NCBI GenBank assembly: GCA_903928685.1
Contig: CAIYRS010000012.1
Location: 1-57,240 of the forward strand
DNA: 57,240 bases
Direction: 5' to 3'
Source of the DNA: an uncultured Methylococcaceae bacterium
Lineage (GTDB): Bacteria > Pseudomonadota > Gammaproteobacteria > Methylococcales > Methylomonadaceae
Part shown: one piece after another, positions 1 through 57,240 of the stretch
Numbering within the stretch: the stretch's first letter is position 1
How the letters are laid out: every line of letters begins with the position of its first letter
The notes under the pieces: generated by a model
Told to the model about the DNA's origin: nothing
What the model saw: only the letters and a program-made list of their open reading frames with translations
The model's database searches: none
Translations under genes and position numbers: made by a program

Positions 1-57
1 CCCCGACAAATGCGAGGAGCGCAAGACATGAGCGGCGATCGGGCCGCCTTTTCTTTG

Positions 58-108
58 GTTACTTGCTTTTGGCGGCGCAAAAGAAAGTAACTCGCCTTCG
101 GGTGCGAG
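58..108. repeat. Intergenic stem-loops at the window start
   Basis: Two adjacent hairpins lie upstream of the MOSC gene. The first pairs GTTACTTGCTTTTG (58-71) with CAAAAGAAAGTAAC (78-91), with two mismatches and a 6-nt GC-rich loop. The second pairs CTCGC (91-95) with GCGAG (104-108). A sequence similar to the right arm, CAAAAGAAAGTTACCC, recurs just before the MOSC start codon. It looks like a dispersed non-coding repeat of the kind common in proteobacterial chromosomes. No gene is seen in 1-260. Confidence 0.55.
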
Positions 109-260
109 AACCCGATTTAAAAAACATCGCGATAGCGATACATTATTATTTATTTTCGCCTCACAAAAAGTGAGTGCCAACCATCAGCTCCAAAATCTAA
201 ACCCTGTAATCATCGCCATTATCGAAAGCTTTTGATCGACCACCCAAAAGAAAGTTACCC

Positions 261-755
261 ATGCAAAAACCCCTACAAGAATTACTAGATACTTTGCCGC
301 AAATAGGCCGGATTGATTGGATAGCTGTGCGCCCGGAACGGAAAGCGCCGATGTTGGTTTGTGATAGCGTGCAATTACAGGCTGGGCGCGGCATTGTTGG
401 TGACCGTTACAATGGCAAAAGTGGCAAACGCCAAGTCACCTTGATTCAAAGTGAGCATTTACTGGCGATTGCGGGGTTTTTAGCGCGGGAATCGCTAGAT
501 CCGGCGATTTTGCGCCGGAACATTGCCGTCAGCGGCATTAATCTGTTGGCGCTGAAAGGCCAGCAATTTTACTTGGGTGAGGCGTTGCTGGAATTCACTG
601 GCCTTTGCCATCCCTGTTCGGCGATGGAAGCCGCCTTAGGTGCTGGCGGCTACAATGCGGTGCGCGGGCATGGTGGCATTACCGCGCGGATTGTCCAAGG
701 TGGGATTATTTACGTTGGCGATAAAATGCGCGTATTGACGAGCCTGCATCGCTAG
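261..755 (+). CDS. MOSC domain-containing protein
   Basis: A 164-residue protein made of a single MOSC domain. MOSC domains occur at the C-terminus of molybdenum cofactor sulfurases and as stand-alone proteins thought to handle sulfur or bind Moco; the substrate here is unknown. Family hallmarks are visible: GDRY near residue 47, RRNI near 85, and the conserved cysteine region LCHPCSAME with Cys116 and Cys119. It has no signal peptide, so it is probably cytoplasmic. The 3' end runs 50 bp into the end of rsfS on the other strand. Family assignment is firm, function is not. Confidence 0.85.
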   Translation: MQKPLQELLDTLPQIGRIDWIAVRPERKAPMLVCDSVQLQAGRGIVGDRYNGKSGKRQVTLIQSEHLLAIAGFLARESLDPAILRRNIAVSGINLLALKGQQFYLGEALLEFTGLCHPCSAMEAALGAGGYNAVRGHGGITARIVQGGIIYVGDKMRVLTSLHR

Positions 756-1080
756 TTTGATCGACCGACCATAATTTTTCCAGTTGGTAAAACTCGCGGG
801 CTTGGGCAGTCATGGCGTGAACGATGACATCGCCCAAATCCAACAACACCCAATCTGAGCCCAAATCCCCTTCTAATCCTAAAGCTGGCGCGCCCAATTC
901 TTTCATTTTCTCGGCGACATGATCGCATAAGGATTTGATATGGCGGTCGGATGTGCCTGTCACCAAGATCATGTAATCGGTAAAGCTGGTTTTGTTTTTT
1001 ACATTTATCGTGCTGATGAATTGGCCTTTACGTTCGTCCAATATCCCTTCAACAATTTTTACTACGGCGTCTGCTTGCAT
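706..1080 (-). CDS. rsfS: Ribosome silencing factor RsfS
   Basis: A 124-residue protein of the RsfS/Iojap family, which binds uL14 on the 50S subunit and blocks subunit joining during starvation. It carries the family segments KTSFTDYMILVTGTSDRHI, GLEGDLGSDWVLLDLGDVIVH and the end FYQLEKLW. About 18 residues follow that usual end point, and this tail overlaps the end of the convergent MOSC gene. It lies 15 bp downstream of nadD, and nadD-rsfS is a common bacterial pair. Translation begins at the ATG at 1080. Confidence 0.95.
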   Translation of the reverse strand: MQADAVVKIVEGILDERKGQFISTINVKNKTSFTDYMILVTGTSDRHIKSLCDHVAEKMKELGAPALGLEGDLGSDWVLLDLGDVIVHAMTAQAREFYQLEKLWSVDQTSDAGSSIRAFYRQRK

Positions 1081-1095
1081 GCAATTTCCTAAAAT

Positions 1096-1722
1096 TTAAT
1101 TCAATGGCGTATAAAGCCGGTGGTGTTTGATGTAATCGATCACCGCGTCCGGCAAGAGAAAGCCGGGGTTGCGGTGTTTGGCAATCATATCCCTGATGGC
1201 GGTGGCGGATATGTCCAATTGGGTAACGGGCTGGAACAACAATTTTCCGGCTTGGCTATGTGCCAAATCGTTTATGTCTGTTGTGAGCCTGAGGCTAAAA
1301 AATTCCGCCAAAATTTGTTGCTGGTAGCTGGGACGGGTGATGACCACCACATGGGCGTAACGGAACAAATCTTGCCATTGATGCCAACCCGTTAACTGGT
1401 TAAAGGCATCAGTACCTATAAACAGTAAGAGGGTTTGCGTGGGTAAATCCTGCTGCAAGGATTTTAAGGTATCCACCATGTACGATGGCCCTGTCCGTTG
1501 CAATTCTCTGCTGTCTACGAGCAGTTTTGGGTGGTTGGCAACTGCCAGTTGCAGCATTGCCGCACGCATGATGGCAGCTGCGTGCGGGGTTTTGCGGTGT
1601 GGCGGCGTGGCGCTGGGGATGAGGTGGACGGCATCTAGGCCAAAAATCTCACTGACTTCTAACGCGGTACGCAAATGCCCATAATGCACGGGATCAAACG
1701 TGCCGCCGTAAACACCTATCAT
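1096..1722 (-). CDS. nadD: Nicotinate-nucleotide adenylyltransferase
   Basis: A 208-residue NadD that adenylates nicotinate mononucleotide to deamido-NAD, the step before NAD synthetase; nadE for the next step is also in this window. The nucleotidyltransferase signature GGTFDPVHYGH sits at residues 6-16 and the ISATAIR motif (ISxTxxR) near residue 170. Length matches the family. The ATG overlaps the proA stop codon by one base (TAATG), suggesting translational coupling in a proA-nadD-rsfS operon. Confidence 0.96.
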   Translation of the reverse strand: MIGVYGGTFDPVHYGHLRTALEVSEIFGLDAVHLIPSATPPHRKTPHAAAIMRAAMLQLAVANHPKLLVDSRELQRTGPSYMVDTLKSLQQDLPTQTLLLFIGTDAFNQLTGWHQWQDLFRYAHVVVITRPSYQQQILAEFFSLRLTTDINDLAHSQAGKLLFQPVTQLDISATAIRDMIAKHRNPGFLLPDAVIDYIKHHRLYTPLN

Positions 1723-2978
1723 TATTGGCGGATATGCCCATCGCCTAAGACGATGAATTTCATAGACGTTAAGCCTTTTAGACCAACTGGGCCACGGGCA
1801 TGGAGCTTGTCGGTGCTGATGCCTATTTCCGCGCCCAAGCCGTATTCAAAACCGTCTGCAAAGCGGGTGGAGGCGTTTACCATCACCGAGCTGGAATCCA
1901 CTTCGCGTAAAAAGCGACGGGCTCGGCTGTAATTTTCAGTAATGATGGCTTCGGTATGGCTGGAGCTGTATTGGCTGATATGGGCAATGGCGGCATCCAA
2001 ACCGTCAACAATGCGGATCGACAAAATCGGCGCTAGGTATTCGGTATGCCAATCTTGCTCGCTAGCGCGGTTGCATTCGGGAATTAACGAACAAGTCTTA
2101 GCGCAGCCGCGCAATTCCACGCCTTTCGCCAGATATTGCGCGGCGAGTTCTGGCAACACTTGCGCGGCAATGGCTTCAGCAACCAACAAAGTTTCCATGG
2201 CGTTGCAAACCCCATAACGGTGGGTTTTGGCATTGATAGCAATGCGGATGGCTTTGTCGAGGTCGGCTTGGTCGTCGATATACACATGGCAAATGCCGTC
2301 CAAGTGTTTAATCACCGGAATAGTGGCTTGCTTGCTGATGCGTTCTATCAGGCTTTTACCACCGCGCGGCACGATAACATCAACATAAGCGTTCATGGTT
2401 ATCAACTCCCCGACAGCATCGCGGTCAGCCGTGGCAACAATTTGTACGGCTGTGGTCGGCAAACCCACCGCTGCCAAACCCTCAGTAATACAGGCGGCAA
2501 TGGCTTGATTGGAATGGATGCTTTCTGAACCACCGCGCAAAATACAGGCATTGCCAGATTTAAGGCACAGCGCAGCGGCATCAATAGTGACGTTGGGACG
2601 GGATTCATAAATGATGCCGATAACCCCAAGCGGTACGCGCATTTGCCCGACTTGGATGCCAGAGGGGCGATAGCTTAAATCGGTAATTTCGCCAACCGGA
2701 TCGGGTAAGGCAGCAACTTGTTTTAAGCCATCAATCATCGCATTGATGGCTTTGGGTGTGAGTGCCAAGCGGTCTAATGAAGCGGCATCCAAGCCATTGG
2801 CCTGCCCTGCCGCCAAATCTTTTTGGTTTTCCGCCGTCAATTGCTCGGCACGTTGGCTGATAATGTCGGCAATCGCCAATAACGCTTGGTTTTTTTGCCC
2901 GGATTCCGCCTTGCCCATAGCTTTGCTAGCAACCCTGGCATTTTCGCCCAAGCCTTGCATGTATGTTTTTATATCCAC
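1722..2978 (-). CDS. proA: Gamma-glutamyl phosphate reductase
   Basis: ProA reduces gamma-glutamyl phosphate to glutamate semialdehyde with NADPH, the second step of proline synthesis. The open frame runs back to 3065, but the GTG at 2978 is preferred: it follows an AGGA ribosome site by 8 nt and gives 418 residues, the usual family length. Upstream residues do not resemble ProA. The catalytic cysteine lies in [11 protein letters not shown] near residue 258. The proB partner is not in the window. It is the first gene of a compact operon with nadD and rsfS. Confidence 0.95.
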
Positions 2979-3216
2979 GATGATTGTCCTGTCTGCGCTA
3001 AGCCAGTGATTATAACGGCTTATCACTTTGATTAACAGGGTTGTGGTCGCAGCTAAAGCAAACACTTAGGTGTTTTTAAAATACCAACCTCGGCGGGAAG
3101 CAAGGCGCATCGCCTTTGTCAATCTCCACCACTGTAATAAACTATGCCAGTTTACCTGCTGCATTTAATCGTAAAGCAAGTAGCTTTCATAATATTAATA
3201 ATAAGAGGTTGGTTAT

Positions 3217-3972
3217 ATGTGTTGGAGTGGAGAAGCGTCTGGCGTTTTGGCTGTGGCGGGGTTGGGTACTGCTGCGTATGTTGCGCTGAAACAAGGGGAA
3301 TCTAAGGAATTATGGATTCCGTTAACGTATTTTGCGTTGATGGAATTGTTGCAGGCGGTCACTTATGTCTATATCGACTTATGTGATAACCCGAATAATC
3401 AGATACTGACTTTATTGGGCTATTTGCATGTCGCCTTTCAGCCGTTCTTCGTCAATATGGTGGCGATGTATTTCATTCCGGTGAGCGTAAAACTCAAAAT
3501 CCGCACGACGGTTTATACCATTTGCGGTATTGGCACCTTGTTGATGTTGATAAAAATGTACCCTTTCGATTGGGCAGGCAATTGCGTTATTGGTCAGGAA
3601 GGTTTTTGTGGCCCGCATGTTTGTTCCACCCACGGCGCTTGGCATATCGCTTGGCAAATGCCTCTTAACGGTTTGGTTTCAACACCTATTGCTTGGTTGT
3701 TTAATTTTGAATGGGGCTTGCATGCCCTGACTTATATTATCGTCGGCTTTATTATGCCGATTATTTATGGTTCTTGGCGTTTTGTGGCTTTTCACTTTTT
3801 GGTCGGGCCGTTAATTTCTGATATTACGACGGATGACCCGAACGAATACGCGGCGGTTTGGTGTTTGTTTTCCATTGCTTTATGCGTTTCGGTGATTAAA
3901 ACGCCGATCAGAAAATATCTGCATGTTAAAAAATGGCCTTTTTATAAGACGGAAATTGGCGATTCGCTGTAA
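3217..3972 (+). CDS. Uncharacterised polytopic membrane protein
   Basis: A 251-residue protein that begins MCWSGEASG and has about six or seven hydrophobic segments. The central loop between segments is unusually rich in cysteine and histidine (CVIGQEGFCGPHVCSTHGAWH), which could bind a metal or form disulfides. It may belong to an uncharacterised family such as DUF5765, but this is from memory and unverified. The ATG follows AAGAGG by 8 nt. It stands alone between the divergent proA operon and pntAB. No function can be assigned. Confidence 0.75.
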   Translation: MCWSGEASGVLAVAGLGTAAYVALKQGESKELWIPLTYFALMELLQAVTYVYIDLCDNPNNQILTLLGYLHVAFQPFFVNMVAMYFIPVSVKLKIRTTVYTICGIGTLLMLIKMYPFDWAGNCVIGQEGFCGPHVCSTHGAWHIAWQMPLNGLVSTPIAWLFNFEWGLHALTYIIVGFIMPIIYGSWRFVAFHFLVGPLISDITTDDPNEYAAVWCLFSIALCVSVIKTPIRKYLHVKKWPFYKTEIGDSL

Positions 3973-4121
3973 ATTTGGCGGCAGCGTATTTTGTTACTGG
4001 GTATTCTGGTAAAGTCGTGCTGCACATAAACATTTAAGTTTTAAGCGATTAAATGCGAACCCATTTTGTAATGTTCGGGATTTAACCGCTTTTACTATGG
4101 CAACTGTAAACAGGAGACATT

Positions 4122-5684
4122 ATGAAGATTGGTATTCCGAAAGAGATTTTCCAGGGTGAAAAACGCGTCGCTACCACACCGGATGCCGCCGCGCAGATTA
4201 TCAAGCTGGGATTTTCCATTTGTATTGAAAGTGGTGCGGGCTTGGCCGCAAATATTAGCGATGCCGCCTATGAAGCAGCCGGTGTAGAAGTATTGCCAGA
4301 TGCCGCAAGCGTTTGGCGACAAGCCGATATTGTCATGAAAGTGCGTATACCTATGCACCACCGTAACCTTGATATAAATGAATTTGATTTATTCAAGGAA
4401 GGCGGCAATTTAATCAGCTTTATTTGGCCTGGGCAAAATGAAGTGGTTATGCAACGACTTGCCGATAAGAAGGCGACGGTACTAGCAATGGATTGCGTAC
4501 CGCGCATGTCGCGGGCGCAAAAAATGGATGCCTTGAGTTCTATGGCAAACATTGCTGGTTATCGGGCTATTGTGGAAGCCGCGCAGTATTTTGGTCGGTT
4601 TTTTACTGGGCAAATCACTGCCGCCGGTAAAATTCCGCCAGCAAAGGTATTGGTAATCGGCGCAGGTGTCGCAGGTCTTGCTGCCATCGGCGCTGCCAAA
4701 AGCATGGGCGCTATCGTCCGTGCCTTCGATACCCGCCCCGAGGTGAAAGAGCAAATAGAAAGCATGGATGCGGAATTCTTGATGCTGAACTTCAAAGAAG
4801 ATGGCACGGGGGCTGGCGGTTATGCCAAAACCATGTCGCCAGAATTTATTGAAGCGGAAATGGCCTTGTTTGCAGAGCAAGCCAAAGAAGTCGATATTAT
4901 CGTCACTACCGCATTAATCCCTGGCAAACCTGCACCTAAATTGATTACCGCTGCCATGGTGGAATCAATGAAACCAGGCAGTGTGATTGTCGATTTGGCG
5001 GCGGAGCAAGGCGGCAATTGTGAGTTGACTGAAGCACGTAAAGCGGTGGTGAAACATGATGTCACTATTATTGGTTTCACTGATTTGCCTAGCCGTTTGG
5101 CGAACCAATCCAGCCAACTTTACGCGACCAATTTGCGGCATTTGCTGACCGAATTGTGCCCTGCAAAAGATGGCGTGATTAACGTGAATATGGCAGATGA
5201 AGTCATTCGTGGCGCAACCGTCATTAAAGCGGGTGAAATTACTTGGCCGGCACCACCACCGACCCTTTCTGTTGCCCCCGCCGCCGCGACTGCCAAACCA
5301 GCAGCTGTGGCTGCGCCTGTAGCCGAAGCTTCCGCTGCGAGCAAGGCCGTCAAACAATTCTTGCCTATGGTCATTATTGGTTTGGCGTTATTTGCCATCG
5401 GTACAGTAGCGCCAGAATCGTTTATGCGGCACTTTACGGTATTCGTGTTGGCGTGTTTCGTCGGTTATCAGGTTATTTGGAATGTTACCCCTGCCCTGCA
5501 TACGCCTTTAATGAGCGTTACTAACGCCATTAGCGGCATTATCGTCATTGGCGCGATCTTGCAGGTGTCGGCAGGCAGCGGCGTTGTCAGCATTTTAGCG
5601 GGCATTGCTATTCTTATTGCATCCATAAACATCGCTGGCGGCTTTTTAGTCACTCGCCGTATGCTGGATATGTTCAGAAAATAA
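4122..5684 (+). CDS. pntA: NAD(P) transhydrogenase subunit alpha
   Basis: The alpha subunit of the membrane-bound proton-translocating transhydrogenase, which transfers hydride between NADH and NADP+ using the proton gradient. The 520 residues hold the soluble NAD-binding domain I (about 1-375, beginning [20 protein letters not shown], with Rossmann motif [18 protein letters not shown]), an Ala/Pro-rich linker, and about four C-terminal membrane segments of domain II. This is the E. coli-like two-subunit arrangement. GGAG sits 7 nt before the ATG. pntB follows after 13 bp. Confidence 0.97.
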
Positions 5685-5697
5685 CCGGAGAAAATCT

Positions 5698-7122
5698 ATG
5701 TCCCATAGTTTAGTTACGATGTCTTATATCATCGCCACCATTCTGTTCATCCTCAGTCTAAGTGGCTTAAGCAATCCAGAAAGCTCCCGTCGCGGCAATT
5801 ATTACGGCATTTTAGGCATGGCAATCGCCATTATCGCTACTGCTTTAAGTGGTTCGGTAACTGCATACGGCATGTTAATTTTAACGGTGCTGGTTGGCGG
5901 TAGCATTGGTGCTTTCGCCGCAGCCAAAGTCGCCATGACGCAAATGCCGGAACTGGTCGCCATCATGCACAGTTTGGTGGGCTTGGCGGCGGTTTTAGTG
6001 GGTTTTGCCACTTTTATGGATAACTCTATCCATATCGAAGGCGTGGAAAAAACCATCCACGAAATTGAAATTTACGCCGGAATTTTAATTGGCGCAGTCA
6101 CCTTCTCTGGTTCGGTGATTGCTTTCTGCAAACTGAGCGAAAAAATTAGCGGCAAGCCGTTGTTGTTGCCAGCCCGGCATTGGCTCAATTTTATCTTGCT
6201 GGTTGCCGCTATCGCTTTAGGTTTTATTTACCTGAACCAAATCGAAATCGGCGAAGGCAGCTTGCCTATGTTAATGATGGAAGGCAGCGGTTCTGTTCCA
6301 TTAGTATTAATGACCATCATTGCGCTGTTTTTTGGTGTACATATGGTGATGGCGATCGGCGGTGCGGATATGCCTGTGGTGGTGTCTATGCTTAACAGCT
6401 ATTCCGGTTGGGCGGCAGCGGCAACAGGCTTTATGCTCGGTAACGATTTATTGATTGTTACTGGCGCATTGGTTGGCAGTAGCGGCGCTATTTTGAGTTA
6501 CATCATGTGCCACGCGATGAACCGGAATTTTTTCAGTGTTATCGCTGGTGGTTTTGGCGGCGGTACTAGCGGTGAAGCGGCAGTGGTGGAAGGCGAGGTA
6601 CAGCCGATTAATGCGGAAGAAACCGCGCAACTGTTATTGTCGGCAAAAAGCATCATGATTATTCCTGGCTATGGCATGGCAGTTGCCCAAGCCCAGCATA
6701 CCGTCAATGACATCAGCAAATTATTGCGCGAAAAAGGCAAGAAAGTGCGCTTTGGCATCCATCCGGTGGCAGGCCGTATGCCTGGTCACATGAATGTGTT
6801 GCTGGCGGAAGCAAAAGTGCCTTATGACATTGTGTTTGAGATGGATGAAATCAATGAAGACTTCCCGAATGTGGATGTTTCCATAGTTATTGGCGCAAAT
6901 GATATTGTCAATCCATCGGCTTTAGATGATCCGAACAGCCCGATTGCGGGCATGCCCGTATTGGAATGTTGGAAAGGCGGTACAACCATCGTCTTAAAAC
7001 GCAGTATGGCTTCTGGTTATGCTGGCGTTGGTAATCCCTTGTTTGTGCTAGAAAATACCCGCATGTTATTTGGCGATGCCAATGCCAGTATGCAGGCGGT
7101 GTTGAAAGCTTTACAAGGTTAA
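5698..7122 (+). CDS. pntB: NAD(P) transhydrogenase subunit beta
   Basis: The beta subunit, 474 residues: an N-terminal membrane domain II with eight or more hydrophobic helices, then the NADP-binding domain III from about residue 300 ([44 protein letters not shown]). With PntA it forms the complete enzyme, which supplies NADPH for biosynthesis. It is preceded by CCGGAGAAAATCT, giving a GGAG ribosome site, and is probably co-transcribed with pntA. A strong hairpin-plus-T-tract terminator follows at 7141. Confidence 0.97.
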
Positions 7123-7140
7123 GTATTGCTACTAGAAATA

Positions 7141-7179
7141 GACCTGTCAGGTTTTAAAAACCTGACAGGTCTTTTTTTT
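7141..7179 (+). terminator. Intrinsic terminator after pntB
   Basis: A perfect 15-bp inverted repeat, GACCTGTCAGGTTTT (7141-7155) and its complement (7157-7171) around one central A, followed by eight Ts. It ends the pntAB operon. The stem belongs to the same hairpin family as 44625-44657. Confidence 0.85.
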
Positions 7180-7190
7180 GCAGGCAAAAA

Positions 7191-7222
7191 AAATGGTGTC
7201 CAAATCCTTTTGGACACCATTT
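7191..7222. terminator. Bidirectional terminator between pntB and amtB
   Basis: Inverted repeat AAATGGTGTCCAAA (7191-7204) and TTTGGACACCATTT (7209-7222) with loop TCCT. It is followed by a T-rich run on the plus strand and by a T run on the minus strand, so it can terminate amtB as well as any readthrough from pntB. Confidence 0.75.
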
Positions 7223-7270
7223 CCTTTTTTAAAACCCTAGGTTATTAGCAACTAGGGCAATCTCTAGCTA

Positions 7271-8662
7271 TCAGTCTTGATACGCACTTTCGCCATGTTC
7301 ACTAATATCCAAGCCTTCACGCTCAACATCTTCACTTACCCGTAAACCGATAGTCATATCGACCAGTTTATACGCCAGAAAAGACACCAAACCAGACCAG
7401 ATTACCGTGATTAACACACCCCAAACTTGGCTTTGCAGTTGCGTTACCATGCTGTATTCGCCAAAACTGTTAGTGATGTAATCGTATACGCCAGTACCGC
7501 CTAATGCAGGCGAAGCAACGATAGCCGTACCTATTGATCCTAAAATACCACTAATACCATGGACACCAAAAACGTCCAAGGAATCGTCATAACCCAATTT
7601 TGCTTTCAATTCGGTTACCGCCCAGAAGCACAAACCACCTGCACACATGCCTAAGGCGATAGCACCCATAGGGCCAGACCATCCACAAGCTGGCGTGATA
7701 GCAACCAAGCCTGCCACTGCACCGGATGCCGCACCCAACATACTAGGTGTGCCACGCATGATCCATTCAGCCGTCATCCATGCCAAAGTCGCCCCAGCAG
7801 TTGCCAACAAGGTATTGGCAAACACTAACGCTGCCGCACCATTGGCTTCCAAATTCGAGCCTGCGTTAAAACCGAACCAGCCTACCCATAATAAGGTTGC
7901 GCCCATCATGGTCATAGGAACGTTATGCGGTGCCATGGATTCTTGACCAAAACCCAAACGCTTGCCAATCATTAAACAACCAACTAAGCCGGCAACACCG
8001 GCGTTAATATGCACCACAGTACCGCCCGCAAAATCCAACGCACCTTTTTGGAAAATAAACCCAGCGGTATCGGTTGCCGCTTTGGCTGCCGCAGCATCGG
8101 TATAGGCATCAGGCCCAGTCCAATACCAAACCATGTGAGCGATGGGCAAATACGAAAAGGTGAACCAGATAAAAACAAACATCAATACCGCGCCAAATTT
8201 GATACGCTCCGCAAACGCGCCAACAATCAAAGCTGGGGTGATCGCCGCAAAAGTTAATTGGAACATGACATAAATATATTCAGGGATAACCACACCTTTA
8301 CTAAAAGTTGCCGCTACTGAATCCGGGGTTATGCCACTGAGAAACGCTTTACTGAAGCCGCCATAAAACGCATTGCCTTCGGTGAAGGCCACGCTATAAC
8401 CATACAAAGCCCATAACACAGCAATGAAACAAAAAATGATAAATACCTGCATTAACACCGACAGCATGTTTTTGGCACGTACCATACCCGCATAAAACAA
8501 TGCCAAACCTGGGATGGTCATTAAAATAACCAAAACGGTAGCAACAATCATCCAGCTGGTATCGCCTTTATTGGCAACCGGAACACTCACTACCTCCTCT
8601 GCAAAACTCCCCGTTGAATACAATAACGTTAAAAATGCAATCGACTTGATAAACTTGGTCAT
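7271..8662 (-). CDS. amtB: Ammonium transporter AmtB
   Basis: A 463-residue Amt/Mep/Rh ammonium channel. A signal peptide (about 1-21) is followed by eleven predicted membrane helices. The pore histidines are recognisable in VVHINAGVAGLVG and GVHGISGILGSIG. The C-terminal cytoplasmic tail would be the docking site of the PII protein GlnK. No glnK gene lies next to it or elsewhere in the window, unlike the usual glnK-amtB pair. The ATG has AGGGAAA upstream. A near-consensus sigma-54 promoter lies at 8750-8765 and an NtrC-type dyad further upstream, so expression should rise in nitrogen limitation. Confidence 0.96.
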   Translation of the reverse strand: MTKFIKSIAFLTLLYSTGSFAEEVVSVPVANKGDTSWMIVATVLVILMTIPGLALFYAGMVRAKNMLSVLMQVFIIFCFIAVLWALYGYSVAFTEGNAFYGGFSKAFLSGITPDSVAATFSKGVVIPEYIYVMFQLTFAAITPALIVGAFAERIKFGAVLMFVFIWFTFSYLPIAHMVWYWTGPDAYTDAAAAKAATDTAGFIFQKGALDFAGGTVVHINAGVAGLVGCLMIGKRLGFGQESMAPHNVPMTMMGATLLWVGWFGFNAGSNLEANGAAALVFANTLLATAGATLAWMTAEWIMRGTPSMLGAASGAVAGLVAITPACGWSGPMGAIALGMCAGGLCFWAVTELKAKLGYDDSLDVFGVHGISGILGSIGTAIVASPALGGTGVYDYITNSFGEYSMVTQLQSQVWGVLITVIWSGLVSFLAYKLVDMTIGLRVSEDVEREGLDISEHGESAYQD

Positions 8663-8749
8663 ATGATTTTCCCTTACTTTTTGTTAGCTGTTATTCGCAC
8701 TTCGCTTTAGCAACTCAATAGAAAGAACTTCTCTATTTGTTGAAATTTA

Positions 8750-8765
8750 AGCAATAGCCGTACCA
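8750..8765 (-). promoter_or_regulatory. Sigma-54 promoter of amtB
   Basis: Read on the minus strand the site is TGGTACGGCTATTGCT, which differs from the consensus TGGCACGNNNNTTGCW at one defined position. GG and GC are spaced by exactly 10 nt. It predicts transcription starting near 8739 and a leader of about 77 nt before the amtB ATG. Sigma-54 control of amtB under NtrC is established in enteric bacteria. Confidence 0.85.
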
Positions 8766-8846
8766 AAGTAAATCTAATTATTATTGGCATATTGGTTTGC
8801 AATCCACTGCTATTCGCACCAAGGGAAAACATTGCAGATAGCAGAC

Positions 8847-8861
8847 GCACCCGGATGGTGC
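8847..8861. promoter_or_regulatory. NtrC-type enhancer dyad
   Basis: A perfect dyad GCACC-CGGAT-GGTGC, matching the NtrC recognition pattern GCACC-N5-GGTGC. It lies about 90 bp upstream of the amtB promoter and about 105 bp upstream of the oppositely facing sigma-54 promoter at 8959, so one enhancer could serve both. A single half-site GCACC (8816-8820) lies 31 bp away, about three helical turns, and could be a weaker second site. Confidence 0.7.
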
Positions 8862-8958
8862 TTTTACTATCCATAACCCTACTACAATTGAAAAACCATT
8901 TAAGGAAAGCACGTTTATTTTCACTTGCTATTGATAACCGCCAAATTACCGATACATT

Positions 8959-8974
8959 TGGCACAATCAATGCT
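8959..8974 (+). promoter_or_regulatory. Sigma-54 promoter of the duplicated unknown gene
   Basis: TGGCACAATCAATGCT: an exact TGGCAC -24 element, GG and GC spaced by 10 nt, and a TGCT -12 element with one mismatch in the TTGCW motif. The predicted start is near 8985, about 43 nt before the ATG at 9028. It faces away from the amtB promoter. Confidence 0.75.
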
Positions 8975-9027
8975 TACTAGCTGTTAAGCAACCACCATTA
9001 TTTATCAAAAAAGAGGTCGGACCCGTT

Positions 9028-10203
9028 ATGACCCAACCAGCAGAAGGCCATTTTTTTCCTGCATTCCATTTTCTAGGCTTAATTCAAAAAGCCATCAGTG
9101 ATGGCATTACCCGTCACTGCATCCATCTTGGCTCGCCGGATGTTTATATCGTGCCATCTGAAAACGCTTATTACAGCAGCGTTGAAAATATCGAAAGCCT
9201 GCGCCCTTTATGCCTTGCCCCGCCATTTGATGTCACCGTGGAATTAGTGCCTGACTGGCACCCTAAAAACGATCATGATGTTAAAGCCGGACGGGTACTA
9301 ATCCACCGGAAAAATCCCTCCGAACAAACCGATATGCTTGCTTACCCGTTGCAAGCCTTACTTTGGTATGCAACCCTGTGTGCGTCTTCAGGGCAACTGT
9401 TACAAGGCTATCGTGCTGAATCTTTAGTGCGCTTAGCGGCTATGCCTGATTTTTCCTCGCTTTACCACCAACCGCATCATGTCGGAATTGCCGCCGCCAT
9501 GATGGAAGAAAGCAGCACATTGCCGGAACTGGCACAAAAAACCGGAGTTGCGCTCACCGAAGTGATTAACTTCCACAATGCCTGCGCGATCATCAATTTA
9601 ATAACTATCGACCAAAGCAACCTGTTTGACCCTGCCAACTATCTATTAGGCTTAATCAAGAAAGTCGAAAACGATACAAAAATGTGGCGTTGCTCACTGC
9701 TTAGCGGTCAAGGCTTTTTGATTCTTTCGCCCAGTGAAGGCAAGTTTTATAGCGAAGCCGATCCAACTACCATTGGCAAGCTTTGCTCTGTGCAATTGCA
9801 GGAATTGGAGGTGACGGAAGTTGCCACCCAAAGTGAGGAAGAAGAGATTGTGCAGATAGGTCGAGCGCGGATACGTCGGAAAAAAACCGTCACTATGCCG
9901 ACCCTGCCTGACCACCCGCTTGCTGAATTACGCTTTCGCGCTGCCTTGTATGCGTCACAAGGCCGATTATTGGTCGGTTATGATGAGAATGCGCCTGTCC
10001 ACCTTAACCAATGGCCTGACAAGAAATTGCTGATTGAATCGGCTTCTATCAAAGCCGAGCGCTATGTATTTCCGCTCGCCGCCTATATGAACAACAATAC
10101 CGCCAGCCTTAGCGATATTGCCCAAGCAACCCGTTTACCGCTTAGCCAAGTGATTGATTTTCACAATGCTTGTGCGATTACTGGCTTGTTGGCAAGTAAT
10201 TAA
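9028..10203 (+). CDS. Unknown protein with two-fold internal repeat, probably nitrogen-regulated
   Basis: A 391-residue soluble protein that I do not recognise. It consists of two copies of a domain of about 190 residues (roughly 13-190 and 204-391). Each starts with a FLGLIQK/LLGLIKK helix, has a beta-rich middle, an FxxxLYAS/YATLCASSGQLLxGY segment, and ends with a helix-turn-helix-like element finishing in EVINFHNACAI (near 178) or QVIDFHNACAI (near 375). It has no signal peptide or membrane segment. The end element looks like a small winged helix, so DNA or protein binding is possible, but this is a guess. AAGAGG precedes the ATG by 11 nt. A sigma-54 promoter and shared NtrC dyad link it to amtB. 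Confidence 0.8.
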   Translation: MTQPAEGHFFPAFHFLGLIQKAISDGITRHCIHLGSPDVYIVPSENAYYSSVENIESLRPLCLAPPFDVTVELVPDWHPKNDHDVKAGRVLIHRKNPSEQTDMLAYPLQALLWYATLCASSGQLLQGYRAESLVRLAAMPDFSSLYHQPHHVGIAAAMMEESSTLPELAQKTGVALTEVINFHNACAIINLITIDQSNLFDPANYLLGLIKKVENDTKMWRCSLLSGQGFLILSPSEGKFYSEADPTTIGKLCSVQLQELEVTEVATQSEEEEIVQIGRARIRRKKTVTMPTLPDHPLAELRFRAALYASQGRLLVGYDENAPVHLNQWPDKKLLIESASIKAERYVFPLAAYMNNNTASLSDIAQATRLPLSQVIDFHNACAITGLLASN

Positions 10204-10241
10204 AATCTCGCTTAGCTTGCCTGTTTTCCGCAATCTAAGCC

Positions 10242-10271
10242 TAGGAGTACAAAACATGTTTTGTACTCCTA
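10242..10271. repeat. 30-bp perfect palindrome flanked by 10-bp direct repeats
   Basis: The left arm TAGGAGTACAAAACA (10242-10256) is followed directly by its exact complement (10257-10271). The decamer AATCTAAGCC abuts it on both sides (10232-10241 and 10272-10281), as a target-site duplication would. It belongs to a family with copies at 18121, 23000, 28646 and 51565. It lies between the ends of two convergent genes and could also act as a terminator stem. Confidence 0.75.
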
Positions 10272-10300
10272 AATCTAAGCCCTTAAGGCATCACCTAAAT

Positions 10301-13111
10301 TTAACTAGCAATCACAAAACGCACTGCATCCAAACGCAATTGCGCCGCTTGGATATTCTCATGCGCCAGCATGGTGAAGTCTTTCAATTGCTCAATCTCT
10401 TCGGTTTTAATTGCCGGATTGAGCTTCTTCAAACGGACTAATCGTTTTATTTCCGCACTGAGCGACGCCAACATTGCGGTTGCTGCCTCTTCCAAAACCC
10501 CTTGCATGGCTGTTTGCGCTTGCTGTTCGGCATGACCCAGCAGTTTCAGCATGTACGCCCGCTGTCCGCTCAAGAACGCAACAATCTTATGCTTATCAAA
10601 GGTGGTGCCAGTTGCCACTAAGCTTTCGTGCGGGAATAGCTCGGTAACATCTTTTTGCTGTTGGTTTATCACGATGCGTATCGGTGTTGGCGGCAAAAAG
10701 CGACCAATTTGCAATTCTGCTGGCGCACTGCATTCCACCAAAAACAAACATTCCAATAAAAACTGTCCGGCTTTCATATCCGGATGCTTAATCACACTGA
10801 TGACGGCATTGCCAGTTTCGCTGGTTTGCACCAGCTCCATAGCGGCAGTTACCATGGGATGCTCAACCGTTAAAAACTGCATATCTTCGCGTGCCAAGGC
10901 ATTTTCACGGCTAATCGTCACCGTCATGCCGTCTTCAGAAAGCAACGGAAATTGCGAAACCCGCATGTGGTCGCCAGGCTTTAAGATGAAACAATCGGGC
11001 GAATGGAATTCGGTTTCTACGCCGTAACATTCAAACAAGGCTTCCATATAAGGCCAGAGGCTGCCATCATTTTCATAGTTTTTCAGTTGAAAAATCAACT
11101 CGCTGGCAACGTCTTTACGGCAAGAATTCAATTCTAATAATTGATCCCTGCCGTTGTGCATCTGGATTTCCAACTCCGCACTCAACGCTTCGGTTTTGCT
11201 GACAAAGACATCAAAATCATCGCTATCAGGATTTGCCAATAAGCTTTGCAATTCCGTTTGCAATAAATCCGCTACCGCTTGCGCTGATGAACTATTGTGG
11301 CGGAAAGCGTTTAAACCTTGGTCATACCAACGGTACAGCAGTGCTTGCTCGGTGTTTTCAATGAAAGGAACATGGATTTGGATAATATGTTTTTGCCCAA
11401 TACGATCCAAACGCCCGATACGTTGTTGCAGTAAATCAGGATTGGTTGGCAAATCAAACAACACCAAATGATGCAAAAACTGAAAGTTACGGCCTTCGCT
11501 ACCAATTTCTGAGCAGATTAACAGCCGCGCGTTACTTTCTTGGTCGGCAAAATACGCCGCCGCGCGGTCGCGTTCAATAATACTCATGCCCTCATGAAAC
11601 ACAGCGGCGGCGATACCCGCGCGGTTTTTTAAGGTTTGTTCCAAGGCGATGGCCGTTTGCGCGTGCTTGCAAATTAACAAGGTTTTTTGCCCTGCCAATT
11701 TTTTCAGGTAATCCACTAGCCAGAGATAGCGCGGGTCGCGTTGCCAATCATCGGTATCCGGCTGTCCGCTGAGTGGATACGCGGTACATTCGCGCTCAGG
11801 AAAACCTTTAACGGTCTGCCGTGAATTTCTGAACAAAATCCGGCCTGTGCCGTGGTGATCCAACAAAATGGCAATCAAGGCGGCACGGGCGCTTGGCGAT
11901 TTTTCTGGATCACTGAGCTGGCTCAATAAACCGCTGACATTGTCATCTTTGAGCAACTCGCCCAATAACGCGATAGCATCGGCATCCAATTCGGCATCGG
12001 CGATTAAATGTTTGGCAGCGGCAGCGACGGGTTCAAACTGGCGCTCTTCTTCCAAAAACGCGGCGAAACTGTAGAAGCGGTCGGGATCGAGCAGACGCAG
12101 CCGGGCAAAATGGCTTTCTTTGCCTAATTGTTCCGGGGTTGCGGTTAATAAAATCAAGCTTTGGGTTAATTGCGCCAGTTGCTCAACAAACAAATAATCG
12201 GCACTGGCGGCTTGTTCGCTCCATTGCAAATGATGGGCTTCATCGACAATCACCATATCCCAGCCAGCTTCTAGGGCTTGCCGTTGGCGTTGGGGATAGC
12301 GGCTGAAAAAACTCTGGCTGCATAACACCAATTGCTCGCTTAAAAATGGGTTGACGATTTCGCGCGGCGCGTCGTCTTCATCGCCTTCTGGCTCACCCAA
12401 TTCATCCAAACAACGGGCTTCATCAAAGACGCTAAAGCGCAGGTTAAAGCGTCTTAGCATTTCTACCAGCCATTGGTGCAATAAGGTCTCAGGGACGATA
12501 ATCAGCACCCGCTTGGTCAGGCCATTGATTAAACGGTGGTGCAAAATCAAACCCGCTTCGATGGTTTTTCCCAAGCCAACTTCGTCTGCCAACATCAAAC
12601 GCGGCGCGGCGCGGTTAGCGGCTTCGTGAGCAATATAAAGCTGATGCGGGATGAGCGAAGTGCGTCCGCCCAATAAACCTTTTACTGGCAATTGGTGATG
12701 CTGTTGTAAACGCCGCCAAGTTTGGTAACGCAATAAAAACCAAGAATTGGGGTCGATTTGTCCGGTAAATAAGCGATCTTGCGGTTTGTTAAATTGGCTG
12801 TGATGGTTTAGCTCCACTTCTTCAATGGCAACTTCACTGCCTTGGGCATCTTTGCAAATGTAGGTGACTAAGCCATCTTGTTCTTGCAACCGCAAAACAG
12901 TGAATTTTTCTTCATCAACCGATTCGATATTATCGCCGACAGAGAATACCACCCGCGTTAATGGGGCGTTATCACGGGCGTAAATACGGCGTTCATCACA
13001 GGCTAAAAACAGCATGGTGACGCGGTTAAAACTGACATCAAGAACCAGGCCTAAGCCCAGTTCGGATTCGGTATTGCTGATCCAGCGCTGACCAGGGGTA
13101 AAGGATTGCAT
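10301..13111 (-). CDS. rapA: RNA polymerase-associated ATPase RapA
   Basis: A 936-residue SWI2/SNF2 ATPase of the RapA/HepA family, which binds RNA polymerase and helps recycle it. The N-terminus (SFTPGQRWISNTESELGLG) matches the RapA Tudor-like region. Walker A ADEVGLGKTIEAG lies near residue 175, DEAHHLQW near 290, and the helicase C lobe contains GSEGRNFQFLHHLVLFDLPTNPDLLQQRIGRLDRIGQ. Slightly shorter than the 968 residues of E. coli RapA, with no missing motif. It is a single gene with a repeat-filled gap upstream. Confidence 0.96.
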   Translation of the reverse strand: MQSFTPGQRWISNTESELGLGLVLDVSFNRVTMLFLACDERRIYARDNAPLTRVVFSVGDNIESVDEEKFTVLRLQEQDGLVTYICKDAQGSEVAIEEVELNHHSQFNKPQDRLFTGQIDPNSWFLLRYQTWRRLQQHHQLPVKGLLGGRTSLIPHQLYIAHEAANRAAPRLMLADEVGLGKTIEAGLILHHRLINGLTKRVLIIVPETLLHQWLVEMLRRFNLRFSVFDEARCLDELGEPEGDEDDAPREIVNPFLSEQLVLCSQSFFSRYPQRQRQALEAGWDMVIVDEAHHLQWSEQAASADYLFVEQLAQLTQSLILLTATPEQLGKESHFARLRLLDPDRFYSFAAFLEEERQFEPVAAAAKHLIADAELDADAIALLGELLKDDNVSGLLSQLSDPEKSPSARAALIAILLDHHGTGRILFRNSRQTVKGFPERECTAYPLSGQPDTDDWQRDPRYLWLVDYLKKLAGQKTLLICKHAQTAIALEQTLKNRAGIAAAVFHEGMSIIERDRAAAYFADQESNARLLICSEIGSEGRNFQFLHHLVLFDLPTNPDLLQQRIGRLDRIGQKHIIQIHVPFIENTEQALLYRWYDQGLNAFRHNSSSAQAVADLLQTELQSLLANPDSDDFDVFVSKTEALSAELEIQMHNGRDQLLELNSCRKDVASELIFQLKNYENDGSLWPYMEALFECYGVETEFHSPDCFILKPGDHMRVSQFPLLSEDGMTVTISRENALAREDMQFLTVEHPMVTAAMELVQTSETGNAVISVIKHPDMKAGQFLLECLFLVECSAPAELQIGRFLPPTPIRIVINQQQKDVTELFPHESLVATGTTFDKHKIVAFLSGQRAYMLKLLGHAEQQAQTAMQGVLEEAATAMLASLSAEIKRLVRLKKLNPAIKTEEIEQLKDFTMLAHENIQAAQLRLDAVRFVIAS

Positions 13112-13148
13112 AGGGTATTTTGAAAATGTAAGTTAAACAGGAAGTTGC

Positions 13149-13267
13149 TAAGGAATCGCTGAACTAATTGATTCCATTCATGCTTCGACAAGCTCAGCAC
13201 GAACGGAATCAATTGGTTACCGTTCGGCCTGAGCTTGTCGAAGGCTTTGCTCAGCGATTCCCTAAGG
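13149..13267. repeat. Large inverted repeat upstream of rapA
   Basis: The outer arms CTAAGGAATCGCTGA (from 13149) and TCAGCGATTCCCTAAG (to 13267) are complementary apart from one base. Inside them lie opposed copies of a CTTCGACAAGCTCAG / CTGAGCTTGTCGAAG motif with associated CGAACGG / CCGTTCG. This paired-hairpin form is typical of dispersed intergenic repeats. It occupies most of the 192-bp gap between rapA and the ABC permease gene. Confidence 0.7.
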
Positions 13268-13303
13268 TTTTCGTAGGGATAGATATGGATTAAACAGTCG
13301 GCA

Positions 13304-14068
13304 TTAATTTTTTATGCCTGTGCCTTTGTGTAATAGATATAAGCTGATAAGCGTCATGATGACAATAGATGACCCTATCATCGTATAAGCCAAGCCAATA
13401 TCAACGTCTGAAATTCCAATAAAGCCATAACGGAAGGCATTCACCAGATACAAAATGGGATTGCCAATTGAAATGGTTTGCCAGATCGGCGGCAACATGG
13501 TGACGGAATAAAACACCCCGCCCAAGTAGCTTAATGGTGTCAGGACAAAATTGGGGATGATAGAAATGTCATCAAAACTTTCTGCTAAAACCGCGTTGAT
13601 GAAGCCCGCTAAGGCGAACAAGGTGGCGGTCAAAAAGGCCACAGATAAGGTAATCCACCAGTTTTGTATGGCAATATCATCAAAAATTTGTGCTATCAGC
13701 CCAACCACTAGCCCGACCAATAAGCCCCGGACAATACCGCCAGTCACGTAGCCACCCAAAATCACCCAATTGGGTACGGGTGCGACCAGTAATTCTTCAA
13801 TATTGTGCTGGAATTTGGTGGAGTAAAACGACGATACCACGTTGGCGTAAGCATGGCTGATAACCGACATTAAAATCACCCCAGGGACGATGTAATCCAT
13901 ATAGGTAGCGCCATTAACCATGCCGATGCGGTCACCGATGAGCTTGCCGAAAATTAAAAAATACAAGGCTGTGGTAATCGCAGGTGGCAATAAGGTTTGC
14001 GGCCAAATGCGGACAAAACGGAAAATCTCTTTAATAACAATGGTTTTAAAAGCGATACGATGGTTCAT
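13304..14068 (-). CDS. ABC-2 type transporter permease
   Basis: A 254-residue membrane protein of the ABC-2 family with about six hydrophobic segments, ending LYLLHKGTGIKN. It resembles the YadH-type permeases of proteobacteria. Its start overlaps the end of the ATPase gene by 4 bp (ATGA), so the two are translationally coupled and form one exporter, probably as a dimer of each. The conserved ABC-2 loop includes FVLTPLSYLGGVFYSVTMLP. The exported substrate is unknown. Confidence 0.88.
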   Translation of the reverse strand: MNHRIAFKTIVIKEIFRFVRIWPQTLLPPAITTALYFLIFGKLIGDRIGMVNGATYMDYIVPGVILMSVISHAYANVVSSFYSTKFQHNIEELLVAPVPNWVILGGYVTGGIVRGLLVGLVVGLIAQIFDDIAIQNWWITLSVAFLTATLFALAGFINAVLAESFDDISIIPNFVLTPLSYLGGVFYSVTMLPPIWQTISIGNPILYLVNAFRYGFIGISDVDIGLAYTMIGSSIVIMTLISLYLLHKGTGIKN

Positions 14069-14994
14069 GGTTGGCTACCTGCGGTTTTTGCGTCCACTAA
14101 ATCCATAAACAATTGTTCTAATCGGTTGGTTTTGTTTTTTAGGCTAATCACTTGGATATTGCGTTGTGTCAATTCACTGAACAATTGATTGAGGCCGCTT
14201 TGTTTGGGTACGGCGACCGCGAGGCTTTTGTCGGTCAGCAATTCCATTTTAAAGCCGTCAATCTGCGGTGCGGCTGCCAAAGGCTGGGCTAAATCCATGA
14301 CAAAATGATCGACCTGCAATTTTGCCAACAAGCTGCTCATGTCGGAGTTTTCGACAATTTTACCTTGGTCGATAATGGCGATATTGCGGCACAAGCTTTC
14401 GGCTTCTTCCAAGTAATGGGTGGTAAGGATAATAGTCGTGCCTTGCTGGTTGACGGCTTCCATCATTTTCCACATGGCGCGGCGGATTTCTATATCCACG
14501 CCTGCGGTCGGCTCATCAAGAATTAATAATTTTGGCGCATGTACCATGGCACGGGCAATCATCACCCGCCGCTTCATCCCGCCGGACAAACGTCTGGAAA
14601 CGGTATCGCGTTTTTCCCATAAATCCATTTGCTTCAAGCATAATTCGGTGCGCTGCAAAGCCAGTTTGCGCGGCAGGCCATAATAGCCAGCTTGATTAAT
14701 GAGAATGTTTTTGACGGTGTCGAATTGGTTAAAATTGATTTCCTGCGGCACTAGGCCAATACAGGTTTTCGCTTGGGTACGGTCGGAATGCAAATCATGC
14801 CCAAAAATACTCACCGAGCCAGCACTGGCATTCACTAATGAACTGATAATGCCGATAGCGGTAGATTTGCCAGCACCATTTGGCCCCAATAAAGCAAAGA
14901 AATCGCCGACTTCAACATCCAAGTCTATGCCTTTCAGTGCCTCAAAACCGTTATTGTAGGTTTTCCTTAGATTACGAATAGATAATGCTTTCAT
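14065..14994 (-). CDS. ABC transporter ATP-binding protein
   Basis: A 309-residue ATPase of the YadG/drug-exporter type. Walker A GPNGAGKST at residues 37-45, signature LSGGMKRR near 140, Walker B LLILDEPT near 155-162, and the switch histidine in ILTTHYLEEAE. A C-terminal extension of about 80 residues follows the ATPase core, as is common in this subfamily. It is the first gene of a two-gene operon with the permease and is divergent from ppx. Confidence 0.92.
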   Translation of the reverse strand: MKALSIRNLRKTYNNGFEALKGIDLDVEVGDFFALLGPNGAGKSTAIGIISSLVNASAGSVSIFGHDLHSDRTQAKTCIGLVPQEINFNQFDTVKNILINQAGYYGLPRKLALQRTELCLKQMDLWEKRDTVSRRLSGGMKRRVMIARAMVHAPKLLILDEPTAGVDIEIRRAMWKMMEAVNQQGTTIILTTHYLEEAESLCRNIAIIDQGKIVENSDMSSLLAKLQVDHFVMDLAQPLAAAPQIDGFKMELLTDKSLAVAVPKQSGLNQLFSELTQRNIQVISLKNKTNRLEQLFMDLVDAKTAGSQP

Positions 14995-15209
14995 GCTGAA
15001 ACTAACACTTAACGCGAGCCTTTAAATAAGTTAAATTAACCGTCCAACCATCACACCTGTAGTAAACGGTTAAACTATAAACGCTTTGGAAACTAAGAAT
15101 ACGTCAGAAGAACGTGTTTTAAAACGGCCTTAAAACAGCCTTGCCAAACGCTGTAAATGCGCGATTTTATCAGACTTTAACAAGCTTCGTAGACAAAACT
15201 GGATGCCCT

Positions 15210-16709
15210 GTGCCAACCAAACCACCTGAAATTGTTGCTGCTGTAGACCTTGGTTCCAACAGCTTTCACATGATCGTCTGCCGTCTGCAAGATGGCAAAC
15301 TGCAAACCATAGACCAACTGAAAGAAATGGTCCGGCTCGCGTCGGGGCTGGATCAAGACAAAATCCTTAACCAAGTTACCCAAGACCGCGCCATCGCCTG
15401 CTTAGAACGCTTTGGGCAACGCCTTCGGGAAATTCCAGCAGATAGCCTGCGTATCGTTGGCACAAACACTATGCGGACGGCTAAAAACGCCGCCGAATTC
15501 TTGCTTAAAGCCGAAAAAGCCTTAGGCCACCGTATCCATGTGATTTCTGGTATTGAAGAAGCGCGGCTGATTTATATGGGCGTAGCTTTCAGCTTAGGCA
15601 GTGCCGCCAATTTGCGTTTGGTGATGGATATAGGCGGCGGCAGTACCGAATACATCATTGGTACTGGCGACACCCCAAAAGAAAAAGAAAGCTTATACAT
15701 GGGCTGCGTATCGGTCAGCGACCGCTTTTTTAAAGACGGCAAACTGTCTCGCGAAGCCTTTAACCAAGCCACCTTGTTTGCCGAACAAGAACTCGAACCA
15801 TTCGAACAACAATTCCATCGCAGCCATTGGGATGAAGCCATCGGCGCATCAGGCAGCTTGAAGTCGATTGCCAAAGTGCTGCAAGCCAAAAACTGGAGCA
15901 ACAACGGCATCACCCGTGCGGGCTTAGAGCAACTGGTCGGCTATATCAATAATCACCACCATATCAACGAACTCAATCTGCCTGAGCTGGATGACGAGCG
16001 GCTGCCCGTATTTGTTGGCGGCGTCGCCATTACCTATGCCACTTTCAAAACCTTAGGCATAGAGCAAATGACCGTATCCGATGGCGCACTCCGCGAAGGC
16101 TTGATACATGATTTGCTAGGGCGGATTTATAACCACGACGTGCGTACGGAAACGGTACAAGAACTTGCCGGACGCTACCACACCGACCAAGTGCATTCAC
16201 TACGGGTAAAAAAAACTGCACTGGAAATGCTTAAGCAATTGGTAGCCAAAAATTGTTTACCCGATAACGAAAATATCGAATTATTTTTACGTTGGGCGGC
16301 GGTTTTGCATGAAATCGGCCGCGACATCGCCCATAGCCAATACCACAAACACAGTGGCTACATCATAGAACACGGCGATATGGCAGGATTTTCCAATCAA
16401 GACCAAATTTTATTGGCAACCATCATCCGCTCGCATCGCCGCAAACTGTCCTTATCGCGCTTTCAAAACCTGCCACCGCCTTGGCACAAACACGCCCCCT
16501 ACCTGACGATTATCCTCCGCCTTGCCGTGCTACTGCGCCGTAATCGCCATGCCGAAGAACTTCCTGCATTTAAAATCAGCATTGATAAAGCCAAAATCAA
16601 CTTAGAATTTCCCCGCAAGTGGTTAGAGCAATTGCCACTCACCAAAGCAGATTTACTACAAGAAGCCGATTACTTAAAAGCGGCGGGCTTTCAATTGGCC
16701 TTCATCTAA
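15210..16709 (+). CDS. ppx: Exopolyphosphatase
   Basis: A Ppx/GppA family phosphatase that removes terminal phosphates from polyphosphate. The N-terminal ASKHA fold shows AAVDLGSNSFHM (near 12-20) and DIGGGSTEYIIG (near 140). The C-terminal HD-like domain contains LHEIGRDIAHSQYHKHSGYI. The frame is open from a TTG at 15141, but the GTG at 15210 is preferred because GGA lies 6 nt upstream and the 499-residue product fits the family (E. coli Ppx is 513). GppA is an alternative, but the overall match is to Ppx. No ppk is adjacent. Confidence 0.9.
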   Translation: MPTKPPEIVAAVDLGSNSFHMIVCRLQDGKLQTIDQLKEMVRLASGLDQDKILNQVTQDRAIACLERFGQRLREIPADSLRIVGTNTMRTAKNAAEFLLKAEKALGHRIHVISGIEEARLIYMGVAFSLGSAANLRLVMDIGGGSTEYIIGTGDTPKEKESLYMGCVSVSDRFFKDGKLSREAFNQATLFAEQELEPFEQQFHRSHWDEAIGASGSLKSIAKVLQAKNWSNNGITRAGLEQLVGYINNHHHINELNLPELDDERLPVFVGGVAITYATFKTLGIEQMTVSDGALREGLIHDLLGRIYNHDVRTETVQELAGRYHTDQVHSLRVKKTALEMLKQLVAKNCLPDNENIELFLRWAAVLHEIGRDIAHSQYHKHSGYIIEHGDMAGFSNQDQILLATIIRSHRRKLSLSRFQNLPPPWHKHAPYLTIILRLAVLLRRNRHAEELPAFKISIDKAKINLEFPRKWLEQLPLTKADLLQEADYLKAAGFQLAFI

Positions 16710-16713
16710 AGCC

Positions 16714-17991
16714 ATGAAATTTTTACTGCGTTTGCCGTTGTACTGCCTGTTTGCAGTTATGCTGCTCTGCGTGCTAACGGTTTATTTTGGCGTTGGCGAC
16801 CATGCCGATATTCAATTGGGCTGGTCGCTTAACCGCGATGACATCGCTAGAGCCAAAAAGATACTTCATGAAGGCTCCAAAACCCGACCGGATGAAATCG
16901 GTACCTTGCAGCTAAATAAAGAAGACTTAAATCTGGCAGCCAATTATTTATTGAACCGCTACAGCAACAGCGCCGTCGTTATTTCCCTGAAAAAAAACCA
17001 GCTGAAATTCAGCGCCACCATCACCCTACCTGCCAATAAACTCGGCAAATATCTCAACGTCACCATCGCCTTTGGTAATGTCGATGGCGAGCAATTGCCC
17101 GTTATCACCAAATTTAAAGCCGGAAAATTACTGCTACCGTCAAAAATGGCGGCGATGGTGATTGATTTTGGCATCCGCCACTCGTTTTTGAATGATTACT
17201 TTATTCTGGCGACCCGTCCAATTAAAGCCGTCGCCATTGATCCCGATAAAATCACCATCACCTACTTTACCAGTATGGAAACCCTGCTACAGGCTAAGCA
17301 ATTTTTGGCACATAGCGAAGACAATCCCGTGATGGGCATTTACCAAGAAAAAATCAGCGAAGTCATCGCCCAACATGATCCCAAATGGCGATTGTCTTTA
17401 GCGACTTTATTGAAAGCGGTGTTCGCACTCGCACAACAGCGTTCAAACGAGCAAACCGCGATCACCGAAAACCGTATGGCGATTTTGGCTGTGAATGATT
17501 ACGTCAACAAACACGCCGTACCGCGCGCCATTAATAATCCCATCATTAAAAACCGTTACTACCCGGCGTATTTATACAAACGCTTTGACCTTGCCCAGCA
17601 TTTTATTGGCTCAGCTTCGCTAGCCGCATCGATAGACGGGCAAGTCGCCAATGTTTTAGGCGAAGAAAAGGAATTGAACGATGCCTTAAAAGGTGGCAGT
17701 GGCTTTAGTTTTATTGATTTGACCGCCGATAAAGCCGGCACCCGCTTTGGCGAATATGCCATCGCCAGCCCAGAACAAGCGCAGCAGCTACAAAAAGCCA
17801 TGGCGGTGGTGCAGGATTATCATGACTTCATGCCTGACCCGACCGATTTGCCGGAACACATGAACGAAGAGGCGTTTAAACAGCGTTACCAATCCACGCA
17901 AAGCGATGTTTATCTACAAGCGTTAAAACAAATAGACGAGAAGATTGCAGGCATGGCTATTTATAGGCAACAGGCTAGTGCATTGCCTTAA
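16714..17991 (+). CDS. Unknown protein with N-terminal membrane anchor
   Basis: A 425-residue protein starting 4 bp after the ppx stop, so probably co-transcribed with it. One hydrophobic helix (about 5-26) serves as signal anchor and the rest looks soluble, so most of it should face the periplasm. I do not recognise the family. The C-terminal half holds a conserved-looking segment, FDLAQHFIGSASLAA followed by GSGFSFIDLTADKAGTRFGE, which resembles the core of an enzyme or scaffold, but no catalytic motif can be named. Confidence 0.7.
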   Translation: MKFLLRLPLYCLFAVMLLCVLTVYFGVGDHADIQLGWSLNRDDIARAKKILHEGSKTRPDEIGTLQLNKEDLNLAANYLLNRYSNSAVVISLKKNQLKFSATITLPANKLGKYLNVTIAFGNVDGEQLPVITKFKAGKLLLPSKMAAMVIDFGIRHSFLNDYFILATRPIKAVAIDPDKITITYFTSMETLLQAKQFLAHSEDNPVMGIYQEKISEVIAQHDPKWRLSLATLLKAVFALAQQRSNEQTAITENRMAILAVNDYVNKHAVPRAINNPIIKNRYYPAYLYKRFDLAQHFIGSASLAASIDGQVANVLGEEKELNDALKGGSGFSFIDLTADKAGTRFGEYAIASPEQAQQLQKAMAVVQDYHDFMPDPTDLPEHMNEEAFKQRYQSTQSDVYLQALKQIDEKIAGMAIYRQQASALP

Positions 17992-18062
17992 TGGTGGGTA
18001 TTTTTAGAAGGCTTGTTGGAGTGCTGTACCCAAAGGCACAAATCTGGTGAGTTTTTACGCGA

Positions 18063-18096
18063 TTGATGCGCCTCCTATCGTCGGCACATCCTACAA
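18063..18096. repeat. Dispersed intergenic repeat (GATGCGCCTCCT type), copy 1
   Basis: GATGCGCCTCCT followed by CGTCGGCACATCCTAC. An almost identical sequence is found at 45668-45702, differing mainly in two bases at the centre. Confidence 0.6.
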
Positions 18097-18120
18097 AACG
18101 GTTTAGTAATTACATGGAAG

Positions 18121-18150
18121 AGGAGTCAAAAAACATGTTTTGTATCCCTT
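18121..18150. repeat. Degenerate copy of the GGAGTNCAAAACATG palindrome
   Basis: GGAGTCAAAAAACATGTTTT followed by an imperfect right arm. The centre ACATGTTTT is shared with the copies at 10242, 23000 and 28646, but the arms are eroded. Confidence 0.5.
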
Positions 18151-18178
18151 TCCTATGAACAGTTATTTATGCCTAGTG

Positions 18179-18206
18179 TGTAGAGACGCCCTTAGACGCC
18201 TCTACA
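18179..18206. repeat. Stem-loop downstream of the cytochrome c peroxidase gene
   Basis: TGTAGAG (18179-18185) pairs with CTCTACA (18200-18206), lying 17 bp beyond the peroxidase stop codon. It may help to end that transcript, but no T tract follows. Confidence 0.4.
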
Positions 18207-18222
18207 GCAAACCGACAATAAC

Positions 18223-19227
18223 TTAATTGAAGGTTGTACCTGAAGTGCCTGGCAAAGTAGGCATTTGTTGTTTTGGGAAAGTACCTGTTAAGGCATCCAA
18301 AAAGGCAACGATGTCAGCAATTTCTTCTTTGCTTAAATCTTTACCTAACTGCAATTTACCCATTAAACGCACTGCTTCTTCTAAGGTTTTCACAGAACCG
18401 TTATGGAAATAAGGTGCTGTTAAAGCGATATTGCGTAAAGTTGGGACTTTCCAAAGATGTTCGTCTTCGTCTTTTTTGGTAACTTCTGCCAAACCTTTAT
18501 CTTTTTTGAAATGGTATTGGGCTTCAAAATACGGGTTAGACATTACAGGGAAGGTTTGGAATGCGCCTGGGCCGTTAAATGCCGGGCCACTGTGGCAGCT
18601 GGTGCAACCCAATTCAGCCATTTTTTCCATACCACGCACTTGTTGTGCGCTTAACGCCGCTTTGTCACCTTCAACATATTTGTCATAAGGGCTGTTTGGG
18701 GTAATCAAAGTACGCTCATAAGCGGCGATAGCTTTAGTGGCGTTGTCTTTAGAGATAGCATCTTTACCAAAAGCCGCTTCAAAAGCCACTTGGTAACCTT
18801 CGATGGTTTTCAAACGGGCAACCACGTCATCCCAGCTTTTCATACCCATTTCGATAGGATTAGTGACTGGGCCAGCAGCTTGTTCTTCTAAGCTGGCGGC
18901 GCGACCATCCCAAAATTGCACTTTATTAAATGCCGAATTCCAAACCGTAGGCGCACTACGACCGCCAGTCTGACCATTAACGCCCATAGAATTTGGACGG
19001 TTATCTTCGCCGCCTAGCATGGTGTTGTGGCATGACGCACAAGAAACCGTGCCAGTAGATGACAAACGTGGATCGTGATAAAGCATTTTGCCTAATTCAA
19101 CTTTTTCTGCGGTAGTGGCATTATCAGCAGGGGCTGGTGCTTCCGTTGGCAAGGTTTCCCAAGCAAAGGCAACCGACACAGATCCCGCTAAGGCCAGCGC
19201 GGTAAACAGCGAGCGCATTTTAAACAT
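18223..19227 (-). CDS. Di-heme cytochrome c peroxidase
   Basis: A secreted bacterial cytochrome c peroxidase that reduces H2O2 to water in the periplasm using electrons from small c-type cytochromes. Two heme-binding CXXCH motifs are visible, CASCH near residue 62 and CTSCH near 208. A signal peptide ends at about residue 22 (SVAFA/WET). The frame opens at 19314, but the ATG at 19227 has GGAGGA 7 nt upstream and begins a normal signal peptide, giving 334 residues. MauG-like relatives are an alternative, but length and spacing fit the peroxidases. It stands alone. Confidence 0.92.
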   Translation of the reverse strand: MFKMRSLFTALALAGSVSVAFAWETLPTEAPAPADNATTAEKVELGKMLYHDPRLSSTGTVSCASCHNTMLGGEDNRPNSMGVNGQTGGRSAPTVWNSAFNKVQFWDGRAASLEEQAAGPVTNPIEMGMKSWDDVVARLKTIEGYQVAFEAAFGKDAISKDNATKAIAAYERTLITPNSPYDKYVEGDKAALSAQQVRGMEKMAELGCTSCHSGPAFNGPGAFQTFPVMSNPYFEAQYHFKKDKGLAEVTKKDEDEHLWKVPTLRNIALTAPYFHNGSVKTLEEAVRLMGKLQLGKDLSKEEIADIVAFLDALTGTFPKQQMPTLPGTSGTTFN

Positions 19228-19375
19228 GTTATTCCTCCAAGCTATTATTATGATATTAAGTTTCAGGCAGAGTGATACCTCCCCGAATTGTAAAATATAA
19301 GCGGTGCAAGTCAATCAAATTCGGGGCTAAGCCGGAAGCCATCAGGAATGTAAACTGGCAAAGCCCTATCCGGCA

Positions 19376-22012
19376 TCAATCTGCCGCTAATATATCCATT
19401 AACTCATTGCGGATTTGCTGTTGCTTATCGGCGTCGTTAATCAATTCGTTTTGCAGATCGGTCACATAAAACATATCTTCAGCACGACTGCCGATAGTAG
19501 TAATTTTTGCGCTATGCAAATTAATGCCTTGATTGATGAACGCCTCCCCTACTTTTGACAACAAGCCAGCATGATCGGTGGTGGTCAATTCAATAATGGT
19601 ATGCCGATTCAATGGGTCGACATGGAATTGGATACTGGTGGGTATCGGAAAATGCTTGGCCTGCCGGGATTGGCGATGCAGGTTCTTTTGCGATTTCACT
19701 TCTTGCTGCACTAAGTTATGGCGCAATGCCGTACAGATATGCTCACCCCGACACGCATCGGCAATTGGGCCACCGGACTTCTCCAATATTTGGAAACTGT
19801 TCAGCACATAATTGTCCTGCGTGGTCAAAATTCTGGCATCGAGGATAGTAAATCCCAATTGGTCTAAAGTCGCGGTGCTTAATGAAAAGACCGGGCCGCT
19901 ATTTTTGGTATAAACAAAAACCTCAGCACTGCCCCTATGGGTTTGAGGGCGCAATAATACCAATGGCAACTCACTAGGATCAGCAGCGACAATGGCGGTA
20001 GTGTGCCAAGCAATCTCATCGGTTGAGTAGCGTAAAAAGTAATCGTCAGTAACCGAATGCCATGCAGCATCAATGGCTTCTTCACTTAAGCCAGTTTTTA
20101 ACAATTCGTCTTTGGCTTCTTTTTTGTTTTCCTGCAAGCGGTCTGCCAAGGCCACGGGATTTTGCAAGCCCAGCCTTAAAGCCGCCTGTGTGGAGGTATA
20201 CAATTCTTGCAATAAATAATCTTTCCACGCATTCCATAATTCAGGATTAGTGGCGCGAATATCGGCAACAGTCAGCAAGTACAAATGATTTAAATATTCA
20301 ACGCTGCCAACGATTTGGGCAAATTCATGGACAACATCGGCATCGCTAATGTCTTTACGTTGTGCGGTGGTGGACATCAATAAATGATTGCGTACCAACC
20401 AAGAAATCAGATTGGTTTCATGCGCGGTAAGGCCATGTTGCAGACAAAACTTACGGGCAATATGCTCACCTAAGGCGGAATGGTCGCCGTTCATGCCTTT
20501 GGCGATGTCGTGGAATAATCCGGCGATATATAACACTTCCGGCTTGGCAATCATGCTGAATACGGTATGGCAAAACGGCAATTCAGTATTATGTTTCGGC
20601 AAAGAAAAGCGCCGCAAATTGCGGATTAAAAACAAGGTATGCTCGTCAACCGTGTAAATATGGAACAAGTCGTACTGCATTCTGGCAACAATATTGGCAA
20701 AACTTGGCAAATACGCCGCCAATACCCCATAACGGTTCATGCGCCGCAGCTGGTGGGTAATGCCTTGCGATTGCCGCAATAAATCGACAAACATGCGATT
20801 AGCATCGGCGTTTTGGCGGAAAGCATCATCAATCACCGCCAAGTTTTTACGGATAAGGCGAATCGTGGTGGCACGGATACCGCTAAATTCCGGATGTTGT
20901 TGCAGCAATAGAAACACATTCAACATCGCTAGCGGATCGCGCTCAAACACCGCTTCGTCCACCGCTTCCAGATAACCATTAATGGCGACAAAATTTTCAT
21001 TGACGGGTATCGGCTTACAACCCGTTTCACCGCAAACAAAACGTTCGTTGAATAACTGCAACAGCATTTCATTCAAACGTTCCAAGCCCTGCACGGTTTT
21101 AAAATAAAACTGCATGAAGCGTTCAACATCTTGATTGTATTCTTGATGCTCTTCGCTAAAGCCAAACTGGCTGGCGAGTTCGCGCTGGTAATCAAATATC
21201 AGTCGATTTTCTTCACGCCCAGTGAGCAAATGCAAGCCATAACGGATGCGCCATAACACGTCACGGGCAGCAATCAGCTCGGCGTATTCGGTTTCTGGCA
21301 AGAAGCCGTATTTAATCAATTCTTTTAAAGTGGCGGAATTGTATTGGCGTTTAAAAACCCAGGCGACCACCTGCATATCGCGCAAGCCACCAGGGCCTTC
21401 TTTAATATTGGGCTCAAGATTGTAAGCGGTATCGTGAAACTTAAGATAGCGTAGCCGCTGCTCTTCCATTTTGGCGGCAAAGAAAGCATCGGGCGGCCAG
21501 ATTTTATCGGGGGCGGTCTGCTCCCTGAGTTGTTCAAATAAACGGTTACAACCATCAATGCGCCTGGTTTCCATCAAGCCAGTCATAATGGTTTGGTCGG
21601 CGATGGCATTATCGACGCAGCCTCTGACGGTGCGGACGCTATGCCCAGGCTTTAAACCAATATCCCATAAGAACGTAAAGAAACCCGCTAAAGCCTCTTG
21701 GTAAATTGCCGCATCATCACAATCCAACAACACCACAATATCAATGTCCGAATAGGGAAACAGCTCCCGCCGTCCATAGCCACCGACTGCGAGCAACGCC
21801 AGACGTTGAGCAGATTCACCTAAAAATTGCTGCCAGCAGGTGGACAGTACCTTATCAATAAAATCAGATTTGTCTTTGATGAGATCAGAAACGGAACTGA
21901 GCGGATCAAATTGGCTTTGTAGTTGCTCGTGCTTTTCTTTCAGCAACTGTTTGAATTGCTGGACGCTATCGGTCTCAGCAAATAAATCGGCGATGTTTTC
22001 GAGGGATTTCAC
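19376..22012 (-). CDS. glnD: PII uridylyltransferase / uridylyl-removing enzyme
   Basis: An 878-residue GlnD, the glutamine sensor that uridylylates PII in nitrogen limitation and removes UMP when glutamine is high. Nucleotidyltransferase motif GGYGRRELFPYSDID at residues 77-91; HD domain with FHDIAKGMNGDHS near 500; two C-terminal ACT domains, the last containing HTIIELTTTDHAGLLSKVGEAF. Full length (E. coli 890). Its ATG overlaps the map stop by 4 bp, the usual map-glnD order. It acts upstream of the NtrC switch proposed for amtB. Confidence 0.97.
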   Translation of the reverse strand: MKSLENIADLFAETDSVQQFKQLLKEKHEQLQSQFDPLSSVSDLIKDKSDFIDKVLSTCWQQFLGESAQRLALLAVGGYGRRELFPYSDIDIVVLLDCDDAAIYQEALAGFFTFLWDIGLKPGHSVRTVRGCVDNAIADQTIMTGLMETRRIDGCNRLFEQLREQTAPDKIWPPDAFFAAKMEEQRLRYLKFHDTAYNLEPNIKEGPGGLRDMQVVAWVFKRQYNSATLKELIKYGFLPETEYAELIAARDVLWRIRYGLHLLTGREENRLIFDYQRELASQFGFSEEHQEYNQDVERFMQFYFKTVQGLERLNEMLLQLFNERFVCGETGCKPIPVNENFVAINGYLEAVDEAVFERDPLAMLNVFLLLQQHPEFSGIRATTIRLIRKNLAVIDDAFRQNADANRMFVDLLRQSQGITHQLRRMNRYGVLAAYLPSFANIVARMQYDLFHIYTVDEHTLFLIRNLRRFSLPKHNTELPFCHTVFSMIAKPEVLYIAGLFHDIAKGMNGDHSALGEHIARKFCLQHGLTAHETNLISWLVRNHLLMSTTAQRKDISDADVVHEFAQIVGSVEYLNHLYLLTVADIRATNPELWNAWKDYLLQELYTSTQAALRLGLQNPVALADRLQENKKEAKDELLKTGLSEEAIDAAWHSVTDDYFLRYSTDEIAWHTTAIVAADPSELPLVLLRPQTHRGSAEVFVYTKNSGPVFSLSTATLDQLGFTILDARILTTQDNYVLNSFQILEKSGGPIADACRGEHICTALRHNLVQQEVKSQKNLHRQSRQAKHFPIPTSIQFHVDPLNRHTIIELTTTDHAGLLSKVGEAFINQGINLHSAKITTIGSRAEDMFYVTDLQNELINDADKQQQIRNELMDILAAD

Positions 22013-22773
22013 AGTTCTTCCTGACGCAGCGTTAATACTTCATGCCCGGTGGCGGTAACCAAAACGGTATGCTCCCATTGTGCAGAAAGGCTGCGGTCTT
22101 TGGTGACGGCAGTCCAACCGTCTGGCAAGACTTTAACGTGGCGTTTGCCGAGATTAATCATGGGCTCTATGGTGATAATCATGCCTGCATCCAAACTGAC
22201 ACCAGAACCCGGTTTGCCGTAATGCAAGACTTGCGGTTCTTCATGGAATTTTTTGCCAATACCATGCCCACAAAACTCCCGCACCACCGAGTAACGGTTG
22301 CTTTCTGCATGTTTTTGGATGGCAAAGCCAATATCGCCTAAGGTTGCGCCCGGCTTTACCTGCTCTATGCCTTTATACATGGCTTCTTGGGTAATATTAA
22401 CCAAGCGTCTGGCATGTTGGCTAACATCGCCTACGCAAAACATTTTGCTGGTATCGCCGTGGTAGTCGTCTTTGATGACGGTAATATCAACGTTAACAAT
22501 ATCGCCGGATTTAAGCTTTTTATTGCTGGGAATGCCGTGGCAAACCTGTTGGTTGATGGAAGTGCAAATGGATTTGGGGAAACCGTGGTAATTCAACGGC
22601 GCGGGAATGGCATCCTGCACATTAACGATGTAATCATGGCAAATCTGATCCAATTCTTCGGTAGTAACGCCAGGCACTACATGCGGGGCGATCATTTCCA
22701 ACACCTCAGCGGCTAATCTGCCCGCCACCCGCATTTTTTCAATTTCTAATTCTGTTTTAATGATTATGCTCAT
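22009..22773 (-). CDS. map: Type I methionine aminopeptidase
   Basis: Removes the initiator methionine from nascent proteins. Metal ligands are visible in NVDITVIKDDYHGDTSKMF (two Asp), GHGIGKKFHEEP (His), ITIEPMI (Glu) and SAQWEHTVLV (Glu). The frame extends to 22875, but the ATG at 22773 gives the normal N-terminus MSIIIKTELEIEKMRVAGRL and 254 residues; the extra upstream residues do not match the family. The ribosome site is weak. Co-transcribed with glnD. Confidence 0.95.
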   Translation of the reverse strand: MSIIIKTELEIEKMRVAGRLAAEVLEMIAPHVVPGVTTEELDQICHDYIVNVQDAIPAPLNYHGFPKSICTSINQQVCHGIPSNKKLKSGDIVNVDITVIKDDYHGDTSKMFCVGDVSQHARRLVNITQEAMYKGIEQVKPGATLGDIGFAIQKHAESNRYSVVREFCGHGIGKKFHEEPQVLHYGKPGSGVSLDAGMIITIEPMINLGKRHVKVLPDGWTAVTKDRSLSAQWEHTVLVTATGHEVLTLRQEEL

Positions 22774-22999
22774 GAACCGCAATTTAATCGTAAGCGAAAC
22801 ACAAATAGCTATTTGTGCCATAAAGTCGTACGAGTTTAACAGCTCACTCAGGTTAAATTCAATAATCACAGACAAAACAATAGCGTATCCAAAGCGATTG
22901 ACGACAAAGGCAAAGCGCTAGCCATTACTAAAAAACGGCTTGGAGTCCTGGATTACACATCCCGATTAAGCATTAGCGCATAAGTCCTTTATGATTTAT

Positions 23000-23031
23000 T
23001 TGGGAGTCCAAATCATGTTTTGGACTCCCAA
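23000..23031. repeat. GGAGTCCAAA palindrome between map and hslV
   Basis: TTGGGAGTCCAAATCATG (from 23000) followed by TTTTGGACTCCCAA (to 23031): a 32-bp palindrome with one mismatched pair. Same family as 10242 and 28646. Confidence 0.65.
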
Positions 23032-23120
23032 AGCCGAGCGCTTCAATTATCGTTATTGTTAAAAACTTTTTAACGGTTACCCGCCTAGTAATCAGTCAAT
23101 GTTGAATTGCCGATATTATT

Positions 23121-23207
23121 TTCGTAGGGGCGAGCGGCTGCTCGCCTTATCGTAGTGGGATTCTGTAAGGATTCTTAAAAAGGCGGACAGCCGTCCGCCC
23201 CTACGAA
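23121..23207. repeat. REPIN-like paired repeat upstream of hslV
   Basis: The ends are TTCGTAGGGGCG (23121-23132) and CGCCCCTACGAA (23196-23207). Inside each end is a hairpin, GGCGAGCGGCTGCTCGCC-like on the left and GGCGGACAGCCGTCCGCC on the right. Two REP-type hairpins in inverted orientation around a 30-bp AT-richer spacer are the hallmark of a REPIN. Confidence 0.7.
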
Positions 23208-23326
23208 GTTGGATTAATGCAACAAAGAATCGTTGACTAGCACGCGATGTCCGGGATTTTTTCGCGCATTTAAATTCAGACCATGTAAAATTGCCGTTAC
23301 AAGTTTTATTAGCTAGGAAGTTAAAC

Positions 23327-23872
23327 GTGTTTAGAGGAACCACCATATTATCCGTCCGCCGTGGCAATAAAGTCGTTATCGGCGGCGACGGACAAGTCAC
23401 TTTGGGCAACACCGTCATGAAAGGCAACGCCCGTAAAGTCCGCCGTTTGTATCATGACCAAGTCATCGCCGGATTTGCTGGCGCTACCGCCGATGCCTTC
23501 ACCTTGTTTGAACATTTCGAAGGCAAGCTGGAAAAACATCGCGGCAACCTAACCCGCGCTGCCGTGGAAATGGCGAAAGACTGGCGCACCGACCGCGCCT
23601 TACGCAAACTGGAAGCGTTATTGGTGATTGCTGATGCCAAAACCTCGTTGATTTTGTCGGGTACAGGCGATGTTATCGAACCGGAACATGATCTGATGGC
23701 GATTGGTTCCGGCGGCGCTTTTGCCCAAGCCGCCGCCCGTGCCTTATTGGAAAACACCGATTTAAGCGCGCGCGAAATTGTTGAGCGCTCTTTAAATATA
23801 GCCGCCGACATTTGTATTTATACCAACCATAATCTTCGCATTGAAGAATTAGATGCCGTATCTGGTGAATAA
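23327..23872 (+). CDS. hslV: ATP-dependent protease subunit HslV
   Basis: The proteasome-like peptidase of HslUV. The frame opens at 23291, but the GTG at 23327 has AGGAAG 6 nt upstream and gives 181 residues. The active-site threonine is in [20 protein letters not shown], so MFRG would be a short propeptide removed to expose Thr. Other family segments: [53 protein letters not shown]. It is followed 4 bp later by hslU. Confidence 0.96.
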
Positions 23873-23876
23873 GCGC

Positions 23877-25202
23877 ATGACCCAAATGACCCCGAGAGAA
23901 ATCGTAAGCGAATTAGACAAACACATTATTGGTCAAGCCAGTGCCAAGCGTTCTGTGGCGATTGCCTTACGCAACCGCTGGCGCAGACAACAAGTTGATC
24001 CCGCGTTACGCAATGAAATCACCCCAAAAAATATCTTAATGATTGGCCCTACTGGCGTCGGCAAAACCGAAATCGCCCGCCGTTTGGCAAAGCTAGCCAA
24101 CGCGCCGTTCATTAAAATTGAAGCCACCAAATTTACCGAAGTGGGTTATGTCGGTCGTGATGTTGAATCCATCATCCGCGACTTGGTCGATACCGCCGTA
24201 AAAATGGCACGCATCACCGAAATGGCGAAAGTACAAGTACAAGCTTACGATGCCGCTGAAGAACGCATTTTGGATATTCTGTTACCGCGTGCCGAAGGCG
24301 GCATGTTGTCGGAAACCGAAACCGCCACCCGCCAAAAAATGCGGATAAAATTGCGCGAAGGCCAATTGGACGACAAAGAAATCGAAATTGACGTACATGT
24401 TGCGCCCATGGGCGTGGAAATCATGGCGCCGCCGGGCATGGAAGAAATGACCAACCAGCTGCAAGGCATGTTCCAAAGCATGGGATCAGAACGCACCCGT
24501 TCCCGTAAAATGAAAATCGCCAAAGGCTTAAAAGTATTGCAGGAAGAAGAAGCCAGCAAGCTGTTGAATGAAGAAGAAATTAAAAACCGCGCGGTAGATG
24601 CCGTCGAACAAAATGGCATCGTGTTTTTGGATGAAATCGACAAAATCTGCAAACGCTCAGAATTGGGCGGCGGCGGTGGCGAAGTCTCCCGTGAAGGCGT
24701 GCAACGCGACTTGTTGCCGCTGGTAGAAGGCAGCACCGTCAGCACCAAATACGGCATGATTAAAACCGACCATATTTTATTCATCGCTTCCGGTGCTTTC
24801 CATGTCGCCAAACCCTCGGATTTAATCCCCGAATTGCAAGGCCGCTTCCCTATCCGTGTGGAATTAAACGCCCTGTCTGCGGAAGACTTTGTACGCATCT
24901 TAACCGAACCCAATGCCTCGTTAACCGAGCAATATTCGGCCTTATTGGCAACCGAAGGCGTATCCTTAAGTTTTGCTGCCGACGGCATCAAACGCATCGC
25001 CGAGCTGGGTTGGGAAGTCAACGAACGCACCGAAAATATCGGCGCCAGACGGCTGCACACTATTTTGGAACGCTTGTTGGAAGAAATTTCCTATAACGCG
25101 TCCGATTTAGTGGAAAAAACCATCGTCATTGATGCTGCTTATGTTGACGAACATTTGATCGCGTTCGTCCAAGATGAAGATTTAAGCCGTTACATTTTAT
25201 AA
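23877..25202 (+). CDS. hslU: HslU ATPase, unfoldase of HslUV protease
   Basis: AAA+ unfoldase that feeds substrates to HslV. The frame opens at 23853, but the ATG at 23877 lies just after the hslV stop, gives the normal N-terminus [20 protein letters not shown] and 441 residues. Walker A GPTGVGKT at 57-64, pore loop GYVGRDVES near 90, Walker [11 protein letters not shown], sensor region [10 protein letters not shown], and the C-terminal tail DLSRYIL that inserts into HslV. The intermediate domain is somewhat shorter than in E. coli. Confidence 0.97.
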
Positions 25203-25219
25203 ATCAACATTAACCATTT

Positions 25220-25612
25220 ATGCGCCTAACCGTCCCCCCTTGCGATAGCTTTCCTGTTGAAATCAAACACCATACGCTATCCAACTGCTTAGAAATCAGC
25301 TACGACGACGGTAGTGTATTTTTGCTGCCCAGCGAATACCTACGGGTCTACACGCCATCAGCGGAAGCCGTAGGCCATGCGCCAGGGCAAGAAATTTTGC
25401 AAGTGGGAAAGGAACAGGTCACCATCCAAACCATTAAACCCATAGGCCAATACGCTATTTGCCCGGTATTCAGCGACGGCCACGATTCTGGCATTTACAC
25501 TTGGCATTTCTTGTACTTGCTGGGTTCTGAATACGAAAAATTATGGACTGATTACCTCTGTCGGCTAAAAGCCGCAGGTTACCAACGCGATGCTGTGCCA
25601 AGCACACACTAG
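25220..25612 (+). CDS. DUF971 domain protein
   Basis: A 130-residue protein of the DUF971 family (gamma-butyrobetaine hydroxylase-like N-terminal domain), with the family segment [26 protein letters not shown] and the end [12 protein letters not shown]. This domain is often found alone next to hslU and ubiE in gamma-proteobacteria, as here. It may bind a metal or assist Fe-S or Moco proteins, but its role is not established. Gaps are 17 bp to hslU and 8 bp to ubiE, consistent with one operon. Confidence 0.85.
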
Positions 25613-25620
25613 GAGTGATT

Positions 25621-26370
25621 ATGAGCAATGACAACACCACCCATTTTGGCTTCAAACAAGTCGCTACCGAAGACAAAGTAAAAATGGTACGCGGCGTATT
25701 TGATTCCGTCGCCGACAATTATGACATCATGAATGATTTGATGTCACTGGGCATACACCGCATCTGGAAACGTATCGCCGTGCAATTAAGCAATGTCCGC
25801 AAAGGCGAACAAGTGCTGGATTTGGCTGGTGGCACAGGTGACTTGACCGCGCTATTCGAACAACGCGTCGGCGATTCTGGCAAAGTAGTATTGGCGGACA
25901 TCAATTCGCAAATGCTGCGTACCGGACGTAACCGCCTGATTGACAAAGGCCTGATTGCCAATATCCGTTACGCCCAAGTGAATGCCGAATGTTTGCCGTT
26001 CGCCGATAATACCTTTGATTGCGTTTGTATCGGTTTTGGCCTGCGTAATGTCACCGACAAAGATGCTGCTTTACGCTCTATGCACCGGGTACTAAAACCA
26101 GGCGGTCGCGTTATCGTGCTGGAATTTTCCCATCCGATAGATAGCATCACCGAAAAAGTCTACGATTTTTACTCGTTTAACTTATTGCCAAAAATCGGCA
26201 AGTTTGTTGCCAAAGATGAAGACAGCTACCGTTACTTGGCAGAATCCATCCGCATGCACCCCAAACAAGACGAATTAAAAACCATGATGGAAAACGCTGG
26301 CTTAGAACGCTGCGAATATTTCAACATGACCCAAGGCATCGTCGCCATCCATCGCGGCTATAAAATTTAA
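25621..26370 (+). CDS. ubiE: Ubiquinone/menaquinone C-methyltransferase UbiE
   Basis: SAM-dependent methyltransferase of ubiquinone synthesis. The SAM motif I is [15 protein letters not shown] near residue 62; further family motifs are [20 protein letters not shown]-like (near 26-45), [14 protein letters not shown] and EFSHP. The ATG at 25621 has AGGAG 5 nt upstream and is preferred to the GTG at 25615, giving 249 residues. It opens the ubiE-ubiJ-ubiB cluster, whose products work together in the soluble Ubi complex. Confidence 0.96.
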
Positions 26371-26385
26371 CGGCTGCAAGCTCTG

Positions 26386-27024
26386 ATGCTACTTAAACCC
26401 ATCCTCATCGGCACACTCGAAACCGCACTTAACCAGTATCTGTCGCTCGATGCCAACGCCAGTGTGTTTTTAGCGCCGCTGGCAGGAAAAGTGATTGCCG
26501 TCACCATCCTGCCATTCGCCGAAACCATTTACCTCTGCCCTGCTAGCGACCGCATCCAATTGCTGGACAGCTTCCCAGAGCAAGCCGATACCCAACTGAC
26601 AGGCTCATTATGGGCTTTAGGCTTAATGGGGCTTAGCGGCAAGCCGATGCGGGCATTATTTTCCGGCGAAGTACGCATTGAAGGCGACACCAATACCGGA
26701 CGGCAATTCCAAGAATTGTTCGCCAAGTTGGATATTGACTGGGAAAGCAAACTGGCGCGGTACACAGGCGAACAATTCGCACAGCAGCTCGGCGGCTTGT
26801 TCCGCGCAAGCCATAGTTGGGGCAAAGATGCGCTGGAAAATTTCCGGCTTAACACCGCAGAATTCTTGCAAGAAGAAACCCGCGACTTGCCGCCTGCACC
26901 AGAAATAAACATTTTCTATCACCAAGTTGATAAAATACGCACCGATGCTGACCGCTTAAACAGTCGGCTTGAACGCTTAGCGGCGCTACTTGCCGCCAAG
27001 GCATCCGAAAACCCAGAGCGTTAA
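26386..27024 (+). CDS. ubiJ: Ubiquinone biosynthesis accessory factor UbiJ
   Basis: A 212-residue protein with an N-terminal SCP2 lipid-binding domain (about 15-115; LTGSLWALGLMGLSG and LFSGEVRIEGDTNTGRQFQELFAKLDIDWE) and a C-terminal helical, coiled-coil-like region that ends with HQVDKIRTDADRLNSRLERL. UbiJ with UbiK is thought to hold polyprenyl intermediates for the Ubi complex. Its place between ubiE and ubiB supports the name more strongly than sequence alone, since the family diverges quickly. Confidence 0.88.
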   Translation: MLLKPILIGTLETALNQYLSLDANASVFLAPLAGKVIAVTILPFAETIYLCPASDRIQLLDSFPEQADTQLTGSLWALGLMGLSGKPMRALFSGEVRIEGDTNTGRQFQELFAKLDIDWESKLARYTGEQFAQQLGGLFRASHSWGKDALENFRLNTAEFLQEETRDLPPAPEINIFYHQVDKIRTDADRLNSRLERLAALLAAKASENPER

Positions 27025-27065
27025 ACTTGCCGTTTACGCCTTAAGCAACCAAAGAAACCTACGCC

Positions 27066-28616
27066 GTGATCCGCCCCAAAATAGTCCTCCGCCTGATTCA
27101 TATAAATTGGGTGCTTATCGCGCACGGCTTGGATGAAATCGTGTTGAACACCAAGTTGTTCCGCCCCATCCGTTTCCTGACGGTATTTTCCCCATACTAC
27201 TGGCTTAACAAGAAAACCGATTCCCGTGGAGTGCGGATTCGCCAAGCCTTGGAAGAATTGGGGCCCATCTACGTAAAATTCGGTCAAGCCTTATCAACCC
27301 GCAAAGACTTGTTACCCGATGATATTGTTGATGAATTAGTCAAACTGCAAGATAAAGTACCGCCGTTCGGTAATGATGTCGCCCGCGCCATTATCGAAAG
27401 CGAACTGGGCATGAGCATTAACGAAGCCTTTGCCGAATTTTGCCCAACCCCGATGGCATCCGCCTCCGTAGCGCAAGTGCATACCGCCCGACTGCATACG
27501 GGTGAAGAAGTGGTGGTTAAAGTATTGCGCCCGGATATTGAAGGCCGCATCCATTCCGATATGGCATTAATCTACGAATTCGCCCGTTTTGCGGAAAAAT
27601 TTTGGGCAGAAGCACGGCGTTTAAAGCCGATGGAAGTGGTTTCCGAATTTGAGCGCACCACCTTAGATGAGCTGGATTTAGTGCGCGAAGCCGCCAACGC
27701 CGCCAAAATCCGCCGTAATTTTGAAAACTCCGACATCATCTACATCCCAGAAATCCACTGGCCTTTAACCCGCCAAAAAGTCATGGTCATGGAACGCATC
27801 CACGGCATTCCGGTCGGCAATATTGATGAATTACGCGAAGCTGGCGTGGACTTTAAATTGCTGGCAGAACGCGGCGTGGAAATCTTTTTTACCCAAGTAT
27901 TCCGCGACAATTTCTTTCATGCCGACATGCACCCAGGCAATATTTTCGTAGATCCACCAGCGAAATATATCGCCATTGATTTTGGCATCGTCGGTACTTT
28001 GTCGTTATCCGACCAACATTATCTAGCAGAAAACTTCCTGGCATTTTTCAACCGCGATTACCGAAAAGTCGCAGAAATGCACGTCGAATCCGGTTGGGTA
28101 CCGCGGTCAACACGCATAGAAGAATTTGAATCCGCCATCCGCAGCGTATGCGAACCGATTTTTGAAAAGCCCCTAAAAGACATCTCCTTCGGGCAATTGC
28201 TGTTACGGCTGTTCCAAACCGCACGGCGTTTTGATATGTATGTGCAACCGCAACTGGTGCTGTTACAAAAAACTCTGCTGAATATTGAAGGCTTAGGACG
28301 GCAACTGTATCCCGAACTAGACTTATGGCAAACCGCCAAACCGTATTTAGAACAATGGTTTCATGAACGCATGGGACCCAAAGCCAAAATCACCAAACTG
28401 CTCAAACAGTTTCCTGAATTCGCCCAACAATTCCCCGAAATCCCGCAATTAGTCTACAAAGCCCTAGACAACGCCGCCCATTCCCAACAACAAGCCGAAC
28501 TGCAACAACGGGAATTAACCTTGTTACGCGAGCAAATTGAACGCAGCAACAGCCGCTCGCTGTGGATGATGTTGATAAGTACCGTACTTATTAGTTTGGC
28601 GGTGTTTTTTAATTGA
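27066..28616 (+). CDS. ubiB: UbiB family atypical kinase of ubiquinone synthesis
   Basis: A 516-residue UbiB/ADCK protein. The KxGQ signature is [17 protein letters not shown] near residue 73, the Ala-rich nucleotide loop is [11 protein letters not shown], the catalytic segment is [12 protein letters not shown] and the metal-binding DFG-like motif is IDFGIVG. The C-terminus is a membrane helix (about 496-514) after a coiled-coil-like stretch of Gln and Glu. The start codon is GTG at 27066. It is the last gene of the hslVU-ubi cluster. Confidence 0.95.
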
Positions 28617-28645
28617 ATCAGCTGCAATACTGAACAGCTTTGATA

Positions 28646-28675
28646 TTGGAGTCCAAAACATGTTTTGGACTCCAA
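28646..28675. repeat. GGAGTCCAAAACATG palindrome after ubiB
   Basis: TTGGAGTCCAAAACA (28646-28660) followed immediately by its exact complement (28661-28675). A perfect 30-bp palindrome, the cleanest member of the family and the closest to its apparent consensus. Confidence 0.75.
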
Positions 28676-28712
28676 ACATAAAACGAAAGCATTTCAACTA
28701 TTTTTCGGACAT

Positions 28713-28740
28713 AAAAAAAGCGGGCAAAGCCCGCCTTTTG
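28713..28740 (-). terminator. Terminator of the hemE-DUF411 transcript
   Basis: On the minus strand GGCGGGC and GCCCGC(T) form a stem around TTT, followed by seven Ts, 12 bp beyond the DUF411 stop codon. On the plus strand the T tract is weaker. Confidence 0.8.
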
Positions 28741-28752
28741 TAAGCGAAAAAT

Positions 28753-29193
28753 CTAGTTACCGTAATGGCTGAATACTTGGGCCTTCCCTTGTTTATCAAA
28801 ACTGACCACATCATAAACATCTTTTTTACCGCCCATTTCCATACCCGGCGTACCGATTGGCATACCCGGTACGGAAATGCCCACAACGGCTGGTTTGGTT
28901 TTCAATAACTTGGCAATATCAGCCGCAGGTACGTGGCCTTCGACGACATAACTGTTAATTATCGCGGTATGGCAAGATGATAATGCCGCCTTAACGCCGT
29001 ATTGGTCTTTAATCGCTTGTACGTCGTCGGTGACAATGTCTTTAATACTGAAGTGGTTTTGCTTTAAATGCTCGACCCATTTCCCGCAACAACTACAAGA
29101 TGAGCTGCGATGGACGACAATTTCTTCTGCCATCAGCAGCGCACTGTTCAGCAACAAACTGCTTGCTAGTAATAGCTGTTTTGTAAGCTTCAT
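28753..29193 (-). CDS. DUF411 secreted metal-binding protein
   Basis: A 146-residue protein with a signal peptide (about 1-22, ALLMA/EEI) and a DUF411 domain. The CSCCGKW motif, HTAIINSYVVEGHVPA and VPGMPIGTPGMEMG are family features; the Cys and Met clusters suggest copper binding. DUF411 proteins are often encoded near copper resistance genes, but here the neighbour is hemE, 11 bp upstream, so it is probably translated from the same transcript. A role in copper handling would fit a methanotroph but is inference. Confidence 0.87.
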   Translation of the reverse strand: MKLTKQLLLASSLLLNSALLMAEEIVVHRSSSCSCCGKWVEHLKQNHFSIKDIVTDDVQAIKDQYGVKAALSSCHTAIINSYVVEGHVPAADIAKLLKTKPAVVGISVPGMPIGTPGMEMGGKKDVYDVVSFDKQGKAQVFSHYGN

Positions 29194-29204
29194 TTATTTC
29201 ACCT

Positions 29205-30269
29205 TTATTGATGATACGCGGGGCTATAGCGGTGGACGGCGTCGACCATGGCTTTTACATGTTCAGGGTTGATGTCCGGCAAAATACCATGCCCAAGGTT
29301 GAACACATGCCCGCTGCCTTGCCCATATTTTTGTAAGACGGTTTTAACTTTTTCGGTAATCACGTCGGGATTGGCATACAAAGCCACGGGATCCATATTG
29401 CCTTGTAGGGCAACTTTGCCGCCAACTCTGGCACGAGCTTTGGCTATGTCGGTTTGCCAATCTAAGCCTAGGGCATCGTAGCCGCTGTCAGCCATGCTCT
29501 CCAGCCACAAACCGCCGCCTTTGGTAAACAATATCGTCGGGATGCGTTGCCCGTCGTATTCCGTAATCAACAAGTCCCTGACTTGCTTGGCGTAGTACAA
29601 GGAAAATTCGGCGTAATCTTCGCTAGCTAACATGCCGCCCCAAGTATCGAACAGCATAACCGCCTGAGCGCCCGCCCTGATTTGTGCATTCAAATAGCTG
29701 GCGACCGATTGCGCCAATTTATCCAGCAAGATGTGCATTAATGCGGGATCGTTGTACATCAAGCCTTTGACTTTTTGGAAGCTTTTACTGCTGCCACCTT
29801 CTATCATATAGGTTGCTAAAGTCCACGGGCTGCCGGAAAAACCAATTAATGGCACGCTGCCTTGCAGGTTTTTTCTAATCAGGCTGACGGCATCTATCAC
29901 ATAGCCCAACTCTATGACGGGGTCTGGAATAGGCAGTTTTTTGATGTCTTCGGCGGTACGCAGTGGGCGCTCAAATTTTGGCCCTTCGCCTTCGGTAAAG
30001 CCTAGCCCTAAGCCCATGGCATCGGGAATGGTCAAAATATCGGAAAACAAAATGGCGGCATCAAAAGCAAAGCGCCTTAGTGGCTGTAAGGTAACTTCGC
30101 AGGCTAATTCGGGATTGGTGCATAATTTCATGAAGCTGCCCGCCTGCTCACGCACTTGCCGATATTCTGGCAGATAGCGTCCGGCTTGGCGCATCATCCA
30201 TACGGGAGTGCGGTCAATATTTTGTTTTAATAGGGCTTTTAGGAAAATATCGTTTTTTAATAAGGTCAT
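29205..30269 (-). CDS. hemE: Uroporphyrinogen decarboxylase
   Basis: A 354-residue HemE that converts uroporphyrinogen III to coproporphyrinogen III in heme synthesis. Signature [16 protein letters not shown] at about residues 22-37, the second signature [20 protein letters not shown], and the catalytic aspartate region [15 protein letters not shown] are all present. Length is normal. It lies 25 bp after the DamX-like gene and 11 bp before the DUF411 gene, at the far end of the aroK-aroB series. Confidence 0.97.
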
Positions 30270-30294
30270 GTGTTTGTCAGTTGTTTCGATAATC

Positions 30295-31050
30295 TTAAAG
30301 GTGGCCTGTAGCGCTCAACCATTGTGCCGCTAAGGCGATGGCAACCAATATGGCAACGGCAGCGATCAATAATAGCAAGGCATGGTCGCTAGTCTTGCTG
30401 GTAACCAGTTGTGGCAGTTGTTCAAGGATACGCGCAGGAATACCTTGGCTATTGCGGTATACGGTGGCGGTTAAATGCTCAGTGATTGCATTTATGGGTA
30501 ATTTAATGGTCGATTTGGTGGCTAAATACAGCAAATAATCGCCACATTGTTTTTCAGATAACGGCGGGATTTCAATGAAATAACATTCGTCGATGATGGC
30601 ATCGGTACGGTTTTTTATAAAAATTTCATCGGGCGTTAAATTGCAGACTAGCCTTAAGCTTGGATTTTTTAAGGCATATTCTAAAAGTTGGGTGAATACA
30701 CCTGGCACCAATAAACCTGCATCATCAATAAATAATACGAATTTATTATGGCTGGTTTCTTGGTTGTGTTTTTTTAAGGGATTGTTAATTGCTTCGCCTG
30801 TTATTTCGGCTATTTGCGCGATGATAGCATCGAAATTCATATCCGCCGTTGCTGAAAGCAAACAGTGCTGCCAGGCATTTTTTTTCCGCTCTATCAACGC
30901 CTTAACTAAGGTGCTTTTGCCTATGCCTTTGGGGCCGCAGACGATGGTGGCTTGGCTGGAATTAGCGACCAGATGGATTAACAATTCTAGTTTTTCACTA
31001 CGTTCCTTACTGATGAAGGCATCATCAACAAGCAATAAGGTATCATTCAT
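30295..31050 (-). CDS. DamX-like AAA ATPase without SPOR domain
   Basis: A 251-residue protein with an ExeA/GspA-like ATPase domain: Walker [13 protein letters not shown] near residue 40, Walker [11 protein letters not shown] near 100. A single C-terminal membrane helix (about 228-245) is followed by only a few residues. In many gamma-proteobacteria the gene after aroB is damX, whose product adds a periplasmic SPOR domain that binds septal peptidoglycan. That domain is absent here, and only 25 bp separate the stop from hemE, so no remnant exists. It probably acts at the inner membrane, in division or pilus function. Confidence 0.72.
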
Positions 31051-31054
31051 GCGC

Positions 31055-32152
31055 TTAGTTTACGGCTGTGTTACTTTTGCCATAAGCCATTAATGTCTCC
31101 AAAATCAATTTGCTATCGACACCCATAGGCAATGTGGCTAAGCCAATTTTTTCTAACAAAATCACCCGAATTTGTCCGTCCACATTTTTCTTATCAACGG
31201 CCATCAATTGTAAAAATTGCTCAGCCGCCAATTGCGGTGGTGGTATCACAGGCAAATTTGCCGCGGTTAATAGGGCAATAATCCGCGTTACATCGGCATC
31301 ATTCAACCAACCCATTCTTCTGGATAAGTCCGCTGCTTGACACATACCAATAGCCACCGCTTCGCCGTGCAGATATTCGCCATAGCCCATGCCAGTTTCT
31401 ATGGCATGTCCGAAAGTGTGGCCTAAATTTAGGGTGGCGCGGATACCGGATTCGGTTTCATCTTCACCGACGATTTCGGCTTTATTGATGCAGGATTGTT
31501 TAATGGCATAAGCCAAGGCAACTTTATCTCTCGCTAATAAGGCGGTGATGTTTTCTTCTAGCCACTCAAAAAAGCTAATATCCCTGATGAGTCCGTATTT
31601 AATCACTTCGGCAATTCCGGCTGACAATTGCCGATCATCTAGGGTATCTAAGACATCGGCGTCTGCAATAACACATTGGGGCTGGTAGAACGCGCCTATC
31701 ATGTTTTTGCCGAGCGGGTGGTTAACGCCTGTTTTGCCACCTACTGAGGAATCAACTTGTGCCAGCAAAGTGGTGGGGATTTGCAGGAATGCCATGCCAC
31801 GTTGGTAACAAGCGGCGGCAAAACCGCCCATGTCACCAATGACACCACCACCTAAAGCAATCAATGTGGCGTTACGGCTAAAACGTTTTGCCAATAGTTG
31901 GTCAAAAATCAAGCTGACCGTATCCAAGGTTTTGTACTGTTCACCATCCGGCAAAACAATCTGTTCAACATTATACGACTGCAAGTTGTTGAGTAATTGC
32001 TGCAAATACAGAGGTGCAACGGTGGTATTGGTGACTACCAAGACTTGTTTGGATTTAATGTGCTTAGTTAATAACTCCGCACAAGTTAATAAGCCTGCAC
32101 CAATATAAATGGGGTAACTGCGGCTTCCCAGTTCTACAATTAATTCTTCCAT
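31055..32152 (-). CDS. aroB: 3-dehydroquinate synthase
   Basis: A 365-residue AroB that closes DAHP to 3-dehydroquinate, step two of the shikimate pathway. NAD-binding and active-site segments are present: [52 protein letters not shown], and the zinc ligands in [12 protein letters not shown] and [11 protein letters not shown]. It overlaps aroK by one base and is followed 4 bp later by the DamX-like gene. Confidence 0.97.
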
Positions 32153-32682
32153 TAGTTTCTATGTATACTTTGATAAGCTTCCAAAATACGTCCAACAACA
32201 TCTTTACTGGACATCACGCCAGTATCTACTTTGAAATCAGCACAAGACAAGTACAAAGGTTCACGCTGGACAAACAAGGTTTCGATACGCGCACGGGGGT
32301 TTTCTGTTTGTAATAATGGCCGTTGCGTATCCCGGCGAGTGCGCTCTACGATACGGTCAATCGAACACTGTAAGTACACGATAAAGCCATTTTTTTTCAA
32401 TATATTGCGGTTTTCTTCACGGAGAATGGCGCCGCCGCCAGTAGCCAAAACAATGCCGCGCATTTCCGCTAATTGTTGGATCATTTTTTGTTCCCTATCA
32501 CGGAAACCATCTTCACCTTCAAATTCAAAGATGGTTGGGATATCCACTCCCGTCCTTTCTTCAATTGCCTTATCACTATCATAAAAAGGCAATTTCAAGG
32601 CTTTAGCCAATTGCCTGCCTATGGTGGTTTTTCCTGCCCCCATTAGGCCAACTAAATAGATATTTTCTGATTCTGCCATCAA
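32152..32682 (-). CDS. aroK: Shikimate kinase
   Basis: A 176-residue kinase that phosphorylates shikimate. Walker [13 protein letters not shown] at about residues 12-23, shikimate-binding [11 protein letters not shown] and GEDGFRDRE, then [14 protein letters not shown], and the lid RDTQRPLL. It overlaps aroB by one base. A strong terminator lies between pilQ and this gene, so aroK probably also has its own promoter in the 75 bp upstream. Confidence 0.96.
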
Positions 32683-32757
32683 AATGCCTTGCCGATGTAA
32701 AAATTACTGTAACGTTTATGGTAAATAAACGGTTTTCGTAGCGAAACTTTAAACATT

Positions 32758-32785
32758 AAAAAAGGGGGCATTATGCCCCCTTTTT
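32758..32785 (-). terminator. Terminator after pilQ
   Basis: A stem of AGGGGGCA and TGCCCCCT around TTA or TAA, with A/T runs on both sides. On the minus strand it lies 18 bp after the pilQ stop and is followed by TTTTTTT. It should separate the pilMNOPQ transcript from aroK-aroB. Confidence 0.8.
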
Positions 32786-32803
32786 GCCTATCCGTAAAAA
32801 CTA

Positions 32804-35194
32804 TCAATTATCATTAGCGTCATCCTTTACAATTTTTGGTGTTACAAAAATCAACAATTCTGATTTGGAGTCCGTGTTATTGTTATTCTTAAACAAGAAA
32901 CCAATACCAGGCAAATCACCAAAAAACGGTATTTTTTTCACTTCACTAGCTTCCGTACCTTCAAAAACCCCACCTAAAACAACAGTTTCGCCATCGTTTA
33001 CACGGACACTGGTTTTTAATTCTCGCTTAAATATTACCCTTTCGCCATTGGTGGTGGCTGAAGTATCCTGTAAATCATTTTTAGTAATAAAAAGCCCCAT
33101 AATAATACTACCTTCAGGCGTAATTTGTGGGAGAACCCCGAGTTGTAATAATGCATCTACGAAAGTAGTATTCGTACCATTAAGACCACTGAAAGACAAA
33201 TACGGTATTCTTTTACCGGATTGAATGGTTGCAAGACAACGGTCTGAGGTCATGATTCTTGGATTCGCCAAAACCTCACCTCTCTTATCGTTCTGTAATG
33301 CTGATAACTCAAGATTCAAGACATAATCAGCGCCTTTCACTAAAGTCATGCCTAATGCGCCATAAGGGTTAGTAGCACCTAAATCGACCAACATATCGTT
33401 AATGGTAGCATTGGCCCCTGTACCATTAAATTTTGCTACGCTATCTGTAATGGTAGTTGATCCTGTTGCCATATTACCCTGAGTCCCAGAACCACCTAAG
33501 GCAAATTGAGTACCATTTCCAACATCCATATTCTTGCCAACACCAAATTTTACTCCTAATTCTTTGGCGAATCCGCTGGTCGCAATTACAATTCGCGATT
33601 CAATCATTACCTGACGAACAGGCACATCTAGCTTGAGAATGAGTTTTTTTACTTCTTCCAATCGTTTTGCAGTTTCTCTAACGATTAACGTATTCGTCCG
33701 AGAATCCACAACCGCAGAACCACGCGGTGACAACAAACTAAACTTATCAGATTTATTTTCGTCTTGACTACGAATTTGCTCTTGAATACCAGAACCACCC
33801 TGACCTTGTCCGCCAGCACCTCCGCCAGCACCTGCTGTACCACCCGTAGAACCTGTTGTTGCACCGGATGATGATGTGGTTGTCGTCCCTCCGGTCAATA
33901 AATCTGCTGCATTAACCTTAACGCAACTACCTAAATTACTGGCATCATAACCGAACAGCAAATTTCTAAAATCATCGGCTTTGGCGTAGTTGATTTTAAT
34001 GTATTCGGTAATTAATGGATCAACTTGCTCGACAATACGCTCAGTTTCTTGTTGTTTTTTCTTATAATCTTTAATTTTGTCCAAAGGTGAAACTAGGGTG
34101 ACGTTGCCTGTTTCAAACTTACCTAACTCCTTGGTCATCATTATAAAATCTAAGGCTTCATCCCAAGGGACATCATCAAGTTTGATGGTAATTGTTCCAG
34201 TTACATCATCACCCGCAACGACATTTTGACCAGTAAATTCCGACAAAATAGCAATCACACTGCGTATTTCTATATCTTGGAAATTCAATGATAAGCGTTC
34301 ACCAGTATATTTTGACCGGGTCTTTTCTAAGGCTTGTTTTTCTTGCAAACTTAGCGGCCTGAACTCAACCGTAAGCAGCCCATCTGACTGTATTAAAGAA
34401 TAATCATAAAGGTTATTTTGGGTAGAAACGGTAATTTTAGTTTCTTGTCCTGAATAAGTAGTATCGATAAATTTCACTGGCGTAGCAAACTCTGAAACAT
34501 CCAAACGCTTAGAGAGATTTGCTGATAACTTAGTATTCATAAAGCTGACAACTATTTTGCCCGCATCTTCTTTGGTATTTACCACGGTGTTCGGGTTTGC
34601 CAATGATATTAAAATGCGGCCTTCGCCTTTTTCACCGCGTTTAAAATCAAAACCGCTTATAGCTTGCTCTGGCAATAATGAGGTTACAGCTGGATTGGGA
34701 AAGCCAATTGGCCTAACAGGCGGTAGCTTTGAAACAACTGGCTCTTTGCTTGGCACATTAGCAAGCTTGCTAGGTGATAACGTCAACAACACTTTATTGC
34801 CTAATGTTTTAGTTTCAAACGCTGTTGTTTCTAATAAGTTGATGACTATACGCACCCTATCTTTAGCTTCTGCAACATAGATACTAGTAGCAGGCCCTTG
34901 ATTGACAGGGTACATTTTTTTAGTCAGCTTGCTTTTTACCCCGACAAAATCCAAGGCAATTCTCGCTGGATTGGTTGTCTGAAATACTTTAGGTGCAATG
35001 GCAGAATTACTCATTTCCAACTGTATCTGAAGCTTATCACCTGACAACTTACTAACATCCAATGCAGAAATGGCTAGTTCGTCAGCTTTGACAAAAGCTA
35101 TATGAAATATAAACAGAAATAGGCCCAATCCAATGCGTGCGTATAGTGTTCGCCCGATTTTATTCACCATAATGCCACCATGTTTGTTATTCAT
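32804..35194 (-). CDS. pilQ: Type IV pilus secretin PilQ
   Basis: A 796-residue outer-membrane secretin through which the type IV pilus exits. A signal peptide (about 15-37) is followed by two AMIN domains (about 40-130 and 190-290) that bind peptidoglycan, short N-domains (about 310-520), and the secretin domain (about 570-790) with VLANPRIMTSDRCLATIQSG and the end signature NDGETVVLGGVFEG. A Gly/Ser/Thr-rich stretch of about 40 residues (near 430-475) interrupts the N1 region. GAGGA precedes the ATG. Last gene of pilMNOPQ. Confidence 0.96.
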   Translation of the reverse strand: MNNKHGGIMVNKIGRTLYARIGLGLFLFIFHIAFVKADELAISALDVSKLSGDKLQIQLEMSNSAIAPKVFQTTNPARIALDFVGVKSKLTKKMYPVNQGPATSIYVAEAKDRVRIVINLLETTAFETKTLGNKVLLTLSPSKLANVPSKEPVVSKLPPVRPIGFPNPAVTSLLPEQAISGFDFKRGEKGEGRILISLANPNTVVNTKEDAGKIVVSFMNTKLSANLSKRLDVSEFATPVKFIDTTYSGQETKITVSTQNNLYDYSLIQSDGLLTVEFRPLSLQEKQALEKTRSKYTGERLSLNFQDIEIRSVIAILSEFTGQNVVAGDDVTGTITIKLDDVPWDEALDFIMMTKELGKFETGNVTLVSPLDKIKDYKKKQQETERIVEQVDPLITEYIKINYAKADDFRNLLFGYDASNLGSCVKVNAADLLTGGTTTTSSSGATTGSTGGTAGAGGGAGGQGQGGSGIQEQIRSQDENKSDKFSLLSPRGSAVVDSRTNTLIVRETAKRLEEVKKLILKLDVPVRQVMIESRIVIATSGFAKELGVKFGVGKNMDVGNGTQFALGGSGTQGNMATGSTTITDSVAKFNGTGANATINDMLVDLGATNPYGALGMTLVKGADYVLNLELSALQNDKRGEVLANPRIMTSDRCLATIQSGKRIPYLSFSGLNGTNTTFVDALLQLGVLPQITPEGSIIMGLFITKNDLQDTSATTNGERVIFKRELKTSVRVNDGETVVLGGVFEGTEASEVKKIPFFGDLPGIGFLFKNNNNTDSKSELLIFVTPKIVKDDANDN

Positions 35195-35207
35195 TCTTTA
35201 TCCTCAA

Positions 35208-35765
35208 TCACTCTGCCAACGCTAATGAAGTTTGTTGCTCACGCCATGTTCCTGGTTTATCTGGCACTATTTCCATCAATTCCACCTTGTCAGTAGTGAT
35301 ACGTATGATCTTGCCAAAATTCTTACCCATGTAATTGCCTACTTGTACCCGATGAACAGTTTTGTCAGACGCTTTTATTAAACCCCATAGCTTCTTACTT
35401 TTAATAACTGTGCCTACCATTTTTAAACCATCCAAAGGAAATGCTTCAAGTTCTTCTTTACGTCGCTGGAAATCCGGCTTCAATCCATTGCCAGATCCGT
35501 CACCATTATTTTGTAACTCTGGATGATCTAATGGCTTAAAAGGATCGCGTAAAACTTCATCTTTATAGCTAAATTGCTCTACAGGCTTTATTTCTGGGAG
35601 CTTTTCAATCGCCATTTTAGGCTTTGCTTTTATACCAAGGATATATTGGCTTAAATCAGAAAAGTCATCACTACCGCAACCAACCAACATGCTTAGCATC
35701 GTTAAGACCATTAACTGTGATTTTTTAGCCTTAGATGTTTTCATTGATAACTTTTTATCATTCAT
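35208..35765 (-). CDS. pilP: Type IV pilus lipoprotein PilP
   Basis: The inner-membrane lipoprotein that links the PilMNO platform to the PilQ secretin. The frame opens at 35858, but the ATG at 35765 has GGAG 6 nt upstream, avoids overlap with pilO and gives 185 residues. The lipobox is SMLVGC, with the acylated cysteine near residue 30. The C-terminal beta domain contains LDGLKMVGTVIKSKKLWGLIKASD and VHRVQVGNYMGKNFGKI, typical of PilP. It ends 13 bp before pilQ. Confidence 0.93.
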   Translation of the reverse strand: MNDKKLSMKTSKAKKSQLMVLTMLSMLVGCGSDDFSDLSQYILGIKAKPKMAIEKLPEIKPVEQFSYKDEVLRDPFKPLDHPELQNNGDGSGNGLKPDFQRRKEELEAFPLDGLKMVGTVIKSKKLWGLIKASDKTVHRVQVGNYMGKNFGKIIRITTDKVELMEIVPDKPGTWREQQTSLALAE

Positions 35766-35787
35766 ATTTGGCTCCATTAACCAAAAC

Positions 35788-36435
35788 TTATTTGACAGTG
35801 CCAACTTTTCTCTTTCTTTCCGAAGATTTACCAGAAGAAGTGCCATCTGAATTTTCATTATAAGTTTTTATAACCGCATTCATTAATATCAAATCTGAAC
35901 TGCCGCCAATTTTAGTTGCGCTGTAGGGTATTAGATTGATGTCATGAACGGTGACAATTCTAGGCAATGATGCTAACCCACTTATAAATAAACCTAGCTG
36001 ATCGTATTTACCTACTACTTGAAGATTAATAGGCAGTTCCGAATAAAAATCTTTATTAATGGAAATGCTTGGCTTAAATAATTTAAATTCTAGGCCGTTA
36101 CTTAAACCCATTTGTGAAATATCAACCAATAAGCTAGCCACTTCTTCTTTTGTCGGCATTTGCTGAATCATTTCATACAACTGCGCCTCAATTTGCGTCA
36201 GTTGCACTTCATAATCGTGCAAATTATTGGCTTTATTTTGTTTTCGTTCAAACTCGGCTTTTAAATCAAGTTCTTTCTTTTCAGAATCTTCCAATTCAGT
36301 TATTTGTGGCAGTGTGTCTAAATAAACCCAAGCTCCTGCTAAAACCAAACTGACAATGCCGATAAATCCAGCTTTAACAACGCCAGGCCAAGATCCAGAA
36401 GCATTAAAATCCCAATTAATATCGGAAAGGTTCAT
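35788..36435 (-). CDS. pilO: Type IV pilus inner-membrane protein PilO
   Basis: A 215-residue bitopic protein: short cytoplasmic start, one membrane helix (about 23-43), a coiled-coil region (about 45-105) and a ferredoxin-like periplasmic domain (about 110-190; LQVVGKYDQLGLFISGLASLPRIVTVHDI). It dimerises with PilN and contacts PilP. The start overlaps pilN by 4 bp. The C-terminus ends in a basic tail, SERKRKVGTVK. Confidence 0.93.
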   Translation of the reverse strand: MNLSDINWDFNASGSWPGVVKAGFIGIVSLVLAGAWVYLDTLPQITELEDSEKKELDLKAEFERKQNKANNLHDYEVQLTQIEAQLYEMIQQMPTKEEVASLLVDISQMGLSNGLEFKLFKPSISINKDFYSELPINLQVVGKYDQLGLFISGLASLPRIVTVHDINLIPYSATKIGGSSDLILMNAVIKTYNENSDGTSSGKSSERKRKVGTVK

Positions 36436-37016
36436 CGTCCACCTCCTTTTTCTGGGTCATTTCCAGCATTATTTTTTGCAGCTTGCTTAGCCTTTAAGAC
36501 AAAATCACTTAATTGCCCCTTTTCATTTTTATCAGGGGTTCTAATGACATCAAGCTTTGGGTCAGTTAACCACATGGATGCTTCAATCCCTTTCATAAAA
36601 GCAGACACTCGCGCATTAGATTCTGACTTACCTTCAAAAGTAACACCATTGCCTAATTGCATAAATTTACTTATAAAAATCCCATCAGGGGTGACCCGTG
36701 GAATCTCATCAAACAAATGCACAATTTCTGGACGGCTAGTTTGCAATTTGGTGATCAAATCAATTTTTGCCAGCAATTTGGCTTTCTTTTCTTCGATACT
36801 TTTGATGGCTACTATTTTTTCATCGAGAATCGCAATTTCTTTTTGTAACATTTCGTTTCTTGTATCTTGATAGGACTTTTCACCATCAATGTACATGTGC
36901 GTTAAACCTAATATTAAGCCTGTTACGAGAACTGCTAAAAAAATCGCATTGATAAAATCCTTTTTCTTTTTATTTCGAAGCTCTTCCCGCCAAGGAAGTA
37001 AGTTGATTTTTGCCAT
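36432..37016 (-). CDS. pilN: Type IV pilus inner-membrane protein PilN
   Basis: A 194-residue bitopic protein. The cytoplasmic N-terminus MAKINLLPWREELR carries the INLLPWR motif that binds a groove on PilM. A membrane helix (about 23-42), a coiled coil and a small periplasmic domain (FEGKSESNARVSAFMKGIEAS) follow. It overlaps pilM by one base and pilO by 4 bp, so the three are translationally coupled. Confidence 0.94.
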   Translation of the reverse strand: MAKINLLPWREELRNKKKKDFINAIFLAVLVTGLILGLTHMYIDGEKSYQDTRNEMLQKEIAILDEKIVAIKSIEEKKAKLLAKIDLITKLQTSRPEIVHLFDEIPRVTPDGIFISKFMQLGNGVTFEGKSESNARVSAFMKGIEASMWLTDPKLDVIRTPDKNEKGQLSDFVLKAKQAAKNNAGNDPEKGGGR

Positions 37017-38077
37017 TAGTCAAAACTCCTCACAGCCAATCCGCAGGCAATCATCAAAGCAGGCGCATCATTACTCAATAATTGGGGCTTTACCTTGCTC
37101 GATAGCGTCATATTAACAAAAGGGTTTGCGATATAAACAGGAATACCAAGGCTTTTTTCTACCAACTGTTCAATGCCTTGTATTGATGCACAACCACCTG
37201 CCAAAATCATCCTGTCAACACTTTTGTTGGCGCTTGAAGACATAAAAAACTGCAGTGCCCTTTGTATTTGCTGGACGACGGCTCGTTTAAATGGCTCTAA
37301 AATATCAGCTGTATAGTTGTCAGGTAAGCCTCCATGCCTTTTTGCCAAGCCAGCTTCTTCATAGGATAAGCCGTAACGCCTTTGAATTTCTTCTGTTAAC
37401 TGTTTGCCACCAAAACCTTGTTCCCGTGTGTAAATGCTTTTGCTATCTGATAAAACATTCAGGGTAGTAATTGTGGAGCCAATATCAACAATCGCCACCG
37501 TTTGACCATCAATTGAATCAACAAACTGATCGGACAGTAAGCTAAAAGCATGTTCCATTGCAAAAGCTTCTATATCAACTATATTGGTTTTTAACCCAGC
37601 TCTTAATAATGCTTCAACCCGATTATCAACATTTTCCTTTCTTGAAGCTGCCAATAAAACATCCACTAATTCAGGATTGCTTTCGTTGACACCTTGCACT
37701 TCGAAATCAAAACTCACTTCATCTAAGGCATAAGGCACATACTGATCGGCTTCAATCATTATCTGCTCTTCCATTTCATCCGGCGTCAAAGTGCCATCCA
37801 TAGCAATGATTTTGGTCATCACCGACGAACCTGAAACTGCGACTGTAGCCTCCTTCAATTTCGTACCAGATTGCTTTAAGGCCGCTCTGATGGTATCTGC
37901 GATCAGGTCAACATTGGCGATATTCTTATCGATCACAGCATCTTTTGGCAAAGCGGCAACGGCATAACTTTCAATCCGGTAACGGTTTGCGACTTTGCTT
38001 AGCTCCAGCAACTTTACCGCTGCTGAGCTGATATCAATGCTAAGAACAGTATTCTGCTTACGACTAAACCAGTTCAT
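37016..38077 (-). CDS. pilM: Type IV pilus assembly ATPase-like protein PilM
   Basis: A 353-residue actin-like protein of the PilM family, on the cytoplasmic side of the pilus platform. It shows the actin-like phosphate motifs LSIDISSAAVKLLELS near the start and VAIVDIGSTITTLNVL near 200, and AGGCASIQGIEQLVEKSLGIPV near 300. It recruits PilN through its INLLPWR motif. AAGG lies 7 nt before the ATG. It is the first gene of pilMNOPQ. Confidence 0.95.
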   Translation of the reverse strand: MNWFSRKQNTVLSIDISSAAVKLLELSKVANRYRIESYAVAALPKDAVIDKNIANVDLIADTIRAALKQSGTKLKEATVAVSGSSVMTKIIAMDGTLTPDEMEEQIMIEADQYVPYALDEVSFDFEVQGVNESNPELVDVLLAASRKENVDNRVEALLRAGLKTNIVDIEAFAMEHAFSLLSDQFVDSIDGQTVAIVDIGSTITTLNVLSDSKSIYTREQGFGGKQLTEEIQRRYGLSYEEAGLAKRHGGLPDNYTADILEPFKRAVVQQIQRALQFFMSSSANKSVDRMILAGGCASIQGIEQLVEKSLGIPVYIANPFVNMTLSSKVKPQLLSNDAPALMIACGLAVRSFD

Positions 38078-38510
38078 GACATACCTTCAAATATTTGATC
38101 ATAAGTGTAATCCATAAATTTCAGACATTTGTCTCTTTGATTCAACGCAATGGCTTATAGTTGACTAGCATTTTCTTGCACAGATTTTTTTGAACATTTA
38201 TGCGCCGATTTTTGGCTTAGCATTAATTTCAACCATCTAGGGGTTTTATAGACGAAAGTTTTCACATTTGTAGAAAACCAAGGTGATTTTGCTGTAAAAA
38301 ATGATTTTAGTGCGCTGCACTGGCTTTAACTGGCAACTAAAAAATAGCTAATTAACAACAAACATACTTAATTGATAGGATATTTAGTCGTAATAGTACT
38401 TTATTGCGGCAGAATACCGGAATTATTTTACAAGGCTATTAAGATTAAATCTTAATATATTTTCTAACTCTATGAAAATAAAGATAGAGCATTTTTTAAA
38501 GTTGCCCAAA
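38078..38510. other. Gene-free stretch between nadE and pilM
   Basis: A 433-bp AT-rich gap with no convincing open frame. It must hold the pilMNOPQ promoter; TATGAT on the minus strand (near 38098-38103) is a possible -10, but no good -35 was found. A perfect small palindrome, TTAAGATT-A-AATCTTAA, lies at 38439-38455, and a weak CTCTAT/ATAGAG stem lies near 38470 just beyond the nadE stop. Confidence 0.5.
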
Positions 38511-40121
38511 TTAAACACCTTTGTAACCTGTTGTAATAGGATAACGGCGATCCCGACCATAGGCACGCGGGCTAATTTTAATTCCAGGCGGTGATTGCCG
38601 ACGCTTATATTCGGTGCGGTCAACCAACTGGATAGCCCTATAAACATATTCTGGCGCATAACCAGCAGCAATTATTTCAGCCGCCGACTGATCCTGCTCC
38701 ACATAGCGCTCTAAAATAGGATCTAAAATATCGTAAGGCGGCAAACTATCATCATCGCGTTGATCTGGCGCTAACTCTGCTGATGGTGGTCGCGTTAACA
38801 CCCGATCAGGAATCACTGCCGTTAAACTATTGCGATAACGTGCAAGCTGATAAACCAGCAATTTTGGCACATCTTTAATAGGGGCGAATCCGCCAGCCAT
38901 ATCGCCGTATAAAGTGGCATAGCCAACACTCATTTCACTTTTATTGCCAGTCGTCAGAAGTAACTTGCCTTGTTTATTAGACATCGCCATCAAAATCACC
39001 CCACGACAACGGGCTTGGATATTTTCCTCGGTAACACCACCCACGCCATCATCTAATACTTCAGCCAAAAGCGTATTAAAAGCGACAACGACCGATTCAA
39101 TTGGCACGATATGATGCTTCACACCCAGTAACTTCGCCTCTTCCAAGGCATCCTCGTTACTCATCGACTGAGTATAACGGGATGGCATCAACACCACATC
39201 GACTTTACTCGCGCCCAAAGCATCAACAGCCAATGCCAGCACCAAAGCTGAATCAATGCCACCAGACAATCCTAAAATAACGCCTTGGAAACCATTCTTG
39301 AGCACATAATCCCGAATACCCAAAACCAACGCCTGATATTCGCTAGCAATAGGACTGTATAGCGGCGCACATTGCCCCTTAACAGGATGATAACCATCAA
39401 AATCTATAAGGCTAATTTGCTCTTTAAATTCCTCAGCCCTAAAAACCACCTCGCCAGCGGCATCAACCACAAACGATGCGCCATCAAACACCAGCTCATC
39501 CTGACCACCCACTTGGTTGACATAAACCAGCGGCAACTGCAACGCCTTAGCTTGCGCGACAACAACAGCTTCCCGCTGATGGATTTTAGCGGCATGAAAA
39601 GGTGAGGCATTCAAAGTGACAACTAACTGTGCCCCCGCTGCCTTATTCTTAGCCAAGATACCTGCTTGCCAGACATCTTCACAAATTGTGATAGCAATAT
39701 TAATGCCATTTACAGAAACCAGAGAGCAGCCATCACCTTCAATAAAATAGCGTTTCTCATCAAACACCCCATAATTGGGCAAAGCATTTTTGCGGTAACG
39801 CACCAAAACCCCGCCATTACGCAGCAAAAATGCACTATTAAACAAACCTTCATCAGCTAATTCAGGCAAGCCTACCAAGACATCAATCCCTAACGTAGCC
39901 AAGGCGATTTCATCAACCGCCAATTTAGCGCGGGCAATAAAATCCGGCCTTAACAACAAATCTTCAGGGGGATAACCAGTAATTGACAACTCAGAAAACA
40001 CAACCAAATCCGCTGCCAACTGATCGCGCGCATAACAAGCAGACTCAATGATTTTATTGGTATTAAAACCAATATCGCCGACGATAAAATTAACTTGGGC
40101 AATCGCTATTTTTAAGGACAT
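38511..40121 (-). CDS. nadE: Glutamine-dependent NAD+ synthetase
   Basis: A 536-residue two-domain NadE that amidates deamido-NAD to NAD using glutamine. The N-terminal nitrilase-like glutaminase domain (about 1-250) shows the Glu-Lys-Cys triad in FSELSITGYPPEDL (Glu44), RKNALPNYGVFDEKRYF and ICEDVW. The C-terminal synthetase domain holds the ATP loop LGLSGGIDSALVLA, then TGNKSEMSVGYATLYGDMAGGFAPIKDVPK. With nadD in this window it covers the last two steps of NAD synthesis. Single gene, divergent from rpiA. Confidence 0.97.
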   Translation of the reverse strand: MSLKIAIAQVNFIVGDIGFNTNKIIESACYARDQLAADLVVFSELSITGYPPEDLLLRPDFIARAKLAVDEIALATLGIDVLVGLPELADEGLFNSAFLLRNGGVLVRYRKNALPNYGVFDEKRYFIEGDGCSLVSVNGINIAITICEDVWQAGILAKNKAAGAQLVVTLNASPFHAAKIHQREAVVVAQAKALQLPLVYVNQVGGQDELVFDGASFVVDAAGEVVFRAEEFKEQISLIDFDGYHPVKGQCAPLYSPIASEYQALVLGIRDYVLKNGFQGVILGLSGGIDSALVLALAVDALGASKVDVVLMPSRYTQSMSNEDALEEAKLLGVKHHIVPIESVVVAFNTLLAEVLDDGVGGVTEENIQARCRGVILMAMSNKQGKLLLTTGNKSEMSVGYATLYGDMAGGFAPIKDVPKLLVYQLARYRNSLTAVIPDRVLTRPPSAELAPDQRDDDSLPPYDILDPILERYVEQDQSAAEIIAAGYAPEYVYRAIQLVDRTEYKRRQSPPGIKISPRAYGRDRRYPITTGYKGV

Positions 40122-40272
40122 TTAACCGAATTTTGAAAGGAAAATAAGCATATTGGCTGCTATCATACCGAAAAAACACCATTATCTAAAACCACCAATT
40201 TACACTGCGTAACAGCCGCTGCTTAACGCAAATTCCGCCATCAACTGATTGACGCTTTTGGAATGCTTATTT

Positions 40273-40962
40273 ATGAATGACAAACAACACATCGCCCTAC
40301 ATGCCGCCAACAAAATTGAAAATGGCATGATAGTCGGCCTAGGTACTGGCTCTACCGCCAACTTATTTATAGAAGCCTTAGCCGCCAGAGTCCGTAACGA
40401 AAACCTAAAGATAACCACCGTCGCCAGCTCCGTAATCAGCAGCATCAAAGCCCAAGCAGAAGGGCTAGCGTTAATCGCCATGGAACAAATCAGCCAAATT
40501 GACTGCTATGTTGATGGCGCAGATGAAATAAGCCCTGATTTAACCTTATTAAAAGGCCGGGGCGCAGACTTAGTGAGAGAAAAACTACTAGCGAAAGCTA
40601 GCACTCAATTTTGGGTACTCGCAGACCAAAGCAAATTCGTCGCGCGGATTGGCGAACGCTTCCCCATACCCATTGAAGTCATGCCGTTTGCATGGCAATT
40701 GGTCAAACAACGCTTGGCAAGCATAGGCGGCGATGCCAAGCTGCGCTATAACGCCAATAACGACGGCTTTATCATCACCTCATACGGCAGTTTGGTGTTA
40801 GATACGGTATTCGATGCCGACAGCGATATTGGCAAACTGAATCTATTGTTAAGTGATACACCAGGCATAGTCGAACATGGCATTTTTCACAACTTAGCCA
40901 GTGCAATAATCACTAGCCAAGCGGGGGAAATACAAGAAATATGGGCAACAGCGGCTAAATAA
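40273..40962 (+). CDS. rpiA: Ribose-5-phosphate isomerase A
   Basis: Interconverts ribose 5-phosphate and ribulose 5-phosphate, linking the RuMP and pentose phosphate routes. The frame opens at 40249, but the ATG at 40273 has TGGAA upstream and gives the normal N-terminus and 229 residues. Motifs: IVGLGTGSTANLFIEAL near 20, CYVDGADEISPDLTLLKGRGADLVREKLLA in the middle, and a C-terminal PGIVEHGIFHNLAS. It converges on trmL with only 5 bp between the stop codons. Confidence 0.94.
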   Translation: MNDKQHIALHAANKIENGMIVGLGTGSTANLFIEALAARVRNENLKITTVASSVISSIKAQAEGLALIAMEQISQIDCYVDGADEISPDLTLLKGRGADLVREKLLAKASTQFWVLADQSKFVARIGERFPIPIEVMPFAWQLVKQRLASIGGDAKLRYNANNDGFIITSYGSLVLDTVFDADSDIGKLNLLLSDTPGIVEHGIFHNLASAIITSQAGEIQEIWATAAK

Positions 40963-40967
40963 GTTTT

Positions 40968-41438
40968 TCACTTCACCAAAGCCCCCAAAAAATCCATTTG
41001 CCGCCAGGCTTCATAAAGCACTATCGACACCGTGTTGGATAAATTCAGGCTACGGCTTTCGGCTTGCATGGGTAGATATAAGCAGTGTTCTTGGCCTATA
41101 TCGGTTAAGACATTGGCAGGCAAGCCACGGGTTTCTGGGCCAAACAAAAAACAATCCCCTGCTTGAAAAGCCGTGTCACTTACCCGGCACTTGCCTTTGG
41201 TGGTCAGCGCGAACAGCCGTTGCGGCTGTTCGGCATTGATAAAATCCACTAACGACTCATGCTGGCGGACATTCACCCATTCGTGGTAATCCAGTCCCGC
41301 ACGACGCAGTTTTTTATCTTCCAGCTCAAAACCCAGCGGCTTGATTAAATGCAGCTGCGCGCCAGCATTGGCACATAAGCGAATAATATTGCCGGTGTTC
41401 GCCGGAATTTCTGGTTCATACAAGGCAATACTAAACAT
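40968..41438 (-). CDS. trmL: tRNA (cytidine/uridine-34 2'-O) methyltransferase
   Basis: A SPOUT-fold methyltransferase that modifies the wobble ribose of leucine tRNAs. The frame opens at 41471, inside glgP, but the ATG at 41438 gives [26 protein letters not shown], the normal family start, and 156 residues. The SAM-binding knot is [15 protein letters not shown] and [28 protein letters not shown]. It begins 5 bp after the glgP stop codon and is probably translated from the same transcript. Confidence 0.95.
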
Positions 41439-41443
41439 TTTAT

Positions 41444-43939
41444 TTACACTTTCACCTTCGGTAATTTCCAAATTTCATCGTTGTATTCATTAATGGTGCG
41501 GTCAGCGGAAAACTTACCGCTGGCGGCGGTGTTAAGAATGCTCATGCGCGTCCAACGTTCTTGGTCTTGATACGCCATTTCCACGCGTTTTTGCGCTTCC
41601 ACAAAACTGCGGAAATCGGCAATGGTCATCCATGGGTCTTGCGGATTTTTTAACGACGCTATAATTGGGTCGAATATGCCTGGCTCAAATTGATTAAAGT
41701 GACCACATTCTAACAACGCTATCACCGCTTTTAATTCTTCATCCTGATTGATGATGGCGACCGGATCATAATGTTGGTGCAGGCTCTCCACTTGGTCTTC
41801 GGTCAGGCCAAACAAAAAGAAATTTTCATCGCCGACTTCTTCGCGGATTTCAATATTAGCGCCATCCAGCGTACCAATGGTCAACGCGCCGTTCATCATA
41901 AATTTCATATTGCCCGTTCCGGAGGCTTCTTTGCCTGCGGTAGAAATTTGTTCTGACAAATCCGCGCCCGGGCAAATTTTTTCCATTGCCGAAACCCGAT
42001 AATTGGGCATAAACACCAATTTTAATTTATTGCCGACATCGGGATCATGGTTGATGACATTGGCGACATTATTAATCAGCTTGATGATTTTTTTCGCCAT
42101 GTAATAACCCGGCGCTGCTTTTCCGCCGATCAACACACAACGGTCAACCCAATTTTGGGTATCGCCTTGTTTGATGCGTTGATACAAGTAGATGACATGC
42201 AGCACGTTGAGCAATTGGCGTTTGTATTCGTGGATGCGTTTGACTTGCACATCAAACAAGGCATTGACGTTTAAATCCATCAACAGCTCTTGTTTTTTGT
42301 AATCGACCAGACGTTGTTTGGCACGTTGGCGAACTTCGCGCCAACGTTTACGGAATTTTTTGTCATCCGCAAACGGCGCTAGCTTATGCAGCTGTGACAA
42401 ATCGGTAACCCAATCGTCGCCGATGGCTTCTGTTATCAATGCCGCCAAATCCGGGTTACAGTTTGCCAACCAGCGGCGCGGGGTAACGCCATTGGTTTTG
42501 TTGTTGAATTTAGTCGGCCAAAGCTCGTAAAAATCACGGAACAAGCCTTGTTGCAACAGTTTGGAATGCAGCGCGGCAACACCGTTGACGGAAAAGCTGC
42601 CGACGATGGCCAAATACGCCATCCGCACCATTTGCTCGTGGCCTTCTTCAATCAACGACATGCGCCGTAAGCGGGCGCTATCGCCGGGCCAATGCGCGGA
42701 AACCTCTGCCAAAAAGCGGGCGTTGATTTCAAAAATAATTTCCATCAAACGTGGCAATAACTGTTTAAACAAATTAACCGACCAACGCTCCAAGGCTTCC
42801 GGCAACAAGGTATGGTTGGTATAAGCCATGGTTTGGCGGGTAATTTGCCAAGCTTCATCCCACGGTAAATTATGTTTATCCACCAACAAACGCATCAATT
42901 CGGCGACCGCGATGCTGGGATGGGTATCATTCAATTGGAAACAATTTTTAGCGGCGAATTCGGAAAAATCATTACCGCGCGTTGCCACCCAAAGCGCTAT
43001 CACATCTTGCAAACTGGCGGATGCCAACAGATATTGCTGACGCAAGCGCAAGGCTTTACCGTTTTCGTTGGCGTCATTGGGATACAACACCATGGTGATG
43101 TTTTCAGCAGTATTTTTTGCGGCGACCGATTCGGCATAATCACCCGCGTTAAATTCTTGCAAATCAAACTCTTCGGTTGCCGAAGCTTTCCATAAACGCA
43201 AGGTATTAACCGTGCCGTTTTGATAGCCCGGCACGGGGGTATCGTAAGCGATAGCAAGCACGTCATGGGTTTCGACCCAACGGGTTTTCTCTTTGCCGTT
43301 ATCGTCACGATGGCGTTCAGTATGACCGCCAAATTTAATCCGATAAGTACGTTCAGCGCGTTCAATTTCCCAAACGTTGCCATTGCGTAACCAATGGTCG
43401 GGATTTTCTATTTGCTCGCCTTTGCTGATAGCTTGGCTGAACATGCCGTATTCATAACGTAATCCATAACCTGTCACCGGCAATTGCAAAGTCGCGCAGC
43501 TATCAATAAAACACGCTGCCAAACGCCCCAAACCGCCATTGCCTAAGCCCGCATCCGGCTCGCTTTCTTGCAGCTCTTCTAAATCCAAGCCTAAGTCATA
43601 CATGGCTTTTTTGACGGCATCATCCAAGCCCAAATTCAACATAGCGTTGCTGAGGGTGCGCCCCATCAAAAATTCCATGGATAGGTAATAAGCGCGTTTG
43701 CAATCTTGGGCTTTGTAAGCGCTGAAGGATTTTTTCCAACGCTCAATCAGGCGGTCGGTAATCGTCAGCGATAAGGCTTCATAGGCATAATGCGGCGATC
43801 GGCAATACTCATCCCGGCCCAATCTGTGGCTGTAATTACGCTTAAAGTCCATTATCAAATCGTCTGCGCCCATACCCAAACTGGGTAATTGGGTAAGATC
43901 GCATTTAGGCTTGCTGTGCTTGAAGTGTCTGTTTGGCAT
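41444..43939 (-). CDS. glgP: Glycogen/starch/alpha-glucan phosphorylase
   Basis: An 831-residue GT35 phosphorylase that releases glucose 1-phosphate from glycogen. The pyridoxal-phosphate site is [28 protein letters not shown], with the Schiff-base lysine. [15 protein letters not shown] and [16 protein letters not shown] are other conserved segments. Glycogen is a common storage compound in methanotrophs. The other glycogen genes are not in the window. Confidence 0.97.
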
Positions 43940-44045
43940 AGTAGTTATCCGTTGGCTTGCATGGGAATGGACGACATCGATCGGAAAACGCCGGGCTGTT
44001 TGGGTTTTTACGGTACTTCTATATGGCTTAACGTGAATCTAAAAC

Positions 44046-44531
44046 TTACTCGGTCAGCAGCTGCCGATAGCCGCTACGGTAATACAACACCGGATCACCC
44101 TCTCGGCTAATACAGGCTTGTACACTGCCAATAATGATCCAATGTGTGCCTGCTTTTACTTTCTCTACGACTTTGCAATCCAACGACATCAAGGTGTCCG
44201 ATAATATGGGTGCGCCTGTCACAGCGGTTTCCCAAGGATTATTGGCGAAACGCTCAGCTTGGCTAAGGCCGCCAGCAAATTGGTTGGATAGCGCCTGTTG
44301 TGCTGAACTCAAGACATTCACCGCAAAACACTGGCTAGCATCGATGCCCTCACCCGTGTCGGCGTTTTCGTTAATGCACACCAAAATTTGCGGCGGCTCT
44401 ACGGAAACGCTGGAAAATGCGGTCACAGTCATCCCTTGTGCGCCTAATTTTTCTGAAAAAGTGGTGACTACCGCAATGCCACTGGCCCAAAATTGCAAGG
44501 CTTTCTTGAATTCATCTGCGCTAACAGTCAT
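44046..44531 (-). CDS. Flavin reductase family protein
   Basis: A 161-residue protein of the flavin reductase (NADH:FMN oxidoreductase-like) family. It has the family segments ALQFWASGIAVVTTFSEKLGAQGMTVTAFSSVSVEPPQILVCIN, CFAVNVLSSAQQALSNQFAG and GTHWIIIGSVQACISREGDPVLYYRSGYRQL. Such proteins bind FMN and supply reduced flavin to a partner monooxygenase, or act on other electron acceptors; no partner is adjacent. It stands alone, with a repeat-containing gap behind it. Confidence 0.88.
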   Translation of the reverse strand: MTVSADEFKKALQFWASGIAVVTTFSEKLGAQGMTVTAFSSVSVEPPQILVCINENADTGEGIDASQCFAVNVLSSAQQALSNQFAGGLSQAERFANNPWETAVTGAPILSDTLMSLDCKVVEKVKAGTHWIIIGSVQACISREGDPVLYYRSGYRQLLTE

Positions 44532-44624
44532 GTAGGTTTCCGGTTGGGGTTAAGGGGTCGCCGAGCTTGTCTGGCTTGTTGAAATGAAGCCCAAGTATAG
44601 CAAATCGGCGATAGCGTAGCGTTA

Positions 44625-44657
44625 ACACCTTTCAGGTTTTAAAAACCTGAAAGGTGT
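44625..44657. repeat. Hairpin repeat of the CAGGTTTTAAAAACCTG type
   Basis: A perfect 16-bp inverted repeat, ACACCTTTCAGGTTTT (44625-44640) and its complement (44642-44657), around one central A. Same layout and core as the pntB terminator stem at 7141-7171, but without a long T tract. It lies 17 bp beyond the uppP stop codon. Confidence 0.7.
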
Positions 44658-44674
44658 GGTTGAGTTTGTAGCCT

Positions 44675-45502
44675 TTAATTAACCGTCCACTGCACTAAAC
44701 CACTATAAGCAGAAGCAAGCACAACCAAGCCAAAGACGATGCGATACCAAGCAAAAATAATGAAGTTGTGGTGGGTGATGTAATGCAACAAACCTTTGAT
44801 TGCCAAAATGGCGCTGATAAATGCCGCTAATAAACCGACGGCGAAATACGGCGCATCGGTGGCTAATTCCAACAAATCCCGGTGTTTGTATAAATCGTAA
44901 AGGCTGGCGATGATTAAAGTGGGAATGGCTAGGAAAAAAGAAAATTCGGTCGCGGCTTTGCGTGATAATCCAAATAACAAGCCGCCGATTATGGTTGCGC
45001 CGGAGCGCGATGTGCCGGGAATTAAGGCAAACGCTTGTGCCAAACCCAACTTCAACGCATCTAAAGGCGTTAAGTCTTCCACTTCGTGAATGCGTACCAC
45101 TGGCTGGCGTTTTTCTGCCCAGATAATCACAAACGCGCCAATGATGAACGCCAAGGCAACAGGAATGGGGCTAAACAACAAGGCTTTAATATGTTTACCA
45201 AACAAAAATCCCAATATCGCCAAGGGTAAAAAGGCGATAGCAATATTTAAGGCAAATTTTTGCGCTGAGCGTTGGCTGGGCAAACCTGCCAAAACCGTGA
45301 GGATTTTTTGGCGATATTCCCAGCACACCGCGACAATCGCGCCGACTTGGATCACCAATTCAAACACTTTGCCTTTTTCGTCATTAAAGCCAAGCAAATC
45401 GCCTACTAAGATTAAATGCCCGGTGCTGGAAACAGGTAAAAACTCGGTCAAACCTTCAACAACGCCGAGAATAAATGCTTTGATTAATAAAATTATGTCC
45501 AT
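44675..45502 (-). CDS. uppP: Undecaprenyl-diphosphate phosphatase
   Basis: A 275-residue membrane protein of the BacA/UppP family that recycles the lipid carrier for peptidoglycan and other surface polymers. Both conserved motifs are visible: [18 protein letters not shown] (near 14-31) and [23 protein letters not shown] (near 160). About eight membrane segments. Single gene; the 243-bp gap behind it holds two dispersed repeats. Confidence 0.95.
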
Positions 45503-45578
45503 GATATTTTTAGATAAAAGCTAAAGAAAAGAAGCGTGTGGCGGCTGGGATTAACCTATAAAAAACCGATGTTAACTA

Positions 45579-45610
45579 TTCGTCCACGAACGGCACGAAA
45601 AGGCACGAAA
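45579..45610. repeat. GTCCACGAACGGCACG repeat, copy 1
   Basis: GTCCACGAACGGCACG continued by AAAAGGCACGAA. The same 28 bp, with one mismatch, occurs in opposite orientation at 51684-51711, and a shorter relative at 51504-51523. Confidence 0.65.
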
Positions 45611-45667
45611 TTAAACTATTGGCTAAATTAATATCACAGGATGGATGCCCATCATTGGATCGCTTAG

Positions 45668-45702
45668 TTTGATGCGCCTCCTGCCGTCGGCACATCCTAC
45701 AA
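45668..45702. repeat. Dispersed intergenic repeat (GATGCGCCTCCT type), copy 2
   Basis: GATGCGCCTCCTGCCGTCGG followed by CACATCCTAC; the second copy of the sequence at 18063-18096. Confidence 0.6.
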
Positions 45703-45745
45703 TCCTATCGTTTTATAGCCTTCGCGGATGAAACCATAACCAGCG

Positions 45746-46018
45746 TTATTTAATAATCAAAAACTCAGTCAGCGGTTCTTCCACTGTTAAATCGACAATC
45801 TCCACCAGATCAACTCTGGCGGTGATAGGGCCTTTGTGGCACCACTTGATGAAATTTTCGATGGCGATATGTTCGGCTTCCGCAATGATTTCAACGCTGC
45901 CGTCGGCGAGGTTTTTAACGCTGCCTTTAATACCGAAATGCTTGGCTTTGTTTTGGGTAAACACCCGAAAATACACCCCTTGTACCCGACCGATCACTTT
46001 AATCTGTACTTTACGCAT
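45746..46018 (-). CDS. acyP: Acylphosphatase
   Basis: A 90-residue acylphosphatase that hydrolyses acyl phosphates. The phosphate-binding cradle GRVQGVYFRVFTQNKA contains the catalytic arginine (near 18), and the catalytic asparagine is in GSVKNLADGSVEIIAEAE. It overlaps the end of rlmKL by 8 bp, so it is likely to be translated from the same transcript. Length is typical. Confidence 0.93.
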   Translation of the reverse strand: MRKVQIKVIGRVQGVYFRVFTQNKAKHFGIKGSVKNLADGSVEIIAEAEHIAIENFIKWCHKGPITARVDLVEIVDLTVEEPLTEFLIIK

Positions 46019-48278
46019 GATGTTTTATTCTCCAGCAGTAATGGATTTTGGGATTGCGGGCAAAATCTTCTGGAATACTTGCCGCAGTAATATCATCGAT
46101 ATGCAGTGGCGATAAAGCTTCATTATCAAGTTTGAAGCGTCTGAAATTGGTAGAAAAATACAAAACCCCATCGGCAGCCAACAAGCGCATCGCCGATGTA
46201 ATCAAACGCACGTGGTCATTTTGTATATCAAACACATCATCCATGCGTTTGGAATTGGAAAATGTCGGCGGATCCAAAAAGATCATATCGTATTGCCGGG
46301 GCTTGGCGTGTTTGGCTTCTGCCGCCAACCACTCCAGACAATCGGCTTGAATAAATTCGTGTTCACCAACACTGACATTTAAGCCCAAATTGTTTTTTGC
46401 CCAATTCAAATAAGTATTGGACATATCCACGGTGGTGGTGGATTTTGCGCCACCCACTGCGGCATGTACGGTCGCCGTGCCCGTGTAAGCAAACAGATTA
46501 AGAAAGCGTTTGCCCTCGGCTTGTTGTTGGATTATTAAACGTATAGGCCGATGATCCAGAAAAATCCCGGTATCCAGATAATCTTGGAAATTCACCAGCA
46601 ATTTGCAGCCGCCTTCGCTGATGGTATGAAATTGCCCGCTATCGCCGAGTTTTTCGTACTGTTCCACGCTGCGTTGTTTACGGCGGATTTTTAAAAACAC
46701 CTGTTCACGAGGAATGCCCAACACCACGGGCAATTCTGCCAGCAAGCCCGCCAAGCGTTGGTCGGCTTTGTGCTGGTCAATGGTTTTTGGTGGTTCGTAT
46801 TCTTGTACGTTCACCCAGGTTTGCCTGCCTTGATAAATATCCACGGCTGCGGCGTATTCGGGTAAATCGGCATCGTAGACGCGGTAACAACTGACTTGGT
46901 TTTTCTTTGCCCACGGCGCTAGTTTTTTTAGATTCTTTTTTAAGCGATTGGCAAACATTTCCGCGCTAGCAGTCGGCATTGGCGGTAAATCTGGCTCAGC
47001 TTCTTGTTCGGTTTCGTGGCTATGTTCTTGGGAAGAGATTACCGGCGCTGTGGCTTGGCTGATGTCGGTAACTTGTTGCCAGCGTTCTTGGCTATTTCTG
47101 GCTTTCGGGATGAAAAACGCCGATTCTTCAATAGTCAACCGTAACAGCTTGCATTCTAATGCGCCATTAAAGAAGGTGATGGGTTTTTGCGAGCGTATGC
47201 CTAAACGGAAACCTAGTTCTGGGTTGCTGATTATCATCGCCGCTCGCCAGCCTACAAAGCGCTGCTTTAAGACATCGCCGAATTTTTTATATAACTCGGC
47301 GGTTTGTTCTTCATCGCCTAAGCGCTCGCCGTAGGGCGGGTTACAAATCAACAAGCCTGCTTGCCAACTGTCGGCGGGAGTGGCATCGAGAATATCGCGG
47401 CGTTCCACATGGATATATTTTTGTAAACCCGCGCGCGCCACATGCCCTAAAGCGGTGTTGACGGCGTGACGGTCTTCATCAAATCCTGCCAACATCGGTA
47501 GTTTTGCCAAGCCTGCTTGTTTGCGGATGACCGCTTCGGCGCGTAGCCTTTCCCAACAAGCGGCATCGTGTTGTTTCCAGCCGATAAAGCCAAAATAATC
47601 GCGTAGCAAACCGGGGGCGTAATCCGCCGCCAACATCGCCGCTTCTAGCAACAGCGTGCCTGAGCCACACATGGGATCGACTAAGCTACCGCCTTGGGCA
47701 GCAATTTTTGCCCATCCGCTACGTATTAACATGGCGGCGGCAAGGTTTTCTTTGATGGGGGCTTTTAAGGTGACATCACGATAACCACGCCGATGCAGGC
47801 TTTCGCCGGATAAATCTAAACTCAGCTGGGCGGTTTCGTCGTGGACATGGACATTAATGCGGATGTCCGGCTGGTCGGTATCGATACTGGGGCGGCTACC
47901 AAAGCGGTTTCGCAGTTGGTCAACCACGGCATCTTTCACTTTCAATGCGCCAAAATGGGTGTTGTTGATGACTTGGGAGTTTTTTGCGCTAAAGCTAACG
48001 GCAAAACTACCGTCTGCTGCCAGATGTTCTGCCCAATCAATTTTCTGTACGCCCCGATAGAGATCATCTTGGCTGGTTAACCGAAAACTGGCGAGTTGCA
48101 GTAGTACGCGGTTGGCAATGCGGGACCATAAACACACGCGGTAAGCGGTCGCTAAATCGCCTTCAAAGGCAACACCAGCAATGGTGGTTTTTACACCGTT
48201 AACACCAAGAGTTTTCAACTCTTCGGCAAGCAAATCTTCCATTGCTTTGGGGGTACTGGCGAAGAGGGTATAAGTCAT
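46011..48278 (-). CDS. rlmL: Bifunctional 23S rRNA methyltransferase RlmKL
   Basis: A 755-residue fusion of two methyltransferases that modify G2445 (RlmL part) and G2069 (RlmK part) of 23S rRNA. The N-terminal half has a THUMP domain (about 45-155), SAM motif DPMCGSGTLLLEAAMLA and catalytic NPPYGERL. The C-terminal half has LNLFAYTGTATVHAAVGGAKSTTTVD and LDPPTFSNSKRM. The linker between them (about 380-450) is variable and rich in Glu, Gln and Ser. The E. coli protein is 702 residues. Confidence 0.96.
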   Translation of the reverse strand: MTYTLFASTPKAMEDLLAEELKTLGVNGVKTTIAGVAFEGDLATAYRVCLWSRIANRVLLQLASFRLTSQDDLYRGVQKIDWAEHLAADGSFAVSFSAKNSQVINNTHFGALKVKDAVVDQLRNRFGSRPSIDTDQPDIRINVHVHDETAQLSLDLSGESLHRRGYRDVTLKAPIKENLAAAMLIRSGWAKIAAQGGSLVDPMCGSGTLLLEAAMLAADYAPGLLRDYFGFIGWKQHDAACWERLRAEAVIRKQAGLAKLPMLAGFDEDRHAVNTALGHVARAGLQKYIHVERRDILDATPADSWQAGLLICNPPYGERLGDEEQTAELYKKFGDVLKQRFVGWRAAMIISNPELGFRLGIRSQKPITFFNGALECKLLRLTIEESAFFIPKARNSQERWQQVTDISQATAPVISSQEHSHETEQEAEPDLPPMPTASAEMFANRLKKNLKKLAPWAKKNQVSCYRVYDADLPEYAAAVDIYQGRQTWVNVQEYEPPKTIDQHKADQRLAGLLAELPVVLGIPREQVFLKIRRKQRSVEQYEKLGDSGQFHTISEGGCKLLVNFQDYLDTGIFLDHRPIRLIIQQQAEGKRFLNLFAYTGTATVHAAVGGAKSTTTVDMSNTYLNWAKNNLGLNVSVGEHEFIQADCLEWLAAEAKHAKPRQYDMIFLDPPTFSNSKRMDDVFDIQNDHVRLITSAMRLLAADGVLYFSTNFRRFKLDNEALSPLHIDDITAASIPEDFARNPKIHYCWRIKHHA

Positions 48279-48367
48279 GGGAATTGGGCTGGCGTGGCTG
48301 GAACGGCGAAAATAGTTCGGGAATCAAGAGCAGCCGTGGAGGTTATCCGGCTGCTCTGAGGCAGGCG

Positions 48368-48850
48368 TTATTGGATTTTAATTAATTCAACATCAAATAC
48401 CAAAGCGGCATTTGGGCCAATCATGTCGCCCGCGCCTTGTTCACCATAAGCTAATTCTGAAGGGATAAAAAAGCGGTATTTGGCACCTTCTTTCATCAAT
48501 TGCACACCTTCTGTCCAACCTGGAATAACCCGGTTTAAAGGGAACGTTACTGGGCCGCCATGGCTGTAGGAGCTGTCAAATTCTTTGCCGTCAATGGTTG
48601 TGCCTTTGTAATGCACGGTGACGTTATCAGTAGCTGTCGGAGATTTACTTCCGGTGCCTGGCGCAAGTATTTGATATTGCAAGCCGCTGGCAGTAGTGGT
48701 GACATTCGGTTTTTTGGCATTGTCAGCCAAAAATGCGCTGCCTTGGGCTTTGTTTTCTTCGGGAGAGGTGGCGTTTGCCATTGAGAACATGGTGAATCCT
48801 ATAAGTAAGGCGGTAATCACTGAAATAACTTGAACTTGAATTTTATTCAC
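48368..48850 (-). CDS. FKBP-type peptidyl-prolyl isomerase
   Basis: A 160-residue secreted FKBP. A signal peptide (about 1-27, SMANA/TSP) is followed by a short linker and one FKBP domain (about 58-160) with VTVHYKGTTIDGKEFDSSYSHGGPVTFPLNRVIPGW and AYGEQGAGDMIGPNAALVFDVELI. The long N-terminal dimerisation helices of Mip and FkpA are missing, so it is probably a monomeric periplasmic foldase. The start is GTG at 48850 with AGGAAAA upstream. Confidence 0.92.
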   Translation of the reverse strand: MNKIQVQVISVITALLIGFTMFSMANATSPEENKAQGSAFLADNAKKPNVTTTASGLQYQILAPGTGSKSPTATDNVTVHYKGTTIDGKEFDSSYSHGGPVTFPLNRVIPGWTEGVQLMKEGAKYRFFIPSELAYGEQGAGDMIGPNAALVFDVELIKIQ

Positions 48851-48893
48851 GGTTTTTCCTGTTTAGTGGTTGCTTGACTATATTTTTATACGG

Positions 48894-49466
48894 CTACTTT
48901 TTAATACGACAGACAGCCAATTGTTTTTGGAACATTTTTGCCTTTTTAGCCACGTTATTCGCTATTTGCAGTAACTCACGTTTGTGCAAATGGCTGTTAT
49001 TTTTGTAACCGTCGTGGCCTTCATGGTAGGCAAGGTAGAGATTTTTGGTATCGGTTTTACTGATACCAAAACGTTTATGGCTGGTATGGCAATACCAACC
49101 GATAAAATCGGCCGCATCCGCAAAATCGTCGCGGTCTGCACCCCAATCGCCAGCATTATCCAGATAATTGTCCCATGTGTCATCGACTGCTTGTGCATAG
49201 CCGTAAGCGCTTGATGGCCTAGACCACGGAATAATACCTAGAATCCACGTCCTGTCGGGTTTGGCATCGGCAACAAAGTGCGATTCTTGGTGCATAATCG
49301 CCATTAATACCGGGATCGGCAAGCCCCATTTATTATAGACATCGACCACATCCGAAAACCATTGTTGCTTTTCTTGAAACACCGAGCAGACGTTCTCGGT
49401 ATTTTTTGGGGGTAGGCTCACACATCCCATTAATAAAAAACACAAGCAGCATATTCGCATTATCAT
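48894..49466 (-). CDS. Lytic transglycosylase-like lipoprotein
   Basis: A 190-residue lipoprotein; the lipobox LLMGC puts the acylated cysteine near residue 15. The rest resembles an SLT (lysozyme-like) transglycosylase domain: the catalytic glutamate would be in LMAIMHQESHF (near 65), followed by SSAYGYAQAVDDTWDNYL and LYLAYHEGHDGY. It would cut glycan strands of peptidoglycan in the periplasm. The fold assignment is good; activity is not proven. Confidence 0.85.
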   Translation of the reverse strand: MIMRICCLCFLLMGCVSLPPKNTENVCSVFQEKQQWFSDVVDVYNKWGLPIPVLMAIMHQESHFVADAKPDRTWILGIIPWSRPSSAYGYAQAVDDTWDNYLDNAGDWGADRDDFADAADFIGWYCHTSHKRFGISKTDTKNLYLAYHEGHDGYKNNSHLHKRELLQIANNVAKKAKMFQKQLAVCRIKK

Positions 49467-49535
49467 GGTTGTACTAGGCGTATAATTTCAGAAAAGCCTA
49501 TGCGGCATAAATATACATAAAAACTGTAGGCAATT

Positions 49536-50153
49536 ATGGACTCACATATAAAAAGAAACTACCGTAAAAAATTATGCTCACGTGGTTTTATTCATTTTAA
49601 TGGCATAAAAACACCGATTATTCTCCGAAATATTTCCTTATCCGGGGTATTGGTCGACATAAATACCTATGACGGCGCACATTCCGAAATGCTGCTTAAA
49701 AATTTAACCGAGCATTGTGAAGTCGACATAAATCTTCCTGAAATGAAGATGAGTGCCGAAGCCGAATTAGTGCGAGTTGAAAACCATAACTCGCATTTGC
49801 TGTTGGGATTAAAATTTATAAACGCCGTCCAGAACCCCAATAGACCAGAATATGAAAGAACATCTTCCAGGAAAAAGCTAATTGTGCCCGGAGAGCTGGT
49901 GGTTAATGATCAATCTGTAGCCTTTGAAACGGAAAACATTTCTACCGGAGGGATGATGCTATTTATCAAGGACGACTTGAATATCGAGGTCAACACCGTC
50001 GCGCCATTTAGTGTTGGCGCATTAAACTTATCGGGTGAGCTTAAAATCGTTTGGCTTAAAGCCAAGCCGCCGCTGGGTATAGCACTTGGCGTTGAATTCT
50101 TAGACTTAGAAAGCAAACGGATAAAACACTATCCCACCAGCACATTGCAATGA
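49536..50153 (+). CDS. Tandem PilZ domain protein
   Basis: A 205-residue protein with two PilZ domains. Domain one (about 5-95) has only the second motif, NISLSG. Domain two (about 105-200) has both c-di-GMP binding motifs, RTSSR (RxxxR, near 110) and NISTGG (NxSxxG, near 136). So only the second domain is expected to bind c-di-GMP. No membrane segment or output domain is seen. PilZ proteins link c-di-GMP to motility, pili or polysaccharide; the target here is unknown. It is divergent from the transglycosylase gene. Confidence 0.85.
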   Translation: MDSHIKRNYRKKLCSRGFIHFNGIKTPIILRNISLSGVLVDINTYDGAHSEMLLKNLTEHCEVDINLPEMKMSAEAELVRVENHNSHLLLGLKFINAVQNPNRPEYERTSSRKKLIVPGELVVNDQSVAFETENISTGGMMLFIKDDLNIEVNTVAPFSVGALNLSGELKIVWLKAKPPLGIALGVEFLDLESKRIKHYPTSTLQ

Positions 50154-50266
50154 TTTTAACGTGGCGATTCCCAAAAATTCATAACCAATATGATAGAATC
50201 CCGCCCCATCGAAACGATACCCTTAACCTTTTTCCTTAACCCCCTTTAATAAAAAACGATACCCTT

Positions 50267-51496
50267 ATGAACAAACCTAAAAAAGTCGCGATCCTTACCG
50301 CAGGTGGCTTGGCACCTTGCCTTAACTCCGCTATCGGCAGCCTGATTGAACGTTACACAGAAATCGACCCTAGCATTGAAATCATCTGTTACCGCAGTGG
50401 TTACAAAGGTTTGCTGTTAGGCGATTCATACCCAGTAACCCAAGAAGTCCGTGAAAACGCTGGCCTGTTACACCGTTTTGGCGGTTCTGCCATCGGTAAC
50501 AGCCGGGTAAAACTGACTAACGTTGCCGACTGCGTTAAACGCGGCTTGGTACAAGAAGGCGAAAACCCACAAAAAGTTGCCGCTGACCAATTGATTAAAG
50601 ACGGCGTTGACATCCTGCACACTATCGGCGGCGATGACACCAATACTGCCGCCGCCGATTTGGCAAAATTCTTGGCGGAAAACGATTACGGCTTAACCGT
50701 TATCGGCTTGCCAAAAACCGTTGATAACGACGTCTTCCCTATCAAACAATCCTTAGGCGCATGGACGGCTGCCGAACAAGGTGCACGTTACTTCTGGAAC
50801 GTAGTTGCTGAAAACAACGCCAACCCACGCATGTTGATCGTCCATGAAGTTATGGGCCGTAACTGCGGCTGGTTGACTGCCGCCACCGCGCAACAATACC
50901 GCAAATTGTTAGATAAAGCCGAATGGTTGCCGGGCTTAGGTTTGTCACGCGAATCTTACGAAGTCCACGCGGTATTCGTCCCAGAAATGGCGATTGACCT
51001 TGCTGCCGAAGCCGAACGCCTACGCGCATTGATGGATACTGTCGATTGCATCAACATCTTCGTTTCTGAAGGTGCTGGCGTAGAAGCCATTGTTGCTGAA
51101 ATGCAAGCCAAAGGCCAAGACGTGCCACGCGATGCTTTCGGTCATATCAAATTGGATGCTATCAACCCAGGTAAATGGTTTGGCGAACAATTCGCTGCCA
51201 TGATCGGTGCGGAGAAAACCTTGGTACAAAAATCCGGTTATTTCGCCCGCGCTGCCGCATCCAACATTGAAGATGTGCGCTTAATCAAATCTTGTGCAGA
51301 TTTGGCAGTGGAATGTGCAATGCGCCGTGAATCTGGCGTTATTGGTCATGACGAAGACAACGGCAACGTATTACGCGCCATTGAATTCCCACGCATTAAA
51401 GGCGGCAAACCGTTTGATATTGAAACCCCTTGGTTTACCGAAACGCTGGCAGAAATCGGTCAAGCCAAAGGCGAAAAAGTCGACGTTAGCCATTAA
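50267..51496 (+). CDS. pfp: Pyrophosphate-dependent 6-phosphofructokinase
   Basis: A 409-residue phosphofructokinase that uses PPi instead of ATP and is reversible. The donor-site motif is GGDDTNT (near 125), where ATP enzymes have GGDGS, and the active-site segment is PKTVDNDVFPI, where ATP enzymes have PGTIDND. These changes mark the PPi-dependent group. In methanotrophs it works in the RuMP-linked glycolytic route and may also act on other sugar phosphates. Single gene with a good upstream spacing. Confidence 0.94.
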   Translation: MNKPKKVAILTAGGLAPCLNSAIGSLIERYTEIDPSIEIICYRSGYKGLLLGDSYPVTQEVRENAGLLHRFGGSAIGNSRVKLTNVADCVKRGLVQEGENPQKVAADQLIKDGVDILHTIGGDDTNTAAADLAKFLAENDYGLTVIGLPKTVDNDVFPIKQSLGAWTAAEQGARYFWNVVAENNANPRMLIVHEVMGRNCGWLTAATAQQYRKLLDKAEWLPGLGLSRESYEVHAVFVPEMAIDLAAEAERLRALMDTVDCINIFVSEGAGVEAIVAEMQAKGQDVPRDAFGHIKLDAINPGKWFGEQFAAMIGAEKTLVQKSGYFARAAASNIEDVRLIKSCADLAVECAMRRESGVIGHDEDNGNVLRAIEFPRIKGGKPFDIETPWFTETLAEIGQAKGEKVDVSH

Positions 51497-51503
51497 TGTT
51501 TTT

Positions 51504-51523
51504 GTCCACGAAAAACACGAAAA
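51504..51523. repeat. Short relative of the GTCCACGAA repeat
   Basis: GTCCACGAAAAACACGAAAA just after the pfp stop codon. Together with the opposed copy at 51684-51711 it brackets most of the gap. Confidence 0.5.
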
Positions 51524-51564
51524 ACTATAACGTAGTTGATGATCGATAATTACGGTTAGTAACT

Positions 51565-51592
51565 TGGAGTACAAGCCTAGGCTTGTACTCCA
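51565..51592. repeat. GGAGTACAAGCC palindrome after pfp
   Basis: TGGAGTACAAGCCT (51565-51578) followed immediately by its exact complement (51579-51592). It shares the GGAGTACAA arm with the copy at 10242, but has a different centre (GCCTAGGC in place of AACATGTT). Confidence 0.7.
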
Positions 51593-51683
51593 TCCCGCTA
51601 CAGCGTAGTCATCCTGCCAAAATGGCTAGAAAGAATCACGGCGGTATGTTTGGTGGTGAAACATTACAGCCTCCTCCATTAAG

Positions 51684-51711
51684 TTCGTGTCTTTTCGTGC
51701 CGTTCGTGGAC
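51684..51711. repeat. GTCCACGAACGGCACG repeat, copy 2 (inverted)
   Basis: Read on the minus strand this is GTCCACGAACGGCACG followed by AAAAGACACGAA, one base different from the copy at 45579. Confidence 0.65.
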
Positions 51712-51738
51712 AACATAAACAGCTAAACACCGCCCAAT

Positions 51739-51778
51739 AAAAAAGCCGGACAACTTAACCAGTTGTCCGGCTTTTTTT
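51739..51778. terminator. Bidirectional terminator downstream of the small secreted protein gene
   Basis: Stem AAGCCGGACAACT and AGTTGTCCGGCTT around TAACC, with A and T runs outside it. It ends the minus-strand gene, whose stop codon is 18 bp away, and could also stop plus-strand readthrough from pfp. Confidence 0.82.
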
Positions 51779-51796
51779 GTTATCCGACTAGCGCTA

Positions 51797-52198
51797 TTAC
51801 TTAATTTTTACTAGCTCTTTGCCATCCGAAGCAAAGCGGCAAATACCAGCAACAAAGTTATCACAATCCGCAGATTGCTCAACCGTTGCGCCTGTTCCAG
51901 TCAAATGGATTTTCAATTCGCAATAGCTGGCTTCGCTTTCAGAATGTTTTTTCATCAACAATTCGTTTTCAGCAACACTTTTGGCTTTAGCGATAATTTC
52001 TGCTGAGCAAGGTTTGCCATTGGTTTCATTTGCGTTTGGTTCAAAATCCACATCCGCCGTTACCGTAATTTCATCAGCCAATTTATGGATTTTTAAGTGC
52101 CGCACATGGTTACCGTCACGCAATACATAATGGTCAGTTTCCGCCGCAGCCACACCGGAAACAAGTAACATAACCGCCATCAACAAAGTTTTTTTCAT
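51797..52198 (-). CDS. Small secreted protein of unknown function
   Basis: A 133-residue protein with a clear signal peptide (about 1-19, SGVAA/AET). The frame opens at 52294, but the ATG at 52198 has GAGGA 8 nt upstream and starts MKKTLLMAVMLLVSG, so it is preferred. The mature part has four cysteines (near residues 62, 93, 112 and 119), which may form two disulfides. I do not recognise a family. It is a single gene with its own terminator. Confidence 0.75.
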   Translation of the reverse strand: MKKTLLMAVMLLVSGVAAAETDHYVLRDGNHVRHLKIHKLADEITVTADVDFEPNANETNGKPCSAEIIAKAKSVAENELLMKKHSESEASYCELKIHLTGTGATVEQSADCDNFVAGICRFASDGKELVKIK

Positions 52199-52419
52199 GG
52201 TGTTTTCCTCTTTTATTTTAGAATTGGTTGGATTGACACACCGGAACACCACAACACACCGCAAACTTCCGCTTTTGTTTGCCTCCGGCAGCACTCAACA
52301 GGCATTGTACCTTAATGCTAGACGTTACTAAAAACCCTAAAGGCAATTAAAGCTGTAACTTGAAGAACAAAATGCCCTATCATAGCGGCCTCCCCCGTTT
52401 GGCATTAAAGAGTTTATCC

Positions 52420-53409
52420 ATGAAACATACGCTGTTGCTGTTGGTTGTTTTTGCCTGGTCAATCGGTTTCAACACCGCCAGTTGGGCAACTTCATCTAAA
52501 GCTGCCGATAAGCCCCTGCAATGCGCCGCGTTTAGCCCTTATGTTGGCAATCTTTCCCCGGATTACGGCCCGCCGCCTTCAAAAGAGCTGATTGAGACCT
52601 TATTAGATAAACTGGTAAAAACCACAGGCTTCAATTGCATCATGACTTACGGGGTCATCAACGGCCTTGAACACCTGTTTACCGCCGCCGAAGCCCGACA
52701 CCTGCAAGTCATCGCCATCCTTTGGATAGACAAAGACCCAACCGTCAACTCCCAATCCATCGCCGCTGGCATCCAAGCTGCCAAAAAATTCCCTAAAACC
52801 ATCATCAAACTCAGCTGCGGCTCTGAAGTACGTACCCGCCACGGCTATGCGTTTGATGGCGAAATTAGCCATTGCATCAATGCCTTGCGCGAAGCCAAAG
52901 TAAGCCAACCGATAACCACAATTGATACTTGGTGGGAATGGTGCAACCGCTCTTTAAATTGCGGCAAAACCAGTTTTTCGGAACAAGTCGATTGGATAGG
53001 CATTAACGTATTTCCATGGTGGGAAAACCGCTACTCACCACTTTACCCCTGTACAACCGCCGCACAAGCCGCTGATTTCCATATCGCCAGACTGACTGAA
53101 GTGCAAAAAGCCAATCCAGAAAAACCCGCCATGATTACCGAATTTGGCTGGCCCAACGGCCCGGAAAAAGCCCTCAACAGCAACAGTATCACCAGCCAAC
53201 GCTGTGGCATCGCCAATGCCGCCAACCAAGCGCAAGTGGTAAACGACACTTTTGCCAAACTCGCTAAAATCAAAAAATCCGGCGTAGTATTTGAAGCCTT
53301 TGCAGAAACTTGGAAACCCAGCAACGAAGGTGATGTCGGCGCGTTTTGGGGTATCTGCCAAGGCCAAGCGCCTTATGACTGCAATAAGCGCATTAAACGC
53401 CATAAATAA
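52420..53409 (+). CDS. Secreted GH17 family beta-glucanase-like protein
   Basis: A 329-residue secreted protein resembling glycoside hydrolase family 17, beta-1,3-glucan enzymes with a (beta/alpha)8 barrel. The acid/base glutamate would be in SCGSEVRTR and the nucleophile in MITEFGWPNGP; the start FSPYVGNLSPDYGPPP and IGINVFPWWENRYSP also fit. Many cysteines suggest an oxidised, exported protein. The frame opens at a TTG at 52360; the ATG at 52420 begins the signal peptide (cleavage near SWA/TSS). It may trim or branch a surface glucan; hydrolase and transglycosylase cannot be distinguished. Confidence 0.82.
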   Translation: MKHTLLLLVVFAWSIGFNTASWATSSKAADKPLQCAAFSPYVGNLSPDYGPPPSKELIETLLDKLVKTTGFNCIMTYGVINGLEHLFTAAEARHLQVIAILWIDKDPTVNSQSIAAGIQAAKKFPKTIIKLSCGSEVRTRHGYAFDGEISHCINALREAKVSQPITTIDTWWEWCNRSLNCGKTSFSEQVDWIGINVFPWWENRYSPLYPCTTAAQAADFHIARLTEVQKANPEKPAMITEFGWPNGPEKALNSNSITSQRCGIANAANQAQVVNDTFAKLAKIKKSGVVFEAFAETWKPSNEGDVGAFWGICQGQAPYDCNKRIKRHK

Positions 53410-53552
53410 ATTGCCAGAATGCCCGCACTGAGAAGGTGTTTTAACCACTGCCCGAGACATTTTTAAAACACCTTCTAACCAAACCATCCGGCAAGCCGAC
53501 ATCGAAACCCAAAAATCTATACTTTAAATCCAGCCTGTTAACATCCTTCCAC

Positions 53553-54644
53553 ATGATAAAAACAAAATCCATTCTCGTCATTTTACTGCCGCTGTGCTTA
53601 GCATTTTTCTCAACCACCAGCCATGCCCGTAACGCGGCAATTTTAATAGATGCCGAAAGCGGCAAAATATTAAACGAATTAGAAGCAACCCAATCTTGGT
53701 TTCCGGCCTCACTCACAAAAGTGATGACCTTATACTTAGCGTTTACCGCCTTAAACCAAGGGCAAATCGACCTACGCGACCAGATTACCGTCTCCCCCCA
53801 TGCCGCCCGCCAACCTAACAGCAAACTGGGCTTACGCACTGGCGAACATATCAGCGTACAAGAAGCCATCTTGGCAATTATCACCCGCTCCGCCAATGAT
53901 GCCGCCGTTGCCTTAGGCGAACATCTTGGTGGTAATGAAGAAAATTTTGCCATGAAAATGACCGCCAAAGCCCATGCCATCGGCATGTTTGACAGCCATT
54001 TTATGAATGCCACAGGTTTACCGCACCCTTGGCAAGTGACTACCGCAAGAGACATGGGCTTATTGGCATGGCGCACCATGCACGATTTCCCCCAGTACTA
54101 CGGTTACTTTGGCGCCCATAGCTTTTATTTTCGTGGCACAGAATTACGAGGCATCAACAAATTCACCGCCACATACCCCGGCGCAGAAGGTATGAAAACC
54201 GGATTCACCTGCGGCTCTGGCTACAACCTGATGTCATCGGCAAGCCAAAACGGCAAACGCTTAATCGGTGTTATTTTAGGCGGACAAACCAGCCCGCACC
54301 GCTACCAATTGATGATTAGCATGATGAACCACGGCTTTGCTGGCGACTTCACCCCGTCAGAAAAAACCATCACCGCGATACCGGTAAAAACCACTGGCTC
54401 AGCACCTTACTTGCTCGGTTGTGGCAACAGCAGCGCAACCCACAGCAGTTACGATAACGACAGCAGCCCAAGCCCTGTTATCCACCACCTAAGCAATAAA
54501 CACGCTAAGCACAGCAGACACCATCGTGCCGTAGCCCCTAAAACAGCGCCAATCATCAGCAGACATAAACCCGCTAGCCATCATGCTAAAACGGTAAAAA
54601 AAGCCGTGGCAAAGAGTAAGCCGCAAAAACGCCATCACCATTAA
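53553..54644 (+). CDS. D-alanyl-D-alanine carboxypeptidase (S11) with basic tail
   Basis: A 363-residue DacA/C/D-type peptidase that trims peptidoglycan side chains in the periplasm. A signal peptide (about 1-25, SHA/RNA) is followed by the catalytic domain with SLTK (near 53), SAN (near 113) and KTG (near 217). The usual PBP5 C-terminal beta domain and amphipathic anchor are missing. Instead there is a tail of about 75 residues rich in His, Lys and Ser, ending KPQKRHHH. The tail may bind metal or an acidic surface; this is inference. Confidence 0.9.
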   Translation: MIKTKSILVILLPLCLAFFSTTSHARNAAILIDAESGKILNELEATQSWFPASLTKVMTLYLAFTALNQGQIDLRDQITVSPHAARQPNSKLGLRTGEHISVQEAILAIITRSANDAAVALGEHLGGNEENFAMKMTAKAHAIGMFDSHFMNATGLPHPWQVTTARDMGLLAWRTMHDFPQYYGYFGAHSFYFRGTELRGINKFTATYPGAEGMKTGFTCGSGYNLMSSASQNGKRLIGVILGGQTSPHRYQLMISMMNHGFAGDFTPSEKTITAIPVKTTGSAPYLLGCGNSSATHSSYDNDSSPSPVIHHLSNKHAKHSRHHRAVAPKTAPIISRHKPASHHAKTVKKAVAKSKPQKRHHH

Positions 54645-54667
54645 TTAAAGTACTCAACAAGCTCAGA

Positions 54668-54692
54668 CCGGACTGCAACTAATGGAGTCCGG
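54668..54692. other. Stem-loop after the carboxypeptidase gene
   Basis: CCGGACT (54668-54674) pairs with AGTCCGG (54686-54692). No T tract follows, so a role in termination is only possible. It lies in the gap between two convergent genes. Confidence 0.35.
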
Positions 54693-54835
54693 CCTGGGTT
54701 TGTTGGAGCATGGGCAGGATTCATTAGCTCATCTTAAAATCGATATGGCGATGGTTCTAAATGCAGCTCAGACTGAATAAAGAGTGTTAGACAGAGCTAT
54801 ATAACTAATTTATAACAATTTACCCTAACAAAGCA

Positions 54836-55531
54836 CTATTCCACCCAAGTATGCCAATTAACGCTAGCAATGGCTTGATCGGCAACTACAGCACCGATTA
54901 ACAACGGTTTGTTAGCGAAAGCGATTGGTGTTATCTGCCAAATACTGGCTTCACCATAAGCGGCGGGCAAGCTTTGGAATTGGTTATGGTTTTCCACATC
55001 GATAACGCATTGCTGTAAACCCAAGGCAATGCCGCGTCCGGTGGCTTTTACGAAGGCTTCTTTGCGTGTCCAAAATTGATAAAACACGCTGTTTTTTTGG
55101 TGTTCCGGCAAGCTTTGCCAATACGCGGCTTCGGTTTGGTTAAAGCACTTGTTTACCATTAATGCTAGGTTGGCTCTGACTTTGCACAGTTCTATATCGA
55201 TACCGAGTTGGCAGCGGTTTGCGAGGGCAATCACCAAATAATCACCGCTATGGGAAAGGTTGAACACCAATTCGGGATAATCTTGGAGATAAGGTTTGCC
55301 GTGTTGGTTGCTGCGGATGTCGATGCTTTCTGGCGCTTGGTTTAGGTAGCGCGACAGCAAGCTACGCAAGGTTGCCCGTACTTGGATATAGCGTTGCCGG
55401 ATGGCTGGCTGTGTTAAGTTTTGGGCGTGGTCACGTTCATGGCTTGCTAATAATGGCAGGTACAGTGGCTGGTCGATGGGGGTTAAATCGCCGTGCCATA
55501 CGTCAATCTGCTGGGGATTAATCGCCAACAA
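54836..55531 (-). CDS. Sfp-type 4'-phosphopantetheinyl transferase
   Basis: A 231-residue transferase that moves 4'-phosphopantetheine from CoA to carrier proteins. The magnesium motif GIDIELCKVRANL (near 110-120) and WTRKEAFVKATGRGI (near 150-165) define the Sfp group, as does NQHGKPYL earlier. The start is a TTG at 55531, overlapping the end of the gamma-glutamyltransferase gene by 14 bp. No polyketide or non-ribosomal peptide synthase gene is in the window, so the carrier protein is unknown. Confidence 0.9.
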   Translation of the reverse strand: MLAINPQQIDVWHGDLTPIDQPLYLPLLASHERDHAQNLTQPAIRQRYIQVRATLRSLLSRYLNQAPESIDIRSNQHGKPYLQDYPELVFNLSHSGDYLVIALANRCQLGIDIELCKVRANLALMVNKCFNQTEAAYWQSLPEHQKNSVFYQFWTRKEAFVKATGRGIALGLQQCVIDVENHNQFQSLPAAYGEASIWQITPIAFANKPLLIGAVVADQAIASVNWHTWVE

Positions 55532-57185
55532 GCGCTTGTCCTTCGCCGCGATGGTCGCTGACGGCGGTTAAGGTTTTATCGCTAGTTTGCAGTTGTACGG
55601 CTTGCATATCGCCATATGCGTAGCGTGCGGGTTTCAGTTGATGGCCTAAAGCCTGCAATTGTTGTTGCTGGTTGGGCGATAAGGCATCGGCTTCAAATTC
55701 CAAAACATCTGGCAAAAATTGATGATGGAAACGCGGCGTTTGTACCCAAGTTTCGGGGTTTTCACCTTCGGCAAACGCCAAGCTGGCTAATATCACCATA
55801 GATGGAATGCGGCTACCGCCAGGTGTGCCGAGTACGGCGATACGTTTACCATCGTCCAAAAAAGTCGGAGTCATGCTGGATAAAGGCCGTTTATTGGCGG
55901 CGATGGCATTGGCAGCACCGCCGATAAGCCCGTAACCGTTGCCGACACCGCTTTGGCTAGCGAAATCATCCATTTCATCGTTCAGTAGCACGCCTGTACC
56001 CGTGGCGACAAATCCAGAGCCGAACGGAAAGTTGATGCTTAAGGTTGCCGCCACGCGGTTGCCTTGGTCATCGATTATGGAAAAATGCGTGGTATTTGTA
56101 CCTTCAGAAGGCGCGGGCAAATCGCCAGATAAGGCGTTGCTGGGCAAGGCTTTATCGGGGCGCAAGCTGCTCAGGAGTCCGGCGGCGTAATCGGGGTTGG
56201 TTAAACGCGCCACGGGCACGTCAATAAAATCGCTATCCCCCAAATACAAAGCGCGGTCGTGATAGGCGCGGCGCAAGGCTTCGGTGATGAGATGTACGCG
56301 GGTGACGGGTGTGGCGTGGTGCAGATCGAAAGCCGCGAGCATATTCAAGGTTTCCAACAACGCAATGCCGCCTGACGACGATGGCGCTGCGGTGGTGATT
56401 TGTACGCCTTTGTAGTGGCCTTTCAGCGGCTGACGTTCAACGATATGGTAGTTCGCCAAGTCTTGCTTAGTCCAAATCCCACCTGCTTCCGTGACGCTAG
56501 ACACCAGTTTGTCGGCGGTTTCGCCCGCATAAAAACCCGCAAATCCGGCGCTTGCCAAGCGACTTAAAGTGCCTGCCAAATCGGTTTGTTTAAGGATGCT
56601 AAAAGCGGCGGGGGCTTTGCCGTCAGCTAAAAAAATTGCCGCGCTTTGCGGGTATTTACTTAAGGTGGCGGCGCGAAAGTTAAGCAGTTTTAGATGTTTA
56701 TTGCCGGTGGCGAAACCAAAACGGGCATAGCCAATCGCGGGCGCAAGGCTTTGCGCTAATGGCAGTCGCCCGTACTTTTCGGATAAGTGTACCAAGGCGG
56801 CAGGAAGGCCGGGAATAGCGGCGGCTAATGGCCCATCTAGGGATAATTTCGGGATGAGCTTGCCGTTGCTATCCAAAAATAAGTCTTTGTGGGCAGCGGC
56901 GGGAGCGGTTTCCCGTGCGTCGATGAGGTGGTCGCTGTGGTCTTGGGCGTTGTGCAGCAACCAATAGCCACCGCCGCCCAAACCAGAACCCGTGGGTTCA
57001 ACAACCGCCAATGCCGCACTGATGGCGACGGCGGCATCAAAAACATTGCCTCCTTGTTTGATGATGTCAAAACCAGCAGCCGTCGCTAAGGGATGGGCAG
57101 TGGCGATGGCGACTTTGGGTGACTTGGCATGGCTGGAGAGGCTTACCAAGGCCAGTAAAATGACGGCTATACCCTGAAAAGTCAC
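55518..57185 (-). CDS. ggt: Gamma-glutamyltransferase
   Basis: A 555-residue periplasmic enzyme that cleaves or transfers the gamma-glutamyl group of glutathione and similar peptides. It is an Ntn hydrolase that cuts itself before the catalytic threonine in GTNTTHFSIIDDQGNRVAAT. The start GSGLGGGGYWLLHN and the end LGTPGGSRIPSM are conserved. The frame continues to 57233, but that part (MPASCGQDARAPQ) is translated from a palindromic repeat, so the GTG at 57185 is preferred; it starts a normal signal peptide (cleavage near SHA/KSP). Confidence 0.93.
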   Translation of the reverse strand: MTFQGIAVILLALVSLSSHAKSPKVAIATAHPLATAAGFDIIKQGGNVFDAAVAISAALAVVEPTGSGLGGGGYWLLHNAQDHSDHLIDARETAPAAAHKDLFLDSNGKLIPKLSLDGPLAAAIPGLPAALVHLSEKYGRLPLAQSLAPAIGYARFGFATGNKHLKLLNFRAATLSKYPQSAAIFLADGKAPAAFSILKQTDLAGTLSRLASAGFAGFYAGETADKLVSSVTEAGGIWTKQDLANYHIVERQPLKGHYKGVQITTAAPSSSGGIALLETLNMLAAFDLHHATPVTRVHLITEALRRAYHDRALYLGDSDFIDVPVARLTNPDYAAGLLSSLRPDKALPSNALSGDLPAPSEGTNTTHFSIIDDQGNRVAATLSINFPFGSGFVATGTGVLLNDEMDDFASQSGVGNGYGLIGGAANAIAANKRPLSSMTPTFLDDGKRIAVLGTPGGSRIPSMVILASLAFAEGENPETWVQTPRFHHQFLPDVLEFEADALSPNQQQQLQALGHQLKPARYAYGDMQAVQLQTSDKTLTAVSDHRGEGQALVGD

Positions 57186-57203
57186 GTTTTCTATTTGTGG
57201 AGC

Positions 57204-57240
57204 GCGGGCATCTTGCCCGCAACTAGCGGGCAAGATGCCC
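57204..57240. repeat. REP-like double hairpin at the window end
   Basis: GCGGGCATCTTGCCCGC (57204-57220) is itself a perfect hairpin with loop TCT. It is followed, after AACTA, by an inverted copy GCGGGCAAGATGCCC (57226-57240) cut off by the window edge. The pair forms a REPIN-like structure just upstream of ggt. Confidence 0.75.

Follow-up and report, generated by a model that had tools for sequence, protein, structure and literature searches.

The ammonium transporter AmtB is normally read out by GlnK, and one of the closest described systems is the glnK-amtB operon under sigma-54/NtrC control. Sigma-54 promoters that flank an enhancer and point away from each other are also an arrangement of a known kind. 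In another signalling world, Group 3 MglA systems have been described in beta- and gamma-Proteobacteria (Wuichet and Sogaard-Andersen, PMC4316618); that paper places a protein of unknown function, with a receiver-like N-terminal part and a winged-helix region in its C-terminal part, beside the genes of Group 3 MglA and MglB, and describes Group 3 MglA as having a DAR motif and lacking the lysine of G4. In a second paper (PMC11112851), an mglB mutation ties a Group 3 mgl locus to colonisation of the gut by Snodgrassella.

In the window, i.e. the whole stretch of 57,240 nucleotides analysed here, an extra AmtB is kept beside a protein from the world of small-GTPase partners, each gene with its own predicted sigma-54 promoter. 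As in the glnK-amtB operon, the amtB gene lies behind a -24/-12 promoter with NtrC-like sites upstream; unlike in that operon, this gene (amtB2) has no adjacent glnK, its product belongs to a separate AmtB clade, and a divergent gene has a -24/-12 promoter of its own. With activator sites lying between two outward-facing -24/-12 elements, the gap resembles the known divergent sigma-54 arrangement. The likeness to Group 3 MglA systems lies in a domain of the 391-aa product of the divergent gene, which is also present in the conserved protein of unknown function next to GTPase and roadblock genes, and in a GTPase with DAR and THLD motifs in genome G038. The differences are that the 391-aa protein has this domain doubled, with no receiver-like part and no N-terminal extension, and that the locus of the pair has no roadblock gene, has an adjacent GTPase gene in 2 of 13 genomes and is linked to amtB and sigma-54 promoters. 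Within the literature surveyed, the parts are ordinary (sigma-54 promoters, NtrC-type sites, AmtB) and their combination with a small-GTPase partner protein is new; the amtB2/391-aa pair was unnamed in the titles and abstract openings surveyed.

A conserved pair with an extra AmtB

The gap at 8663-9027 (365 bp) has amtB2 on one side (8662-7271, minus strand) and the 391-aa open reading frame on the other (9028-10203, plus strand), and the features of the locus are as follows:

7271-8662, minus strand: amtB2, second ammonium transporter gene without glnK, 463 aa (Pfam Ammonium_transp, E 5.3e-115)
8750-8765, minus strand: predicted amtB2-facing -24/-12 promoter TGGTACGGCTATTGCT, 103 bp upstream of the amtB2 start codon, 17.2 bits
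8815-8831, no strand assigned: second NtrC-like site with a single good half, CGCACCAAGGGAAAACA, 31 bp from the dyad
8846-8862, no strand assigned: NtrC-like dyad CGCACCCGGATGGTGCT of the form GCACC-N5-GGTGC, with the exact core GCACCCGGATGGTGC at 8847-8861
8959-8974, plus strand: predicted -24/-12 promoter TGGCACAATCAATGCT facing the 391-aa gene, 69 bp upstream of its start codon
9028-10203, plus strand: gene of the tandem-domain protein, 391 aa, with orthologues in 13 genomes (47-64% identity)
9046-9618, plus strand: unnamed domain of ~190 aa, copy 1 (hmmsearch 5.1e-84)
9619-10200, plus strand: unnamed domain of ~190 aa, copy 2 (hmmsearch 1.5e-83; 33% identity to copy 1)

At E 0.001, the 391-aa protein had matches in 54 of the 311 genomes of the order, and 13 genomes, the window genome included, reached the level of orthologues (E 1e-89 or better), the next distinct gene coming at E 4e-22. 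In each of these 13 genomes a divergent amtB adjoins the orthologue. The pair, found in some methane-eating bacteria, occurs across two families of one order, and the 13 loci are not independent because they are related by descent. Eight other window genes were searched for in the flanks of 10 other loci (6.9-18 kb; G231 and G039 were left out of this search), and none was found near the pair. General synteny was thus ruled out as the cause of the pair for these 10 loci, and the two genes, as judged from gene order, stayed together while their surroundings changed. The labels proA, pntA, pntB, rapA, ABC and ppx in the window were read from translations alone. A gene at 3217-3972 of the window encodes a DUF5765 family protein (Pfam 2.6e-38), which the pair does not keep elsewhere.

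AmtB was present in 285 of 311 genomes, and the window genome has three Amt matches. A glnK (PII) gene precedes another of its Amt copies (G000:C104), and none of its three PII genes is on the contig of the window (C12). The 13 linked AmtBs were compared in a tree with 21 others, hand-picked among the top-listed matches and the second AmtB copies of those same genomes, and formed one clade in the sense of one side of a branch (support 100/99). A preliminary description of this DNA had spoken simply of amtB, which is right as regards an ammonium transporter gene with a -24/-12 promoter; the gene is not the usual glnK-linked copy but, by phylogeny and gene order, an extra copy without glnK and in its own clade.

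Promoters and NtrC-like sites

Outward -24/-12 sites of the sigma-54 type had been proposed on both strands of the gap, and both were recovered in our analysis. The scoring matrix was built from the consensus. The loose -24/-12 pattern is frequent in the window (36 matches with at most one mismatch vs 28.9 expected), so that the promoter calls are weak if taken alone. In dinucleotide shuffles of the gap, the score of the real plus-strand site was equalled in 1 of 500 at 55-100 bp upstream of the start codon, and the real minus-strand score was reached in 0 of 500 at 60-260 bp upstream of amtB. Moreover, the genome contains 20 matches to a sigma-54-like pattern, TGGYAYNNTNNNTGCT, compared with 6 for its reversed control, and these 20 include both the rightward promoter and the glnK promoter of contig C104.

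Absence of the neighbour or of the plus-strand promoter next to orthologues had been named beforehand as evidence that would speak against the preliminary description. Conservation across genomes is a stronger test than the shuffles, and its outcome was favourable. The neighbour, as given above, was kept at 13 of 13 loci, and a plus-strand site scoring 9 bits or more was found 64-93 bp upstream of the start codon in 12 of the 13 gaps, with 0.24 expected from dinucleotide shuffles; at 13 bits or more the count was 9 of 13, with 0.02 expected. The plus promoter of L006 is poor (8.3 bits), and those of L005, L007 and L013 are weak (9.3-9.4 bits, reached in 1.6-2.2% of shuffles). Because L011 and L012 are close relatives, as are L005 and L013, the number of independent gaps is nearer 11. 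Minus-strand sites of at least 9 bits were present in all 13 gaps, 73-367 bp upstream of amtB, the site of L003, at 367 bp, lying outside the shuffle-tested range of 60-260 bp. The plus promoter of the window falls in a word of 19-21 nt (8956-8976) which its gap has in common with L002, L003, L008 and L009; elsewhere in these gaps words identical to the window are at most 9 nt long, and none of more than 10 nt is common to the window gap and the other 8 gaps. A similar leader (AGT-CAG-TGAGCC; about AGTCAGTGAGCC) occupies the last ~18 nt upstream of the start codon in L005, L007, L008, L010 and L013, and may reflect mere relatedness, since these five group in the AmtB tree.

As controls, we used 29 amtB loci that lack the partner gene: 20 were taken from high-ranking matches, and the other 9 are second copies in genomes that carry the pair. 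In 28 of the 29, glnK was upstream. Within at most 500 nt upstream of the first gene, forward sites of at least 9 bits were found in 18/29 (own genome included) and divergent sites in 2/29, and at 13 bits or more these counts became 17/29 and 0/29. By this scoring, most, not all, glnK-amtB operons here have the -24/-12 promoter type. In 9 of 10 genomes of genus g11 (L057-L060, L063, L068, L069, L071, L072), no -24/-12 site at 10 bits was found within 500 nt upstream of glnK-amtB, and the nitrogen control of the main amtB in this genus may differ.

Between the two promoters, the preliminary description had seen a single perfect dyad, GCACC-N5-GGTGC, about 90-105 bp from each; the distances from the dyad centre (8854) to the outer ends of the -24 elements are 89 and 105 bp. 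This near-symmetric picture holds for the short gap of the window and does not extend across the orthologues, in which the sites are degenerate and tandem and lie 105-389 bp from the plus promoter. Among the 13 gaps, the exact dyad is confined to that of the window, and it occurs once in all 3,380,995 bases of the window genome, as does a reversed-pattern control, and in the gaps of L008, L009 and L010 no site within 2 mismatches of GCACC-N5-GGTGC was found. The half-site at 8815-8831, which lies on the amtB side of the dyad at a centre-to-centre distance of 31 bp, was absent from the preliminary description. GCACCA stands close to the half-site position in 9/13 gaps, and tandem NtrC-like sites spaced 31-32 bp apart were found in 11/13 (L011 and L012 are the exceptions, and for L003 and L009 the tandem partner was taken from the half-site listing). 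The best NtrC-like 17-mer lies 82-94 bp from the -24 element of amtB in 8/13 gaps, i.e. the tandem is in phase with the amtB promoter, and no phasing to the rightward promoter is seen. Because the sites are degenerate and tandem, and hold their distance only from the amtB promoter, they would be first of all an amtB enhancer; this is their predicted role by position, and it is plausible that the rightward promoter shares them.

Activators of sigma-54 work by looping, and service to the rightward promoter would need looping. Both ntrC (732 bits) and rpoN (482 bits) were found in the window genome above family cut-offs, together with ten further NtrC-profile matches covering the central region of the profile, and because of these ten another activator could serve the rightward promoter. 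No second activator motif was found upstream of the rightward promoter in 11 loci, the best 7-mer being present in 3/11, the same as in shuffles, in what is a weak test. On contig C3 of the window genome (G000:C3), a -24/-12-like site at 35379-35394 lies ~190 bp upstream of a match to a receiver-less NtrC-type activator (35567-36502, profile positions 131-460).

The tandem-domain protein and its GTPase-linked relatives

The 391-aa protein had been left unplaced in the preliminary description, and no family of Pfam or NCBIfam reaches its cut-off for it. This can now be amended: the protein consists of two copies of one domain, 33% identical and each of ~190 aa, and the same unnamed domain is present in partner proteins of MglA-type GTPases. 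With a domain profile built from the 391-aa orthologues themselves, the domain was single in 17 of 17 further proteins (with split matches in L022 and L023, and one additional chance-level match in L028). Of the 17 loci, 12 had a small GTPase, as a fusion in 3 cases and as a separate gene in 9; it was missing from L016, L020, L022, L024 and L026, where some of the sequences are short or cut off by the end of a contig. Thirty-four loci that encode single-domain relatives, each covering 2-7.5 kb, contained no amtB.

Next to the 391-aa orthologues themselves, the amtB-linked orthologue is overlapped at its end by a GTPase gene in two genomes, G038 and G039, and no GTPase gene was found in the searched flanks of the other 11 of 13, the L001 flank of the window included. 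The GTPase of G038 shows the DAR motif, and THLD in which the usual lysine is absent. In the window genome, contig C108 carries a Group 3-like cluster composed of a 410-aa protein with the C-terminal half of the domain, a GTPase and the sole roadblock gene of the genome. Among further loci of the C108 type, domain protein and GTPase stand side by side in 4/7 (L123, L124, L125, L128), and only the domain protein (L126, L127) or only the GTPase (L129) passed the ORF filter in the others. No roadblock gene was found on C12 or in L143. From the domain family, we infer that the 391-aa protein is itself linked to a GTPase. Contig C56 of the window genome (L091:5236-6831) also encodes a 532-aa protein in which the unnamed domain is fused to a small GTPase.

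In a sample of the class, 48 of 369 genomes, own genome included, match the domain profile at E 1e-6, and no other match spanning both domains at the orthologue level was found in these 369 genomes. Other tandem-domain proteins of this sample, L141 and L142, have no amtB, GTPase or roadblock matches in the stretches examined.

Comparison by sequence gave no solved relatives, and matches to the SPRY domain (E 0.08-1.3) were dismissed as chance. AlphaFold2 models had pLDDT 83.6 and pTM 0.50 for the whole protein, and pLDDT 90.2 and pTM 0.84 for the single domain (40 sequences). Foldseek found nothing at E 0.001 with either of them. The weak top matches of the single domain were SEA/GATOR1 chains (E 0.08-0.3) and FAM91A1, followed by the winged helix of RPC39 of RNA polymerase III (E 0.2). 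The SEA/GATOR1 matches have ~70-115 aligned columns and low TM-scores, and, with the eukaryotic subunits of NPRL2/NPRL3 type (regulators of Rag GTPases) at a non-significant top of the structural list and no match by sequence, the modelled likeness serves as a lead only.

A proposed nitrogen-limitation module and its alternatives

The sequence itself shows the two promoters, tandem NtrC-like sites, a conserved gene pair, a duplicated domain and a domain family linked to GTPases. We consider it probable that this two-way sigma-54/NtrC region is a nitrogen-limitation module which joins a spare AmtB to GTPase signalling. Co-regulation of amtB2 and the 391-aa gene is likely. Under nitrogen limitation, phosphorylated NtrC would occupy the tandem sites at 8815-8862, and would drive transcription of amtB2 to the left and, through a loop to the second promoter, that of the tandem-domain gene to the right; we infer such action on both promoters. 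The 391-aa protein would be related to the partner protein of Group 3 MglA-type GTPases, with its domain duplicated and the receiver absent. Produced alongside the extra AmtB, the protein would most likely bind an MglA-type GTPase, encoded downstream in two genomes and elsewhere in the window genome, and would hand nitrogen status to the GTPase pathway as its physiological output. If true, the locus makes it possible to test directly for a connection between nitrogen status and MglA-type GTPases, and provides a physiological handle on a domain without a Pfam or NCBIfam match here. A bolder version is put forward tentatively: the glnK-less AmtB2 would be paired with the tandem-domain protein as a regulator of an MglA-type small GTPase, in a nitrogen-controlled small-GTPase pathway that may have AmtB2 as its sensor and would be a loose parallel to the way in which Rag GTPases and GATOR1 sense nutrients.

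Alternatively, both promoters could be sigma-54-dependent with the rightward one served by another enhancer-binding protein, the NtrC sites acting on amtB2 only and the pairing reflecting a shared function. That the tandem sites are phased with respect to the amtB promoter alone would suit this arrangement, and the ten additional NtrC-profile matches over the central region supply candidates, whereas no other word or dyad stands out upstream of the rightward promoter in 11 loci (a weak test, as said) and an ammonium transporter is the next gene in 13/13; we judge it unlikely. We give still lower credence to the 391-aa protein being a DNA-binding regulator, with two winged-helix parts, of its own or the amtB2 promoter and with no GTPase involved. 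Its single-domain relatives are GTPase-linked, no significant match to any DNA-binding family was obtained, and similar winged folds make protein contacts, the best weak structural matches being those to SEA/GATOR1 and FAM91A1; what speaks for DNA binding is the predicted helical part at the end of each repeat, a weak HTH_IclR match below cut-off (E 0.09) and the RPC39 winged-helix structure mentioned above.

Finally, it is hardly credible that the promoters and the dyad resemble real ones by chance and that the pair persists by mere neighbourhood inertia in related genomes: loose -24/-12 matches are common and the loci are related by descent, but shuffles and conservation in other genomes rule out chance for the promoters (12 plus-strand sites seen vs 0.24 expected), a long identical promoter word persists in gaps otherwise unlike, and the flanking genes are not kept.

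Among the loci clustered, a response-regulator gene stands directly behind the 391-aa orthologue in two (L087:10455-15712 and L122:299-1282) and is absent from the others; in L087, genes for a further response regulator, CheW and a CheA-like kinase come next, as identified with Pfam.
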